The position numbers were made by a program, and so were the translations under genes. DNA of 64,000 bases from Fibrobacterales bacterium Fibro_02 (GTDB lineage: Bacteria > Fibrobacterota > Fibrobacteria > Fibrobacterales > Fibrobacteraceae): the NCBI GenBank assembly GCA_001603905.1, contig LVAE01000008.1:18709-82708 (forward strand). The letters run 5' to 3'. The notes under the pieces were generated by a model, which saw only the letters and a list, made by a program, of their open reading frames with translations, was not told the DNA's origin and made no database searches. Below are positions 1 to 64,000 of this stretch, one piece after another (position 1 is the first letter of the stretch; the number at the start of each line of letters is the position of its first letter).

Positions 1-722
1 AGGCTTTTTGCAATGGAAATCGCCTTGTCGGTGTATTCCATGTTCCAGCTGCCGGAAGCGTTCGGGCCTGTCGCGAAAAGGAAGTCGAGACCGACGAGCA
101 CCGGGTACTTGCCCGTGCGCGTATAGATGTACTTCACGTCGTCGTGGGTCTTGAAATCGGCGCCCAGCGTGTAACCGCTCATGTCGCCGGTCATGATTCC
201 ACTAATTGTCTTCTTGCCGAAGTTCTCGCGCAAGAAGTTGTAGAGCTTTACCGCACTTTCGGTCGCGTTCGGGGTAACCGGGGTCGCAGAAAGCTTGAAG
301 GGAGCGGATTCGTAGGCAGAAATGTCGATGTAGTCCACATCGATCCATCCCCAGTATTTCTCGATGGCGATGGTGTTTGTGCCCGCCTTGAGCGTGACGG
401 CCGTTGTGACGTCCGCCCATCCGGTTGTTGCCGCAAAGTCGATTGTGCCTGCGGTGGCGCCATTCACCTTGAGGTAGTTCGCCTTGTAATCACCCGCCTT
501 GTAATGGATTGTGAGCGTGTATTTGCCAGCGGTTTCGGCTGTGACACCTGTGAAAGAAATGTTGCCTTCCTGCAGACTGACGTAGCCTGTGCCCGAAACT
601 CCACTGCTGTTGACAATTTTTGCTTCGCTAGATACGGTTGCCGATTCGGCTTCGTACTTGGCGGCGAAAGCTGTTGTTGCGAGGGTTGCCGCAAGAATGA
701 CGGACAATTTCCTTTTAAACAT
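1..722 (-). CDS. Secreted GH26-like beta-mannanase with N-terminal CBM35/CBM6-like domain (C-terminus runs off the window)
   Basis: Manual minus-strand translation from ATG at 722 is open to base 1: MFKRKLSVILAATLATTAFAAKYEAESATVSS...(signal peptide, CBM6/35-like)...VKLYNFLRENFGKKTISGIMTGDM...GKYPVLVGLDFLFATG (GH26-like N-terminal motifs). Absent from the ORF track because no stop lies in the window. Confidence 0.75.
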   Translation of the reverse strand, partial: MFKRKLSVILAATLATTAFAAKYEAESATVSSEAKIVNSSGVSGTGYVSLQEGNISFTGVTAETAGKYTLTIHYKAGDYKANYLKVNGATAGTIDFAATTGWADVTTAVTLKAGTNTIAIEKYWGWIDVDYIDISAYESAPFKLSATPVTPNATESAVKLYNFLRENFGKKTISGIMTGDMSGYTLGADFKTHDDVKYIYTRTGKYPVLVGLDFLFATGPNASGSWNMEYTDKAISIAKS

Positions 723-899
723 AGTAACTCCTTGATACACCATTATACTCTAAATCTATGCTTATAAATAAATAGGGGGTCATTTTTTTTAGGCTGGGTG
801 TGGACAAAAATGTCAACATACCTGTAAAAAATCAATAAAAAGTAGTTGTAGAAATTGATTATTTTGATGATAGAAACTATATTCTTGGGGTAGCAAACC

Positions 900-1745
900 A
901 TGTTCGCAAGAAATAAGATAAACATATACGACTATACCGACTACCGCAAGTTCCTGCAGGACTTCTACGAACTGGAAAAGTCGTTAGACCCGACATTCAG
1001 CTACCGCGTGTTCGCCACTGCGGTCAGTATGGATGCTAGTCTCTTGGTAAAGATTTTGCAGGGCAAACGCCATGTTTCACCCAAGTGCGTTGAGGCTTTT
1101 GTGCAATTTTTCCGTTTCAAGGAGGCAAAGGCGGAATACTTCCGTGAGACGGTCGCCTACGGCAAGGCTAAAACCGACGAAGAAGTGCGTAAGCATTTTG
1201 AGACGCTCCAGAAAATGCGCCCGGCGAGTTGTCGCGAGCTAGATGAGGCTCGGTACCGTTATTTTCAGCAGTGGTACTACCCGATGATCCGTTCGGCACT
1301 AGATGTGTTCGATTATCGTGGCCCGCAAGATGCGGCTGCGCTCGGTGAAGCCTGTATCCCGAAGCTAACCGCTTCGCAGGTCGAGAAAGCAGTTGAGGCG
1401 TTGTTGCAGTTAGGGCTTGCCCGCCAACGCAAGGATGGCCGCGTGGAACCCACCGAGGCGCACCTCCGTACGCAGGAACACTGGCTGAGTGCAACCATTA
1501 GCGATTACCAAGGGCGTATCGCAGAGCTGGCACGAGATTCGATTGCTTACATTCCGAAAGAAAAGCGCGATATCAGTACACTTACCATGGCACTCGACTC
1601 GAAACAAATCCAGAAAATCCGCGAAATCCTTGCAGAAACGCGAAAAGCCATCGTAAATGTGGTCAATACGATGCCCGCACAGATATGCGACAGCGTTTAT
1701 CAATTAAATTTTCAGTTATTCCCGATGATGAAAAAGGAAGAGTGA
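900..1745 (+). CDS. TIGR02147 family (Fibrobacter paralogous family, DUF4423-like) putative regulator
   Basis: ORF 281 aa; INIYDYTDYRKFLQDFYE N-terminus, FRFKEAKAEYF and FQLFPM C-terminus typical of the family. Confidence 0.8.
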   Translation: MFARNKINIYDYTDYRKFLQDFYELEKSLDPTFSYRVFATAVSMDASLLVKILQGKRHVSPKCVEAFVQFFRFKEAKAEYFRETVAYGKAKTDEEVRKHFETLQKMRPASCRELDEARYRYFQQWYYPMIRSALDVFDYRGPQDAAALGEACIPKLTASQVEKAVEALLQLGLARQRKDGRVEPTEAHLRTQEHWLSATISDYQGRIAELARDSIAYIPKEKRDISTLTMALDSKQIQKIREILAETRKAIVNVVNTMPAQICDSVYQLNFQLFPMMKKEE

Positions 1746-2968
1746 TGAAAAGGGTTGTGGAGTGCTTTATTTTTGGCGTGGCATTGCTTGTCGGATGTAC
1801 CGAAAAAGGGAATGACGCTGCAGGTGCCACGAGCGAGACGACAAACGGAATCGCCATCGTTGCATTCGATGGGGCGCACATGCCTATACCGCAGGCGCGC
1901 GTTACCTTGTATCAGCGTTCCGGTGCCGTCCCCGTGGAAAGCCCGTCCGAAGACGTGAATATCCAGGAACAGTCGCAATTCCTCCCGTCCCATGTTTCAG
2001 CGCTGGAAACTGCCACTGCGGATGATTCCGGAATGGTGCAGTTCGGAACTGAACTTGACCAGTGCCAGAATGCAAGGTGCTATGTCGAAGGGATTGCCGG
2101 TGAGGACTCCTCGCTGATGGTGTGGACGAAACTCGATGCGGTAGATTCCACGGCAGACGAAATTGAACTCCTGCCGTCCGTAACGCTTACGGTGCGTACC
2201 GGGGCTGCGGCCTCTGATTCTATAGTTTCGCGCAGTGTCGTGATGCTTGATGCGACTCCCTATTGGGCAAAAAATGATGGAAGCGAGTTTGTCTTCTCAC
2301 ATGTTCCTGCGGGCCTATATACGCTTCTTGCGGATGATCAGCCCGTTGCCGCTGTTTCGCTTGATGCGGGGACTTCCGTCGATACGCTCGTGCGATTCCA
2401 GGAATTGACCCGCGAATACGTCTTTGAAGATTTTGACGATGGCGACAGCCTGAACAACTTGGCGAAGACCTACAAGAACTTCGGCTGGTACTACATGCCA
2501 CACAAGGGTGCAACCTTTGAAAGTCCTGACAGTGCCGGCGGTTTTGCGGGTGCGCTTGTAGATGACGGTGCCGGCGGGAAGTATCTCTCGTTAAAGTATG
2601 CCATTCAAGATACGGCCTATGTCATGCTCGGGACGCATCTTGGGCTTGATTCCGGTTACTACGATTTGAGTGCGCTTTCTGCCGTTCGCTTGAAAGTCCG
2701 CGGTGACTGCGATTTTGCTGTTGCGCTGGAACATTACCGTCAAATCGAGAATAACAACTATAACAAGGCGCTGTGGATGGGGACGGCGAACGATGAATGG
2801 ACCGACTTGGTCTTACACCCTGGAAAAGAAGTGTTGGACAGTGAGAATTATCAAGTCTCGTGGGGTGAAATCTCAAACGAAATCGGAATATTCAGCATCT
2901 TCATCTATAACGGTACCCGTCTAGAAATAGACGAAATCGTATTCGAAGGAATTCAAATTATCGATTAA
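1745..2968 (+). CDS. Lipoprotein with Ig/carboxypeptidase-regulatory-like N-terminal repeats and CBM11-like C-terminal domain
   Basis: Start overlaps the upstream stop (TGATG); lipobox LLVGC; C-terminal YVFEDFDDGDSLNN...LEIDEIVFEGI resembles CBM11/CIA30-type folds. Confidence 0.65.
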   Translation: MKRVVECFIFGVALLVGCTEKGNDAAGATSETTNGIAIVAFDGAHMPIPQARVTLYQRSGAVPVESPSEDVNIQEQSQFLPSHVSALETATADDSGMVQFGTELDQCQNARCYVEGIAGEDSSLMVWTKLDAVDSTADEIELLPSVTLTVRTGAAASDSIVSRSVVMLDATPYWAKNDGSEFVFSHVPAGLYTLLADDQPVAAVSLDAGTSVDTLVRFQELTREYVFEDFDDGDSLNNLAKTYKNFGWYYMPHKGATFESPDSAGGFAGALVDDGAGGKYLSLKYAIQDTAYVMLGTHLGLDSGYYDLSALSAVRLKVRGDCDFAVALEHYRQIENNNYNKALWMGTANDEWTDLVLHPGKEVLDSENYQVSWGEISNEIGIFSIFIYNGTRLEIDEIVFEGIQIID

Positions 2969-2978
2969 GCAAATAAAG

Positions 2979-3010
2979 ATGCCTCGGCGGATTGCCGAGG
3001 TGCTTTTGCT
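2979..3010 (+). terminator. Putative rho-independent terminator after the lipoprotein gene
   Basis: CCTCGGC-GGATT-GCCGAGG stem followed by tgcttttgct. Confidence 0.55.
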
Positions 3011-3058
3011 CTTGCTCCCTTTTGTTGATGTGAACCCCAAAAATTGGACAATTAAAAT

Positions 3059-3952
3059 TTAGGATAAAACTCCGTTATGAGTTCGGTATTGAACCGGACT
3101 CATTCCATTTAAGCGAAGCTTTATCCGATCATTGTTATAGTATTCGATGTATTTTTTTAATTCCCGCTTGAAATGACCTATATCACGAAATGTATTCGGA
3201 TAGAGAAATTCAGTTTTCATTATTCCAAAGAAGTTCTCCATCATGGCGTTATCAAGACAATTTCCTTTACGACTCATACTTTGAATAATTCCATGCTCTC
3301 GTAATGATTTCTGGTATTTTACATGTTGATAATGCCACCCTTGGTCGGAATGTAGAATTAGCCCTTTCCATTTACGTTTTAAGGAGTACGCCTTGTCAAG
3401 CATATTCATAACCATCTTGAGATCCGGATGGTTGGAAATCGTGTAGCAGATTATCTCGCCATTGTACATATCTAGTATGGGCGATAAATAGCATTTGTTC
3501 ACGCCAATATTTATCTGTGTCACATCGGTTGTCCACTTCCTGTCGGGAGCCTTTGGGTTGAAGTTGCGATTGAGCCTATTCGGCGCAGTTTTCCCAATTT
3601 CGCCCTTGTACGAACGGTACTTGCAGCGTTTACGGATGTTTTTCAGATTTTCTTCTCTCATAATTCTGCAAATAGTCTTGTGGTTGATCGTGTAGCCCTC
3701 ATTTCTGAGTTGCGCGTCTATCCTGCGGTAGCCGTAACGTCCCTTGTTTGCCGCATGAACAGACCTGATTCGGATACGTTCTTCCGCATAGCGGTCCGGT
3801 TTTCTACGGAGGTTATAGTAGTATGTAGAACGCGATAGTCCGCTGGCCTTCAGAAGATACTTGAGAGCATATTCATTTGTTAATTCCCGGACGATTTCGG
3901 CCCTATACCGAACATCCCGGCATCTTCTTGGTCTAGGGCCTTCAATTTTTTT
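3059..3952 (-). CDS. IS3-family transposase OrfB (DDE integrase domain), expressed by -1 frameshift from orfA
   Basis: The minus frame stays open upstream of the listed ORF (...AEIVRELTNEYALKYLLKASGLSRSTYYYNLRRKPDRYAEERIRIRSVHAANKGRYGYRRIDAQLRNEGYTINHKTICRIMREENLKN...); contains WTTDVTQI, LHSDQGWHYQ, SRKGNCLDNAMMENFF. Confidence 0.9.
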   Translation of the reverse strand, partial: KKIEGPRPRRCRDVRYRAEIVRELTNEYALKYLLKASGLSRSTYYYNLRRKPDRYAEERIRIRSVHAANKGRYGYRRIDAQLRNEGYTINHKTICRIMREENLKNIRKRCKYRSYKGEIGKTAPNRLNRNFNPKAPDRKWTTDVTQINIGVNKCYLSPILDMYNGEIICYTISNHPDLKMVMNMLDKAYSLKRKWKGLILHSDQGWHYQHVKYQKSLREHGIIQSMSRKGNCLDNAMMENFFGIMKTEFLYPNTFRDIGHFKRELKKYIEYYNNDRIKLRLNGMSPVQYRTHNGVLS

Positions 3953-4398
3953 AAGTAGGCGTTCTCCGCTTTCAAGTATTCATTTTCTTCTTTAAGTCGA
4001 TCGATTTCACTTTTCCCTTTTGAAATCCTTGACGTGCTTTTTGACATTTTTCGGGGTCTTCCTCTTGGTTTTATTGCAAGCAGTTCGTCGTATCCTCCAT
4101 GACGAAACCTGCGAACCCAGTCCATTAGTGATTTTCTGCTAATACCATATTTTGCGGTTACTTCATAATATGGCTGCGATTTAACAACGATGGCTTCTAC
4201 GGCTTTCTGCTTCAATGCATTCGATGCACGGAATGTACATTTTTTCGGCTCTACTAGTCGCCCCAAAATCTCAAATTCGCGACACTTGTGACATATGTCG
4301 CGAACATCAAACGACACTTTTCTGGATATTTCTTTTGGAGTAAGACCTTCTTTATATAGGTCAATGACCTTTTGCCATTCTAATAGTTTATCGTTCAT
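3880..4398 (-). CDS. IS3-family transposase OrfA (helix-turn-helix plus coiled coil)
   Basis: 172 aa with HTH and KGKSEIDRLKEENEYLKAENAYLKKLKAL leucine zipper; A7 slippery run at 3946-3952. Confidence 0.9.
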   Translation of the reverse strand: MNDKLLEWQKVIDLYKEGLTPKEISRKVSFDVRDICHKCREFEILGRLVEPKKCTFRASNALKQKAVEAIVVKSQPYYEVTAKYGISRKSLMDWVRRFRHGGYDELLAIKPRGRPRKMSKSTSRISKGKSEIDRLKEENEYLKAENAYLKKLKALDQEDAGMFGIGPKSSGN

Positions 4399-4461
4399 GA
4401 GAACCTCATAGTTGTGTCCAACTTTTGGGGTTCAGTTCATGTATCGGGGAAAGGCTTTCGC

Positions 4462-6354
4462 CTACTTGATCGAAATCGGGTGGACGGAATTGCCGATGCG
4501 GAGAATGTAGCGGCCTGCCTGCGGTGCGCTCAGCTTAATGCTGCTTGCGCTTGCGGTTCCGGAACGTAGTGTTTGTCCGAGAATGTTCGAAAGCGAATAA
4601 TGCGTGCCGTTCTTGATGCCGGTGGCGACAATGTTCAATCCGTTGGTGTTTATGCGGTAATTCGCCTTTGCAATCTTCGTCTGGACGGCATTTGTGTTGT
4701 CGGGGATTTTTACGGGTGTGTAGCCTTCGACGCTTTCGATGCACTTGATGTTTTCGACCCAAAGCGAGGTGTCGAAAAAGTCGTTTGTTACATTAAAGCG
4801 GAACGCGGTCGCCGCCGAAAGAACCGGGGTTAGCGGGAGTGCTGCCTGCCAGCCGTTGCTCATCATCCAGCCTAAATCCACGTAGACCGTTTCCCATTCG
4901 GGTGCATACGGCATTTCGACAAAGGGGTAGTCCCAGGCGCCTTCGCCAAAGACATCGATACTGGCGTTCCAATCGTAGTAGAGGATAAACTGGTGGTTTG
5001 CTCCTTTGTAGCGGTAGCTAACCATTTTGCACTTGGACAAATCGGGTGCGCCGTCGAACGCGTATTCTGCGCGAATGTACGGGGCGTAATCAAAGCCGGT
5101 ACCGACGGTGTCAAGCTTCATGTTGTCCATTTTTACGGTAGTTTCGGTAGAGTTGTCGGCGAAGGTGGAGTTTCCCTTGTCGCCCTGTTCGTCGCCGTAG
5201 TCGTCAATGTCGCTAGTGCTACTCCACTTGCCCGGAATTTCGGTGCCTGCGCCGTATGTAATCAAGTTGGGCAAATTGTCGTTGATTTCGGTTTCCCAGT
5301 TCAGATTTTTCTGGTAGGTGGTCTTTGCGGGCAAAATGTTTTCTTTGATGTAGTTGTCGACATCGTTGTTCTCGAGGAAGGGCTTTTCGACATCCCACTT
5401 GGCACAAGAAATTTTCTTCTCGTTGGTCCATGCGAGGAATTTTTCAAGTTCGGTCTTGTGGGCCTCCTTGGTGAAGATCTCATCGATGCCGCCCCATTCC
5501 GTTACGAATACGCTAAGGCCGGCTTCCATCGCCTTGTTGGAACTGGACAAATGGCTAGAAGTCTGGTGCAGGTTGGCGTAGAAATGGTAAGTATAGGCGA
5601 CGTTATCGTCTTGTACGGGGGCGGCTACAGCATCGCCTGCCATAGAAGACCACATCGGGGTTCCGACGATTACCAGGTTTTTCGAATGTTTGCGAATAGC
5701 GCTGATGACCGTGTCGGCGTAGGCTTTCAGGTCTGCCCAGGATTCACTCACGGGTTCGTTGTAGATTTCGAAAATGACATGCGGATACTTGCCGTAGCGT
5801 TCGGCCATGCGTCCGAAGAAGGCGGCGGCATCGTTTGCGGTAAAACAGGTCTTGTTGTCGTTGAATTCGTACTTTGGCTTTGTTCCCTTATGGATGCAGT
5901 TGTAGTAACCGCCTTCGCTGTGCCAGTCAATTAAGACGTAAACGTCATTTTGAATGGCGGCCTGTACCACGGTGTCCATTTGCGATTCGAAATATTCGGG
6001 GCGGGTCATGTAGCTTCCATGTCCCCAAGGCGGCACGACGCCCATGGCAGAGCGGACGAGTTCAACGTTCCAGGAGCCGACCAAAGTGTCGATAAAGGAA
6101 CTCCCGTAAAAGCTGCTGCCGTACGGCCAGTACTGACTCCAAGTGAGGCTCATTCCGCGAACCTGGACTTCGGCGCCGTCCTTGATGCCTTGCACGCTGC
6201 CGTAAATGCGGCCTTCGCCAGCGGAGTTCTTGCCGCTTTGCAAAGCGCCGTATTGGCTAACGGGGCCAACGCGCGTGGGTTGAATGGTGGCGAACGCGCT
6301 GCTTGCAAAAGCGAGAGCGCACAAGGCTGCAATAGCCATTTTTGTTCTTTTCAT
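4462..6354 (-). CDS. Secreted GH5 endoglucanase with CBM11-like module and C-terminal secretion/sorting-like tail
   Basis: Signal peptide MKRTKMAIAALCALAFASSAFA; GH5 motifs VLIDWHSEGG, VIFEIYNEPV, AYTYHFYA, VFVTEWGG; C-terminus SNILGQTLRSGTASASSIKLSAPQAGRYILRIG resembles Por_Secre_tail. Confidence 0.9.
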   Translation of the reverse strand: MKRTKMAIAALCALAFASSAFATIQPTRVGPVSQYGALQSGKNSAGEGRIYGSVQGIKDGAEVQVRGMSLTWSQYWPYGSSFYGSSFIDTLVGSWNVELVRSAMGVVPPWGHGSYMTRPEYFESQMDTVVQAAIQNDVYVLIDWHSEGGYYNCIHKGTKPKYEFNDNKTCFTANDAAAFFGRMAERYGKYPHVIFEIYNEPVSESWADLKAYADTVISAIRKHSKNLVIVGTPMWSSMAGDAVAAPVQDDNVAYTYHFYANLHQTSSHLSSSNKAMEAGLSVFVTEWGGIDEIFTKEAHKTELEKFLAWTNEKKISCAKWDVEKPFLENNDVDNYIKENILPAKTTYQKNLNWETEINDNLPNLITYGAGTEIPGKWSSTSDIDDYGDEQGDKGNSTFADNSTETTVKMDNMKLDTVGTGFDYAPYIRAEYAFDGAPDLSKCKMVSYRYKGANHQFILYYDWNASIDVFGEGAWDYPFVEMPYAPEWETVYVDLGWMMSNGWQAALPLTPVLSAATAFRFNVTNDFFDTSLWVENIKCIESVEGYTPVKIPDNTNAVQTKIAKANYRINTNGLNIVATGIKNGTHYSLSNILGQTLRSGTASASSIKLSAPQAGRYILRIGNSVHPISIK

Positions 6355-6380
6355 AAAGCACACTCCTATATGTGAAAATT

Positions 6381-7583
6381 CTAGAATCGCATTCCGAGGC
6401 TTGGCCACATGCTCGGCGAAATTCCGTCAAAGCGAATGTTGTCCAAGAAAATCTCTGCGTCTTCGGTCACCAAGATGTTGATGGTGTTGACGGCGATAAG
6501 TTCCGTGTCGAAATCGTCGGCGGTAAAAGTGAAATGTTCCCATTCGTCGCCGAGAGTCACGAAGGCGGTCTGGTGGAAGTCTCGCTTGCCGTCGTTGCCG
6601 CGCTTGGTAATTTGCAACGAAATCTTTCCGCTGCCCTTGGCGTCGAACGAAATGGCGGTGGCGCTGCGTAAGTCGTAGAAAGCGAACATTTCGTCTTCGT
6701 CAAAATCGTCGCCGATGGAAAATCCTGCGACGCCGTAATGACCTTCTGTTTCCTGGTCGATATCGAAAATCAGGTGCAGGCTGCTTCCGCTCTTGGCGCT
6801 GTCGCCGCTAACGAGAATCTTGTCGCTGCTGATGCCTTCGGCGACGCGGCTGTTCCCGCCTTGCAGGGAGTCGGTGCAAATAAACCACCAGCCTTGTCCG
6901 AAGCTCTTGCCGATAAAGGTCTGCCTGTGTTTCCAATTTTCAAAGTCTTCGACAACGGTGAAAATGCTGTCGGCGATGTTGATGTGATTTGTCGTGGCGC
7001 CTTCGCTTAGGCCGGTTTCCATCTGGTAAGAGAATTTGCCAAAATAGCCTTCGACGAAGGCGTAGTGCACGCCAGCGGGCAAACCGCTGAATTCAAAGTA
7101 TCCTTGTGCGTCCGTGGTAACGGCTTGGTCTAGAATGCTTACGGTTGCGTTCTCGACGGCCGTGCCGTTGTTGGTGATAATGCCTTTCAGGCTTTCGCTT
7201 TGGGCAATGGCGAGATTCTGCTCCGGACTGCGTTCGAAGTCGACCCAGCGCATAATGGAAAGCGAGTCGCCGGAGCGCATTTCGAGCAGCTGGACGGGGG
7301 CCTTCTTTTCGCTCAAGGCGGCGGAGTTAATCTTGAGAATGCCGTTGTCGTCAAGGGAGTCTTCGTAGGCGACAAGCATGGAATCCTCGTTTAAAATCCA
7401 TACACGGGCGACGGCGTTTTTGAGGGGCATTCCGTGATTGGTGGCTGTAACGATGCCGGCAATTTCGGTTTCGCCGGCGTTGCTGCCTGTACCGTTTGCG
7501 ACAGAATTTTCACTTGTGCTGCAGGCGGTGAATGCGATGCCGAGGCTGGCTGCGAAAAGCGAAAGGGCGAGAATAACCTTCAT
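6381..7583 (-). CDS. Lipoprotein with carboxypeptidase-regulatory-like repeats and CBM11-like domain
   Basis: Lipobox AFTAC; GYFEFSGLPAGVHYAFVEG repeat; VVEDFENW...IFLDNIRFDGI; same architecture as 1745-2968. Confidence 0.65.
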   Translation of the reverse strand: MKVILALSLFAASLGIAFTACSTSENSVANGTGSNAGETEIAGIVTATNHGMPLKNAVARVWILNEDSMLVAYEDSLDDNGILKINSAALSEKKAPVQLLEMRSGDSLSIMRWVDFERSPEQNLAIAQSESLKGIITNNGTAVENATVSILDQAVTTDAQGYFEFSGLPAGVHYAFVEGYFGKFSYQMETGLSEGATTNHINIADSIFTVVEDFENWKHRQTFIGKSFGQGWWFICTDSLQGGNSRVAEGISSDKILVSGDSAKSGSSLHLIFDIDQETEGHYGVAGFSIGDDFDEDEMFAFYDLRSATAISFDAKGSGKISLQITKRGNDGKRDFHQTAFVTLGDEWEHFTFTADDFDTELIAVNTINILVTEDAEIFLDNIRFDGISPSMWPSLGMRF

Positions 7584-8422
7584 TATTTGCCCTCCTTCAC
7601 CTTGGCGCGATTCACGAGCTGAAACCCGACGTGACAGACGCGGTCAGGGTTCTTTTCTTCGCGGGACATGACCAAAATTTTTTCGCGAAGCTTGGCGATT
7701 TCTTCGCGCACCTTTTCGAAACTTTCCTTGGAAAGGCTGCAGGTTACACTGGTGATGCTGCGGTCGTCGCTCGAGAACAGGTCGTAAACTTCGCTATTGA
7801 CTTCGAGGTTCTTCAAATGGTATTTGCGCAGAATGGTAGAGCGCACGCGCGGCGGCGTCGAGATAATTGGCTGCTCGATGCGATAAGTTCCGTCGTCGTT
7901 GAGAGTGACGAATCCGGCTTCCATGAGGTACTTGATTCCGCTTTGCACTTGCGGGGCGCGGAGCACTGGCGTGAACATCCGGCCGATTTTCTCGGCGGGG
8001 GTGTTTGCGGGGAGGAGCGGCAACAAGTCGCGCAAGACGGGGTAGTACCACTTCGAAAAGAACTTGAGGGCGGAATCCTGGAGCTCGAATTCCTGCTTGC
8101 TCGCGCGTACGGCGAGGAGTTTCTTGAGCAGGTTTTCGCGCTCGTCCACGTTTTTTTCGTTGCCGAAGCGGACTAGCGTCAGAAAGTATTCGGTTTCTTC
8201 GTCGGAAAGGCCCCAAGCCTTGGCGAGAGTCTTTGCGTTTGCGGTAGAAAGCGGGCGGGATCCGTCCAGAATGCGGTTGAAGAAGGCGGAACCCGAGACT
8301 CCGGCGCTTTCTTGAATGGAACGGATGGACTGCCCTCTGGATTGCAATGCTTCCACAGCGGCCCGGATATAATCCCGGTAATCAAAGTACATAAATACAC
8401 TAATTATGGAAACATTGTTCAT
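7583..8422 (-). CDS. TIGR02147 family putative regulator
   Basis: FDYRDYIRAAVEALQSRG...SDEETEYFLTLVRF...KFFSKWYYPVLRDLL...VGFQLV; stop overlaps downstream ATG (TAATG). Start could also be 8392. Confidence 0.8.
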   Translation of the reverse strand: MNNVSIISVFMYFDYRDYIRAAVEALQSRGQSIRSIQESAGVSGSAFFNRILDGSRPLSTANAKTLAKAWGLSDEETEYFLTLVRFGNEKNVDERENLLKKLLAVRASKQEFELQDSALKFFSKWYYPVLRDLLPLLPANTPAEKIGRMFTPVLRAPQVQSGIKYLMEAGFVTLNDDGTYRIEQPIISTPPRVRSTILRKYHLKNLEVNSEVYDLFSSDDRSITSVTCSLSKESFEKVREEIAKLREKILVMSREEKNPDRVCHVGFQLVNRAKVKEGK

Positions 8423-9117
8423 ATATTTAAAAATAGATAAAATTTTGATATTGTAAAGTAAACTTTTATTATTTATTGATGAAAATACATAAATAATGGA
8501 AACATAACGGCGGATTTGAACTGTCAAGTATTCCTTGATTGTTCGATTTATAAAATTTACTCCAATTTGGAATATGCAAACCCTTTATTCAACGGTGTTT
8601 TGGGTGCTTTGTTACAAAAAAATGCGATTTCTTTAAATTTTTTATGCATTTTGTTCAATTTTATATTAGTTTTGAAGTGTAAAAGAGTTTTCCTCTTGCC
8701 CTCTAAACGAAATCTCGACCATTTCTAAAACCGAGGACAAGGCGAACGCTCACGCAGGTATGCCGGTTTTGGCGTACTTCAGTTTGCTGTACCGACTTTA
8801 TGGTCGGTCTTTGGTCGTATGGCCAAGGGCAACAGCCCTTTTGGGGCGTGGGTCGTTTGTGTTTATCGGTTTGAGGCAGTCGAGAGCCCCGTTTAGGTAA
8901 ATGCAACGATCTGCGCCTTTTCTTGTATCTACACGAAATTGGCAATCCTTGCTGAGCAGGGGCGAACTCCGGAAATTTCATTGAAGGAGAAATGCGTCGC
9001 TGTCCCTGCGATTTATTCAATGAAAAAAATGAGCTTTTGCAAACGCAAAACGCACCACGTCGAAACCCGCACGGCATGGTGTGTAACAGTGTGCGGGGTA
9101 TACTCTAGAGGTATAAT

Positions 9118-9255
9118 ATGAAAACAACAAAGAAGATGGCTTACAAGAAGCCCCGTCTTATCGCAAAGAACAACCCGACCGGTAGCTTCGCTGCTGGTTG
9201 CCCGACCAATGAGGGCTATGGTGCATTCTGCCGTATTTGTGAACGTACCATGTAA
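9118..9255 (+). CDS. RiPP precursor peptide, Cys-containing, putative radical SAM substrate (45 aa)
   Basis: Manual translation MKTTKKMAYKKPRLIAKNNPTGSFAAGCPTNEGYGAFCRICERTM*; AGAGG ribosome-binding site at 9108-9112; upstream of a SPASM radical SAM gene; absent from the supplied ORF track. Confidence 0.75.
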   Translation: MKTTKKMAYKKPRLIAKNNPTGSFAAGCPTNEGYGAFCRICERTM

Positions 9256-9320
9256 AAAATTTTCCTAAGGTGGGGCAAATCGCCCTGCTTTAGGGATATG
9301 TGTTAATTTAAGGAAATGCA

Positions 9321-9980
9321 ATGATTATAGCTCGTTATTTACTTCATAAAATGAAAGAAGATGCTTTCGTTCAATTTCAAAAAGCTGTTGGTTCGATTTT
9401 TTCATCTATAAAAGGAAACTCATTTGTTTTTGTTTCTCATAACATCCCAGACAGTTCGCAAGATTCACTTTATTCTATTTTGAATGTTGCTGGCATCAAT
9501 AAAGAGCCAAATTCTGAAGATTTACAGATAATTAATCAAATCTTTTCGAATTCGAATCTTCTAACTCAAGATAACATTTCGCAATATCGTATTCAGCATG
9601 CTGATGTTGTCATTGCCCCCTTTGTAAATGATGAAAAAGATTTAGACTTGTTAAGAAAGATTGAAAATCAGGTTGAATGCCGTATTGTTGTTTTGCTTGA
9701 AGGCTCGTTAAAATCGATTAACCCACTTTTGGATGGTTCCGATAAATTATTAGATATCTATAATATAAAATCTTGTTTTGATAGTCAAAACATTTTTTCA
9801 AACGATGTTCAGTGTCGTAATGAAGCAAAAAAATGGTTGTATTCTTTACTAAAATATAACTTGTCATTTAAAGAATATTTATCTCTGTTTGATGATTATA
9901 TGGATACATGCGGATTCGATGAACGAGAAAAGAAAAAACAATTTGAACGAATAAACAATCTAGAAATCTATTTGGATTAA
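9321..9980 (+). CDS. Hypothetical protein in the RiPP locus
   Basis: 219-aa AT-rich ORF with an ATG start, on the same strand between precursor and radical SAM gene; no family recognised. Confidence 0.65.
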   Translation: MIIARYLLHKMKEDAFVQFQKAVGSIFSSIKGNSFVFVSHNIPDSSQDSLYSILNVAGINKEPNSEDLQIINQIFSNSNLLTQDNISQYRIQHADVVIAPFVNDEKDLDLLRKIENQVECRIVVLLEGSLKSINPLLDGSDKLLDIYNIKSCFDSQNIFSNDVQCRNEAKKWLYSLLKYNLSFKEYLSLFDDYMDTCGFDEREKKKQFERINNLEIYLD

Positions 9981-10051
9981 CCCCCTTTTTTAGAACCTCC
10001 CTGTTATCGAGGTCCTTGTTTACTCTCTAAACCTTTTGTAGGAGAAAAAGA

Positions 10052-10273
10052 ATGAAAGCAAAAATTCCGCCGGAGTTAAAAGATCACAAAATCAACAACG
10101 AAAATGGAATATTAGACGAAAATGAAGATTATATACTGAGGAATACAACAGATCTTTCAGAAGAGGAACGAAAAGAAGAAATTCAATTACACAAAAAACA
10201 GGAAGATGAACAGCTTCAAAATTCTTCGGAAATATCAAAATTAACAAAATTTATTTCTAGAGAAGAGGTGTAA
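10052..10273 (+). CDS. Small charged hypothetical protein in the RiPP locus (73 aa)
   Basis: aggagaaaaagaATG start context; stop abuts the radical SAM start at 10274; highly charged, no Cys. Confidence 0.65.
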   Translation: MKAKIPPELKDHKINNENGILDENEDYILRNTTDLSEEERKEEIQLHKKQEDEQLQNSSEISKLTKFISREEV

Positions 10274-11731
10274 ATGTTTTACCGTCAATCTCGCGATACT
10301 TTTATCCGTTCCATCGGTGAGTATGGCTATATCTATAGCCAACTTACCAAACACGACCGTACCTACACTCAGGAAGGATGTGCGTTTCTGTCCGTTATTT
10401 CTCGTGAACCGCAAAGTTTGCAAGATCTTTCGGCAAAAGCATGCGAATACTTTGAAGATGTAACTCCTGAAGATATTCAAAATGACATGAAGGAATTCTT
10501 GGATTCCCTAGTTGCCGACCGCTATTTGGTTTGTGCTGAAAATGCTGAAGAATGTGCTGCTAAGGATACATTCTTTAGTTATGCTGAAAATCCGAAAACA
10601 TTGTTCACATACAACGCTCAACAAAATCCTGATGACAAAAAACTCTATACCGATACGCAAGAACTTTTAGGAGACTGGTTTCGCGAACATCCGCAAATTC
10701 ACAGTTGCCAAATTGAAACGACGAATCGCTGCAACGAGCGTTGTATCCACTGCTACATTCCCCATGAAATGAAAAATGTGGTTTTGCCCTACGAAGTGAT
10801 TGAAAGCGTCCTCAACCAGTTACACGATTTAGGTGTGATGGGATTGACTCTCTCCGGTGGAGAATTATTCACACATCCCGATGCGGAAAAAATTCTGCGC
10901 AAGGCCCGCGAACTTGATTTTAGTTTCTACGTGCTATCGAACATTACTTTGCTTACTCCGCACATGATAGAAGTTCTCAAGGATGTCAATCCAAATTATG
11001 TGCAGACGTCACTTTACAGCGTTGTTCCCGAAGAGCATGACCATATTACTCAACTAAAGGGATCCTGCGAAAAGACAAAGGCCGCTATTGACGCCTTGAT
11101 TGCGGCGAACATACCCGTGCAAATCAGTTGCCCTGTGATGAAGACGAATTATCACACCTATAAAGATGTATTGAAATACGCTTACGAACGCAATTGTAAA
11201 GCACAAACTGACTTCGTGATGATGGCTCGATACGATTTTACTACGGATAATCTTGCTGAACGTTTGACGATGGAACAAACAGAAGAGTTACTCAAGGATA
11301 TCATTCAGTTTGATCGAGACTATTTAAAGTTGACCGATACACCGGTGCCACCTGTTTCTCGCGAAGAATGGGGAAAACAACCTTTCTGTGGTATAGGTAT
11401 GGATAATCTCTGCATCGCTAGCGACGGCATTGTGTATCCGTGTAGCGGTTGGCAGGGGATGGCTTGCGGCAATGTTCGCGAACAACCTATCAAGGATATC
11501 TGGGAAAAGTCCCCGCAACTGAACAAACTTCGCAACCTTACAAAATCTGCGATTCCGCAATGCTACGATTGTGAAGATAAACAGTTCTGTGCTCCATGTC
11601 TTGTTCGTAATTTCAACGAAAGCGGCGGTGATTATCTGAAGGTTGCTCCGCATTTCTGCAAGGCCGCTCACTTGAATCGCAAACTTGTTGTAGAAGCAAA
11701 GGCTAAAATGCGTAAAGAAAAAGCCGGTTAG
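10274..11731 (+). CDS. Radical SAM/SPASM peptide maturase with PqqD-like N-terminal domain
   Basis: CNERCIHC radical SAM motif; GGELFTHPDA; SPASM-type cysteines (PFCGIG...CIASDGIVYPCSGW...CYDCEDKQFCAPC...HFC); N-terminal ~90 aa resembles an RRE/PqqD fold. Confidence 0.9.
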   Translation: MFYRQSRDTFIRSIGEYGYIYSQLTKHDRTYTQEGCAFLSVISREPQSLQDLSAKACEYFEDVTPEDIQNDMKEFLDSLVADRYLVCAENAEECAAKDTFFSYAENPKTLFTYNAQQNPDDKKLYTDTQELLGDWFREHPQIHSCQIETTNRCNERCIHCYIPHEMKNVVLPYEVIESVLNQLHDLGVMGLTLSGGELFTHPDAEKILRKARELDFSFYVLSNITLLTPHMIEVLKDVNPNYVQTSLYSVVPEEHDHITQLKGSCEKTKAAIDALIAANIPVQISCPVMKTNYHTYKDVLKYAYERNCKAQTDFVMMARYDFTTDNLAERLTMEQTEELLKDIIQFDRDYLKLTDTPVPPVSREEWGKQPFCGIGMDNLCIASDGIVYPCSGWQGMACGNVREQPIKDIWEKSPQLNKLRNLTKSAIPQCYDCEDKQFCAPCLVRNFNESGGDYLKVAPHFCKAAHLNRKLVVEAKAKMRKEKAG

Positions 11732-11769
11732 AGATTACCGTGTCACGGTGCTTCTCGCAATGGCAAAAT

Positions 11770-12537
11770 ATGCTTTTCGATTTTCATGTTCACATGGGGC
11801 AGTATTTTGACGACTACTACACGCCGCCACGAATACTGCGTACCCTGCGACTTGCGGGCATTACACACTTCGCGTATTCTAGCACGAGTACGGTTGTTAC
11901 CGATGATCCCGATTTTTTGCTAGAAGAGCGAGTTGCCATGCATGAACTTTCGGAAGGTCGTGCCAAGCCTATTTTGTGGGTGACGCACGATATGCTAAAA
12001 CGCTCGCCAAATTTGTCGCTGTACATGAATGATGCCGGTGGTAAAATTTGTGGGTTGAAAATTCACGGTGTATCGGAAAGTTGGTTGCCGAATGGCCGCG
12101 AACTGCAACGGATATTCAAAATAGCTCAGGAACGGGGCCTGTTTGTGAAACTCCATACCGGTGAACGGGAAGAATGCGAGGCTGGAATGTATAGGGAAAT
12201 CTGCACGAAATTCCCAGATGTCCGAGTTGTTCTCGCCCATGGAAGACCGATTTTGCAAGCTATTGATATGCTGCGTTATTGTCCGAATACCTTTGTAGAC
12301 ACATCGTTCATGCCGCATAGCCATTTTCAGTTGCTTATAAACGTTGCACAGCAAGAAGGCTTTACGGATCGTATCCTATTCGGTACGGACACCCCTATTC
12401 CAGGGCGTCACCTTAAAAGTTCGCTCCCTCGCCATTTGCGAAGTAGAATAGACCAAACAAGGCGAATTGCAGGAGAGGACTGGAAGAAAATCTCTTGGAA
12501 AAATGCGAAAAATCTCTTGACTTTCGTATCGAAATAA
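11770..12537 (+). CDS. Amidohydrolase-family (amidohydrolase_2/TatD-like) metal-dependent hydrolase
   Basis: MLFDFHVHMGQYFDDYY; GLKIHG; VKLHTGE; VVLAHGRP; ILFGTDTPIPG metal-ligand motifs. Confidence 0.8.
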   Translation: MLFDFHVHMGQYFDDYYTPPRILRTLRLAGITHFAYSSTSTVVTDDPDFLLEERVAMHELSEGRAKPILWVTHDMLKRSPNLSLYMNDAGGKICGLKIHGVSESWLPNGRELQRIFKIAQERGLFVKLHTGEREECEAGMYREICTKFPDVRVVLAHGRPILQAIDMLRYCPNTFVDTSFMPHSHFQLLINVAQQEGFTDRILFGTDTPIPGRHLKSSLPRHLRSRIDQTRRIAGEDWKKISWKNAKNLLTFVSK

Positions 12538-12547
12538 GCGATATATA

Positions 12548-13285
12548 TTGATGAGTATGGTTCCCCGCAAGAAAAGTCTTCTAGCGTTTATTTTTACGTT
12601 CCTGTTGCTTTCGGGCTGCGGGCTCAGCGACGATACCCAGGAACAGCTGGAAGATGCCGTTGGCAGGGCTGCAGGTGAAGCTCTGGATTCCGCGAAATCT
12701 AAAACGGCGAACGCTGTTGAAGAACTTTCTACCACTATCGATGAACACGGTGGTGTTCAAGGCTTTTTTGATAGAATAGTCCAATTCATCGATGGATTAT
12801 TTGGAGGCTCTGGAAGCGAGTGCGAAAAAACGCCCGCAAAAAAGATTGAACGTGATGCTCCTAGGACAGTTATCAAGCGCAATGCGGAACAACAGAACTA
12901 CCACGACGAGGTTCTCAGCCTTACCACCTTAAAAACGTCTTCCGTAAACATTGACTGTCTACGCCCTGAACTGGATACCGCCATAAACATAGTGGTAGCC
13001 ACCTATCACGAGGTTTTCAAAGACGACAATTATCGCCCAGTAATCACTAGCGGAAACGATTCCGACAAGCACGGCGAACGATCCGCCCATTACGCCTGCG
13101 CTGCCGTAGACATCCGGATCAAGGATGTGGAAGATGTTAAGATTCGAAAGGCCCTTACAAAGGCCATTACCGAAGACCTTGGCCCCCGATACTTCGTTCT
13201 CCATGAGGACGTCGGTATGGCAAATGAGCATCTGCACATTCAACTGAAAAGCGGCACCTACAATAGAAACGAAGTGTGGAAATAA
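12548..13285 (+). CDS. Lipoprotein with M15/hedgehog-like peptidase domain
   Basis: Lipobox LLSGCG; HYACAAVDIR and EHLHIQLK metal-site motifs. Confidence 0.6.
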   Translation: MMSMVPRKKSLLAFIFTFLLLSGCGLSDDTQEQLEDAVGRAAGEALDSAKSKTANAVEELSTTIDEHGGVQGFFDRIVQFIDGLFGGSGSECEKTPAKKIERDAPRTVIKRNAEQQNYHDEVLSLTTLKTSSVNIDCLRPELDTAINIVVATYHEVFKDDNYRPVITSGNDSDKHGERSAHYACAAVDIRIKDVEDVKIRKALTKAITEDLGPRYFVLHEDVGMANEHLHIQLKSGTYNRNEVWK

Positions 13286-13386
13286 TCCATAAATCTGCTC
13301 ACCCCCTTTTTACAAATCCCCCATAATTAGCGATATAAATAGGGTGGAGTTGAATGACCTCTACTTCGTTTTTTCTGGAGGCTTGT

Positions 13387-14010
13387 ATGGCGTCAATTTT
13401 GGGTTTTCTCGTTGTCGCGGCGATCGTTATCGTCTTGGCCGTTATCGCCGTCAAGATTCTTATAGCGCTTTTGCCGGTGCTCCTGGTTATTGGCGGAATC
13501 TGCCTAGTGGTTTTTGTTGTGGGTGGCGCGAGTGATGGGGTGAAAGAGGTTAAGAAGGAAATCGCGTATACCCAGAATACCGTTAGGGAGCATGTGGTTC
13601 AATTTCGGGACGATGTCCAGCGCGAATATCACGAGCAGATGCTTTCGATGACGCGGCATAAATCGGGCGTGAGTTTCAATATGCTCCGCCCCGAAATGGA
13701 TAGCGTGATTTCGGTTGTTGCGAGCGTTTATCATACGGCCATGAATGACGACGAGTTCAAACCGCTCATTACGAGTGCAAACGATTACGAAGGTCATGCG
13801 GAAAGGTCTGCGCATTATGTGGGGGCGGCGCTCGACTTCCGCATCAAGGACATTGGCGACAGGGTAGACCGCGAAAAGCTTGTGCAGGCGGTACGCGAGG
13901 AGCTCGGTAGTCGTTTTGTCGTGCTGCACGAAGATATCGGAAAGGCGAACGAACACCTGCATGTCCAACTGAAAAATGGCACCTACGACCGAAATGTCGT
14001 GTGGAAGTAA
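13387..14010 (+). CDS. Membrane-anchored paralog of the M15-like peptidase
   Basis: N-terminal hydrophobic helices; LRPEMDSVISVVASVYH...SAHYVGAALDFRIKD...HEDIGKANEHLHVQLKNGTYDRNVVWK closely matches the upstream gene. Confidence 0.65.
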   Translation: MASILGFLVVAAIVIVLAVIAVKILIALLPVLLVIGGICLVVFVVGGASDGVKEVKKEIAYTQNTVREHVVQFRDDVQREYHEQMLSMTRHKSGVSFNMLRPEMDSVISVVASVYHTAMNDDEFKPLITSANDYEGHAERSAHYVGAALDFRIKDIGDRVDREKLVQAVREELGSRFVVLHEDIGKANEHLHVQLKNGTYDRNVVWK

Positions 14011-14037
14011 AATTTACCGTGTGATAGAGAAGTGTGT

Positions 14038-15441
14038 CTAATCGAACAATTCTTTAATCGTGGTAACCTTGAAGTTATCCTGATTCTTGATTTTCTTTTT
14101 AACTCCAGACGTGATGCCTTTGCGTGAGAAAATCCAGAAATATAGGTTGTCGCGTTTGATGCATGGTGCGCTTGCCTGCAAATTTAAAAGTTCACTTTCG
14201 TCAAAAGGTTTTTCTGTGTATTTGCATTCGCAAATAATTGCATTATTTTGGTCTTGAACAACAATGTCGATTTCTTCTTGCCTTTTTTCAACGGGATTGT
14301 TTCCCCACCAGCGGCCTATTTCTTCAGCAAAAAATGGTAACTCGCCGTTGTAGGATTTTTCTTTGATGTACTGAGAACACACTCTTTCAAAACGATGACC
14401 TATATAACCGTTTATGTTTTCAATGGTGAATTCCCGATCGTAGTAAATTTCAGGTGCGATCAATCCGTTCAGCATATTTAAATGTTTGTATATGAACCTG
14501 AAATAAAAGGCAAAATAGTTTTCCTCAATTGAATAGAGCGTATTGCGCGTTTTGCTTTTTTCACCAACAGGAATTTCGGTTTTGATAAATCCTAAGTTTT
14601 CAAGGACTTTCAAGTATTTCGCTATTTTAGCGCTGTCTCCATCGACTTTAGTCTTTATGTCATTTAGTGTAGATGCGCCCGAATTGATTGCGAGAAGGAT
14701 GTTCTTGTAAAAGAGAGTTTCTTTGAGCTCCATACGGAGCAACGTATCAATTTCGTTGTATAGGTAACCCGTCGTGGAAAGGCATGTCTTGATGATGTTT
14801 TCGCGGATGGAAATCGAATCGTCAAAAAGTGACAGGTATAGGGGAATGCCTCCAAGAATAGAATAGACTGTAAGAACTTCCTCGTTACTGTATTTCGGGA
14901 AAAACTCTCTTGCTTCTTTGTAAGTGAATGGCTGTAATTTTAAATCTGCTGTTTTGCGGCCGTACAACGGCTTTGTTGAATTGTCGAACAAATCTTCAAT
15001 AACAGAAACTTCGGAACCGCACAATATCAAAAAAATGTTCTTTTTTTTCAGAATGCGGTCTATGGCGTTTTGCAGCCCGGAATCGTATGCGGGGTTCGAA
15101 TTGTATAGATAGGTGAATTCGTCAATGATGATGTTAATTCGTTTTGAAAACGAGAATCCGTCGATAAACGAGTAAACATCTTGCCATGTATTGAGCGCGT
15201 TAAGAAAGTCTCCTGTATTCAAGACTCGTTTGAGCTCTGTACAAAAATTGTGAACGTTATCACTTTCGCTACCTTTGTCGGCTGTAAAGAAAACGGTATC
15301 CTTTTCGTGAAGAGCTGCAAACTGAGCCAAAAGAAAACTCTTGCCGACGCGTCTGCGTCCGTGCATGATGAGCATTTCGAATTTCTTCGAATTGTATAGA
15401 TCTTCGAGTAGCTTGAGTTCCTTTTTTCGGCCGACAAACAT
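14038..15441 (-). CDS. Archaeal-type AAA ATPase with DUF234-like C-terminal nuclease-like domain
   Basis: MFVGRKKELKLLEDLY, Walker A GRRRVGKSFLL, INIIIDEFTYL, ICECKYTEKPF C-terminal motif. Confidence 0.85.
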   Translation of the reverse strand: MFVGRKKELKLLEDLYNSKKFEMLIMHGRRRVGKSFLLAQFAALHEKDTVFFTADKGSESDNVHNFCTELKRVLNTGDFLNALNTWQDVYSFIDGFSFSKRINIIIDEFTYLYNSNPAYDSGLQNAIDRILKKKNIFLILCGSEVSVIEDLFDNSTKPLYGRKTADLKLQPFTYKEAREFFPKYSNEEVLTVYSILGGIPLYLSLFDDSISIRENIIKTCLSTTGYLYNEIDTLLRMELKETLFYKNILLAINSGASTLNDIKTKVDGDSAKIAKYLKVLENLGFIKTEIPVGEKSKTRNTLYSIEENYFAFYFRFIYKHLNMLNGLIAPEIYYDREFTIENINGYIGHRFERVCSQYIKEKSYNGELPFFAEEIGRWWGNNPVEKRQEEIDIVVQDQNNAIICECKYTEKPFDESELLNLQASAPCIKRDNLYFWIFSRKGITSGVKKKIKNQDNFKVTTIKELFD

Positions 15442-15486
15442 GTTGTTTACTCCAGAGTTATTTACTTTAAAGTTATTTACTCAAGA
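15442..15486 (-). repeat. 15-bp tandem repeat, 3 units, abutting the ATPase start codon
   Basis: gttgtttactccaga / gttatttactttaaa / gttatttactcaaga, then a degenerate gttaatataaataaa. Confidence 0.8.
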
Positions 15487-15542
15487 GTTAATATAAATAA
15501 AAACTCGGACGAAAGCAACTCCCTACAGTTTTTTTTCCGTAC

Positions 15543-15620
15543 TTTTGACAAAAACGCCCAAAAACAGCCTGTATTTTTGACAAAAACGCTTTAAAATGAC
15601 TTGTGTTTTTGACGGCGTTT
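15543..15620 (+). repeat. 32-bp period direct repeats upstream of trxA
   Basis: TTTTGAC occurs at 15543, 15575 and 15607; the first two copies share TTTTGACAAAAACGC. Confidence 0.7.
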
Positions 15621-15701
15621 TTTTAGTGTGACTTAGTCACAGACTTTTATCCTCTCAAAATCTAAAATATACCTGTAAACAAGAAAAAAGAGAGGTAAAA
15701 C

Positions 15702-16013
15702 ATGTCTGAAATGAATATCACCAAAAACAACTTCGAACAAGAAGTACTCCACTCCGACAAGCCGGTCCTGATCGATTTCTGGGCTCCTTGGTGCGGCCCT
15801 TGCCGGATGCTTTCGCCCGTGATCTCGGAGATAGCTGAGGAATACGGCGACAAGATCAAGGTCTGCAAGGTGAACGTGGACGATGAAGGCGAATTGGCCG
15901 CCTCGTTCAATGTCATGAGCATCCCGACGCTTGTGGTCGTAAAGGACGGCAAGGTGACGAATTCTGCAATCGGCGTTCGCCCGAAGGCTCAGATTGTAGA
16001 AATGATTGGCTAA
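15702..16013 (+). CDS. trxA: Thioredoxin
   Basis: DFWAPWCGPCRMLSPV active site. Confidence 0.95.
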   Translation: MSEMNITKNNFEQEVLHSDKPVLIDFWAPWCGPCRMLSPVISEIAEEYGDKIKVCKVNVDDEGELAASFNVMSIPTLVVVKDGKVTNSAIGVRPKAQIVEMIG

Positions 16014-16030
16014 TACATATACTCCTTGGG

Positions 16031-16066
16031 CGCCTTTTTTGTATATTGCAAAAGAGGCGTTTTTTT
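16031..16066 (+). terminator. Intrinsic terminator/attenuator abutting the next start codon
   Basis: CGCCTTTTTTG-TATATTG-CAAAAGAGGCG (one mismatch) followed by TTTTTTT and then ATG at 16067. Confidence 0.75.
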
Positions 16067-16738
16067 ATGAAAGCAGCTCCGGTTCGTTTGATTGTTCCCA
16101 GACTCCCGTTCTGGTCGATGCTTTCGTCCGAAGAACAGGCGATTGTGTCGGAACGTGCGGTCGTCAGGCGCTTCGGCAAGGGGCAGCTCGTGAGCAGCAA
16201 CAGCTCAGAATGCCTCGGGATTGTCTTCATTCTCGAAGGTGAGATCCGCGTAAGCATGACCTCGGACGAAGGCCGCGAGGTTTCGCTGTACCATGCCCGC
16301 AAAGATGAAGTCTGCGTATCTACGGCTTCGTGCGTGATTCGGCAGTTGACCTTTGATACGGCGGTGGTGGCCGAAAGGGATACTTCCCTGTTGGTGGTTC
16401 CGGCGATGGTCTGTGCGCGCCTGATGGAATCGAACGTGCATGTGCGCGCCTTTGTCTTCGAAAGCGAAACGGAACGGTTTTCGCAGGCGGTTCGTGCAAT
16501 TCAGCTGATGCTGTTCAAGCGCTTTGACCAGCGGCTTGCCTCGTACTTGGTGTCGCATTTTGAAAGGAGCGGCTCCGACGAAATCCGGAAAACGCAGGAA
16601 GAAATTGCCCGCGACGTGAATTCAGCCCGCGAGGTGGTGGCCCGTATGCTTCGCGAATTTGCAGATAAGGGACTTGTCGAAATCAGACGAGGCCTCATCA
16701 AGTTACACAACGTGGATGGCCTTCGCAAGATTTTGTGA
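16067..16738 (+). CDS. Crp/Fnr family transcriptional regulator
   Basis: cNMP-like domain plus C-terminal HTH RKTQEEIARDVNSAREVVARMLREF. Confidence 0.9.
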   Translation: MKAAPVRLIVPRLPFWSMLSSEEQAIVSERAVVRRFGKGQLVSSNSSECLGIVFILEGEIRVSMTSDEGREVSLYHARKDEVCVSTASCVIRQLTFDTAVVAERDTSLLVVPAMVCARLMESNVHVRAFVFESETERFSQAVRAIQLMLFKRFDQRLASYLVSHFERSGSDEIRKTQEEIARDVNSAREVVARMLREFADKGLVEIRRGLIKLHNVDGLRKIL

Positions 16739-16817
16739 TGAAATCGGGCGCTTATTCTCATAAATTATCGTAAAATTCGTTCGGGGTGCAGGTCTTGCGC
16801 CCTTAACTTTTGTATTT

Positions 16818-19631
16818 TTGTCCCGAATTTTGTTTATAGGTAGGTTTATTCTGCGCTTTCGCTGGCTGTTTTTATTTGCTGTGTTTGTAGGGCTTGCACA
16901 GGCCCAGCTTTTGGACATGTCCGAAATGTCCGAGAGCTATATGGTCGAAAATAAGATTCATAAGGTCAAGGTCGAAGGGACTGTCCACATGGACGATCGT
17001 GCGGTGCTCAGCCGCATCGGCATTCGCGATGGGCAGAGCTATTCGCCGACGGCCCTTACCGAAAAGGTTCAGTCTTCGGTGGCTTCCTTGTACAAGTCTG
17101 GGCTTTTTGACGACGTGACCGCCTGGATCGATTACGTGGGTGACGGCACCGATGTCGACCTCATTTTCAAGATTAAGGAACTTCCCGCGCTCGATACGGC
17201 CGTTTTCGAGGGTCCGGACGAGGTCTCGGAAGAAGACCTGAAACTGAAGACCCGCTTGATTCCGGGCCAGGTCTACAGCAAGAGCCAGCTGGAACGCGAT
17301 CGTCAGGCCATTCTGGACTACTACCGCTCCGAGGGCTATTTGCTCGCCGAAGTGGGCTACCGTGAAACGCCGGTCGACGAAAACAAGAATTTGGTGACCT
17401 TCATTGTCCGCGAGGGCGAAAAGGTCAAGGTGCGCCAGTTCGATATCCAGGGGAACGACAACGTGCCCGCCGAAGATATTATGGAGCACATGGTCACGAA
17501 GCTCGACCAGTGGTGGGGCGGTGGCGAATTCAAGGAAAACATTTTCGAGGCGGACCGTGATACGGTGTTGAACGCCATCCGTCATTTTGGCTACCTGGAT
17601 GCGGAACTGACTGAATACAGCGCCGAATACCTGCCGGACTCCACTTGCCTGTTCTATCTGGGCCGGATGGTTCCGCTCGGCGAAAATCTGGAAGTCCTCT
17701 ACAAACAGTTGAACCTTGCCCTGGGTGACTCCGCGACGGCCCTCTACAAGATGGCGGGTAAGCCGACCATGCAGGTAACCCACTTCTTCCGCAAGCATCG
17801 CGAAGTCGGCGAAATGCCTTGGGTGTCTAGACCTAAGGTGACGGTCAAGACCGAAGAAGACGCTTGGAACATGTTGAACGACCTGATCCGCTACGAAAGT
17901 GCCCGCAAGGAATGGCTGGATATCGTGGACGGACGCAAGTGGAAGAACCCGAAGATTGATTCGCTCCGCAAGATCAAGAAACGCTCGACTTACCAGGAAA
18001 AGCTCCTGGTTCGTTACATGATCGAAGATATGTTCCCGGCCTTGAACAAGTACGACAATATCAAGACCTCTAGCGCGATTTTGATCCATATCCACATGAT
18101 CGAGGGCCGCAAGTACTACATGGGCAGTCTGCATTTCTCGGGTAACGAAGTGCTGAACGACAAGATGCTTGCCTACGCCTTCCGTCTTGACAGTGGCGAA
18201 GTCTTTGACCAGTATAAGTACGATGCCTCCCGCAAGGCGCTTCTGGATGCCTACCGCGAAGACGGCTACCTGTTCGCCCAGTACGAGGAAACCCGTACCT
18301 TCGTGAACGACTCGGTGGTGAACCTCTCCTACAAGATGACCGAAGGCTTGCCGGCGCAGATCCACAAGGTGCATATCCACGGCAATACCAAGACGAACGA
18401 AAAGGTCATCCGCCGCGAAGTCCGTCTGTATCCGGGCGATACCTACCGCCAGTCCTTGCTGGAACGTAGCTTCCGTGAAATTATGCAGCTGAACTACTTC
18501 GACATGGTCGTCCCCGACATCAAGGTGGTGGGCGAGCAGGATGTGGACCTCGACTTTACCGTGCAGGAAAAGGAAGCGGGTACCGGCCAGTTCAGCTTGG
18601 GCGTGTCTTACAGCGAAAGCGACGGTATCGTGGGTACGGCGAGCGTGTCTATCCCGAACTGCTGTATGGGTGACGGCCAGGCCGCCTCGTTCAGCGTGGA
18701 ATACGGTGCCGACAAGAAGAGTGCTTCCGTGAGTTTCCAGGAACCGTGGTTCCTCGACAAGCCGATTACCTTGGGTACGAGCCTCAGCTACTCCTGGTGG
18801 AATATGTCCAAGTACGATGACCCCGACATTACCCGTTACGGTGGTAGCGTCTACCTGGGTAAGCGCCTCAAGTGGCCCGATGACTACTTCTACGGACAGA
18901 TCGGTTACAGCTGGCTCATGAACAAGCAGGGCCCGAACATCGACGATAGTTACGTTGTCTATACCGGTGTGGAATCTGCCTTGAACTTCCGCTTGCTCCG
19001 CGACGACAAGAACCTGCCGCAGTTCCCGACCGACGGTTCCCGCTACGTGCTCGATGTGCAGTGGGCCGACGATGTCCTGTTCAGCGACTTTAGCTTCGTG
19101 AAGACCGAACTTACGATCAAGTGGTGGTTCCCGCTGTTCCGCGACCGCCTGACGATTGCGCTTACTAACCAGTACGGTGTGATCTTTGGTGACCAGCTGC
19201 AGTACCGCACGCTCTATACCATGGGTGGCGTGATGGGCTACGAAGGCATGATGCGCGGTTACAGCTCGGGTTCTATCGGGTACCGCCGCTTGGGCCGCAG
19301 CTACCAGTACACGGGTGCTGAACTCCAGCTCGGTCTTGTGCCGCAGACCTTCTACTTGTTGCCGTTCTTCTTTGACGCCGGTAACGTGTTCGGTGAACGC
19401 TACAACCCGCGCACCAAGGTTCCGAAGCCGAGCAGGAGCCCGCTCAGCGAATGGGATCCGACGAGCCTCAAGAAGGATATCGGTTTCGGTTTCCGCGTGA
19501 TTGTGCCGATGCTCGGTATTATCGGCTTCGACTTTGCCTGGCCCTTGGATGTGGGTGAAACCTATAGCGGTACGCAGCGTACCGAAGTCGGTGACATGCA
19601 GTTCAACTTCGTGATCGGCCAGGGATTCTAA
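16818..19631 (+). CDS. bamA: BamA outer membrane assembly factor (POTRA plus barrel)
   Basis: Repeated POTRA motifs, FSLGVSYSESDGIVG barrel, terminal F; TTG start tentative; Skp gene follows. Confidence 0.9.
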   Translation: MSRILFIGRFILRFRWLFLFAVFVGLAQAQLLDMSEMSESYMVENKIHKVKVEGTVHMDDRAVLSRIGIRDGQSYSPTALTEKVQSSVASLYKSGLFDDVTAWIDYVGDGTDVDLIFKIKELPALDTAVFEGPDEVSEEDLKLKTRLIPGQVYSKSQLERDRQAILDYYRSEGYLLAEVGYRETPVDENKNLVTFIVREGEKVKVRQFDIQGNDNVPAEDIMEHMVTKLDQWWGGGEFKENIFEADRDTVLNAIRHFGYLDAELTEYSAEYLPDSTCLFYLGRMVPLGENLEVLYKQLNLALGDSATALYKMAGKPTMQVTHFFRKHREVGEMPWVSRPKVTVKTEEDAWNMLNDLIRYESARKEWLDIVDGRKWKNPKIDSLRKIKKRSTYQEKLLVRYMIEDMFPALNKYDNIKTSSAILIHIHMIEGRKYYMGSLHFSGNEVLNDKMLAYAFRLDSGEVFDQYKYDASRKALLDAYREDGYLFAQYEETRTFVNDSVVNLSYKMTEGLPAQIHKVHIHGNTKTNEKVIRREVRLYPGDTYRQSLLERSFREIMQLNYFDMVVPDIKVVGEQDVDLDFTVQEKEAGTGQFSLGVSYSESDGIVGTASVSIPNCCMGDGQAASFSVEYGADKKSASVSFQEPWFLDKPITLGTSLSYSWWNMSKYDDPDITRYGGSVYLGKRLKWPDDYFYGQIGYSWLMNKQGPNIDDSYVVYTGVESALNFRLLRDDKNLPQFPTDGSRYVLDVQWADDVLFSDFSFVKTELTIKWWFPLFRDRLTIALTNQYGVIFGDQLQYRTLYTMGGVMGYEGMMRGYSSGSIGYRRLGRSYQYTGAELQLGLVPQTFYLLPFFFDAGNVFGERYNPRTKVPKPSRSPLSEWDPTSLKKDIGFGFRVIVPMLGIIGFDFAWPLDVGETYSGTQRTEVGDMQFNFVIGQGF

Positions 19632-19640
19632 GGAGGCTTT

Positions 19641-20156
19641 ATGCTTAAACGTCTGCTGATGGTTCTGGTACTTGCTTTTGCGACCGTCTCGTTTGCCGAA
19701 GACGGGCTCCGCATTGCGCATGTGGATTCCAAGCTGATCTTTGACGGTTACAAGGGCACCAAGAAGGCCCAGGAAGAATATGACCGCCAGGTGGCCAAGT
19801 GGGAACAGCAGGGCAACCTGTTGCAGAAGGAACTTGCCGCTATCAAGGAAAAGCTCGACAAGCAGGTGCTCATGCTCAGCGACGAAAAGAAGAATGAGCT
19901 CGAAGCCGAGTACAACAAGAAGGACCTTGAACTCAAGACCTTTATCGACCGCGTGTACGGCCGTAAGGGCGAGCTGATTTCTGAAAACGAGAAGGTGAGT
20001 GCCCCGATTATCCAGCTGATCCGCAAGGCAATCAACGAAATCGCCCTGCAGGAAGGCTATGACATGGTGGTGGACCGTGCGACCGGTGCCGTCGTGTTCT
20101 GGAAAAAGGAAAACGACCTTACGCAGAAGGTGCTGGACTACCTGAACAACAGGTAG
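19641..20156 (+). CDS. skp: OmpH/Skp family periplasmic chaperone
   Basis: Signal peptide, IAHVDSKLIFDGYKGTKKAQEEYD, coiled coil, located after bamA. Confidence 0.85.
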   Translation: MLKRLLMVLVLAFATVSFAEDGLRIAHVDSKLIFDGYKGTKKAQEEYDRQVAKWEQQGNLLQKELAAIKEKLDKQVLMLSDEKKNELEAEYNKKDLELKTFIDRVYGRKGELISENEKVSAPIIQLIRKAINEIALQEGYDMVVDRATGAVVFWKKENDLTQKVLDYLNNR

Positions 20157-20176
20157 TTGTTGCGTATTTAAATTTC

Positions 20177-20261
20177 GTCATCCTGGATTCCGTTGCTACG
20201 CTCCAGAAAGACGTTCCTCGAAACTGTCATCCTGGAACCACGGAGTGGTGACGGGATTCAG
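20177..20261. repeat. Dispersed GTCATCCTGG-type repeat, two partial copies
   Basis: gtcatcctggattcc (20177) and gtcatcctggaaccacggagtggtgacgggattcag (20226-20261). Confidence 0.65.
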
Positions 20262-20271
20262 AGCTGAAATT

Positions 20272-21489
20272 CTACTTGAACTTCCAGAATTTATAGAGAT
20301 ACTTTGTTGTTTGAATGGGCGTCTTCAAGAAGGCGCTCTTCTTGTATCCGCTCAAGGCGAATCCCTGCAGCACCTTGTAGAGCCCGACCTGGTCTTCGCG
20401 GTTCAGAGCGAGCAGGAACCTGCGGAACTTGTATTCAAAGTCGTGCATCTTGCCAAAGTAGCTGTAGCAGCGGTTTTCGTACTGCTTCAGGAAATTGCGG
20501 CTGAGGCTAGCGGCTTCGCCGGAGGTTGCCTTGAGGCCTTGGTCAACGTATTCTGCACAGAATCGGCCCGCCCGCATCGCGGCAGCGATGCCACCACCCG
20601 TGAGCGGGTTGGTGTGGTGGGCGGCGTCGCCCACCAGGGCGAAGCGGTCTAAAGTGTATTCCTTAAGGGTGCTGGAAACCGGCACCATTCCACCGACGGT
20701 GTGGTTGATTTTTGCACCGGGGAAAAGCTTTTCGAGCCATTCCAGGGTGACTTCGAGGATGTTTCCGCTATGCTTCCCTGCGGCGAGGAATCCTGCGCCG
20801 AAGTTCGTGACGTTCGATTTCTGCTTCGGGAAACTCCAGATGTATCCGTCGTTGATAAAGTCGTGGCCCTGCCAGAAGGTGAGATAGTCGGGTTTGGTCA
20901 AGAGCCCTTGCACCTGGATGTCGACGCCGGTGCAGGTCTCGCGCGGATTCTGGACGCTGTTGAGTCCGACCATGCGGCCGATGCGGCTTTCGACACCGTC
21001 AGCGGCGATGACCATCTTCGCAAAGATTTCCTGCGTACCGGTTTCGGTGACAGAGCCGTCTCCGTTGCCCTTTCCGAGGACGACGCGGACCATTCGCCTG
21101 TCGCCCTCGACTTCGCCTACGAATTCGGCGCGGGCGCAAGTTTCAACCTGGGCCCCGTCGTCAGTCGCGAGCTTCGCAAGCCACGGGTCAAAAATTTCGC
21201 GGTTCAGCATGATGCCCGTGTTCGGCTTCGGAACTTCGATGTTCACGCCGTTCGGGCCGTAAATGTAAAGGCCGTTGATAATGCTTTCGATACAGCTTTC
21301 GTCAATCGGACCGTAAGTCTGCAAGTCGGCGAGTGTGGTACTTGCCTCGCCGCAACGTACCGGGAAACCGATGCGTTCGCGTTTCTCGAGGAGCAGCACC
21401 TTGTGCCCCGCCCGTGCGAGGTTCCTGGCCGCAACGGATCCACCGGGGCCAGCGCCAATCACCACGACATCATACTGGGAATCAAGCAT
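20272..21489 (-). CDS. Geranylgeranyl reductase-family FAD-dependent oxidoreductase
   Basis: DVVVIGAGPGGSVAARNLA Rossmann motif; GDAAHHTNPLTGGGIAAAMRAG. Confidence 0.85.
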   Translation of the reverse strand: MLDSQYDVVVIGAGPGGSVAARNLARAGHKVLLLEKRERIGFPVRCGEASTTLADLQTYGPIDESCIESIINGLYIYGPNGVNIEVPKPNTGIMLNREIFDPWLAKLATDDGAQVETCARAEFVGEVEGDRRMVRVVLGKGNGDGSVTETGTQEIFAKMVIAADGVESRIGRMVGLNSVQNPRETCTGVDIQVQGLLTKPDYLTFWQGHDFINDGYIWSFPKQKSNVTNFGAGFLAAGKHSGNILEVTLEWLEKLFPGAKINHTVGGMVPVSSTLKEYTLDRFALVGDAAHHTNPLTGGGIAAAMRAGRFCAEYVDQGLKATSGEAASLSRNFLKQYENRCYSYFGKMHDFEYKFRRFLLALNREDQVGLYKVLQGFALSGYKKSAFLKTPIQTTKYLYKFWKFK

Positions 21490-21673
21490 CGTTCACCTCC
21501 AAAAGCTTCAGCGCACCGACGGGGCACGCCTTGACGCAAATGCCGCACTTGATGCATTTCTCGGAGTCAATCTGTAAGTCAAGCCCGTACATGTCGAGCG
21601 CCATCTTGGGGCAAATGCCCACGCACCCGGCGCAGGCAAGACAAACCTTTCTGTCGTGAACGAGATTCTTCAT
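21482..21673 (-). CDS. 4Fe-4S ferredoxin (two clusters)
   Basis: CLACAGCVGICPK and CIKCGICVKACPV motifs; overlaps the oxidoreductase start by 8 nt. Confidence 0.9.
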   Translation of the reverse strand: MKNLVHDRKVCLACAGCVGICPKMALDMYGLDLQIDSEKCIKCGICVKACPVGALKLLEVNDA

Positions 21674-21691
21674 TAAAGAAGAATATAGAAA

Positions 21692-23380
21692 TTAATATAC
21701 CACTTCGCCAGTCAGGCGCTTCTGGAAGTCGTCGTGGACAAGCGGCTTGTCGAAGAGGAACCCCTGCACATTGTTGCACTGGATGCTCTTGAGGTATTCC
21801 GCCTGGGTCTCGGTTTCGACACCTTCGGCGATGATTTCCTTGTTGAGCTCGTTGGCCATCTTCACCACGTTGCGGACAATGACATCGTCCTTGGAATTGG
21901 GGGTGCCGACATGATCCAGGAGCGACTTGTCGAGCTTGATGGTGGTGATGTTGTAGTCCTTGAGCACGTTCAGCGTGGAATATCCGGTGCCGAAGTCGTC
22001 GATGGATACGGCAATACCGTTTTCGGCCATCGCGTTCACGAACTTCATCATGGCGGCGTTGTCATCGAAATCGGCAGATTCGGTCAGTTCCACTTCGACG
22101 TACTTGCTTGGCACGTTGTGCTTGCGTACAATGCTCAAGACGTTGTTGGCTAGTTCGGGATTGCGCAAATGGAGCTTCGAGAAGTTGGCCGAAATGCGGT
22201 GCGGCTCGATGCCAGCGTCAAGCCACTGGCGAATGTCGGCGCAGGTTGTCTCGAAAACGTAGAAGTCCAGGTCGCAGATGGTGCCTTCGCGTTCCAGAAT
22301 AGGAATGAAGTCCATCGGCGGGACGATTGTCTTGTGGCGAATCCAGCGGACAAGCGCTTCGGCGCCCATAAGTTTCCTGGTGAGCAGGTCGACCTTGGGC
22401 TGGTAGAAGACCACGAATTCCTTGTTGCGGATGGCATTGTGGAATTCGTTCGAAATTTCCTTCTGGTGCATCGCGCGGACAAGCATTTCCTTGGAGAAAA
22501 AGACGACATCGCGTGTCTTGATGGCCCTTGCGGCCTGCAGCGACATAGCAGCGTTGTTCAGCGCGTCGTGGATTTCGACTTTGTCTTCGATGGGGTAGAC
22601 GCCCATGCGCGCCTGGATGCGAATATTCACGGGCTTGGGACCCTGGCCAAGAGTCATTTCGCAGTTGCTGAACTGGGAAATGAATTCTTCCTGATGCTCC
22701 TTCTTGGTGAGAACGAAAAAGTTGTCACCGCCGAGTCGTGCAACGATTTCCTTATCGTTGATGAACTGGGAAATCTTGTTGACGTACATCTTGAGGGCGA
22801 GGTCGCCCTGCTGGCTGCTCGTCGACTTGTTGACGTACTTGAAATTCTTCAGGTTAATAAAGTAGGCGGTGTAATCTGCGAGGTTTCCGCCGATGACCTG
22901 CTGGCAGAACATGAAGATGCCTGCCTGGTTGTAGGCCCCGGTCATGGGGTCGGAAATGGCTGCCTTGCGGGTATTTCCGATCAGGTGGGCTCGTCCGGAG
23001 AGGATGAAAAAGTCCCAGCTGAGCAGCTGCACGAGCTGCTTTTCGTTGTCGGTGAAGCTGTGGCCGTCTACCGGGTGGGCCTGGAACGTAAAGGATCCCT
23101 GCTCGCCGGTACTTATGGTTTCCGAGAAGTCGGTCGTGGACGGGATGGTCGGGAGCCTGGCTGTGTCGTGGTAGGCCGTGAATTCGCCCGAAATTCCGTT
23201 GGGGGCGAACTGGCTTACGGGGACATAGTAAATGCAGTGGATGTAGCCGATGTTTGCTTGGAGGGCAAGGTTTACGACGTTTCTTGCCATGATGCCGAAT
23301 ATTTCATCTGTACTATAGATAGATCCAAGGAGCTTGGACCTAAAGTCAAGATACATATCGTTCCACAGTGAAATATCCAT
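21692..23380 (-). CDS. EAL-domain protein with degenerate GGDEF domain
   Basis: RLGGDNFFVL (degenerate), EALVRW, IDDFGTGYSTL, IKLDKSL, IIAEGVET. Confidence 0.9.
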   Translation of the reverse strand: MDISLWNDMYLDFRSKLLGSIYSTDEIFGIMARNVVNLALQANIGYIHCIYYVPVSQFAPNGISGEFTAYHDTARLPTIPSTTDFSETISTGEQGSFTFQAHPVDGHSFTDNEKQLVQLLSWDFFILSGRAHLIGNTRKAAISDPMTGAYNQAGIFMFCQQVIGGNLADYTAYFINLKNFKYVNKSTSSQQGDLALKMYVNKISQFINDKEIVARLGGDNFFVLTKKEHQEEFISQFSNCEMTLGQGPKPVNIRIQARMGVYPIEDKVEIHDALNNAAMSLQAARAIKTRDVVFFSKEMLVRAMHQKEISNEFHNAIRNKEFVVFYQPKVDLLTRKLMGAEALVRWIRHKTIVPPMDFIPILEREGTICDLDFYVFETTCADIRQWLDAGIEPHRISANFSKLHLRNPELANNVLSIVRKHNVPSKYVEVELTESADFDDNAAMMKFVNAMAENGIAVSIDDFGTGYSTLNVLKDYNITTIKLDKSLLDHVGTPNSKDDVIVRNVVKMANELNKEIIAEGVETETQAEYLKSIQCNNVQGFLFDKPLVHDDFQKRLTGEVVY

Positions 23381-23610
23381 TACATCCTCAATATACCAAA
23401 ACGGTGCCAAATTTACAAAAATATTACAATAAATGCAAGCGAGTTTTACAATAATATGCAAAAAATCACTAGTTTTTTAGCCTTGTCTAATTTGAACCCA
23501 AGTGGGTATGGAAGACTCCGTTTAGAAAGTCCTCTTTCCTCCTGTAGACTTCCTGCGTGCTGCATTCTAAAATTCTATCTTTACCGCCGCATTTAAAGAG
23601 GTAACCTCCT

Positions 23611-24246
23611 ATGAGTAATGAGGCAGAAAAGCCGAATTTCATTACGACCTCTCTTGACTTTCTGGTCAACTGGGGCCGAACGAACTCCCTGTGGCCGTTC
23701 CCTTATGGAACTGCCTGCTGTGCAATCGAATTTATGAGTACCGAAGTGGGCCGCTACGACTTGTCCCGTATCGGGTCTGAATACGTGCGTTTTACGCCGC
23801 GTCAGTCCGATGTGCTGCTCGTGGCCGGAACCATTTCCTATAAGCAGGCGCCGATCCTGAAGCGCATGTACGAACAGATGGCCGAACCCCGTTGGGTGAT
23901 CGCCATGGGCGCATGTGCAAGTTCGGGCGGTTTCTATGACTGCTACTGCACCGTGCCGGGTATCGACCATATCATCCCGGTGGACGTGTATATCGGTGGT
24001 TGCCCCTCCCGTCCGGAAGCGTTCTTCGAGGCCATGTTTGACCTCCAGAAGAAGATCAAGGATGAGTCCTACATGAAACAGCGTGCCGAACGCGTGAAGG
24101 ACCAGCTCGAAATGATCAAGGCGAAGACCGAACAGGCTAAGGCGGAAGCCCGTGAATTTGCTCGTGAAAAGCGCGAGGAACTCAAGGAATTTGTGGCCGA
24201 AAAAGAACAGAAACTTGTGAAGAAGGCCCAGTTCTGGAAGGAGTAA
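23611..24246 (+). CDS. nuoB: NADH-quinone oxidoreductase subunit B with C-terminal coiled-coil extension
   Basis: GTACCAIEFMST, GACASSGGFYDCY, VYIGGCPSRPEA. Confidence 0.95.
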   Translation: MSNEAEKPNFITTSLDFLVNWGRTNSLWPFPYGTACCAIEFMSTEVGRYDLSRIGSEYVRFTPRQSDVLLVAGTISYKQAPILKRMYEQMAEPRWVIAMGACASSGGFYDCYCTVPGIDHIIPVDVYIGGCPSRPEAFFEAMFDLQKKIKDESYMKQRAERVKDQLEMIKAKTEQAKAEAREFAREKREELKEFVAEKEQKLVKKAQFWKE

Positions 24247-24869
24247 TGATGGAAGCCAATGAAATGACTTTTGCAGAAACGGTCGTTTCTGTCCTCACCT
24301 CCAAGTTTGGTGGCACAAAGGACAATGCGGCCAAGTGGGACGCCTGCGTGGTGGTCCCGAAGGAATACCTGCACAATGCGGTTGAATTCCTGAAGAACGA
24401 TGCCTCGATGCAGATGGACATGCTCCTCGACCTCGCCGGTATCGACTACCTGACTTATCCGAACCATGAAGGACCTCGTTTTGCGGTCTCTTATGCATTC
24501 AAGAGCACCAAGAATCCGGGCCGCCGCGTCCGTCTTAAGGTGCTGGTCAGCGAAGCCGACCTGAACGTGCCGACAATTACTGATCTGTACGCAAGTGCCA
24601 ACTGGCTTGAACGCGAAGTCTATGACCAGTTTGGTCTCGTGTTCACGGGCCATCCGGACCTGCGCCGCATTTTGAACCATGTTGAATTTGTGGGCCATCC
24701 GCTCCGCAAGGATTACCCTGCCCAGAAGCGCCAGTGGCTCTCGACGACCGACTTCCTGGTTCCGGAACTCGAAAAGCGTCTGGAAGACAAGGGCTACAAG
24801 GTGATCCAGCGCTCCAAGGAAATCATGCCTGTCGAAGAAGAATATCTTGAAGGGAGTATCAGAGAATGA
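24246..24869 (+). CDS. nuoC: NADH-quinone oxidoreductase subunit C
   Basis: ANWLEREVYDQFGLVFTGHPDLRRIL motif. Confidence 0.95.
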   Translation: MMEANEMTFAETVVSVLTSKFGGTKDNAAKWDACVVVPKEYLHNAVEFLKNDASMQMDMLLDLAGIDYLTYPNHEGPRFAVSYAFKSTKNPGRRVRLKVLVSEADLNVPTITDLYASANWLEREVYDQFGLVFTGHPDLRRILNHVEFVGHPLRKDYPAQKRQWLSTTDFLVPELEKRLEDKGYKVIQRSKEIMPVEEEYLEGSIRE

Positions 24870-26059
24870 TCGTACTTGACCCGAATGGCGAAAAGATGAA
24901 CCTGATGGCCCTGAACGTGGGCCCGACGCATCCGGCGACTCACCACTGCGTGCGCCTGCTGGCTGCCCTCGATGGCGAAACCATCGTGGCCGGTGTCCAT
25001 GAAATTGGCTTTATGCACCGCGGCTTTGAAAAGATGGTCGAACGCGGCACCTGGCAGCAGGTAATCCCGTACACCGACCGCTTGAACTACTGCTCTGCAA
25101 TGATGAACAACATTGCATTCTGCCGCGCAGTCGAAAACATGTACGGTATCGAAATCCCGGAACGCACCAAGGTGCTCCGCGTGATTGTGAATGAACTCTC
25201 CCGTATCAACGACCACTTTATTTGCGTCGCTGCAGCTTTCCAGGACTTGGGCGGTACGACTCCGTTCATGTACGCCTTTAACCCGCGTGAAGAAATCATG
25301 CTGATTTGGGAAAAGCTCACGGGCGCACGCCTTACGAACAGCTTTGCCCGTATCGGTGGCCTCTACCGCGACAGCTACGACGGCTTCGAAAACGACGTGC
25401 TCGCCGCTTGTAAGTCGGTGGAAAAGGCCCTCAAGGACCTGCACGCCTGCTTGGACCGTAACCGTATCTTCCTCGACCGTACCGTGGGTGTCGGCAAGAT
25501 TTCTGCCGAACGTGCCATCAGCTACGGCTGGACCGGTCCGTGTCTCCGTGCGACGGGTGTCGAAAGCGACCTCCGCAAGGACGAACCTTACTATGACTAC
25601 GAAACCTACGACTGGGAAGTCGTGGTCGGCACGCAGGGCGACGCCAACGACCGTCTGCAGGTGCGCCTTGCCGAAATCGAAGAATCTGTGAAGATTGTGC
25701 GCCAGGCCCTGAAGCGCCTCGCTCCGGGCCCGGTCGACATTGTCGACCCGCGCATCCGCGTGCCTGCGCACAAGCTTGCCTACCAGGACATGGAAGCCCT
25801 TATCGGCCGCTTCAAGAGCGTGTACGAAGGCATCCGCGTGCCCGAAGGCGAATACTACTGCGCAAGCGAATGCGCGAACGGCGAACTCGGCTTCACCATC
25901 GTCTCTGATGGTTCTGGCCACCCGTACCGCATCAAGGTGCGTTCACCTTCGTTTGCCCACGTTTCTGCGTTTAACGAACTCGTCGAAGGCCTGACCCTTG
26001 CCGACTCCATGGCAACGCTCCCTGGCCTCAACATGATTGCAGGAGAACTTGACCGATGA
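24866..26059 (+). CDS. nuoD: NADH-quinone oxidoreductase subunit D
   Basis: NVGPTHPATHHCVRLL, EIGFMHRGFEK. Confidence 0.95.
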   Translation: MIVLDPNGEKMNLMALNVGPTHPATHHCVRLLAALDGETIVAGVHEIGFMHRGFEKMVERGTWQQVIPYTDRLNYCSAMMNNIAFCRAVENMYGIEIPERTKVLRVIVNELSRINDHFICVAAAFQDLGGTTPFMYAFNPREEIMLIWEKLTGARLTNSFARIGGLYRDSYDGFENDVLAACKSVEKALKDLHACLDRNRIFLDRTVGVGKISAERAISYGWTGPCLRATGVESDLRKDEPYYDYETYDWEVVVGTQGDANDRLQVRLAEIEESVKIVRQALKRLAPGPVDIVDPRIRVPAHKLAYQDMEALIGRFKSVYEGIRVPEGEYYCASECANGELGFTIVSDGSGHPYRIKVRSPSFAHVSAFNELVEGLTLADSMATLPGLNMIAGELDR

Positions 26060-27117
26060 AACAACACATTCAAGGTGCAGTTCAGTTTGTATCGAATAAC
26101 CATTTGAAGTTCGACGGTCCGAGCGAAGCGATTCCCGCTCTTCCGGATCCGGGTCAGACTTTTGGCTACGTGAACAAGGCTGTTCCGCAGCCCGCTCCGA
26201 AGGAAGTGCTCGCAAAGCTTGACACTCCTGAAATCAAGGAACGTTGCGCCGACTTGCTCAGCCGTTATCCGGTGGGCCAGGGCGCTCTCCTCGAAGTCCT
26301 TTGGCTGGTGCAGGGCGTGTTCGGCTGGGTTCCGACCGAAGGCATCCGCTGGGCTGCAAACGTCTGCGGTTGCGCTCCTGCTCATGCTCTCGGCGTCGCT
26401 ACTTTCTATACCATGTATAATCACGCTCCCAAGGGCAAGTTCCTGTTGCAGTTCTGCCGCAACATCAGCTGCGCCATCAAGGGTGCCCAGCCGCTCATCA
26501 AGTATGTCGAAAACAAGCTCGGCGTCAAGAGCGGCGAGACGACTCCCGACGGCATGTTTACCGTGCTCCAGGTGGAATGCCTCGGTAGCTGCGGCAATGG
26601 TCCGATGATGCTGGTGAACGATGACTTTGCGACCGACGTGGTCGATGGTCAGCTCAAGATGAAGCGCGGTACGACTCTTACCGAAGCAAGCATCGACCGC
26701 ATTATTGACTGGTGCAAGGCTCACGCGAACAATGTTCCGAAGCACGATGTGCTCGGCGGTGTAGTGAAGGGCCACGGTGGCCACCCCGGTGCTCCGGGCG
26801 CTACGGCAAAGCCGCAGGTCGCTGACTATGCTCCGCCTTCTCCGGTTCTGAACGTGAAGGCTGAAGCCGACGAAAACGGCGCCACCCTCACTTGGAAGGG
26901 CGCTCCCGAATTCACGAAGATTGTCGTCGAGAAGAAGGATGGTTCTTCCTGGGTCGCTGTCGGTGAACCCGGCGTGAAGGACAAGGCTTTTGTGGACGCA
27001 GCCGGTAAGGTCGGCGACGTGTACCGCATGATTGCCACTTCGGGCGAACGCACTGCAAAACCTTCCAAGGAAGCGGTTACCACCCAGAAGCCCGCTCCGG
27101 TAGAGGAGGCTAAGTAA
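26056..27117 (+). CDS. nuoE: NADH-quinone oxidoreductase subunit E with C-terminal fibronectin-III-like extension
   Basis: CRNISCAIKG and ECLGSCGNGP 2Fe-2S cysteines; C-terminal PSPVLNVKAEADENGATLTWKGAPE...YRMIATSG. Confidence 0.92.
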   Translation: MKQHIQGAVQFVSNNHLKFDGPSEAIPALPDPGQTFGYVNKAVPQPAPKEVLAKLDTPEIKERCADLLSRYPVGQGALLEVLWLVQGVFGWVPTEGIRWAANVCGCAPAHALGVATFYTMYNHAPKGKFLLQFCRNISCAIKGAQPLIKYVENKLGVKSGETTPDGMFTVLQVECLGSCGNGPMMLVNDDFATDVVDGQLKMKRGTTLTEASIDRIIDWCKAHANNVPKHDVLGGVVKGHGGHPGAPGATAKPQVADYAPPSPVLNVKAEADENGATLTWKGAPEFTKIVVEKKDGSSWVAVGEPGVKDKAFVDAAGKVGDVYRMIATSGERTAKPSKEAVTTQKPAPVEEAK

Positions 27118-27119
27118 TT

Positions 27120-28427
27120 ATGGCTGAAGTAGTAAAAGTTTGTACAGGAAATTTTGGCAAGGGCGCCCAGGACATTGAAGTCTACAAGAAACTGGGCGGC
27201 TACGCAAACATTTCGGATCGCTTGTTCAACATGAGCCAATTCGAAGTGATTGACTACGTACAACGTTCCGGCCTCCGTGGCCGTGGCGGTGCAGGCTTCC
27301 CGACCGGTATGAAGTGGAGCTTTGTTCCGCGTAATTCCGGCAAGCCCGTGTACATCGTGGTGAACGCTGACGAAGGCGAAGGTGGTACGTTCAAGGATCA
27401 CTTCCTGATGATGGAAGATCCGCACCGCTTGATCGAAGGTTTGATTATTGCAGCCTGGGCTCTCGGTAGCCGTGCCGCATACATCTACTGCCGTGGCGAA
27501 TTCCTGCCTTGCATCGAAAGCCTCAACAAGGCCTTAAACCAGGCATATGCCGCCGGTTACCTCGGCGAAAACATTTGCGGGACCAAGTTCAGTTTCGATA
27601 TCTTTGTTCACCGTGGCGCTGGCGCCTACATTTGCGGTGAAGAAACTGCTCTTATCAACTCGCTCGAAGGCCAGAAGGGTCAGCCCCGCTTGAAGCCGCC
27701 TTTCCCGGCGGTGAGCGGTGCATGGAAGTCTCCGACTTGCGTGAACAACGTCGAGACCATTATGTCTCTCCCGTGGATTTTCCAGCATGACCCGAGCGAA
27801 TACGCCAAGATGGGTACGCCCCGTGCAGGCGGTACCAAGGTGTTCTGCATCTCGGGTGACGTCAAGAATCCGGGTGTGTACGAAGCTCCGCTCGGCACTC
27901 CGATGATGACGATGATTAACGATTATGCCGGCGGTGTCGTGGGCGGAAACCTGAAGGCTGTGCTTCCGGGTGGTTCTTCTTGCGCTCCGCTGAACGCGGG
28001 CGAATGTGCCGTGGCCACCATGGACTACGAATGCCTCGCCTCGATGAAGACGATGTTCGGTTCGGGCGCCATGATCGTGATTAACGATACGCACAACATG
28101 GCTGAACTCCTGAACGTGCTCGGCAACTTCTACAGCCACGAATCCTGCGGCCAGTGCACTCCGTGCCGCGAAGGTACGGGCCTCCTGCACCGCATTCTGA
28201 ACCAGATTGTGGAAGGCAAGGGTCACGATGGCGATGTGGAACTGATGCAGAGCCTCTCCGGTGGTTTTGGCGGCGTGACGATTTGCCCGCTGTCTATTTC
28301 GCTCGGCGGCCCGGTGTCTAGCTACACTGCGAAGTTCCGCGCCGACTTCGATGAATTAATCGCAAAGAACCCCGACCACGCCAAGCCGCGTGTTCAGGAA
28401 AACTATCGTCCTGGAATTTTCTGGTAA
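27120..28427 (+). CDS. nuoF: NADH-quinone oxidoreductase subunit F
   Basis: GLRGRGGAGFPTGMKW, CGQCTPCREG. Confidence 0.95.
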   Translation: MAEVVKVCTGNFGKGAQDIEVYKKLGGYANISDRLFNMSQFEVIDYVQRSGLRGRGGAGFPTGMKWSFVPRNSGKPVYIVVNADEGEGGTFKDHFLMMEDPHRLIEGLIIAAWALGSRAAYIYCRGEFLPCIESLNKALNQAYAAGYLGENICGTKFSFDIFVHRGAGAYICGEETALINSLEGQKGQPRLKPPFPAVSGAWKSPTCVNNVETIMSLPWIFQHDPSEYAKMGTPRAGGTKVFCISGDVKNPGVYEAPLGTPMMTMINDYAGGVVGGNLKAVLPGGSSCAPLNAGECAVATMDYECLASMKTMFGSGAMIVINDTHNMAELLNVLGNFYSHESCGQCTPCREGTGLLHRILNQIVEGKGHDGDVELMQSLSGGFGGVTICPLSISLGGPVSSYTAKFRADFDELIAKNPDHAKPRVQENYRPGIFW

Positions 28428-28431
28428 TAAT

Positions 28432-30075
28432 ATGAGTAACTTCTACAACATGCCGAAACTCCCGACCGAGAACAGCCCGAAGGTGGAAATCTTCGTGGAC
28501 GACAAGGCCGTGATGGTTCCTGGCGATACGAACCTGCTCGAAGCTTTGAAGGCTGTCGGGATTGAAACACCTCACGTCTGTTACCACCCGTATTTGCCGG
28601 TGTCCGGTAACTGCCGCCAGTGCCTGGTGGAACAGGAAGGCCCGCGCGGCCGCATGCTTGTGATTGCATGCTACACGCCGGTCGCTCCGGGTATGAAGAT
28701 TTATACGCCGGCATCCAGTGCCCGTGTGAAGAATGCCCGCAAGGCAACGCAAGAATTCATGTTGGTGAACCACCCCCTCGATTGCCCGATTTGCGACAAG
28801 GCCGGTGAATGCACCCTGCAAGAAAACTATATGGAAGCGGGCCAGAACGAATCTCGTATGCGCCCCGAATACGGCAAGAACTACCATGGTAATCCTGCGC
28901 ACCAGTTCATTGATGCGAAGGGCCAGCTCCGTGGTGGTAAGCATGTGGACCTCGGTCCCCGTGTTTTGCTCGACGAAGAACGCTGCGTGCAGTGCGACCG
29001 TTGCGTGCGATTTATGCGTACGATTGCCGGTTCCGAACAGTTGCAGCTCGCTGGCCGCGCCGACCATACCTACATTACTACGTTCCCGGGTGAAAAGCTC
29101 GATCACGAATATGACCTTTGCGTGACTGACGTTTGCCCCGTGGGCGCCATGACCGCGAAGTACTTCCGCTTCCAGAAGCGTGTATGGCTCCTGTCCCACA
29201 CGCCGACGGTTTCGATGGACGACTCTCTCGGTGCAAACATTTGGCTGGATCACGCTGATGGTCACATCTACCGTGTGATGCCGCGTTGCAACCCGGAAGT
29301 GAACCGCAGCTGGCTCTCTAACACGAGCCGCCTCGCGTTCCAGAACTTTGACAAGAACCGCTTGCCGGCGATGGGCTTCCATGTGATTCAGGAAGCGATT
29401 GCAGAAGCCAAGAAGAACGGGGGCAAGGTCGCCCTCGTTGCTGGTGGCTCCTGCACGATCGAAGATCTCGCCGCACTCCGCATGCTCAAGGAATCCTTGG
29501 GCGACTCCGCCGAACTTTTCGGCGGGACCTTCAAGAAGGTCGGTGCCCCCGATGGCATTGCCATGAGTGGCGACCCGCTTGCAAACCGCGCCGCTTTCAA
29601 GTTGCTCGGTATTCCTGACGACAACCTCGACAATCTCGTCGATCGTTGCAGAAACGATGTCACGAAGGGTGCTCCCGAATTCAAGGTGCTGGTGACGGTG
29701 AACAACGATATCTTCGGCGAAGGTGGTGCCGCTGTGGCTACCCTCGAAAAGATTCCGACCCGTATCGCGCTCACTCCGTTCAACGATGCCACCGCCCAAA
29801 AGGCGTCGCTCGCTTTCGGCATTCGCCACTGGAGCGAAGTCCAGGGTACCATGGTGAACAGCTTGAATATTCTTCAGAAGCTGAATGCCTGCCCGGTTTG
29901 TCCCGACGAAAAGATCCGTGCCGCTTACGACGTTCTTTCGGAACTCGCCGGAAACAAGTTCGAAAGCGCATTCGATGCCTTCAAGAAGGCGGGCGAATAT
30001 GCTGGCGTGCTTGCAGGACTTTCTTACGATACCATCAAGAGTACAGGCAAGTTGCTCGAAGGAGGTAACGCCTAA
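28432..30075 (+). CDS. nuoG: NADH-quinone oxidoreductase subunit G (short form)
   Basis: N-terminal 2Fe-2S and 4Fe-4S cysteine motifs CRQCLVEQEG, CDKAGECTLQ, CVQCDRCVRF. Confidence 0.92.
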   Translation: MSNFYNMPKLPTENSPKVEIFVDDKAVMVPGDTNLLEALKAVGIETPHVCYHPYLPVSGNCRQCLVEQEGPRGRMLVIACYTPVAPGMKIYTPASSARVKNARKATQEFMLVNHPLDCPICDKAGECTLQENYMEAGQNESRMRPEYGKNYHGNPAHQFIDAKGQLRGGKHVDLGPRVLLDEERCVQCDRCVRFMRTIAGSEQLQLAGRADHTYITTFPGEKLDHEYDLCVTDVCPVGAMTAKYFRFQKRVWLLSHTPTVSMDDSLGANIWLDHADGHIYRVMPRCNPEVNRSWLSNTSRLAFQNFDKNRLPAMGFHVIQEAIAEAKKNGGKVALVAGGSCTIEDLAALRMLKESLGDSAELFGGTFKKVGAPDGIAMSGDPLANRAAFKLLGIPDDNLDNLVDRCRNDVTKGAPEFKVLVTVNNDIFGEGGAAVATLEKIPTRIALTPFNDATAQKASLAFGIRHWSEVQGTMVNSLNILQKLNACPVCPDEKIRAAYDVLSELAGNKFESAFDAFKKAGEYAGVLAGLSYDTIKSTGKLLEGGNA

Positions 30076-31430
30076 TGGATATCATCGAATCCAAAACCTG
30101 GGTGGAATGGCTCATCACGATTGCGAAGTTCGGCTTCTGCTTCGTGCCGGTGCTCTACATCCTGTTGTTGATTCCTATGGAACGCCGTGGTGCAGGTTTC
30201 ATGCAGGACCGTCAGGGTCCGAACCGCTCCTACATCAAGGTTCCGTATTTCGGTAAGGTCCGCTTGTTCGGCTATGTGCAGAACATGTGCGACGGTACCA
30301 AGTTGTTTTTCAAGGAAATGTTTGCTCCGAAGGGCGCAAAGAAGTTCCTTTACTACGTGGCGCCGGCAATCCCGTTTGCCATCGTGTTCCTTTCTCCGTG
30401 CGTGATTCCCTGGTTTGGCCCGATGGTCTTTGAATGGGGCGGCAAGGTGGTGCGCATCGCGGGCCCGATCGTGGATTCCGAAGTGGGTATCTTGCTCCTG
30501 TTCGGTTTCAGTTCGCTTTCCGCCTATGGTGCCGTTCTCGCTGGCTTGAGCTCCCGTTCCAAGTACAGCTACCTCGGTTCTCTGCGTACGACCGCAATGA
30601 CAATTAGCTACGAAGTCTGCCAGGGTCTTTCGATGATGGGCCTCCTGGTGCTCGCCGGTTCTTTCAGCCTCACCGATATCGTGAGCTGGCAGGAACACCA
30701 CGTGTGGGGCATTGTCGCCCAACCGGTGGCTTTCTTCTGCTTCTTGATTGCGACGATTGCCGAAACGGGCCGTGCTCCGTTCGACGTTGCCGAAGGTGAA
30801 CCCGAACTTGTTGCCGGTTACCATACAGAATATGGTGCCATGCAGTTCGGCCTGTTCTACATGGGTGAATACTCTCACATTTGCATCAGCAGCCTTCTGG
30901 TGGCAACCCTCTTCTTGGGCGGTTACTCGGTCCCGTTCGTGACGACCGAAACCATCCAGGCTCACATGGGTGGCTCGCTCGCTATCCTCTGCTGGGTGCT
31001 CGCTTTCTTCGCTCTCGCGTTCCTCCACATGATCTACCGCTACTCCCGCAAGCTCCGTGCTTCGGCACAGTCCAACAAGATGGAAATCTTGCAGGAATAC
31101 AAGCTTTACAAGGGGATCGGTTGGATTGCCGCTTTCGTGCTGGTCTGCGCCGGTATCGCTTCCTGGATGCTTTACAACCCGCAGGTTACCGTGGTTAATG
31201 GAGTCGCTGTGAACACCCTGGGCGCTGCCCTCGGTACGGCTCTCATCCACCTGCTCGTGCTCCTGGTGAAGAGCGTGTTCTTCTGCTGGGTGTGGATCTG
31301 GGTCCGCTGGACGCTCCCGCGCTTCCGCTATGACCACGTGATGCATCTTGGCTGGAAGATCATCTTGAACATCGCTATCTTGAACCTCGTTGTGACCGCC
31401 GTGGTCGCGAAGCTGATGGGAGGTAACTAA
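30075..31430 (+). CDS. nuoH: NADH-quinone oxidoreductase subunit H
   Basis: MERRGAGFMQDRQGPNRS; AETGRAPFDVAEGEPELVAGYHTEYGA. Confidence 0.95.
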   Translation: MDIIESKTWVEWLITIAKFGFCFVPVLYILLLIPMERRGAGFMQDRQGPNRSYIKVPYFGKVRLFGYVQNMCDGTKLFFKEMFAPKGAKKFLYYVAPAIPFAIVFLSPCVIPWFGPMVFEWGGKVVRIAGPIVDSEVGILLLFGFSSLSAYGAVLAGLSSRSKYSYLGSLRTTAMTISYEVCQGLSMMGLLVLAGSFSLTDIVSWQEHHVWGIVAQPVAFFCFLIATIAETGRAPFDVAEGEPELVAGYHTEYGAMQFGLFYMGEYSHICISSLLVATLFLGGYSVPFVTTETIQAHMGGSLAILCWVLAFFALAFLHMIYRYSRKLRASAQSNKMEILQEYKLYKGIGWIAAFVLVCAGIASWMLYNPQVTVVNGVAVNTLGAALGTALIHLLVLLVKSVFFCWVWIWVRWTLPRFRYDHVMHLGWKIILNIAILNLVVTAVVAKLMGGN

Positions 31431-32002
31431 TGGCTCGCGTTATTAGACAGAGGCCCATGAACTGGGTGGAACGCCTCTACATTTTCGAGGCGATTCGCGG
31501 CTTGTGGACGACGCTCAAGCACGCCGCCCGCGGTCTTTTCCGCTACGAAGAGCTGCCGACGATTTCTTATCCGGAAGGTCAGCCCGAAGTCCGTAGCACT
31601 TACCGTGCAAAGCATCGCTTGATGCTGCGCCCCGACGGAACGCCCCGTTGCGTGGCCTGCGGCATGTGCGCTGCGGCTTGCCCTGCACACTGCATTTATA
31701 TCGAAGCTACCGCAAGTGACGATCCGCGTATCGAAAAGAAGGTGAAGCGCTTCGATATCGACCACCTGACCTGCGTGTTCTGCGGTCTCTGCGTTGAAGC
31801 CTGCCCGGTCGATGCGCTCCGCATGGATACCAAGGAAATCATTTTTGAACACCGCACCCGCGACGAATTCGTGGCGAACCTGAAGACTCTCACTAGCTGG
31901 GATCCGAAGGATTACCCCGATGACGCGCAGAGCCAGAAGGCTCCGGGCGGAAAACTGAATGCCGAGGCCCGCAAGGTCTGGGGAATGGAGGTTAAGAACT
32001 AA
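31430..32002 (+). CDS. nuoI: NADH-quinone oxidoreductase subunit I
   Basis: CVACGMCAAACPAHC and CVFCGLCVEACPVDA. Confidence 0.95.
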   Translation: MARVIRQRPMNWVERLYIFEAIRGLWTTLKHAARGLFRYEELPTISYPEGQPEVRSTYRAKHRLMLRPDGTPRCVACGMCAAACPAHCIYIEATASDDPRIEKKVKRFDIDHLTCVFCGLCVEACPVDALRMDTKEIIFEHRTRDEFVANLKTLTSWDPKDYPDDAQSQKAPGGKLNAEARKVWGMEVKN

Positions 32003-32571
32003 TGCTCGCCCTGATTTACTTTATCATTCTCGCCGTGATTGCCGTTGGGGCCGCCTGCTGCGTGTTCCTCTCGAAGCATCCGCTTTACGGTGGTCTTTCC
32101 CTGGTTCTCACCATGCTTTCGCTCGCCGGTATCTACGGCCTGCTGGGTAGCCCCTTTATCGGTGTTGTCCAGATTATGGTCTACGCGGGTGCTATCATGA
32201 TGCTCCTCGTGTTCGTGATTTCGGTCTTGAACGCGGCCAAGGACAACAGGACTCCCATGTTCGACGGCACTTCGATCTTTGTGCTCATCGGCGTGCTCGG
32301 TCTGGCTGGCCTTATTGGTTTTGCCCTCGTGCTCACTCCGCTCGGCTTCGATGCTACTACGCTCCGTGGCTCTGTCGAGATGACCTCCAGTAACCTGTTC
32401 GATACCGCCCAGACGGGTCCCGGCTACTTCGTGCTTTTCGAGGTGCTTGGCCTGTTGCTGCTCTCTTCGATGGGTGCGGCCGTTCTCATGGCTAAAAAGC
32501 GCCTGGGTTCTGACGCCTCTGTCGAGGCTGCTTCTGAAGAAGCTATCGCCGAAGAAAAGGAGGAAAAATAA
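32002..32571 (+). CDS. nuoJ: NADH-quinone oxidoreductase subunit J
   Basis: Position plus [19 protein letters not shown]. Confidence 0.93.
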
Positions 32572-32885
32572 TGGAACTTCAACCGATTTTCATCCAGATG
32601 CTTGCCCTGTTGCTCTTTGCCATTGGCCTTGCGACGGCTCTTGCTCGCCGTAACGTGTTCTTTGTGCTGATGGGCATTGAACTTGCGCTGAACGCCGTGA
32701 ACCTCTCCTTTGTGGGTTTCGCGAAGACTCTCCCTGCGGCCGAAAGTGTCGCGGGCCAGATCGTTCCGCTGTTCTCGATTGCCGTGGCCGCTGCCGAAGC
32801 GTGCGTGGGCCTTGCACTCGTGATCCTCATTTTCCGCAACCGTGAAAGTGTCGATTCCGATAACTATTCCAATATGAAGGGGTAA
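32571..32885 (+). CDS. nuoK: NADH-quinone oxidoreductase subunit K
   Basis: [23 protein letters not shown]. Confidence 0.95.
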
Positions 32886-32888
32886 GCA

Positions 32889-34844
32889 ATGACAAATTTA
32901 CCGCTTTGGATTATTCCTCTTTTCCCGCTCCTGGGAACGATTCTGCTTGGTACCGTAGCCGTTGTCTCGTCGGGTAGCAAGAAGGGTCCTTCCGAAGGTT
33001 TCGTGGGCGCCCTCTCGGTGTTGTTCCCGGCGCTTTCGTTCGTGAGTGTCGTGTTGCTTGCTTTCGGCATGCCCGAAGAAGGCATCCGCCAGACGCTCTG
33101 CAACTGGATCGACATCCCTATGCTCAAGGTCAATATCGGATTCCTGTTCGATGGCCTCTCTCGAGTGATGCTCCTGTTCGTGACCGGTATCGGTTCGCTC
33201 ATCGCTCTGTACTCGATTGGTTACATGCACGGTGATCGCGGCTTTACCCGCTTCTTCGCCTACATTAACCTGTTCCTGTTCAGCATGATTGTGCTGGTGC
33301 TTTCCGACAGTCTGCTGCTCACCTTCCTCGGTTGGGAAGGCGTGGGCCTCTGCTCCTACCTGCTGATCGGTTTCTGGAACCACGACCTCAACAACTGCAA
33401 GGCCGCTAACAAGGCCTTCATCGTGAACCGCGTGGGCGATATCGGCTTTTTGCTCGGTATGCTTTGCCTCGCTACTCTCGGTGGCTCCGCCATTCTCAAC
33501 TACGATGCTCTGAACAAGTTCATCGAGATGCTGATTGCCGGCGGACACGTGGAACTGGCGACTCCGATTATCGCGATTGCGGGTCTTCTGTTCTTCGTGG
33601 GTTGCACCGGTAAGTCTGCCCAGATTCCTCTCCTTACCTGGCTCCCGGATGCCATGGCGGGTCCGACTCCCGTGTCTGCGCTTATCCACGCTGCAACCAT
33701 GGTGACCTCCGGTGTCTACCTGCTTGCTCGTCTTAGCCGCATGTTCTCGGTGATTCCGGAAGTCCTGATGATTGTCCTGATTGTCGGTATGCTCACCGCT
33801 TTCTGGGCGGCTGTCGCAGGCCTCTTCCAGAACGACATCAAGAAGGTGCTTGCCTACTCCACGATTTCCCAGCTCGGTTACATGTTCATGGCGGCGGGCG
33901 CCTCTGCTTATGACGCCTCGATCTTCCATGTGTTCACTCACGCCTTCTTCAAGGCGGCCCTCTTCCTCGGTGCTGGTGCCGTGATTCACGCGCTCGCTGG
34001 CGAACAGGATATGCGCCGCATGGGTGGCCTCATCAAGAAGACCCCTGTTACCGCTTGCGTAATGATCTTTGCGTTCCTCGCCATTATCGGCTTCCCGGGC
34101 TTTGCCGGTTTCTGGTCCAAGGACCTGATTCTGGAACGCCTCTACACGAATGCCCCGTTCGGTGAGTTCTTCTACGGCGTTGGCCTCTTGACGGCTGTCA
34201 TTACGGCTGTCTACATGGGTCGCCTGATTATCATGACCTTCTTCGGTGAATACCGCGGTCCCAAGGAAAAGGAAGCTCACATTCACGAAGCTCCGGCCTG
34301 CATGCTTTTCCCGATGGTGATTCTCGCTGTCGGTGCCGTGTTTGCCGGTTACCTGTGGGCCGATTCGCTCGGCATCAAGTTCTTCGAAGGGACGCTCGCC
34401 CCGGTGGTGGGTGTCGCCCAGGACTTTGTTGTGGGCAAGCTCGCTGTTGCCCACGTGAACCCGATGGCCTTTGCCTGCTTCGGCACGGCGGCGGCTCTTC
34501 TCGGTATGTTTATCGCTTATGCAATTTACGGAACCAAGCGTCTGCCGCGCTTGCACGCCAAGTGGGGGAGCGCCCCCGAAGGCTTCAAGGCCGACTGGAC
34601 GTTCTTCTTTGACTACATCCATTCCATCTTTATCGTGATGTTCAAGGCGGCTGCCTTCGTGGCCGATGTCTTCGTCGATAAGGTCCTGCAGGCGATTCAA
34701 TGGACGATTGGCGCCATTGCCGAAATCGTGGGCGACGGAGTCAGCTCTTTCCAGGCTCGCAAGGTGCGTGTGCAGCTTACGCTTAGCCTGGTGGGTCTCG
34801 TTGCGCTCACTGCTGTTGTTCTTCTGACTGGAGGTTTGTTCTAA
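32889..34844 (+). CDS. nuoL: NADH-quinone oxidoreductase subunit L
   Basis: FLGWEGVGLCSYLLIGFW; WLPDAMAGPTPVSALIHAATMV. Confidence 0.95.
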   Translation: MTNLPLWIIPLFPLLGTILLGTVAVVSSGSKKGPSEGFVGALSVLFPALSFVSVVLLAFGMPEEGIRQTLCNWIDIPMLKVNIGFLFDGLSRVMLLFVTGIGSLIALYSIGYMHGDRGFTRFFAYINLFLFSMIVLVLSDSLLLTFLGWEGVGLCSYLLIGFWNHDLNNCKAANKAFIVNRVGDIGFLLGMLCLATLGGSAILNYDALNKFIEMLIAGGHVELATPIIAIAGLLFFVGCTGKSAQIPLLTWLPDAMAGPTPVSALIHAATMVTSGVYLLARLSRMFSVIPEVLMIVLIVGMLTAFWAAVAGLFQNDIKKVLAYSTISQLGYMFMAAGASAYDASIFHVFTHAFFKAALFLGAGAVIHALAGEQDMRRMGGLIKKTPVTACVMIFAFLAIIGFPGFAGFWSKDLILERLYTNAPFGEFFYGVGLLTAVITAVYMGRLIIMTFFGEYRGPKEKEAHIHEAPACMLFPMVILAVGAVFAGYLWADSLGIKFFEGTLAPVVGVAQDFVVGKLAVAHVNPMAFACFGTAAALLGMFIAYAIYGTKRLPRLHAKWGSAPEGFKADWTFFFDYIHSIFIVMFKAAAFVADVFVDKVLQAIQWTIGAIAEIVGDGVSSFQARKVRVQLTLSLVGLVALTAVVLLTGGLF

Positions 34845-36571
34845 TGCTTTTGCATCTCCTTGTCTTAGCACCGTTTGTCGCCGCAGTCCTGATGGCTGCG
34901 ACTTCCAAGGAAGACCCGAAGTCTTCTTCTAGACTTGCGTTCCTTTTCGGTTATGCCTTCGTAGCGCTGTCGATTGCCCTGATTGCGAGTGGCAACCAGG
35001 CGACCGAGGCTATCGAATGGTTCCACATTCCTGGCGCGAAGGGTTCTGTCTATTACTACCTGTATAGCCACGGACTGGGTGCCTGGATGGTGCTTCTGTC
35101 GACGTCGCTTTCGCTGGTGGCCTTGATGACGGCCCGCAACACGCTCGACACGAACTACCGTAATTTCGCCATCGGTATCTTTGCCTTGATGGGCGCAATG
35201 AACGGAACCTTCCTCGCTGCCGATGCCGTGCTGTTCTTCTTCTTCTTCGAAGCCATGGTGATTCCTGCTGCGATCCTGATTGCCGCCTATGGCGGAAAGG
35301 AACGCACGAAGGCTGCGATGACGTTCGCGATCTACACACTGGTGGGTTCTGCCCCGATGATGGTTGCCCTTTGGTACCTCGTGACGGTGGCGGACAATTC
35401 CCTGGTGCTTTCGCTTGCTGTCGCTCTCCAGAATCTGGATCCTGCGATGCAGTCGACGCTTCTCGCTTGCTTCCTGCTCGCCTTTATGGTGAAAACCCCG
35501 ATTTTCCCGTTCCACGGCTGGCAGGCGATTACCTATGCTGAAGCTCCGGCTCCGCTTTCGGCTATCCTTACGGGTGCCATGAGTAAGGCGGGCGTGTTCG
35601 GCTTTATCGCCTGGATTCTTCCGATTTTCCCGCTCTCGATGGAATGGGTTGATGCCATGATGTGGCTTGGCCTCTTGACGGCTGTTTATGGCGCCATGCT
35701 TGCATTCCGTGCGATGGACGGCAAGAAGCTCTTGGCCTATAGCTCCATGGGTCATTTGGGGCTTGCTGTGGCGGGCGTGTTCAGCCTTTCCGAATCGATG
35801 CTCCCTGCAGTGCTCGTGCTCCTGGTGGCTCACGGTCTCAGCGCCGGTGCCCAGTTCTACCTGATGGGTATTGCCGAACGCTTTGCGGGTACTCGCGATA
35901 TCGAACAGCTCGGTGGCCTTGCCAAGCGTAACCCTGTGTTCGGTTCGCTGTTCGGCTTTGTGGCTGTGCTTTCTCTTGCGGTTCCGGGAACAGCTGGATT
36001 TGTCGGTGAATTTACGGTGCTCATGTCCCTGTGGGATATGGGGCCGCTTCCTGCCCTGGTCGCAGGTCTTTGCCTGATTCTTTCTGCCGCCTACATGCTG
36101 CGCTTTGTGCAGAAGGTTATTTTCGGTACGCCCGCCCGCCAGTACGAAGACGGCAAGCGCATGACCGCTCTCGAAGGCTCTTCGATTGGCGTCATGGGTG
36201 TCTTGCTCCTGGTGTTCGGTATGCATCCGGCTTTCATTACCAACGCTCTCCAGCTCTTTGACGAAAACGCCGTGCAGGAGATGAACAAGGTTTCTCATCC
36301 GGAAACGGCTCCGGTGGAATCTTCGACAGTCGAAGCTCCTGCCGACGTGGTGGACGATGCGACTGCTGACGAAAATGTCGCTGCCGTGGCGCAGCCCATG
36401 ACCGAAGAGGACCTGCGACAGCTCGATTCCAACTTGAAGGCAAACGGCTTTAGCGACGAAGAACGCGCTTCGCTGATTGCCCAGCTCAAGGCGATGAGCG
36501 AAAGCGAAGTTGCCGAAGCTCCTGAACAAAACGAGGCCACAGCAAACGAGGAGGCTTCTGAAAATGAGTAA
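34844..36571 (+). CDS. nuoM: NADH-quinone oxidoreductase subunit M with acidic C-terminal extension
   Basis: FPFHGWQAITYAEAPAPLSAILTGAMSKAG. Confidence 0.95.
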   Translation: MLLHLLVLAPFVAAVLMAATSKEDPKSSSRLAFLFGYAFVALSIALIASGNQATEAIEWFHIPGAKGSVYYYLYSHGLGAWMVLLSTSLSLVALMTARNTLDTNYRNFAIGIFALMGAMNGTFLAADAVLFFFFFEAMVIPAAILIAAYGGKERTKAAMTFAIYTLVGSAPMMVALWYLVTVADNSLVLSLAVALQNLDPAMQSTLLACFLLAFMVKTPIFPFHGWQAITYAEAPAPLSAILTGAMSKAGVFGFIAWILPIFPLSMEWVDAMMWLGLLTAVYGAMLAFRAMDGKKLLAYSSMGHLGLAVAGVFSLSESMLPAVLVLLVAHGLSAGAQFYLMGIAERFAGTRDIEQLGGLAKRNPVFGSLFGFVAVLSLAVPGTAGFVGEFTVLMSLWDMGPLPALVAGLCLILSAAYMLRFVQKVIFGTPARQYEDGKRMTALEGSSIGVMGVLLLVFGMHPAFITNALQLFDENAVQEMNKVSHPETAPVESSTVEAPADVVDDATADENVAAVAQPMTEEDLRQLDSNLKANGFSDEERASLIAQLKAMSESEVAEAPEQNEATANEEASENE

Positions 36572-38036
36572 TATCGTGAATCTCTTGCCCGTAATTCTGG
36601 TCGCGGTCGGTGCCCTCGTGACGCTCGCCGCAGAACCGTTCATCAAGGACGACAACAAGCACAAGGTGCTTCCGTGGGTGGCAAGCCTCTTTGTCGTGCT
36701 CGGTGCTGGTGCCTATTACCTCACGACGAACGACACCTTTATGAACCTGTACGCCATGGACCCGATCCGTCGCGTGCTCGGCATCGCGATTGTCCTGTGT
36801 GCGTTCCTCGGTGTTGCCGGTCTCCAGTGGACTCTCGGTCACGAGAAGTTCAAGGGTGGCGAAGCTTATGGCCTGTTGCTGCTTGCAACATGCGGTGCCC
36901 TGCTCATGACGCAGGCAATCGATTTTCTCGCCCTCTACCTGGGTATGGAACTTGCGAGCTTCCCGATTTATGCCCTGGTGGGTCTCCGTCGCAAGGACAT
37001 CAATGCGAACGAAGGTGCTTTCAAGTACTTCGTTTCGGGTGCGGTGTTCAGCACGATTTTCCTGTACGGCGTGGCACTCGTTTACGGTGCTACCGGTTCG
37101 ACGCATATCTTTGCCGCTGTTATCGCGGGTCGCGGTATGCTTTACGGTATGGGCATTTTCCTCGCCCTGTTTGCGCTCCTGTTTAAGGCGGGTGCCGCTC
37201 CGGTTCATTTCTGGGTGGCCGACGTCTATACGGGTGCCTCTGTCGCGGTGACGGGCTTTATGGCCGCAGTCGTCAAGGTCGGCGCACTTGCTGCCCTGGG
37301 AACCCTCTGGCTTGGCTCCATGGTCACACGCATCGGCTCTGCTCCGGCATGGAACCTGGCCGAACAGGTGACGATTCATAGCGAAAACAAGAGCCTGTTC
37401 TATGTGATCGTGGTGGTGTCGGTGCTTTCGATGGCAATCGGCGCTTTCGGCGGTCTCGCCCAGAAGTCCATCCGCCGAATCATGGCTTACTCCGCCGTGA
37501 TGAATGCGGGCTTTATCGTGATTGGCCTGTTGCTTCCGGACTATGCTGCCGAAGGCACTGTGCAGTTGGGTGCAATGTACTACTTCCTGATTACTTATGC
37601 GGTCGGTAGCGCAGGTGCCCTGACGGGTATCGCATTCCTCGCCGGTAAGGAAGACAAGAAGGAAACCCTCGACGATATCCGCGGCCGTGGCCGTAAGCAC
37701 TCCTACGTGGCGCTCGCAACGTCGGTCTGCTTGGCAAGCCTTGCGGGTATGCCGCCCGTTGCCGGTTTCCTCGCCAAGTTCTCGCTCTTCACGGACGCCC
37801 TTGCCGGCGGACTCGGAATCATTGCAGCGATTGCTTTCGGTCTTTCGCTCGTGGCGGCGGTGTTCTACCTGCGCATCGCCTTCGTGCTCTTCATGCCGCC
37901 CAAGGCAGAATGTGAATGCAAGTGCTGCTGCAAGGACAATTCCATGTACGTTTACCTGCTCCGCTTCGGCGTGACGGTTGCCGCCCTTGCGCTCGTCGTG
38001 ATCGGCATCTTCCCGAAGCTTGCACTGATTGAGTAA
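36564..38036 (+). CDS. nuoN: NADH-quinone oxidoreductase subunit N
   Basis: FKAGAAPVHFWVADVYTGASVAVTGFMA; ATG at 36564 overlaps nuoM by 8 nt. Confidence 0.93.
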   Translation: MSNIVNLLPVILVAVGALVTLAAEPFIKDDNKHKVLPWVASLFVVLGAGAYYLTTNDTFMNLYAMDPIRRVLGIAIVLCAFLGVAGLQWTLGHEKFKGGEAYGLLLLATCGALLMTQAIDFLALYLGMELASFPIYALVGLRRKDINANEGAFKYFVSGAVFSTIFLYGVALVYGATGSTHIFAAVIAGRGMLYGMGIFLALFALLFKAGAAPVHFWVADVYTGASVAVTGFMAAVVKVGALAALGTLWLGSMVTRIGSAPAWNLAEQVTIHSENKSLFYVIVVVSVLSMAIGAFGGLAQKSIRRIMAYSAVMNAGFIVIGLLLPDYAAEGTVQLGAMYYFLITYAVGSAGALTGIAFLAGKEDKKETLDDIRGRGRKHSYVALATSVCLASLAGMPPVAGFLAKFSLFTDALAGGLGIIAAIAFGLSLVAAVFYLRIAFVLFMPPKAECECKCCCKDNSMYVYLLRFGVTVAALALVVIGIFPKLALIE

Positions 38037-38067
38037 TATCAGTCGAAAAACCCAACTTTAAAAAAGG

Positions 38068-38096
38068 AGAATGCCACGAGGCATTCTTCTTTTTTT
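38068..38096 (+). terminator. Rho-independent terminator of the nuo operon
   Basis: AGAATGCC-ACGA-GGCATTCT followed by a T-rich tract. Confidence 0.9.
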
Positions 38097-38161
38097 ATGA
38101 GAAACGTATGATGAATCGCGTAGGGCGCTTAAGTTCTGTAATTGTTTAGCGGCTTTGGCGA

Positions 38162-38890
38162 TTAACCTTCCAGGATCTTTTTCGCGTGGGCGATGCGTTC
38201 GGGGCTGGGGGACTTCGTGTCTTTCAGGGCGTAGTCGATACCGAGTTGCTGGTACTTGGCGAGTGCGAGCGAATGGTAGGGGAGCACTTCGACCTTTTGG
38301 ACATTGTGCAGAGTTTGGATAAATTCACGGGTGCGTTCCAGGTAGTCGTCGTTGTCGCTGATGCCCGGCACGAGTACGTGGCGGATCCAGATGGGCTTGC
38401 CGATTTCGTCGAGGTAACGGAACATGTCCAGGTTATGCTCGATGGGGTGGCCCGTCAGTTTCTTGTGCTCTGCAGGGTCAATAATTTTGAGGTCAACGAG
38501 CAGCAGGTCGGTGGACTTCATGAGCCGTTCGAACTTGCCGAAGAAAGGCTCATTACGAACAAAGTTTACGCCCGACGTGTCAATGCAGGTGTGGACGCCT
38601 GCCGCCTTGGCCGCCTCGAAGAATTCGATGAGAAAATCCATCTGCATCAGGGGCTCGCCGCCGCTTACGGTGATGCCGCCGTCTTTACCCCAGTAGCTCT
38701 TGTAGCGGAGAGCCTTTTTCAGAAGGTCGTTGGCTGAAATGTCGAAAGCTTCTTCGCCCTTGAAGTCCCAGGTTTCAGGATTGTGGCAGAAAAGGCAGCG
38801 CATGGGGCAACCCTGCGTGAACACGACGAAGCGTACTCCGGGGCCGTCCACGGAGCCGAAAGTTTCCAGTTTGTTGATGCGTCCGAGCAT
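38162..38890 (-). CDS. pflA: Pyruvate formate-lyase activating enzyme
   Basis: MLGRINKLETFGSVDGPGVRFVVFTQGCPMRCLFCHNPETW. Confidence 0.93.
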   Translation of the reverse strand: MLGRINKLETFGSVDGPGVRFVVFTQGCPMRCLFCHNPETWDFKGEEAFDISANDLLKKALRYKSYWGKDGGITVSGGEPLMQMDFLIEFFEAAKAAGVHTCIDTSGVNFVRNEPFFGKFERLMKSTDLLLVDLKIIDPAEHKKLTGHPIEHNLDMFRYLDEIGKPIWIRHVLVPGISDNDDYLERTREFIQTLHNVQKVEVLPYHSLALAKYQQLGIDYALKDTKSPSPERIAHAKKILEG

Positions 38891-39069
38891 AGCGTTATTC
38901 CATTTTTCCCGCAAAGTTAAAAAAAGAGCCCGTTTTGCGCAATGGCGGTTGCCCGAGTGCGAAAAAAATTCTCTATTTGGACTTGTACTGACGTTCGTGG
39001 GTGCGATTTGGGCTTGAACGAGCCGACTTCGGACCCGTCCGCGAACGCCGTTTGTTATACGAGGTCTAT

Positions 39070-39516
39070 TTGGTAGCCCAGAAGTTGGATACACTCATCG
39101 CCCAGGCCTGCGAGGCCGCCGGCGTTACATTGGTGGAACAGGATATGTTCCGCGCAGGCAAAAGGAAGACTCTGCGCCTTTACATAGACAAGCCCGAAGG
39201 GGTTTCGATTGACGATTGCACGAACGTGAGCCGTCACTTGTCCGATGCGCTGGATGCCGATCCGGATATTATCGAAGGTGCCTACACGCTTGAAGTGTCG
39301 TCGCCGGGGTTGGACCGCCCCTTGAAGTCGGTTGCCGATTTTACCCGCAACATCGGACGATTTGTCCGTGTGACCCGCAGTACCGGTAAGCCGGTGACGG
39401 GTAAGCTGAAGGCTGCGGACGAAGAGAATTTGACGCTCACCCTGAAAGGCAATGCAGGTGACGTGGTCGTGCCCCGTAGCGAAGTGCTCGTGGCAAAAGT
39501 GGATGTACAAATATAA
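39070..39516 (+). CDS. rimP: Ribosome maturation factor RimP
   Basis: YIDKPEGVSIDDCTNVSRHLSDALD...YTLEVSSPGLDRPL; likely TTG start at 39070 after GAGGTC. Confidence 0.9.
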   Translation: MVAQKLDTLIAQACEAAGVTLVEQDMFRAGKRKTLRLYIDKPEGVSIDDCTNVSRHLSDALDADPDIIEGAYTLEVSSPGLDRPLKSVADFTRNIGRFVRVTRSTGKPVTGKLKAADEENLTLTLKGNAGDVVVPRSEVLVAKVDVQI

Positions 39517-39528
39517 TTGAGGTCTAAA

Positions 39529-40707
39529 ATGGCTATTAGTAAGAAAGAACCGAAGGTTAACCTGCTCGAAGTGCTGAAAGGTGTCGTCGAAGCCAAGGAT
39601 ATGGATGATTCTGTCGTGCTGAACGCGCTGAAGGAAGCGCTCGTGACGGCGGCCCGCAAGTACCTGCACATCGAAAAGAAGATCGATGTGGATTTCGACA
39701 TGGAAACCAACGAGGTGCATGTCTACCTGCGCGTGGCCGTGGTGGATGACTATCCGGACTACGACCCGAACATGACCGCTGCCGAAGTTGAAAAGCTCGA
39801 CCAGGGTTACATGCTGGTGGAAGAGGCCCGCGACTTCAACGAAGACGCACAGGCCGGTGACTTCCTCGAAATGGAAATTCCTATTTCCGCCTTCGGTCGC
39901 CAGGCTATCCAGACTGCAAAGCAGCTCTTGAACCAGCAGATTCGCGATGCCGAACGCCAGAAGATCATGGACACTTACCGTAGCCGTATCGGCTCCATGG
40001 TGAGCGGCGAAGTGCTTCGTCTTGAACAAAGTAACATTATCGTGAAGCTCGGCAAGCAGACCGAAGCGATGATTCCGTTCCGCGAACAGATCAAGCGCGA
40101 ACGCTGGGAACAGGGCAACTCCATCAAGGCCGTGATTGCCCGCGTGGAAGAATCCTCCAAGAACGGTGCCCAGGTGATTCTGTCCCGTGCAAATGGCGAC
40201 TTCCTCAAGGAACTCTTCCGTCAGGAAGTTCCCGAAATTTACGAAGGTACGGTCGAAATCAAGGGCGTTGCCCGCGAACCGGGATTCCGCGCCAAGATTG
40301 CCGTGTACTCCCGTGACGAAAAGATTGATCCGGTCGGCGCTTGCGTCGGCATGAAGGGTGCACGCGTGCAGACGATCGTGCGCGAACTCGGCAACGAACG
40401 TATCGACATCGTGCAGTGGAATCCGGACCTGGATGTGTTCATCCAGCGCGCCCTGACTCCCGCTAACGTCATCAAGCAGATCCACGTGCCCGAAACCCGT
40501 CGCACCGTGGTGATCATCAGCGACGAAAACCTTGCCCTCGCTATCGGCAAGAACGGCCAGAATGTGAAGCTCGCTGCGGAACTCGTGCAGCGTAACCTGG
40601 ATGTGTTCGGCGAAAAGGAATGGTCCGAAAAGGACGACGAGACCAAGGCAAAGATTACGTCTCCGTCGATGGCCGACCTGAACCAGAATCGCAAGGCTGC
40701 TCGCTAA
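39529..40707 (+). CDS. nusA: Transcription termination/antitermination protein NusA
   Basis: DPVGACVGMKGARVQTIVRELGNERIDIVQW; LAIGKNGQNVKLA. Confidence 0.95.
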   Translation: MAISKKEPKVNLLEVLKGVVEAKDMDDSVVLNALKEALVTAARKYLHIEKKIDVDFDMETNEVHVYLRVAVVDDYPDYDPNMTAAEVEKLDQGYMLVEEARDFNEDAQAGDFLEMEIPISAFGRQAIQTAKQLLNQQIRDAERQKIMDTYRSRIGSMVSGEVLRLEQSNIIVKLGKQTEAMIPFREQIKRERWEQGNSIKAVIARVEESSKNGAQVILSRANGDFLKELFRQEVPEIYEGTVEIKGVAREPGFRAKIAVYSRDEKIDPVGACVGMKGARVQTIVRELGNERIDIVQWNPDLDVFIQRALTPANVIKQIHVPETRRTVVIISDENLALAIGKNGQNVKLAAELVQRNLDVFGEKEWSEKDDETKAKITSPSMADLNQNRKAAR

Positions 40708-40737
40708 TTTTTTAAAAAGGAACATTGGAAGCTATTC

Positions 40738-43700
40738 ATGGCTAATGAAGATCAAATTAAACCAGTAGATTGGGCTGAATCCCACGGCATCAAGGTCGAT
40801 GTCGTGATGAAGCTGCTTCGCGACGCGGGCGTGACTGTCCGTACTCACATGTCCAAGGTGGATGCCGCGGACTACGAGAAGATCGAAGCGGCCGCCGAAA
40901 GCGAACGCCAGAAGGCCGAAGCCCGCAACAAGAACCTGAAAAAGGCGTCTTCCGCCGAAACTTCCAATGCTTCTGATAAGAAGAAAGAGTCCGCTTCGGC
41001 TGGCGAAGGCAAGTTGAAGGTCAAGCTTATCAAGGGCAAGAAGCCGGCGAAACCCGCAACTGCGACTGCAAAGCCCGCTGCTGCTGCCGCCCCCGCTGCT
41101 CCGGCAAAGCCTGCCGCTCCGGCAGCTGCTCCTGCCGCCCCTGCACCCGCTGCGGTAAAGCCTGCTCCGGTTGAAGCTCCGAAGCCCGCTGCTCCGGCAG
41201 CTGCTCCTGCCGCTCCTGCACCCGTTGCAGAAAAGCCTGCACCGGTTGAAGCTCCGAAGCCTGCCGCTCCTGCCGCCGCTCCTGCAGCTCCTGCTGCACC
41301 GGCTCCCAAGGCCGAGGTGAAGCCCGCTGCTCCGGCCGCTCCGGCTGCACCTGCTCCGAAGCCTGCCGCTCCGGCTGCACCTGCCCCGGCAAAGCCCGCA
41401 ATGGTCACGCCCGGCATGGAACTCAAGCAGCCTCCGATGAAGGCCCAGGTGTTCAAGCCCGACGAAGCGATTCTCGCACGTATCAAGAAGTCCCAGCAGC
41501 AGGCCCAGGCCGGTCGCGGTGGTCACCGCAATGGTTCTGGTAACCAGCAGGGCTATACAGGTACTTTTGGCCGTCTTTCGAACAACGGCGACAACCGCAA
41601 TGGCGGACGTCGTAACGACAACCGTGGTGGAAACGGCGGTAATGGGAATAACGGTGGCCGTTCCTTTACAGGCCGCACCGGTGGCTTTACTGGCAGTTCG
41701 ATGCAGGATGCCTTCAACGCTAGCAATGGTGGCGGCCAGGGATTTGGCGGCCAGAACCAGGGCGGTAAGGGCGGAAAGCCGCAGAACGGTCGTCACGGAC
41801 AGAATGACAAGAACCGTCGCGGAAACGGCAAGGACCGTCAGGACCAGCAGAAGGAAATGCAGCAGGAAGCCGTTCGTCAGAACGTTTCCCGCGTGATGGC
41901 CGACCTGTCCAAGAAGCCTGTCAAGAAAGTTTATCGCAAGGAGCATAACGACAATACTTCTGGCGAAGAAAAGAAAATCCTCAAGACTTCCGACTTTATT
42001 ACCGTGGGTGAACTCGCTGGCCTTATGGACCAGATGCCTGCCCGCGTAATCGCGAAGTGCATGGAAATGGGCATGATGGTGACCATCAACGCCCGACTCG
42101 ATTTTGAAACCATCCAGCTCCTGGCCGACGAATTCGGCTACGAAGCCCAGCTGATGGAAGAATACGAAGAAGAAGTGCTCGGCGTGGAAGAGGAATCTTC
42201 CGAGAACCTGAAGCCGCGTCACCCGGTGGTGACGGTGATGGGCCACGTCGACCACGGTAAGACTTCTTTGCTCGACTGGATCCGTAAGACCCACGTGGTG
42301 GCCGGTGAATCGGGCGGCATTACGCAGCACATCGGTGCATACGAAGTCACGACCTCCCAGGGTAAGGTAACCTTCCTCGATACTCCGGGTCACGAAGCGT
42401 TCAGCGCTATGCGTGCTCGTGGTTCCCAGGTGACCGACGTGATCGTGCTTGTGGTCGCTGCTGACTCTATGGTGATGCCGCAGACGGTGGAATCCATTGA
42501 ACTGGCCAAGCGCGAAAAGGTGCCGATGGTCGTCGCAATCACGAAGATCGATCTTCCGACGGCCAACCCCGACAAGATCCGCGCCCAGCTCGCCGAACGC
42601 GGCGTGGAAGTGGAACAGTGGGGCGGCTCTACGAGCTGTATCGAAGTGTCTGCCCGTACGGGTCAGGGCATGAACGATCTTCTGGAAACCTTGGCGCTCG
42701 AAGCCGAAGTGCTCGAACTCAAGGCCAACCCCGACGCACACGCACGCGGTGCCGTGGTCGAATCCAAGCTCGACGTGGGCAAGGGTTCCATGGCGACGAT
42801 TCTCGTGCAGAACGGTACGCTCCATGTGGGTGACCCGTTCGTCTGCGGTATTTACGCAGGTCGTGTACGTGCTATGTTTAACGAACGCGGTGAACAGATG
42901 AAGGAAGCTCCTCCGTCTTCTCCGTGTCAGGTGCTCGGCTTCGACGGTACTCCGCAGGCCGGTGACGACCTGATTGTGGTCGAAGACGAAAAGACCGCAC
43001 GCGAAATTGCTTCCAAGCGCCGTATGGCTGCTCGTGAACGCGACCTTCGCGCCCGTAAGACCGTGTCCTTGGAAAACTCCTTCAACGAAAAGAAGGAAGG
43101 CAAGCTTTCTGAACTCAACCTTATCGTCAAGGCCGACGTGGGCGGTTCTGCCGAAGCTCTTGCCGCAAGCCTCGAAAAGCTTACCAATAAGGAAGTCCGC
43201 GTCAATATCATCCGCAAGGGTGTGGGTACCATTACGGAATCCGATATTCTCTTGGCGACGACCGCTTCTGCAATCATTATTTCCTTCCACTTGATGCCGT
43301 CGCTCTCTATCCGCGAAATGGCAGAAAAGGAAGGCATCGAAATCCGCAACTACCGAGTGATTTACGACTGTATCGAAGATATCACGAACGCTGTGGAAGG
43401 CCTCCTCAAGCCGACACTCCGCGAGGAACTCTCCGGCGAAGCCGAAATCCGCCAGGTGTTCAAGATTCCGAAGATCGGTCTCATCGCAGGCTGTATGGTT
43501 ACCGACGGCGAAGTCGACCGTACGAGCCATGTGCGCGTGTACCGCAATGGCGTGGAACTCGGTACGACCGTGGTCCAGTCCTTGAAGCGCATGAAGGACG
43601 ACGTCAAGTCTGTCGCTCGTGGCTTTGAATGCGGTATCGGCCTTAAGGGTTACGAAGACATCAAGGAAGGCGATAGCTTGATCTTCTTCAAGGAAATCAA

Positions 43701-43782
43701 GGTTGCCCGTACCCTGAAGGATGTGGCCCGCGAAGAAGCCGAAGAAAAGGCGAAGAAAGCCGCGGAAGAGGAAGGTAAGTAG
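40738..43782 (+). CDS. infB: Translation initiation factor IF-2
   Basis: VTVMGHVDHGKTSLLDWIRKT; long Ala/Pro-rich and Gly/Asn/Arg-rich N-terminal linker. Confidence 0.97.
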   Translation: MANEDQIKPVDWAESHGIKVDVVMKLLRDAGVTVRTHMSKVDAADYEKIEAAAESERQKAEARNKNLKKASSAETSNASDKKKESASAGEGKLKVKLIKGKKPAKPATATAKPAAAAAPAAPAKPAAPAAAPAAPAPAAVKPAPVEAPKPAAPAAAPAAPAPVAEKPAPVEAPKPAAPAAAPAAPAAPAPKAEVKPAAPAAPAAPAPKPAAPAAPAPAKPAMVTPGMELKQPPMKAQVFKPDEAILARIKKSQQQAQAGRGGHRNGSGNQQGYTGTFGRLSNNGDNRNGGRRNDNRGGNGGNGNNGGRSFTGRTGGFTGSSMQDAFNASNGGGQGFGGQNQGGKGGKPQNGRHGQNDKNRRGNGKDRQDQQKEMQQEAVRQNVSRVMADLSKKPVKKVYRKEHNDNTSGEEKKILKTSDFITVGELAGLMDQMPARVIAKCMEMGMMVTINARLDFETIQLLADEFGYEAQLMEEYEEEVLGVEEESSENLKPRHPVVTVMGHVDHGKTSLLDWIRKTHVVAGESGGITQHIGAYEVTTSQGKVTFLDTPGHEAFSAMRARGSQVTDVIVLVVAADSMVMPQTVESIELAKREKVPMVVAITKIDLPTANPDKIRAQLAERGVEVEQWGGSTSCIEVSARTGQGMNDLLETLALEAEVLELKANPDAHARGAVVESKLDVGKGSMATILVQNGTLHVGDPFVCGIYAGRVRAMFNERGEQMKEAPPSSPCQVLGFDGTPQAGDDLIVVEDEKTAREIASKRRMAARERDLRARKTVSLENSFNEKKEGKLSELNLIVKADVGGSAEALAASLEKLTNKEVRVNIIRKGVGTITESDILLATTASAIIISFHLMPSLSIREMAEKEGIEIRNYRVIYDCIEDITNAVEGLLKPTLREELSGEAEIRQVFKIPKIGLIAGCMVTDGEVDRTSHVRVYRNGVELGTTVVQSLKRMKDDVKSVARGFECGIGLKGYEDIKEGDSLIFFKEIKVARTLKDVAREEAEEKAKKAAEEEGK

Positions 43783-43785
43783 ACG

Positions 43786-43885
43786 GTAGGAAGTAGACAG
43801 TAGGAAGGGCTAGTTTGACAGCGAAGCTGTGATTATAAAACTTCTAACTTCCTACTTCCGGCTTCCTACAAAATGCCGAAGGCAT
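43786..43885. repeat. Intergenic inverted-repeat element between infB and rbfA
   Basis: gtaggaagtagacagtaggaag versus cttctaacttcctacttccggcttcctac, plus hairpins ACAGC-GAA-GCTGT and ATGCC-GAA-GGCAT. Confidence 0.65.
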
Positions 43886-43887
43886 CA

Positions 43888-44241
43888 ATGAGTAGAAGAA
43901 CCGACAGACTAGACGAACAGTTCCGCGAGGAAATCGGCAAGCTCTTGCAGAAGGGCTTGAAGGATCCTCGTGTGAGCAGCCTCGCAAGCATTACTCGCGT
44001 GACGATTACCGATGACCTGAGCTACGCAAAGGTGATGGTCTCGGTGATGGGAACCGACAAGGAAAAGCGTGATTCGCTGATTGGCCTGAAGAATTCGGCG
44101 GGATACATCCGCACGGTCCTTGGCAAGGCTCTCAAGATCCGCAAGATTCCTGAATTGAACTTTGTTCTGGATGAAAACCTGGAACACGCCATGCATATCG
44201 AAAGCATCCTGGCCGAACTGAAGCAGAAAGGGGATCTCTAG
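43888..44241 (+). CDS. rbfA: Ribosome-binding factor A
   Basis: MSRRTDRLDEQFREEIGKLLQKGLKDPRV...ELNFVLDENLEHAMHI; alternative ATG at 43873 lies in a hairpin. Confidence 0.9.
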   Translation: MSRRTDRLDEQFREEIGKLLQKGLKDPRVSSLASITRVTITDDLSYAKVMVSVMGTDKEKRDSLIGLKNSAGYIRTVLGKALKIRKIPELNFVLDENLEHAMHIESILAELKQKGDL

Positions 44242-45288
44242 TTGAGCAATTCCGGCTTCGTTCTTTTGGACAAGATCGCTGGCGAAACTTCTTTCAAGGC
44301 CCTTTTCCCACTGAAAAGGGTCTTTTCTACGAAACGCGTTGGTCATGCGGGTACGCTGGACTTGCGCGCGTCTGGCTTGATTATTGCGGCCACTGGCCGT
44401 TGCACGCGTCTTTTGCCGTTTGTCGAGGCGAAGGACAAGTGTTATAGTTTTAGGCTGCATCTGGGCTACGAGACCGACACTTTAGAGTGGGACGGCGAGG
44501 TCGTCGCTCAAGATGAACGTGCGATTGATATGGCTTCGGCAGCAAATTGCACACTCGCATGGCCTCGGCCTTTGGCCGACGAATGCTCGCTTAGCGATTC
44601 TCAGCCTTCGCCTGGTCAAGAAGGTGTCATCCTGAGCGAAGCGGAGCGAAGTCGAAGGATCCAGTACATCTCTCGCGAAATGCTCGAAGTAGTCCTTCCG
44701 CAGTTCGTTGGCGACATCGAGCAGATTCCGCCGAAGTACTGTGCTGTGAAAATCAATGGTGTTCGCGCCAGTGACCTGATGGAACGCGGCCGTAATATTG
44801 AGTTGAAACCCCGCAAGATTCACATTGGCGAGCTCAAGGTAATCGGCGAGGGAGAAGTGACCGAGGGGTGCTCCGGCAAGGAATTTGCGACTTTCGACTT
44901 GATTTGCGAATGCTCCAAGGGAACTTACATCCGTGCACTCGGACGCGATATCGGGCGAGCCCTCGGGACCTACGCCTGCGTATCGCAGATACGCAGACAC
45001 CGCATCGGCAACGTGGCGGTGGAGAGTGCTGTGCGTGGCGAGGACTTGACCCGTGAAAACCTTTTGCCGGTCGATGCGGTGCTCGACTTTCCGGTGGTGC
45101 GCCTGGCTGACGAACAGGTGGCTGTCATTCGCCAGGGCAATTGGCTCCCGTGGAAAGAGAAAGTCGAGGGCGTAGGCCCCGAGGGCCATATGTTCGCAGC
45201 GAACATGCAGGGCGAGGTCTTGAGCCTGTGTCACTATGAACCGGGCCGCATCAAGCCGAAGTTCTATTTGGGTGAGGATGAAAAATGA
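44242..45288 (+). CDS. truB: tRNA pseudouridine(55) synthase TruB with atypical internal insertion
   Basis: GHAGTLDLRASGLIIAATG; FVGDIEQIPPKYCAVKINGVRA; CSKGTYIRALGRDIGRAL. Confidence 0.93.
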   Translation: MSNSGFVLLDKIAGETSFKALFPLKRVFSTKRVGHAGTLDLRASGLIIAATGRCTRLLPFVEAKDKCYSFRLHLGYETDTLEWDGEVVAQDERAIDMASAANCTLAWPRPLADECSLSDSQPSPGQEGVILSEAERSRRIQYISREMLEVVLPQFVGDIEQIPPKYCAVKINGVRASDLMERGRNIELKPRKIHIGELKVIGEGEVTEGCSGKEFATFDLICECSKGTYIRALGRDIGRALGTYACVSQIRRHRIGNVAVESAVRGEDLTRENLLPVDAVLDFPVVRLADEQVAVIRQGNWLPWKEKVEGVGPEGHMFAANMQGEVLSLCHYEPGRIKPKFYLGEDEK

Positions 45289-46202
45289 AGCGTGCGGTAA
45301 CGATGGGAAATTTTGACGGATGCCACCTGGGACACCAGGCGCTTTTCCGTACCCTTAAGGCTGTTGCCGAAGTCAACGGCTGGACTCCGACCGTTATCAG
45401 CTTCGAACCCCATTCCAACTACGTGCTGCGCGGCCCCGGCGATCCGCTGCTCCTTACGACCACCGAAGAAAAGCGCGAATTTATCGAAAGCCTGGGCCTT
45501 GAATTCCTGGTGCTCCCGTTTACGCCCGAAGTCGCAAAGCTCCCGTTCGATGTCTTTGTCCGCCAGGAACTGATTGAAAAGCGCGGCGTGTGCGCCATGT
45601 TTTTCGGACACGATCATTGCTTTGGTGCCGGCGGCAAGGGAAACTACGAAACGATTACCGCCGCCTTCCCCGAACTTTCGACGGCCATGCTCTCGATCGT
45701 GCTCCATAAGGGGGAACGCGTGAGTTCTTCGGCCGTGCGTAACGCGCTACTGAATGGCGACGTTTCGCGTGCGCAGGCTTATTTGGGACGCCCTTATCGT
45801 TTGTCGGGGACGATTGTCTCGGGAAAGCGCCTGGGACATACCATCGGCTTTCCGACGGCGAACCTTCAGGTAGAAAAGTACAAGTTCCTGCCCAAGCGCG
45901 GCGTGTACGTGGCGACGGCCCGTCTGCCGGGAGTTGTCGATGCAGACGGTGCGCACGATGAACGCGTCTTCCGCGCAGTGGTGAATATCGGTACGCAACC
46001 GTCTACCGGCAACCAGCCGCTTGCGATCGAGGCATATCTGCTCGATTTCAGCGAGGACATTTATGGACGCCCGATGGTGCTTGACTTGATGGCCTATCTG
46101 CGTCCTGAACAGAAGTTCGCTTCCTTGGATGATCTGGTGCGCCAGATTGGCATGGACGCCGATACCGCCCGCAATTACAACGGCAATCACTGGGCGGAAT
46201 AG
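45285..46202 (+). CDS. ribF: Bifunctional riboflavin kinase/FAD synthetase
   Basis: MGNFDGCHLGHQALF; GHTIGFPTANLQ. Confidence 0.93.
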   Translation: MKRAVTMGNFDGCHLGHQALFRTLKAVAEVNGWTPTVISFEPHSNYVLRGPGDPLLLTTTEEKREFIESLGLEFLVLPFTPEVAKLPFDVFVRQELIEKRGVCAMFFGHDHCFGAGGKGNYETITAAFPELSTAMLSIVLHKGERVSSSAVRNALLNGDVSRAQAYLGRPYRLSGTIVSGKRLGHTIGFPTANLQVEKYKFLPKRGVYVATARLPGVVDADGAHDERVFRAVVNIGTQPSTGNQPLAIEAYLLDFSEDIYGRPMVLDLMAYLRPEQKFASLDDLVRQIGMDADTARNYNGNHWAE

Positions 46203-46226
46203 GCCTTGGCTGTTTTTTCATGAAAA

Positions 46227-46259
46227 AAGACCGGCGGTAAGCCGGTCTTGAATTTTTTT
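46227..46259 (+). terminator. Rho-independent terminator after ribF
   Basis: AAGACCGGC-GGTAA-GCCGGTCTT-G-AATTTTTTT. Confidence 0.88.
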
Positions 46260-46299
46260 AGAACAGAAATTTCGCGGCGGTTTTTCGCCGCGGTACGAG

Positions 46300-47709
46300 T
46301 TATCCGAAAATCTTGGCGCAGAGTTCCGGCGCAAACTTGGAAAGGTATCCCTGAATCAAGAGGATCGAAACGAGAGCCGGCAAAATCCACTTGAAGTAGA
46401 TTCTGAAGGCGGCATTGTAAGGGATCTTGTAACCCTTACCGGCATTCATTTCGGCAAAGAACTTTTCCTGGCCCCAACCGTAACGGCTGGAGCAGAAGAT
46501 GGCGATGAACATACCGCCCGCCGGGAGCATGGTGTTGCTCACGATAAAGTCTTCGAGGTCCAAGACACAGCTGCCGGGACCGAACGGTTCAAAGCTGGAA
46601 AGCACGTTGAAGCCGAGAGCGCAGGGGAGCGAAAGCAGGAACACAATCAGGATGTTCCAATAGGCGACCTTGCGGCGCTTGTATCCCTTGAGGTCCATCC
46701 AGAACGACACCAGATTTTCGAAAACGGCAATCAAGGTGGACATGGCCGCAAAAGACATGAACAGGAAGAAGGCTGCACCGAAGAATCTACCGGCAGGCAT
46801 CATGGCGAACACGTTAGAAAGCGTCACGAAGATAAGACCCGGGCCCTGACCAGGAGACTGGTTGAAGGCAAAACAGCTCGGGATGATGATGATACCCGCG
46901 ACCAAGGCGACAACGGTATCCAGAATGCAGACGCTTGTGGCTTCTTTGGCCAGGGAATGATGCTTTCCGATGTAGCTACCGAAAATGGCCATGCTACCGA
47001 TACCGAGGCTCAAGGTAAAGAAGGCGTGAGCAAAGGCGGCAAAGATTGCCTCGCCGAGGCCCTTGCCCGATTGCGTAAGGCGTTCCAAGGACGGCAACAG
47101 GTAGAATTCAAGGCCGGCTGTAGAACCGGGGAGGGTCACGGCGCGAATCGCAAGGATTACCATAATGACAAGCAAGCAAATCATCATGGTCTTGGTGATG
47201 CGTTCCACCCCCTTCTGGAGGCCGAGCGACACAATAAAGAGGCCGATGACAATGGCAACCGTCATCCAGAAAATCATGAGGCCCGGGTTCGAAAGCATTT
47301 CGCCGAAACCGGCCGCAATCTCATCAGGAGTGCCCAAGAGGAACTTGGGGTCGGTGACCATCTTGTAGAAGTAATAGAACATCCAGCCAGTAACCACTGA
47401 ATAGAAGGCCATCAATATGTAGTTGGCCGAAATCAACGGGAACTTGGCCCAGTGCCACTTGGTACCCGGTTTTTCCAGGTTGTCGAAGGCGCGGGCGATA
47501 CCGCTTCGGCCTCCACGACCCAGGGCGAGTTCAGCCATCAAGATGGGCAGGCCCAGGAAAAGCAGGAAGCCGAGGTAGGGAAGCACAAAGGCCGCTCCGC
47601 CGTACTGGCCGGCAATGTAAGGGAATCGCCACACGTTGCCCAGGCCAATGGCGCAACCGGCGGCAATGAGGATAAATCCGAGTCTTGATTTAAAGGTTTC
47701 GCGTTCCAT
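46300..47709 (-). CDS. Sodium:neurotransmitter symporter (NSS) family transporter
   Basis: AIGLGNVWRFPYIAGQYGGAAFVLPYL. Confidence 0.92.
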   Translation of the reverse strand: MERETFKSRLGFILIAAGCAIGLGNVWRFPYIAGQYGGAAFVLPYLGFLLFLGLPILMAELALGRGGRSGIARAFDNLEKPGTKWHWAKFPLISANYILMAFYSVVTGWMFYYFYKMVTDPKFLLGTPDEIAAGFGEMLSNPGLMIFWMTVAIVIGLFIVSLGLQKGVERITKTMMICLLVIMVILAIRAVTLPGSTAGLEFYLLPSLERLTQSGKGLGEAIFAAFAHAFFTLSLGIGSMAIFGSYIGKHHSLAKEATSVCILDTVVALVAGIIIIPSCFAFNQSPGQGPGLIFVTLSNVFAMMPAGRFFGAAFFLFMSFAAMSTLIAVFENLVSFWMDLKGYKRRKVAYWNILIVFLLSLPCALGFNVLSSFEPFGPGSCVLDLEDFIVSNTMLPAGGMFIAIFCSSRYGWGQEKFFAEMNAGKGYKIPYNAAFRIYFKWILPALVSILLIQGYLSKFAPELCAKIFG

Positions 47710-47969
47710 AGTGGGTTAAACGATAGAAAATTTTCGGCTTGTATTCGGTTGTCTGTGTCGATTACCGCTTTTTCGAAAAAAAAAATAGACGTATCAACAG
47801 TAGAATTGGTGAACTGATGTTCACTATATCTGCCCCGGACCAAGGACTGAAGTATGTTTTTTGTATGCTTTGGGTGCGAAAAATGCACTCGTATCTTGCA
47901 TCGGTGGGGAAAAATGGTAAATTTGTACTGTGTTGTGGTAAAATGTCCCAAATCTGTGTGTAAACTAGT

Positions 47970-48446
47970 ATGAGTTCTTCGTTGTTCATAGGTCAGGCCC
48001 AGACGGCTATCGACGGAAAGGGAAGGTCTTCCTTCCCTAGGGAATTCCGTCGTCAGCTGCTGCCGTCCGACGGGGAAAAGCTCGTGGTCACTCGTGGCCC
48101 GGCTAGGACCCTTCGGCTGTATACCCTGCCCGAATACGAAAAATTCATGGCCGACCTCGACTCGAGGTCCGACCGCCGTCAAGCCGACCTAGTTCGCAGA
48201 GGCCTCTGTCCCACGGTTGTGGAACTGGATGGTCAGAACCGCATTTTACTTCCAAAAATCTTGTTGGAGTATGCTGGTCTAAAGGATGAAGTCCTTTACG
48301 TACAAGCTAGCGGAAAGACTCTGGAACTATGGAATCCGGAACGCTTCAATGCCATGTATGGATTGACTACAGAGGATGCTGTTGCTGCATTCGATGCCGC
48401 GTACTACGGAGAAAGCTTGACGGAGGGCGACGATGGCCGAAGATAA
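47970..48446 (+). CDS. mraZ: MraZ transcriptional regulator
   Basis: DGKGRSSFPREFRRQL; LDGQNRILLPKILLEYAGL; first gene of dcw cluster. Confidence 0.93.
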   Translation: MSSSLFIGQAQTAIDGKGRSSFPREFRRQLLPSDGEKLVVTRGPARTLRLYTLPEYEKFMADLDSRSDRRQADLVRRGLCPTVVELDGQNRILLPKILLEYAGLKDEVLYVQASGKTLELWNPERFNAMYGLTTEDAVAAFDAAYYGESLTEGDDGRR

Positions 48447-49422
48447 TCTCCGTCTACATTCCGCTGCTGCCACTGCGGGCGTCGAGAACGGCGTGTTCTA
48501 TCACGATCCGGTGATGCTCGCCGAATGTCTCGAAGGCTTGAACATCAAGCCCGATGGCACTTATTCCGATTGCACCCTGGGCGGTGGCGGACATTCCTAC
48601 GCGATTGCAAATAAATTAAATAAAGACGGTGTGCTGCATGCCTTTGACCGCGACGAAGAAGCGGTGGCCTTTGCGACCAAGCGTCTTTCGGGAACCGCGC
48701 CGAAGTTCATTGTGCATCCGGTTCGCTTCGGTGAATTGAAGAATGAAATTGCCCCGAATTCGTTGGATGGAATCCTTTACGATTTGGGAATCAGCAGCCA
48801 TCAGGTGGATGACTCCGCCCGCGGCTTTACCTTTGTGGGTGACAATCCGCTCGACTTGCGCATGGATCGTCGCGAAGGTGTCTCGGCGCAGGAATGGCTG
48901 CGTACCGTAAGTGCTGACGACCTTGCCGCGGCGCTCCGCAGGAACGCCGACATGGATCGTGCCTTTAAACTTTCGACCCGCCTGGTCGAAATGGCGGCGT
49001 CTATCAACGGTCGCGACATTTTGCCGTCTGACATGAAGACGGTGGTGGAATCGGTGTTCCCGGACAAGAAACGTGAAATCAACGGCCTTTTGGCTCGCGT
49101 GTTCCAGGCGATTCGCATGGAAGTGAACGGCGAGCTCAAGGAAATCGAGGAAAGCATCCGCGCTGCTGTTGATTGCCTGAAGGTGGGCGGCCGCCTGGTG
49201 GTCATGAGCTACCACTCGGTGGAAGACCGTTGCGTCAAGGAAACTGCCGCGGAATTTGAACGCGCCTGCATTTGCCCCGAACATATGCCCGTGTGTATGT
49301 GTGGTGGTAACCATCAGCGCTTGAAGAAGGTGAATCGGAAGCCGATTTTACCTACAAATGAAGAAATTGCGGTTAACAGCAGGGCTCGCTCTGCGAAACT
49401 GAGGGTGTACGAACGGGTATGA
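48433..49422 (+). CDS. rsmH: 16S rRNA (cytosine1402-N4)-methyltransferase
   Basis: FYHDPVMLAECLEGL; TLGGGGHS; ILYDLGISSHQVD; SYHSVEDRCVK. Confidence 0.95.
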   Translation: MAEDNLRLHSAAATAGVENGVFYHDPVMLAECLEGLNIKPDGTYSDCTLGGGGHSYAIANKLNKDGVLHAFDRDEEAVAFATKRLSGTAPKFIVHPVRFGELKNEIAPNSLDGILYDLGISSHQVDDSARGFTFVGDNPLDLRMDRREGVSAQEWLRTVSADDLAAALRRNADMDRAFKLSTRLVEMAASINGRDILPSDMKTVVESVFPDKKREINGLLARVFQAIRMEVNGELKEIEESIRAAVDCLKVGGRLVVMSYHSVEDRCVKETAAEFERACICPEHMPVCMCGGNHQRLKKVNRKPILPTNEEIAVNSRARSAKLRVYERV

Positions 49423-49727
49423 GCGAGTCTAATGTGAATTCCGTGCTGTCCTCGAACCGTCTAATTGTGCGGGGCTTTTTGGGCGCCATCTTGGTGGCGG
49501 GTCTGATGTTGATTTTGCCACTGTACATGCAGAACCGCCTGACGAAACTTTATACGAAATCGCATGAGCTGGCCTTGCAAATCGGTCAGTTGGAACGCGA
49601 ACGTACTTTGCAACAGCTTGAAATCAATAAGCTGTCTTCGCTGGAAAATCTTTCGGTGTTTGCCGAAGAAGCGGGACTTGGCTTGAACAGCGTGCCGACC
49701 AAGGTACGCATCATGGGGGCTCCATGA
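49419..49727 (+). CDS. ftsL: FtsL-like cell division protein
   Basis: Small single-TM coiled-coil protein between rsmH and ftsI. Confidence 0.75.
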   Translation: MSESNVNSVLSSNRLIVRGFLGAILVAGLMLILPLYMQNRLTKLYTKSHELALQIGQLERERTLQQLEINKLSSLENLSVFAEEAGLGLNSVPTKVRIMGAP

Positions 49728-51622
49728 ATATCGTGAATTTGGATGCCCTCTCGGTTGGAAAGATGATAGTGCTAGGCGTTATCGGCGTCCTGGCTTGGCA
49801 GACTTTCAATATCCAGGTGATCAACCGTGGCGTTTATCAGGAAGAAACCAAGCGCCAGGTTACGATGACCAAGAACATCTATGCGGAACGCGGTGAAATT
49901 CTGGATAGGAACGGCGTGGTGTTTGCGCAGAACCTGCGCGATACGGGCAAGGCCGAAGACTATAGCCGAATTTTCTTGCAGGGCAAGCTTGCTTCGCAGA
50001 TTCTGGGCAAGGTCGGTTTCGATGGCGTTGGAAGCATTGGCATTGAACGTATCTTCGACCTGCGTCTCCGTGGCAACGAAGGTTTCCGCGTAGGTATCAA
50101 GGATGCCACGGAGCATGAAATCTACGGACGCTCCGAAAACGTGGCCGAGGCGAAGCCGGGAAAGAACCTGGTGCTCACCATCGACAAGAACATGCAGGAA
50201 ATCGTGGAGAAGGCGCTCAAGGATGGTGTGACCGAGTTCAGCGCGGCGAGTGCCTCTGCCGTGGTGGTGGACCCCTACACGGGCGAAATCCTTGCAATGG
50301 CAAGTTACCCGACATTTGATCCGAATTCCAAGAAACAGGGTGTCGGCCGCATGGCGAAAAATGACATCGTTGCGATGTCGTATGAACCGGGGTCGACGTT
50401 CAAGGTGATTACGGCTGCAGCTGCCCTTGAAAACGATGTGGTTCCCGAAGATACCGTGTTTGTGAACGAAGGCAAGTGCTGGAGCTGGAATCCTAAATCA
50501 GAACGCATCTGCGATACGCATGTTTATGGTGATATGGATATGGCCGAGGCGATGGTGCAGTCGTCGAACATCGTGTTTGCAAAGATTGCCGACAAGGTGG
50601 GGGCGGATCGCTTCTACCGCATGGCTCGCAATTTTGGTTTTGGCATGAGAACGTCGGAAAACCTTTATGGCGAAGAATCCGGACGCTTGTACATGCCCTA
50701 CGAGCTCACGAAAGATGATCGTACGCTGAAGACGATGGGCTTTGGACACGCCGTGTCCGTGACGCCGATTCAGATGGTGATGGCGTATTCGGCGGTCGCC
50801 AATGGCGGGAACCTGATGGAACCCATGATTGTAAAGGAATGGCGCGATGCCGATGGAAACCTGGTGGAAAAGAAAAATCCCGTAAAGGTGCGGCGCGTGA
50901 TTTCGGAGAAGACGGCCGCCTCGATTCGCAAGATGCTGAACCGCGTGGTGAATAGCGGCACGGCTAAGCGTGTGGCGAGCAAGAAGATTCCCGATGTGAT
51001 TTTTGGCGGAAAGACGGGTACGGCCGAAAAGTATAACCAGGAAACGGGAAAATACGACCGCGAACACCAGGTTGCGTCTTTCATTGGTCTTGCCCCGGTT
51101 GAAGATGTCCGCTACGTGTGCCTGGTACTGGTCGATGATCCGAACGCCGACAAGCTTTACGGACATACGGGCGGTGCGACGGCAGGGCCTATTTTCCGCC
51201 GGATTATGGAAAGCATCTATTACCATCCCGAGCTTTCGCCCGCTGCTCATGCACTGGCCTTGGTAAAGCCGGAATCGCCCTGCAAGGATGACTATGTAGG
51301 AATGGTGGCCAATGCAGCACAGGCCTTGGCGAAGTCCAAGAATTGCCCGGTTTCGTTCGAAGGCGAAGGGGACCGTGTGGTGTCGGTACGCAGGGATATG
51401 GCGGACTCGCTGTCGCTTGTACTGAAGCTTGGAAATGTGGATGCGGAAAAGATGCCGAACTTGAAGGGGCTTTCGTTGAAGGATGCTCTTGAAATTGCGG
51501 GAAACATCCGTATGAACGTGGAATATTCTGGAATGGGCCGCGTTGTATCGCAGAGCCCGAAAGCGGGTGAACCGCTCCGCAAGGGACAGATTTGTATGCT
51601 GACGCTAAAGGAGAAAGGCTGA
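49724..51622 (+). CDS. ftsI: FtsI/SpoVD-type penicillin-binding protein with C-terminal PASTA domain
   Basis: EPGSTFKVITAAAALE, SSN, FGGKTGTAEKYN; C-terminal MPNLKGLSLKDALEIA...VVSQSPKAGEPLRKG PASTA-like. Confidence 0.92.
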   Translation: MNIVNLDALSVGKMIVLGVIGVLAWQTFNIQVINRGVYQEETKRQVTMTKNIYAERGEILDRNGVVFAQNLRDTGKAEDYSRIFLQGKLASQILGKVGFDGVGSIGIERIFDLRLRGNEGFRVGIKDATEHEIYGRSENVAEAKPGKNLVLTIDKNMQEIVEKALKDGVTEFSAASASAVVVDPYTGEILAMASYPTFDPNSKKQGVGRMAKNDIVAMSYEPGSTFKVITAAAALENDVVPEDTVFVNEGKCWSWNPKSERICDTHVYGDMDMAEAMVQSSNIVFAKIADKVGADRFYRMARNFGFGMRTSENLYGEESGRLYMPYELTKDDRTLKTMGFGHAVSVTPIQMVMAYSAVANGGNLMEPMIVKEWRDADGNLVEKKNPVKVRRVISEKTAASIRKMLNRVVNSGTAKRVASKKIPDVIFGGKTGTAEKYNQETGKYDREHQVASFIGLAPVEDVRYVCLVLVDDPNADKLYGHTGGATAGPIFRRIMESIYYHPELSPAAHALALVKPESPCKDDYVGMVANAAQALAKSKNCPVSFEGEGDRVVSVRRDMADSLSLVLKLGNVDAEKMPNLKGLSLKDALEIAGNIRMNVEYSGMGRVVSQSPKAGEPLRKGQICMLTLKEKG

Positions 51623-53043
51623 TGATTTCTGAGACTTTGATGCAGAAATTGAATGTGCAGGGCCTATGCGACGACTCCCGCCGCGTGAAGCCGAACGACT
51701 TGTTTTTTGCGATGCCGGGTGCCGAAGGCTTTGCCGTGAATGCGGTGGCGTCCGGTGCAGTTGCCGTGGTGAGTGAAGCGGTTGCTCCTGCTGAACTGAC
51801 CTCGAAATGGATTCAGGTGGCCGACGTGAAGGTTGCCCGTCAGGAATCGGCAAGGATTTTCTATAAGGATCCGTTTGCAAGACTGAATGCCCATGCGGTT
51901 ACCGGAACGAACGGAAAGACCACCAGCGCTTTCCTGATGGATGCGATGCTTACGGCGGCCGGCCACAAGGTGGCGCTTTTGGGAACCATCAAGAACAAGA
52001 TTGGTGACAAGTCGGTGCCGGCTACCCTTACGACTCCGGGGCTTTTGGATTTGTATGCGTTTGCCGCGAAGGCTGTTGATGCGGGCTGTACGGACTTGGT
52101 AATGGAAGCATCTTCGCATTCCCTGGATCAGGGCCGTATGGCGGGCGTGCTTTACAAGAGTGCGCTGTTCAGCAACCTGACGCAGGACCATCTCGATTAT
52201 CATAAGACGATGGACGCCTACTTTGAGGCAAAGAAACTTTTGTTTACGCGTTACCTTGCAAGCGATGGCGTTGCTGTCGTAAACATTGATGACGCGTACG
52301 GAAAGAAACTATACGATTCCCTAGCCGGGATAGGAGCGGACCGGAGGGTGGCTGTCTCGCGTCTAGGGGTCGTTGGTGCTACTGTGAAGCCCGAAGGGAC
52401 TATTGAAAATACTGAAGACGGACTCAAGCTGCGTCTGCCCGCCATTAGTGTGGACGTGTTTGAAACTCCGCTGTGCGGCGACTTTAACGTGGACAACGTG
52501 ATGCTAGTGCTTTCATGGGCGAAGGCGATTGGAATTGCTGAACCGGCAATGCGCAAGGCTCTCTCCGAAGTTCGCGTTCCGGGCCGTTTCGAAAAAGTCT
52601 GGAACAAGAATGGCCGCCACGTGATAGTGGATTACGCCCACACTCCCGACGCCCTCGAACGTGTCCTTACGACTGCCCGCAGCCTCTGCCGCGGCAAGCT
52701 TTCGTGTGTGTTTGGCTGCGGTGGAGACCGCGACAAGACCAAGCGTCCGATTATGGGTGCGATCGCCGAACGCCTCTCCGATAAGGCCTGGCTCACTTCG
52801 GACAATCCGCGTACCGAAAATCCGACGGACATCATCAACGATGTTCGTGCAGGTATGAAGACGGACAAGTTTAGCGTGGTCGAAAAGCGCGAAGAGGCAA
52901 TAGCCAAGGCTTGTGCGGAACTTAAGGATGGCGACTGGCTCGTGATTGCGGGCAAGGGCCACGAAGACTACCAGATTGTGGGTAAGACCAAACACCATTT
53001 TGATGACCGCGAAGAAGCGGTGAAGGCAATGGAAAATGTATAA
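51622..53043 (+). CDS. murE: UDP-MurNAc-tripeptide synthetase
   Basis: AVTGTNGKTTSAFLMDAML; VIVDYAHTPDALERVL; LTSDNPRTENP. Confidence 0.95.
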   Translation: MISETLMQKLNVQGLCDDSRRVKPNDLFFAMPGAEGFAVNAVASGAVAVVSEAVAPAELTSKWIQVADVKVARQESARIFYKDPFARLNAHAVTGTNGKTTSAFLMDAMLTAAGHKVALLGTIKNKIGDKSVPATLTTPGLLDLYAFAAKAVDAGCTDLVMEASSHSLDQGRMAGVLYKSALFSNLTQDHLDYHKTMDAYFEAKKLLFTRYLASDGVAVVNIDDAYGKKLYDSLAGIGADRRVAVSRLGVVGATVKPEGTIENTEDGLKLRLPAISVDVFETPLCGDFNVDNVMLVLSWAKAIGIAEPAMRKALSEVRVPGRFEKVWNKNGRHVIVDYAHTPDALERVLTTARSLCRGKLSCVFGCGGDRDKTKRPIMGAIAERLSDKAWLTSDNPRTENPTDIINDVRAGMKTDKFSVVEKREEAIAKACAELKDGDWLVIAGKGHEDYQIVGKTKHHFDDREEAVKAMENV

Positions 53044-54418
53044 GCTGGACTTGAAAATCAAGGAACTCTTGGAAATCCTCGAAACCTACTCGGTAGGCGT
53101 TGATGGCCGTACCAAGAACCGCAAGGTGAACCTTTGCATGGATTCCCGCGAACCTGCCAAGGGTGTTGTGTTTTGGCCGATTAAGGGCGCCCGATTTGAC
53201 GCCCACCAGTTTGTAACTCAAATGGAAAAGAATGGAGCATTGATGAGTGTCGTGAATGCTGATGCCGAAGGCATCGAAAACTTCAAGATGTATGCGCCCG
53301 TCGACGATACGACGAAAGCGCTCCTCAAACTCGCCAAGGGCTATCAGAAGAACTTTAAGGTAAAGAAGGTTGCTATTACGGGTAGCAACGGCAAGACCAC
53401 CACCAAGGAAATGGTGAAGGCCGTTCTTTCGCAGAAGTATAATACGCACGCCACCGCTGGTAACTTCAACAACCACATCGGTGTGCCCATGACGCTGTTT
53501 CAGCTCAAGCACAGCCACGAAGCGGCTGTCATTGAGATGGGCACGAGCGGCCCGGATGAAATCCGTCCGCTCTCGCTCGCAGTCGAGCCCGATGTCGCCG
53601 TGATTACCAACATCGGTGCCTCTCACCTGGAACGCCTCAAGGATTTGGACGGCGTGTTTGCCGAAAAGAAGACGATTGTCGCTGGCCTCAAGAAGAACGG
53701 CGTGCTCATTGTGAACGCCGATGACCCGCGCCTTTGCAAGTGCCGCAGCAATACCAGCTATAAGGTGGTGACCTTTGGCGTGAAGCGCGGCATCATCAAG
53801 CCCGAAAAGCTCGAATGGAGCGAAGACAACTGTGCCACTTTCTTTGTGGAACGCACCAAGTTCACGCTGAACGTGCCGGGTATCCATAACCTCTATAATG
53901 CCCTCGCCGCTATTGCCGTGGGCCTTCAGTTCCGCGTGCCGAAGGCTGAAATCGCGAAGGCTCTCGCCAATTTCCGTTCGACCAACATGCGTATGGAAAT
54001 CAAGAACGCAAACGGATTCAAGATCGTGTCGGACTGCTACAATGCCAATCCGTCTTCGACCAAGATGGCCTTGCAGACAATCGGCAATATGAAGGTGAAC
54101 CGCCGCATTGCCGTTCTGGGCGATATGCTGGAACTTGGTGCACAGACCGACGCCTTGCACCAGGAAATGGGTGCCATGGTGCCCGAAATGAATTTTGATA
54201 TGCTCCTGACCGTGGGCGAAAAGGCGAAACTTTATGTGAAGGGCGCAAAGTCCAAGGGCATGAAGGCTGCTCATCATTTTGCCTCTGTGCAGGAACTGAT
54301 CGACACCCTCACCGAAATCGTGTCCGAAGGTGACGTGCTTCTGATCAAGGGCAGCCGCGGTATGCACATGGAGACTGTGGTGGATGCCCTGCTCAAGCTG
54401 ACGAAGGTTAACGCATAG
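53036..54418 (+). CDS. murF: UDP-MurNAc-tripeptide:D-Ala-D-Ala ligase
   Basis: KKVAITGSNGKTTTKEMV; FNNHIGVPMTL. Confidence 0.94.
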   Translation: MYKLDLKIKELLEILETYSVGVDGRTKNRKVNLCMDSREPAKGVVFWPIKGARFDAHQFVTQMEKNGALMSVVNADAEGIENFKMYAPVDDTTKALLKLAKGYQKNFKVKKVAITGSNGKTTTKEMVKAVLSQKYNTHATAGNFNNHIGVPMTLFQLKHSHEAAVIEMGTSGPDEIRPLSLAVEPDVAVITNIGASHLERLKDLDGVFAEKKTIVAGLKKNGVLIVNADDPRLCKCRSNTSYKVVTFGVKRGIIKPEKLEWSEDNCATFFVERTKFTLNVPGIHNLYNALAAIAVGLQFRVPKAEIAKALANFRSTNMRMEIKNANGFKIVSDCYNANPSSTKMALQTIGNMKVNRRIAVLGDMLELGAQTDALHQEMGAMVPEMNFDMLLTVGEKAKLYVKGAKSKGMKAAHHFASVQELIDTLTEIVSEGDVLLIKGSRGMHMETVVDALLKLTKVNA

Positions 54419-54430
54419 GTTGTAGTGTAA

Positions 54431-55606
54431 ATGGAAAATACGGCAGCACATACCGGCATGAACAAGCTACTGCTTATTGCAGCGCTGTTGCTGATCTGTA
54501 TAGGTGTACCTATCATCTATACGGCGTCGTCGCATTTTGCCGTAGCCAAGGGCTTGCCTGCAGAATTCTACCTGCAGAAGCATGTGGTTAAGGTTGTGGC
54601 GGGACTTGCGCTGATGTTTATTTGTGCGCGATTTGTGGATTACCAGAATTGGGTGTGGCTTGGACGAGTCGCATTCGCGGTGGGTGTGGTTCTGACGATA
54701 GCGGCCCTGGTCAAGGGCGGTGCCGTTAAGGGCGCGAACCGTTGGATTTTTGGCATTCAGCCGTCCGAGATTATGAAGCTGGGGATGCTGATTTGCATTT
54801 GCTGGAAATTCTCGCAGGCGGGCGATAACATCAAGAGTATCGCGTGCACCCTGGTGCAGCCGGGAATATTCTTTGGAATCACGGCCTTGTTGCTTATTCT
54901 GCAGCCGAACTACTCGATGATCGTGATGCTTTCGCTCGTGGTGGTGTGCGTAATGATTACGGCGGGTGTGAACCTGAAATACCTCGCGATGGCGGCGGGC
55001 ACTTTGGCTCCGCTCGGCTTGATTATGCTGCTTGTGACGGGACACTCCAGTAAGCGTATCAATGCGTTCTTTGCTGACGAAGGAGAAATGGTCGCTTCCA
55101 ACTGGCAGGGTGACCACGCGTTGCAGGCTCTTGGAAATGGCGGATTCACGGGAACGGGATTTGGCATGGGCGTGCAAAAGCTTGGCTATTTGCCGGAAGC
55201 GCATAAGGACGTTATCTATGCAGTGGTGGGTGAGGAATTCGGCTTTGTCGGAACCTTTGTTCTGCTGGCCCTGTTTGCGATTCTTTTTGCGCAGGGATTC
55301 AAGATCGCGCGTCAGTCCTCGACCCGCTTTGGCAAGTATATGGCGGTCGCGTTCACCTATTCTCTGTTCTTCAACTTCCTGGTGCATGTCTGTGTTTGCG
55401 TGGGACTTTTCCCGATGACAGGTCAGCCGCTGCCGTTTATCACTTTCGGCGGTACGAACCTGATCTACAGCTGTGTCGTGGTTGGAATCTTGTTGAATAT
55501 CTCTAGGTCCAATACGGGCAAGATGATCAATGAACCTTATATGAGTGGCGCATCGTTGGAAAGTAGCGCTTATAGAAATGTTGATTTTACAAGGAGTGGC
55601 GTATGA
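54431..55606 (+). CDS. ftsW: SEDS family protein FtsW
   Basis: KGANRWIFGIQPSEIMKL; PFITFGGTNLIYSCVVVGILLNISR. Confidence 0.93.
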   Translation: MENTAAHTGMNKLLLIAALLLICIGVPIIYTASSHFAVAKGLPAEFYLQKHVVKVVAGLALMFICARFVDYQNWVWLGRVAFAVGVVLTIAALVKGGAVKGANRWIFGIQPSEIMKLGMLICICWKFSQAGDNIKSIACTLVQPGIFFGITALLLILQPNYSMIVMLSLVVVCVMITAGVNLKYLAMAAGTLAPLGLIMLLVTGHSSKRINAFFADEGEMVASNWQGDHALQALGNGGFTGTGFGMGVQKLGYLPEAHKDVIYAVVGEEFGFVGTFVLLALFAILFAQGFKIARQSSTRFGKYMAVAFTYSLFFNFLVHVCVCVGLFPMTGQPLPFITFGGTNLIYSCVVVGILLNISRSNTGKMINEPYMSGASLESSAYRNVDFTRSGV

Positions 55607-56673
55607 AAAAGTTCCTTTTCGTATGTGGCGGTACCGGTGGCCATATTTTCCCAGCCGTAGCCATTGCAAATAGTCTGAAGAAGATGGGCGTGACCGATAT
55701 TACTTTCGCTGGTCGTAAGGATTCGATGGAAGAACGCCTCGTGGCCAAGGACTGGCCGTATGAATACATCTCGGCGGTTCCTCTGCATCGTGGCCCGTTC
55801 CTCAAGAACTTGGCGCTGCCCTTTAACCTTTCCAAGGCTCTGGTGCGTGCCAAGAGCGTCATCAAGAAGGTGAAACCCGATGTCGTCGTGGCGACGGGCG
55901 GTTACGTGTCGCTCCCGATCGTGCTTGCCGCAGGGACTGCTGGCATTCCCGTCTATCTGCAGGAACAGAATGCGGTGGCGGGCGTGGCGAACAAGGTGGG
56001 TTCCCGCTATGCGAAGACCATCTTTGTAACCTCCGAATCGGCATCCAAGTTTTTCCCTGCAGAAAAGTGCATGATTTTTGGAAACCCCGTTCGTGAACTT
56101 CCCGCGGAAGGTTCCATGGCTCGCCCTGCTGAATTTGCTCCGGGCAAGAAGGCCGTGTTTATCGTGGGTGGTTCGCAGGGCGCCGTCGGTATCAACAACA
56201 AGATTGAAGAGAGCATCAAGACGATTGCCGCTCGCGACGACGTTTCTGTCGTGTGGCAGGTGGGTGTCAAGAATGTGGAATCCATCAGTGAACGCGTGGG
56301 TAATGTGCCGAACGTGGCAATCCGCGGCTTCTTGGATGGAATTTATGCCTACATGATGCATGCCGATTTGATTATCAGCCGTGCAGGCGCTTCGGCTCTT
56401 GCCGAAATCCTTGCCTTCGGCAAGCCCTCCATTTTGCTTCCGTTCCCGCATGCGACGGCGAACCATCAGGAATTCAACGCCCGCGTTGTTGAAAAGGCGG
56501 GCGCAGCCCTTGTGGAACTCGATGCCGAAGAAAATCACCTGTGGGAAAAGGTGGAACAGCTCCTGGGCAACGAAACCCGTTTAAATGCGATGGCCGATGC
56601 GGCGAAGAAGTTGGGAATGCCCGATGCCGCTGACCAGATTGCGAAAGTGATCCTCTCAAAGGAGAATGGTTAA
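55603..56673 (+). CDS. murG: Lipid II synthase MurG
   Basis: FVCGGTGGHIFPAVAIA; IVGGSQGAVGIN; ISRAGASALAE. Confidence 0.95.
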   Translation: MKKFLFVCGGTGGHIFPAVAIANSLKKMGVTDITFAGRKDSMEERLVAKDWPYEYISAVPLHRGPFLKNLALPFNLSKALVRAKSVIKKVKPDVVVATGGYVSLPIVLAAGTAGIPVYLQEQNAVAGVANKVGSRYAKTIFVTSESASKFFPAEKCMIFGNPVRELPAEGSMARPAEFAPGKKAVFIVGGSQGAVGINNKIEESIKTIAARDDVSVVWQVGVKNVESISERVGNVPNVAIRGFLDGIYAYMMHADLIISRAGASALAEILAFGKPSILLPFPHATANHQEFNARVVEKAGAALVELDAEENHLWEKVEQLLGNETRLNAMADAAKKLGMPDAADQIAKVILSKENG

Positions 56674-58055
56674 TGCAGATTAATGATTGCAAGCGTGTCC
56701 GCAAGCTTCACTTTGTCGGTATCGGCGGTGCGGGAATGTCCGGCATTGCCGAGGTGCTCCATGCGAATGGCTTTGTCGTGAGCGGTTCCGACACGGGCGA
56801 AAGTGCCGTGATCGATTACCTCAAGGGTCTTGGAATTCGCGTGTTCTCGAAGCACGAGGCTTCCAATGTCGAAGGTACTGACCTTGTGGTCTATTCTTCT
56901 GCGGTTCCGCACGATAATCCGGAACTGGTTGAAGCTCACAACCGCCGTATTCCGGTGATTCGCCGTGCCGAAATGCTCGGTGAACTCATGCGCATGAAGT
57001 ATACGCTTTCGATTGCCGGTACGCACGGCAAGACGACGACCACGTCTATCGTGGGCCAGATTTGGGAAGAAGCCGGCCTTGACCCGACCATTATCGTGGG
57101 CGGTGTAGTCAAGGGTAAGGGCAGCGGCGCTAAGGTCGGTAAGGGTGACTACCTGATTGCCGAAAGTGACGAATTCGACCGCAGCTTCCTTTCGATGATG
57201 CCGTCTTCTGCAATCATCACGAACATTGACGCCGACCACTTGGACACTTACGAAAATATCGAAGATATCAAGGATGCTTTCGTCCAGTTCGCGAACAAGA
57301 TTCCGTTCTACGGTCAGGTGATTGTCTGCCTCGACGATCCGAACGTGCAGCAGATCCTGGCACGCCTCAAGAAGCCGGTGATTACCTACGGCTTTACGCG
57401 TCAGGCCAAGTATCGTGTCGATAATCTCCGTTTTGAAAAGGGCTACCCCGTATTTGAAATTTTGAATGATGGCGAAAGCTTGGGCGAATTCAAGCTCCAG
57501 ATTCCTGGCCGTCACAATGTGCTGAATGCGACTGCCGCCGTGGCGCTCGCGATCGAAGAGGGTATCTCTGCCGATGTCACCCGCAAGGCCTGTGCCGAAT
57601 TCGAAGGTGTCAAGCGCCGTTTCGAATTCATCGGCGAAAAGAACGATATCCTGGTGTTCGACGACTACGCGCACCATCCGACCGAAGCGACGGCGACCCT
57701 GCTCGGTTTCCGCGATGCTTTCCCGGACCGCCGCATTATCGTGGCTTTCCAGCCGCACCTGTTTACGCGTACCCGCGACCAGCATGATGCTTTCGGCGGT
57801 GCATTTGCCAACTGCGATGTCCTCTTGGCTACTGATATTTATCCGGCCCGCGAAAAGCCCATCGAGGGCGTGACCGGTGCGCTGGTGGCAAACAGCGCGA
57901 CGGACCGCGGGCATCGCGATGCCCGCTTCGTGGGCGACCAGCTGAACCTGCTCCCGATTCTTAAGAAAGAACTTAAGCCGGGTGACGTCGTGGTCCTCAT
58001 GGGTGCCGGCAACATCTGGAAACTCGGTGAGCGCATTCTCAAGGAATGCATCTAG
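56673..58055 (+). CDS. murC: UDP-MurNAc:L-alanine ligase
   Basis: HFVGIGGAGMSGIAEVL; IAGTHGKTTTTSIV. Confidence 0.95.
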   Translation: MQINDCKRVRKLHFVGIGGAGMSGIAEVLHANGFVVSGSDTGESAVIDYLKGLGIRVFSKHEASNVEGTDLVVYSSAVPHDNPELVEAHNRRIPVIRRAEMLGELMRMKYTLSIAGTHGKTTTTSIVGQIWEEAGLDPTIIVGGVVKGKGSGAKVGKGDYLIAESDEFDRSFLSMMPSSAIITNIDADHLDTYENIEDIKDAFVQFANKIPFYGQVIVCLDDPNVQQILARLKKPVITYGFTRQAKYRVDNLRFEKGYPVFEILNDGESLGEFKLQIPGRHNVLNATAAVALAIEEGISADVTRKACAEFEGVKRRFEFIGEKNDILVFDDYAHHPTEATATLLGFRDAFPDRRIIVAFQPHLFTRTRDQHDAFGGAFANCDVLLATDIYPAREKPIEGVTGALVANSATDRGHRDARFVGDQLNLLPILKKELKPGDVVVLMGAGNIWKLGERILKECI

Positions 58056-58064
58056 GAGATTGGA

Positions 58065-58907
58065 TTGAAGGAACGTAGTACCACATTGTTTGGCCGCCGC
58101 ATCGGCACCAACGAACGCCAGCGAAGGGAAGAACGTGCTCGCAAGTTGAAGCACGCCTTTGGCTGCGTGTGGTGCTGGTTCAAGCGCCGGGGCTGGATAT
58201 TCGGCGTGGTGCTTGCGGTGCTTGCGTTCCTTGCGATTCACAACCGCTTCTATTTGCAGCGCTTCAATCCGCTGGAACTGCGCTACTTGCAGTATGTGGA
58301 AATTGAAGGCAATCGTATGCTTTCGTGGGAAGATGTGATGCAGAATGCACAGGTGGAAACGGGAATGCGGATGTCCGAGCTGAACGAGGATTCCGTAGCG
58401 GCCGCCCTAACACAGCTTCCGCTGATCCTTTCGGTCAGTGTCGAAAAGAAGTTCCCTTCTTCGCTGTACATCAAGTTGCAAGAGGCGACTCCCGTGTTGA
58501 CCGTGCTCGAAGGTGGCAAGGCGACCATCTATTCGGAAAAGGGCCTCCCGCTTCCGTATTCTGTGGCGACCGCCATGCGGCTCCCGGTGCTGGAAGTAGA
58601 TGCGCTCGACAAGGTTAAGATGATGTCGCAGTTCTTGCTTACTATGCGGAATGCAGACCGCGAACTCTACGATAGGGTCTCGCAGTTGACGTGGTCCGAA
58701 GGTGATGCCGCGATAAAGGTTTTCTTCAGGGATGTGGGCTTTGTGGCCCTGTTCCCTGCAAAGAATTGGAATAAGGATATGTTTGTCTTGTATAAGGCCG
58801 TCGAAAATGGATTTGCTACCGATTTGCGGTGTGCAGGAGAACTCGATATGAGATTTTCGGGGTTTGCGTACGTAAGGAATTATGATAAGAGGTGCGTCAA
58901 TGGATGA
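58065..58907 (+). CDS. ftsQ: Cell division protein FtsQ
   Basis: Single TM followed by POTRA-like domain, between murC and ftsA. Confidence 0.82.
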   Translation: MKERSTTLFGRRIGTNERQRREERARKLKHAFGCVWCWFKRRGWIFGVVLAVLAFLAIHNRFYLQRFNPLELRYLQYVEIEGNRMLSWEDVMQNAQVETGMRMSELNEDSVAAALTQLPLILSVSVEKKFPSSLYIKLQEATPVLTVLEGGKATIYSEKGLPLPYSVATAMRLPVLEVDALDKVKMMSQFLLTMRNADRELYDRVSQLTWSEGDAAIKVFFRDVGFVALFPAKNWNKDMFVLYKAVENGFATDLRCAGELDMRFSGFAYVRNYDKRCVNG

Positions 58908-60144
58908 CAGTAAACAGGAAAAGAGAAAAGAAGAATACATCTTCGGTCTTGACATCGGGGCTTCGAAGCTGAACCTGTTCGTAGGCATTTCGGAAGGCGA
59001 AAATGTCCGTGTTGTGGAATGCGGCGATTTCCCTCTCAAGAATGCGGACGAATTTGACTCGGTGGTGGAAACCCTCCAGCAGGCGGTCCAGGTAATCGAA
59101 AACTCGACGCGAGTCGATGTCCGCGATGTCTACGTGGGCATTGCCGGCAAGCACGTCCGCTCCTACAGTTTCCAGGGAATCGTGACGCTCCCGACGGGCG
59201 AAGTTCGCGAAGAGGATATCGACAATGTGCAGCGCCAGGCTAGCACGGTGCCGCCTTCCGCAGGCGAAATCATCCATGTATTCCCGGGCGAATACTCTTT
59301 GGACGAAGAAGAACATATCCGCAATCCCAAGGGCCGTTCGGGCCGTCGCCTGGGCGTCGAGGTCCAGGTGGTGACCGCTCGCCAGAACGCCATGCAGAAC
59401 CTGGGCAAGATTATCAATCGCGCCGGTCTCAATGTGGCTGGGTTCGTGCTGGAGCCTCTTGCCTCCGCAAGCTCTGTCCTTACCGACGACGAACGCGAAC
59501 TGGGTGTTGCCCTGATTGACTTTGGTGCGGGAACGGCGGATGTTGCCGTATTCGTGAATGACTCCGTGCGCTTTACGACCTCCATTGACTATGCCGGAAA
59601 CGTCATCACGAGTGATATCAGCCGCTGCCTCAATGTCCCGATTTCTCTTTCGAAGGCCGAAGAGATCAAGAAGAAGTACGGAACATGCACCATTAATAAT
59701 TTGATTGAGGACGAAACGTTCCCGGTCCCCGCAGTCGGTAACCGTGGCGACGTCCAGTGCTCTCGCAAGTTGCTTGCGAACATCATTACGGCACGCGTGG
59801 AAGAAATTTTCAAGTTGCTGAATGAAGAACTTAAAAAATGCCAGGTCGATACCATTATCAACGGTGGTATTGTCCTGACAGGTGGCTGCTGCGCCTTGGA
59901 AGGTATCGAGGACGTTGCGTGCAGGGTGTTCAAGAAGCCCGTCCGCATCGGTCGTCCCAAGGGCATGAGCGGCATTCAGGAAGCCTATCAGAATCCGTCG
60001 TATGCGACCGGTATCGGCCTCCTGTACTATGCGAACAAGCAGCACCGCGAAAAGAAGAGAAACGAGACAAGCAAGATGCAGATCCCGGATACAGTCAAGA
60101 AGGGATTCCAGCATTTCCTTGAAATCGTCAGGAAGTATTTATAA
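58900..60144 (+). CDS. ftsA: Cell division protein FtsA
   Basis: IFGLDIGASKLNLFVG; VALIDFGAGTADVAVF; IVLTGGCCALEG. Confidence 0.94.
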   Translation: MDDSKQEKRKEEYIFGLDIGASKLNLFVGISEGENVRVVECGDFPLKNADEFDSVVETLQQAVQVIENSTRVDVRDVYVGIAGKHVRSYSFQGIVTLPTGEVREEDIDNVQRQASTVPPSAGEIIHVFPGEYSLDEEEHIRNPKGRSGRRLGVEVQVVTARQNAMQNLGKIINRAGLNVAGFVLEPLASASSVLTDDERELGVALIDFGAGTADVAVFVNDSVRFTTSIDYAGNVITSDISRCLNVPISLSKAEEIKKKYGTCTINNLIEDETFPVPAVGNRGDVQCSRKLLANIITARVEEIFKLLNEELKKCQVDTIINGGIVLTGGCCALEGIEDVACRVFKKPVRIGRPKGMSGIQEAYQNPSYATGIGLLYYANKQHREKKRNETSKMQIPDTVKKGFQHFLEIVRKYL

Positions 60145-60180
60145 CAACAACCAACACTCACTACCAGGGAGATAATTAAC

Positions 60181-61839
60181 ATGAGTGAAATCGACAACTT
60201 CAACTTCGAAGTAAAGTCTCGCATTATGGGCGAGGTTCCATCCTACAACAATGCCAAGGTCAAAGTGTTCGGCGTCGGCGGTGCTGGTGGAAACACCGTG
60301 AATCGCATGAAGGACATGAACATCGAGGGAGTAGAATACTACGCCGTGAATACGGACTCTATGGCCCTTGACCAGAGCAAGGCTGATCATACCATCCAGA
60401 TCGGTGACAAGGCTACTCGTGGCCTGGGCGCCGGCATGGATCCTGAAATGGGTCGCAAGGCTGCCGAAGAATGCCTTGACCAGTTCAAGGAAGCCATGAA
60501 GGATTCCGACATGGTGTTCATTGCTGCCGGTATGGGCGGCGGTACCGGTACGGGTGCTGCTCCTGTCGTTGCCAGCGTGGCACGCGAACTCGGTATCCTC
60601 ACGGTTGCCGTGGTGACCAAGCCGTTCCGTTGGGAAGGTAATGCACGTTCTTCGATTGCTCAGTCCGGTATTGCAGCTCTCCGCGAATGCGTCGACACGA
60701 TCATCGTTGTCGAAAACAAGAAGTTGCTCGGTCTCCTCCAGGCCTCTAACCAGAAGGCTACCATGGAAGAAGCCTTCAAGATGGCTGACGAAATTCTCGG
60801 CAACGCCGTCAAGAGCATCTGCGGCATCATGTTCCACCATGGCCTTGTCCATGTGGACTTCGCCGATATCCGCAAGGTCATGCTGAAGGGCGGCACCGCT
60901 CTGATGGGTACAGGCTATGCCCAGGGTGAAAACCGCGGTATCATGGCTGCCGATATGGCTCTGGCCTCTCCGCTTCTCGAAGATATCAATATCGAAGGCG
61001 CTTCGGGCGTGCTCGTGAACGTGGCTCACGGCGAGAACTACTCCTTGCTCGAACATAACGATGCCATGGAGCACATCTACGAAAAGGTGGGTGAAGAAAA
61101 CAACCCGAACATCATCGTTGGCGATATTACCGATCCGACCCTTGGCGACAAGGTTTGCATCACGATCATCGCTACGGGTTGCGGTGGATCTTCTAATAAG
61201 ACCGTTACGAGCCGCGTGAACGTGGGTGCTCTTCCGTCCAGCTTCATTCCTCGTCCCACGATTCAGATGAATACTCCGGCTCAGGCAAATCCGTATGCCC
61301 AGGTGAACGTTGCCCCGACGGCTTCGGCTGCTCCTGCCGTTCAGCAGGCAACTCCGCGTCCGACCAGCGTGAACTTCTTCGCACAGCTCCAGGCGCAGAC
61401 TCAGGTGCAGTCGCAGGTTCAGGCCCCGGCCCAGCCGCAGGCTGAAATGACCGCTTCGATTCCGTCCATCACGGAAACGCAGGTGGTTCGTTCGATCAAT
61501 GCAGCCATGTTCAGCTCCCCGGATTTTAACGCGACTGCTCCTGCCGAAGAAGAAGTGGTTGCCCAGGGTTCCGATACCGCTGAATTTTCTGCTGTGGCCG
61601 ATGAAGACCGTATGAACGGTGGCCGTGGTGGCGTGGAAACCAACAACGTTGGTCTCGAAACTGCAACCTTCACTGCCCAGAATGAATTCGACATGCCTGC
61701 CTACGCCCGTCAGGGTGCTACGATGGAACCGGCCATGGCCGCAGCTTCTCGCAGCGAAACAGAAACGGAACGCGGCGAAGTGGACTACCTCCAGCCCGCT
61801 TGGCTCCGTAACGCTCAAGGCAGCATGAACAACTTCTAA
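60181..61839 (+). CDS. ftsZ: Cell division protein FtsZ with long linker
   Basis: KVFGVGGAGGNTVNRM; GMGGGTGTGAAPVVA; C-terminal VDYLQPAWLRNAQG. Confidence 0.96.
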   Translation: MSEIDNFNFEVKSRIMGEVPSYNNAKVKVFGVGGAGGNTVNRMKDMNIEGVEYYAVNTDSMALDQSKADHTIQIGDKATRGLGAGMDPEMGRKAAEECLDQFKEAMKDSDMVFIAAGMGGGTGTGAAPVVASVARELGILTVAVVTKPFRWEGNARSSIAQSGIAALRECVDTIIVVENKKLLGLLQASNQKATMEEAFKMADEILGNAVKSICGIMFHHGLVHVDFADIRKVMLKGGTALMGTGYAQGENRGIMAADMALASPLLEDINIEGASGVLVNVAHGENYSLLEHNDAMEHIYEKVGEENNPNIIVGDITDPTLGDKVCITIIATGCGGSSNKTVTSRVNVGALPSSFIPRPTIQMNTPAQANPYAQVNVAPTASAAPAVQQATPRPTSVNFFAQLQAQTQVQSQVQAPAQPQAEMTASIPSITETQVVRSINAAMFSSPDFNATAPAEEEVVAQGSDTAEFSAVADEDRMNGGRGGVETNNVGLETATFTAQNEFDMPAYARQGATMEPAMAAASRSETETERGEVDYLQPAWLRNAQGSMNNF

Positions 61840-61959
61840 TATGCGCTTGCTGATAAATTCGGCGAAAATATCTACGGGACTCACGTCTCGGTAGGTTTCG
61901 CTGGAATTCTCCAAGAAAATCACACACACAACGAGTGCGCGAGTGCGCACTCACCACAA

Positions 61960-62003
61960 CACAAGGGGTTGCCCGGGACTCCCTGCCTGGGCAACCCTTA
62001 TTG
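61960..62003 (+). terminator. Putative terminator after ftsZ
   Basis: AAGGGGTTGCCC...GGGCAACCCTTATT hairpin. Confidence 0.6.
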
Positions 62004-62148
62004 TAACCGCTCACGCTCAATTATGTGAATTCGTCCCCAGCGCGCTCGCTCTCGCGACCGCCACGGCTTAACGCCTGTGGCTTTGTCGCTCACGTTATAC
62101 CGCTCGCGCCGAGTCGCTCGCGCTCAATCGTATAAGTTTTACAATTAA

Positions 62149-62181
62149 GTCATCCTGGAACCCGAAGGGTGACGGGATCCA
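62149..62181. repeat. Dispersed GTCATCCTGGA...GACGGGATCC repeat
   Basis: gtcatcctggaacccgaagggtgacgggatcc; matches the copy at 20226-20261. Confidence 0.7.
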
Positions 62182-62204
62182 TTTTTTTTATAAATTTACC
62201 TATT

Positions 62205-63782
62205 ATGCGATTCCGTGCTTTTTTGCTTGCTGTAGGCTGCTTTGTGTCCGTCGCCCTGGCGACGGATTCTGTGAATAATTCCGCCCTGGCGGATTCCTCA
62301 CGCTACAAGGGCTACTTCCAAATTGGCACGGACTTCAACTTCGGCTTTAACGGCGGCCCGACCGACCCGACATTTGCTGTGGATACCGCCGAGACTTATG
62401 GCGGCAACTGGCGCGGGCTTCGCGTTCCGCTAGAAAATGCACGCAGCTACGAGGAACATATCGAGCCGTTCTTTACGCTTGCGTTCCGTGCGGGTTACGG
62501 CGATTTCCATTTCCTTTTGGAAGCCCCGCTCCGCAAGGATATCGAGGCCTGGTACGATAGTGACCTCAAGACGAACTTTACCTACAAACCGAGCGAACTC
62601 GACATTGGCGTGCCCATCAACGCCTACGCACTGTGGAATAATCCCGTGGGCTATGTGCAGTTGGGACGTTTTTCCCCCGACGATTTGAAGGTGTCTCCGA
62701 ATGACCTGACGATTGGCGGTACGCCGTATCACGACGGTCTGCATTGGAAGTTCAAGGCGGGCATCTTCCGCTACGATTTCTTGCTTTCTTCCCTGAACGC
62801 GTGGCTCTTTGACGATGTTCCTGGCGAACCTGACGAAACGGGATGCCGCTATCCCGCTGGTTCCGAGGCCGCCGAGCAGAAGTGTCCCGAAAAGGACAAG
62901 CAGGCAGCCAACCAGCGTGACCGTATCTACGACGAGAACGTGAAAAATCTTGTGTACCACCGTATCGGTGTCGAAACTAAACATTTCTGGACTTATGTCA
63001 TCGAAGAAAGTATGGTCGGTGGCAAGGATCTGGAATTCCGCTCCATGAACCCGTTCATGTTCCTGCACAACAATTTCGCGGGTGGCTACACCAAGGCGGT
63101 CACCTCGTTTGAACTCGGCTTCACTCCGATTCAGGGCTCCAAGTTCTACGGACAAATTTGCATGGAAGACGTCAACAGCCCCGTGGGCGAAGATGACGAC
63201 AAGGGCACGAACCGCAGCATGATCAGCTATATGGCGGGCTACTACCAGGAAATCCCGACACACCGCTACGGAACGTTCTCGTGGCGCTTCGACGCCGTGC
63301 GTACTGATCCGCTGCATGGCAACGGACGCCTTCCGCTGCTGGAATATTCGAGCCGTCGCCTCTACCGCAGCAACTACCGTGAACAGGACGATCCCGACTA
63401 CGCCGACATGTACTTTGTCGATTATCCCATCGGTTACCGCCGCGGCTCCGACGCTCTTGACCTGTGGCTGGATCTCGGCTGGAAATGGGGACGCCACGCC
63501 GCCAAGGTGACGCTCGCCTGGCTCCGTCAAGGCGACAAGGAACTCTACACCGACTACGACGTAGCCATCAAGGAAGAACATTCCCCGTCGGGAATCGAAG
63601 AAACTCAGTACGTCCTCGACGGCCTTTACTCTATGCAGTATAACAGCTGGTTTGGCTTCTACCTGGGCGGCGGTGTACGCAAGTACAGAAACCTCGCACA
63701 TGACAGGGACGAAGACGGTATCGATGGCTGGATCCGCTCCGGCATCAAGATGACCTTCAACCCGGTCGACACGAAGTTTTAA
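62205..63782 (+). CDS. Predicted secreted/outer-membrane beta-barrel-like protein
   Basis: Signal peptide MRFRAFLLAVGCFVSVALA; alternating aromatic strand pattern (ITHRYGTFSWRFDAV, WFGFYLGGGVRKYRNL) and terminal F. Confidence 0.6.
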   Translation: MRFRAFLLAVGCFVSVALATDSVNNSALADSSRYKGYFQIGTDFNFGFNGGPTDPTFAVDTAETYGGNWRGLRVPLENARSYEEHIEPFFTLAFRAGYGDFHFLLEAPLRKDIEAWYDSDLKTNFTYKPSELDIGVPINAYALWNNPVGYVQLGRFSPDDLKVSPNDLTIGGTPYHDGLHWKFKAGIFRYDFLLSSLNAWLFDDVPGEPDETGCRYPAGSEAAEQKCPEKDKQAANQRDRIYDENVKNLVYHRIGVETKHFWTYVIEESMVGGKDLEFRSMNPFMFLHNNFAGGYTKAVTSFELGFTPIQGSKFYGQICMEDVNSPVGEDDDKGTNRSMISYMAGYYQEIPTHRYGTFSWRFDAVRTDPLHGNGRLPLLEYSSRRLYRSNYREQDDPDYADMYFVDYPIGYRRGSDALDLWLDLGWKWGRHAAKVTLAWLRQGDKELYTDYDVAIKEEHSPSGIEETQYVLDGLYSMQYNSWFGFYLGGGVRKYRNLAHDRDEDGIDGWIRSGIKMTFNPVDTKF

Positions 63783-64000
63783 CTACGGTGGGGGAGGCCT
63801 CCCCCTCGCTCCTGTTTCGCCAGGCTTAAGGCGGCGTAAAGGTTGGTGAGCCTGTCGAACCATCCGCCACCCTCTCTATGAACTGACCCCAAAAAATGAA
63901 CTTTCCAACTGCCCTTACTATGTCATATCCGACAATGTGGGTAACGTATATTTTCTTTCGCAAATTCCTCTAAGGGGGTAAAAAAATAGGATGTTCCAAT

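Follow-up and report, generated by a model that had tools for sequence, protein, structure and literature searches.

Several described peptide systems resemble the locus examined here in their enzymes and gene arrangement. In CteA/CteB (SCIFF, with a ranthipeptide thioether maturase), a small Cys-containing precursor likewise adjoins a SPASM radical SAM enzyme (RRE-bearing there, RRE-like at its N-terminus here), and CteB is the best PDB structural match of the present maturase (5why/5wgg), with ~15% identity in the structural alignment. However, the precursor found here is unrelated to CteA, an amidohydrolase is its usual partner, and its core is hypervariable. SuiA/SuiB, the streptide system, employs an RRE-SPASM maturase of high structural similarity to the one here (5v1t); streptide contains a Lys-Trp C-C link within a conserved sequence, whereas the core here is variable and Cys-containing. 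SkfB is the best PDB sequence match (7.8e-13) and a top structural match. Compared to SkfA/SkfB and AlbA, the bit scores lie far below the equivalog cut-offs (62.9 against 300 for SkfB and 74.2 against 850 for AlbA), and an exporter operon is absent here. The FibroRumin class (TIGR04136) also comprises a radical SAM peptide maturase, from Fibrobacter and Ruminococcus according to its NCBIfam name. The preliminary description of this DNA had proposed it as a possible match, which did not hold: its model leaves the locus unmatched even at E 0.001, and the weak matches elsewhere in the genome reach at best 51 bits against a cut-off of 400. Prochlorosins and cyanobactins illustrate an established feature of RiPPs, variable cores behind a conserved leader; the enzymes of these systems differ from those here, where strains exchange the core along with neighbouring genes at a locus that is usually present in one copy.

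The window is a 64,000-nucleotide stretch of a contig from Fibrobacterales bacterium Fibro_02, a metagenome-assembled genome of the genus Fibrobacter, and the features of the locus are collected in Table 1. The five open reading frames (ORFs) proposed earlier were all recovered on the plus strand, at or very near the positions given for them; the unit as first delimited was too short, since it reaches ~13306 and includes an M15-like lipoprotein gene. For the amidohydrolase, the ATG is most likely the start codon.

Table 1. Features of the locus and its surroundings (positions in the window)
Feature	Position	Strand	Basis
Genomic island with the whole system	8520-13306		absent at the empty site in G058:C33 (L178)
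Conserved 5′ region before the precursor	9034-9117	+	blastn block of ~170 nt (5′ region and leader codons)
45-aa precursor peptide gene	9118-9255	+	ORF; Cys28/38/41; homologues adjoin maturases
Leader codons 1-29, MKTTKKMAYKKPRLIAKNNPTGSFAAGCP	9118-9204	+	conserved; pN/pS 0.048; alignments
Hypervariable core, TNEGYGAFCRICERTM	9205-9252	+	38 distinct cores in 38; CxxCE retained in most relatives
219-aa orphan ORF, part of the exchanged cassette	9321-9980	+	familyless; insert GC 0.31
73-aa orphan ORF, part of the exchanged cassette	10052-10273	+	familyless
485-aa RRE-like/radical SAM/SPASM maturase	10274-11731	+	CNERCIHC = residues 153-160; Pfam, AF2, Foldseek
Amidohydrolase (Amidohydro_2)	11770-12537 (ATG 11770, or GTG 11740)	+	Pfam 4.9e-15; metal-site residues intact
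245-aa lipoprotein, M15/LAS-like peptidase domain	12548-13285	+	accompanies the island

The maturase matches the Pfam families Radical_SAM (1.3e-20) and SPASM (3.6e-12), and its N-terminus falls just under the PqqD threshold (23.3 bits against 23.4). Across 29 homologues, the radical SAM motif C153-x3-C157-x2-C160 is invariant, as are C372 and C390 of the SPASM region, while C380, C430, C433, C439, C442, and C462 are kept in at least 90%. An AF2 model built on the alignment of these 29 sequences (pLDDT 88.8) superseded a poor one from only 7 sequences (pLDDT 51.8) and contains a confident RRE-like N-terminus of strands and three helices; its best whole-chain PDB matches in Foldseek are the RRE-bearing maturases CteB, SuiB, and SkfB. 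The maturase is accordingly classed as a radical SAM/SPASM enzyme with an RRE-like N-terminal domain, for which leader binding is predicted. None of the NCBIfam equivalog cut-offs is reached by the maturase, and all matches to the curated maturases AlbA, SkfB, and StsB (PapB for relatives) are far below cut-off. In a separate search for defence-system membership, merely generic viperin-type radical SAM matches were obtained, and the assignment was rejected.

The 45-aa ORF can be distinguished from a chance reading frame because 10 other Fibrobacter genomes in which the upstream DNA is assembled have a 45-aa relative (64-84% identity) 5′ of their maturase gene, and because its leader codons show a pN/pS of 0.048. 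Precursor relatives adjoin the maturase at nearly all loci where both are assembled. Of 168 Fibrobacterota genomes, 21 gave a hit to a profile of 11 precursors, two with marginal scores (E ~0.002); the cultured F. intestinalis ATCC 43854 is among them, as is Ca. Fibrimonas, a termite-gut organism. Within the genus Fibrobacter, the distribution is patchy (12/80 genomes). A profile of 19 detected the family in 15 of 390 evenly drawn Verrucomicrobiota genomes, and at each Verrucomicrobiota locus examined the precursor is accompanied by one or more RRE-type radical SAM genes. E-values in these searches are calculated per genome. The preliminary description had named a lack of conservation beside maturase homologues as grounds for abandoning its reading; such conservation is seen in both phyla. 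Its identification of a radical SAM RiPP locus, in which a precursor with Cys residues is paired with a SPASM maturase (RRE-like at its N-terminus), is borne out by the retention of the precursor beside maturase homologues; as expected of a RiPP system, a small precursor that divides into a conserved leader and a separable core adjoins the maturase. What that reading overlooked is the hypervariable core, the cassette exchange, the mobile island, and the near-universal presence of the amidohydrolase as third component. The precursor family itself gave no NCBIfam or Pfam match (11 precursors scanned, E up to 10), and viral contigs searched with A1 (11 precursors) and A2 contained no relatives. 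In the open-access literature, no paper was found that joins Fibrobacter or Verrucomicrobia with such a system, or 'AAGCP' with radical SAM.

Many genomes in the survey are metagenome-assembled. In one of them, an Opitutales genome (G168), a short contig carries a maturase-amidohydrolase pair, while two precursors in tandem are on a separate contig (L108 and L116), a split that could reflect either transfer or mis-binning.

At many loci a conserved 5′ stretch precedes the ORF, and by blastn the ~170-nt block is common to loci at differing chromosomal sites. It could thus be argued that the short ORF is untranslated and is conserved as a regulatory element, in DNA or RNA, that precedes the maturase. 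This explanation is exceedingly improbable, because changes in the leader are almost all synonymous, the frame is maintained through core indels, the same peptide family occurs in Verrucomicrobiota, and no Rfam element was matched.

The precursor is divided into two parts with sharply different evolution. All 38 precursors share the leader motif Y-x-x-P-x-x-x-A…[AS][GD]CP, in which Tyr, Pro, Ala, Cys, and Pro are invariant, whereas no two of the 38 cores are identical; the ending C-x-x-C-[E/D/Y]-x-x-x is found in 26. Among ten Fibrobacteraceae members (nine Fibrobacter loci and L078), the leader value of 0.048, drawn from ~18 synonymous sites, compares with pN/pS of 0.11 for the maturase and ~0.86 for the core loop, the last from a crude and saturated alignment. 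These values argue for purifying selection on the leader and diversification of the core. A redox cofactor precursor like that of PQQ or mycofactocin, with the amidohydrolase as its processing hydrolase, would mirror the general logic of those pathways, in which a SPASM/PqqD-like maturase is joined by a conserved hydrolase. Redox cofactor precursors keep their reactive residues fixed, but here every core differs and only the Cys positions and CxxCE are kept, and so a cofactor role is very unlikely.

One precursor, at L023:3603-3722, has an intact leader and a core that lacks GCP and the loop and runs out of frame into a CLNCERTS remnant; it is a decayed copy. A second radical SAM gene, without an RRE domain, is present at L023:5889-6944, L024:6712-7884, L025:9445-10503, and L078:4365-5615, as only a remnant in L023 and with an internal stop in L024. 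These four are the Fibrobacterota loci whose core end reads C-[L/M]-N-C-E-R-T, a post hoc association of small n that suggests action of the RRE-less enzyme on this motif.

The boundary between leader and core is also a boundary in the DNA. In almost every pairwise comparison, similarity covers the 5′ region and ~87 nt of leader, vanishes where the core begins, stays absent across the intervening ORFs, and returns at the maturase start codon or within a few tens of nucleotides of it. The window and L020 occupy the same chromosomal site (flanks ~95% identical) and do not share the core or inserts: identity stops at 9206, near codon 29, and nothing is alignable until the maturase start. Conversely, L019 and L020 lie at different sites and share both the core and the insert ORFs, with 89% identity over the region. 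The window's maturase is closer to that of L019, at another site (90.7%), than to that of L020, at its own (85.2%). Related inserts with similar core ends are also found in the pair L023/L025, as in L019/L020. The insert GC content is 0.29-0.37, compared with 0.43-0.54 in the flanks. By these comparisons, the core moves between strains together with the AT-rich orphan ORFs, as a single cassette; few independent events underlie the association of core and insert.

The inserts themselves are diverse, from 52 to 317 aa, with different fold classes and one FRG domain, and they co-vary with the core. The earlier designation of the window's two ORFs as orphans was confirmed by the lack of any Pfam, NCBIfam, or PADLOC match, and no other copy of either was found in 80 Fibrobacter genomes. 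No insert ORF exceeds the cut-off of a Pfam immunity family. In Ca. Fibrimonas, no ORFs lie between precursor and maturase, which defines precursor-maturase-amidohydrolase as the minimal unit and indicates that the system can do without a cassette partner or immunity gene. At L079, the FRG-domain protein (6767-7720, minus strand) fills the variable slot between precursor and maturase.

The joint exchange of core and insert ORFs, the two pairs with related inserts and similar core ends, the patchy distribution within the genus, and the AT-richness of the inserts are what would be expected of a polymorphic bacteriocin with linked immunity, in which the peptide would kill closely related strains or hold back their growth, and the swapped ORFs would provide self-protection. 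This is a serious possibility, held somewhat short of even, because no exporter was recognised among the island ORFs, the Ca. Fibrimonas loci dispense with inserts, and the insert ORFs vary widely in size and fold class with no immunity family above cut-off.

The system is also mobile as a whole. In another Fibrobacter genome, at G058:C33 (L178), the window's flanks are 95-96% identical and only 39 bp apart, with 8520-13306 missing, and the system copy of G058 sits on another contig. It could be deduced from this empty site that the whole system, together with the M15-like lipoprotein gene, resides on an insertable island of 4.8 kb. Homologues of the lipoprotein, which has a sub-threshold match to Pfam Peptidase_M15_3 (E 0.013), lie beside the system at several chromosomal sites. 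Among the island ORFs, no transporter or exporter was found with Pfam or NCBIfam, and no dedicated leader peptidase was recognised. Within the island, the upstream stretch 8800-8970 is a dispersed repeat with 8 further partial copies (77-100% identity) in the same genome.

The upstream regions fall into different types. A palindrome, TTACAGATGTCTGTGA, lies ~85 nt 5′ of the precursor in L024, L026, L027, and L078, and a variant ~140 nt 5′ in L080; an XRE-type regulator gene is divergent or nearby in L026, L078, and L080, with a partial copy in L024. A different 5′ region is present in the window and in its closest relatives. Such regulators and the palindrome, together with the diversification of both core and neighbouring genes, would fit a recognition or signalling role, in which the core is a strain-specific signal and the gene for its cognate receptor lies either within the cassette or outside it. 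We regard this as rather unlikely, since the XRE gene is conserved instead of being matched to the core, was not found in the window, and no receptor was recognised.

Beyond the architecture, conservation, hypervariability, cassette exchange, and island, which comparison of the loci establishes, the product is best understood as a polymorphic RiPP that represents a new family and probably acts in competition or recognition. We consider it likely that the locus makes a ribosomal, radical-SAM-modified peptide of an uncurated family, whose core-partner cassette is swapped on an island and which serves competition or recognition. In the proposed mechanism, the RRE-like domain of the maturase would bind the conserved Lys-rich leader, and the enzyme would then modify the variable Cys-containing core. 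From what is known of RRE-SPASM maturases, the core Cys residues are most likely the modified ones, as radical thioether crosslinks. The amidohydrolase might then perform a second tailoring or processing step; like the partner role of the inserts and the part of the peptide in competition or recognition, this is a weaker element of the scheme. Because the leader and maturase are conserved and the core is not, recombination that uses leader and maturase as its anchors could replace the core along with the neighbouring AT-rich orphan genes, and the island itself inserts at more than one chromosomal position. Most probably, these exchanged orphan genes are core-specific partners that confer immunity or recognition, and the peptide itself acts in competition or recognition. 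A fixed leader with swapped core end and neighbouring genes is what one would expect of weapons used among microbes or of recognition signals. More tentatively, one polymorphic system may span Fibrobacterota and Verrucomicrobiota, with leader and maturase as recombination arms, the warhead end and cognate protection or recognition genes as one cassette, and the amidohydrolase as a post-radical-SAM step.

The 38 distinct cores constitute a natural library on which conserved maturases would act. They come from two phyla that have been little mined, with rumen and termite gut among the habitats, and F. intestinalis ATCC 43854 is a carrier available in culture. The system makes it possible to test how RiPP loci diversify through leader-anchored cassette exchange, whether RiPP warheads move together with matched partners in the manner of protein toxins, and which part an amidohydrolase plays in radical-SAM peptide maturation.

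The amidohydrolase is the usual third gene and lies downstream in most relatives. Its metal-site residues HxH, K, H, H, and D are invariant in 8 diverged copies, and two amidohydrolase types, 25% identical, substitute for each other. It was not found at L138, L140, L146, and L148; at some of these loci it may sit in a frame that was not recognised, or at another place. Many Verrucomicrobiota loci have two RRE-type radical SAM enzymes ahead of the amidohydrolase, and the second is the nearer to the window's maturase (35-41% identity). In L142, a glycosyltransferase family 9 gene (6477-8090; the Pfam scan covered L142 only) lies directly 3′ of the amidohydrolase, and similar genes occur in L141, L143, and L149; a glycosylated product is possible at these Verrucomicrobiota loci.
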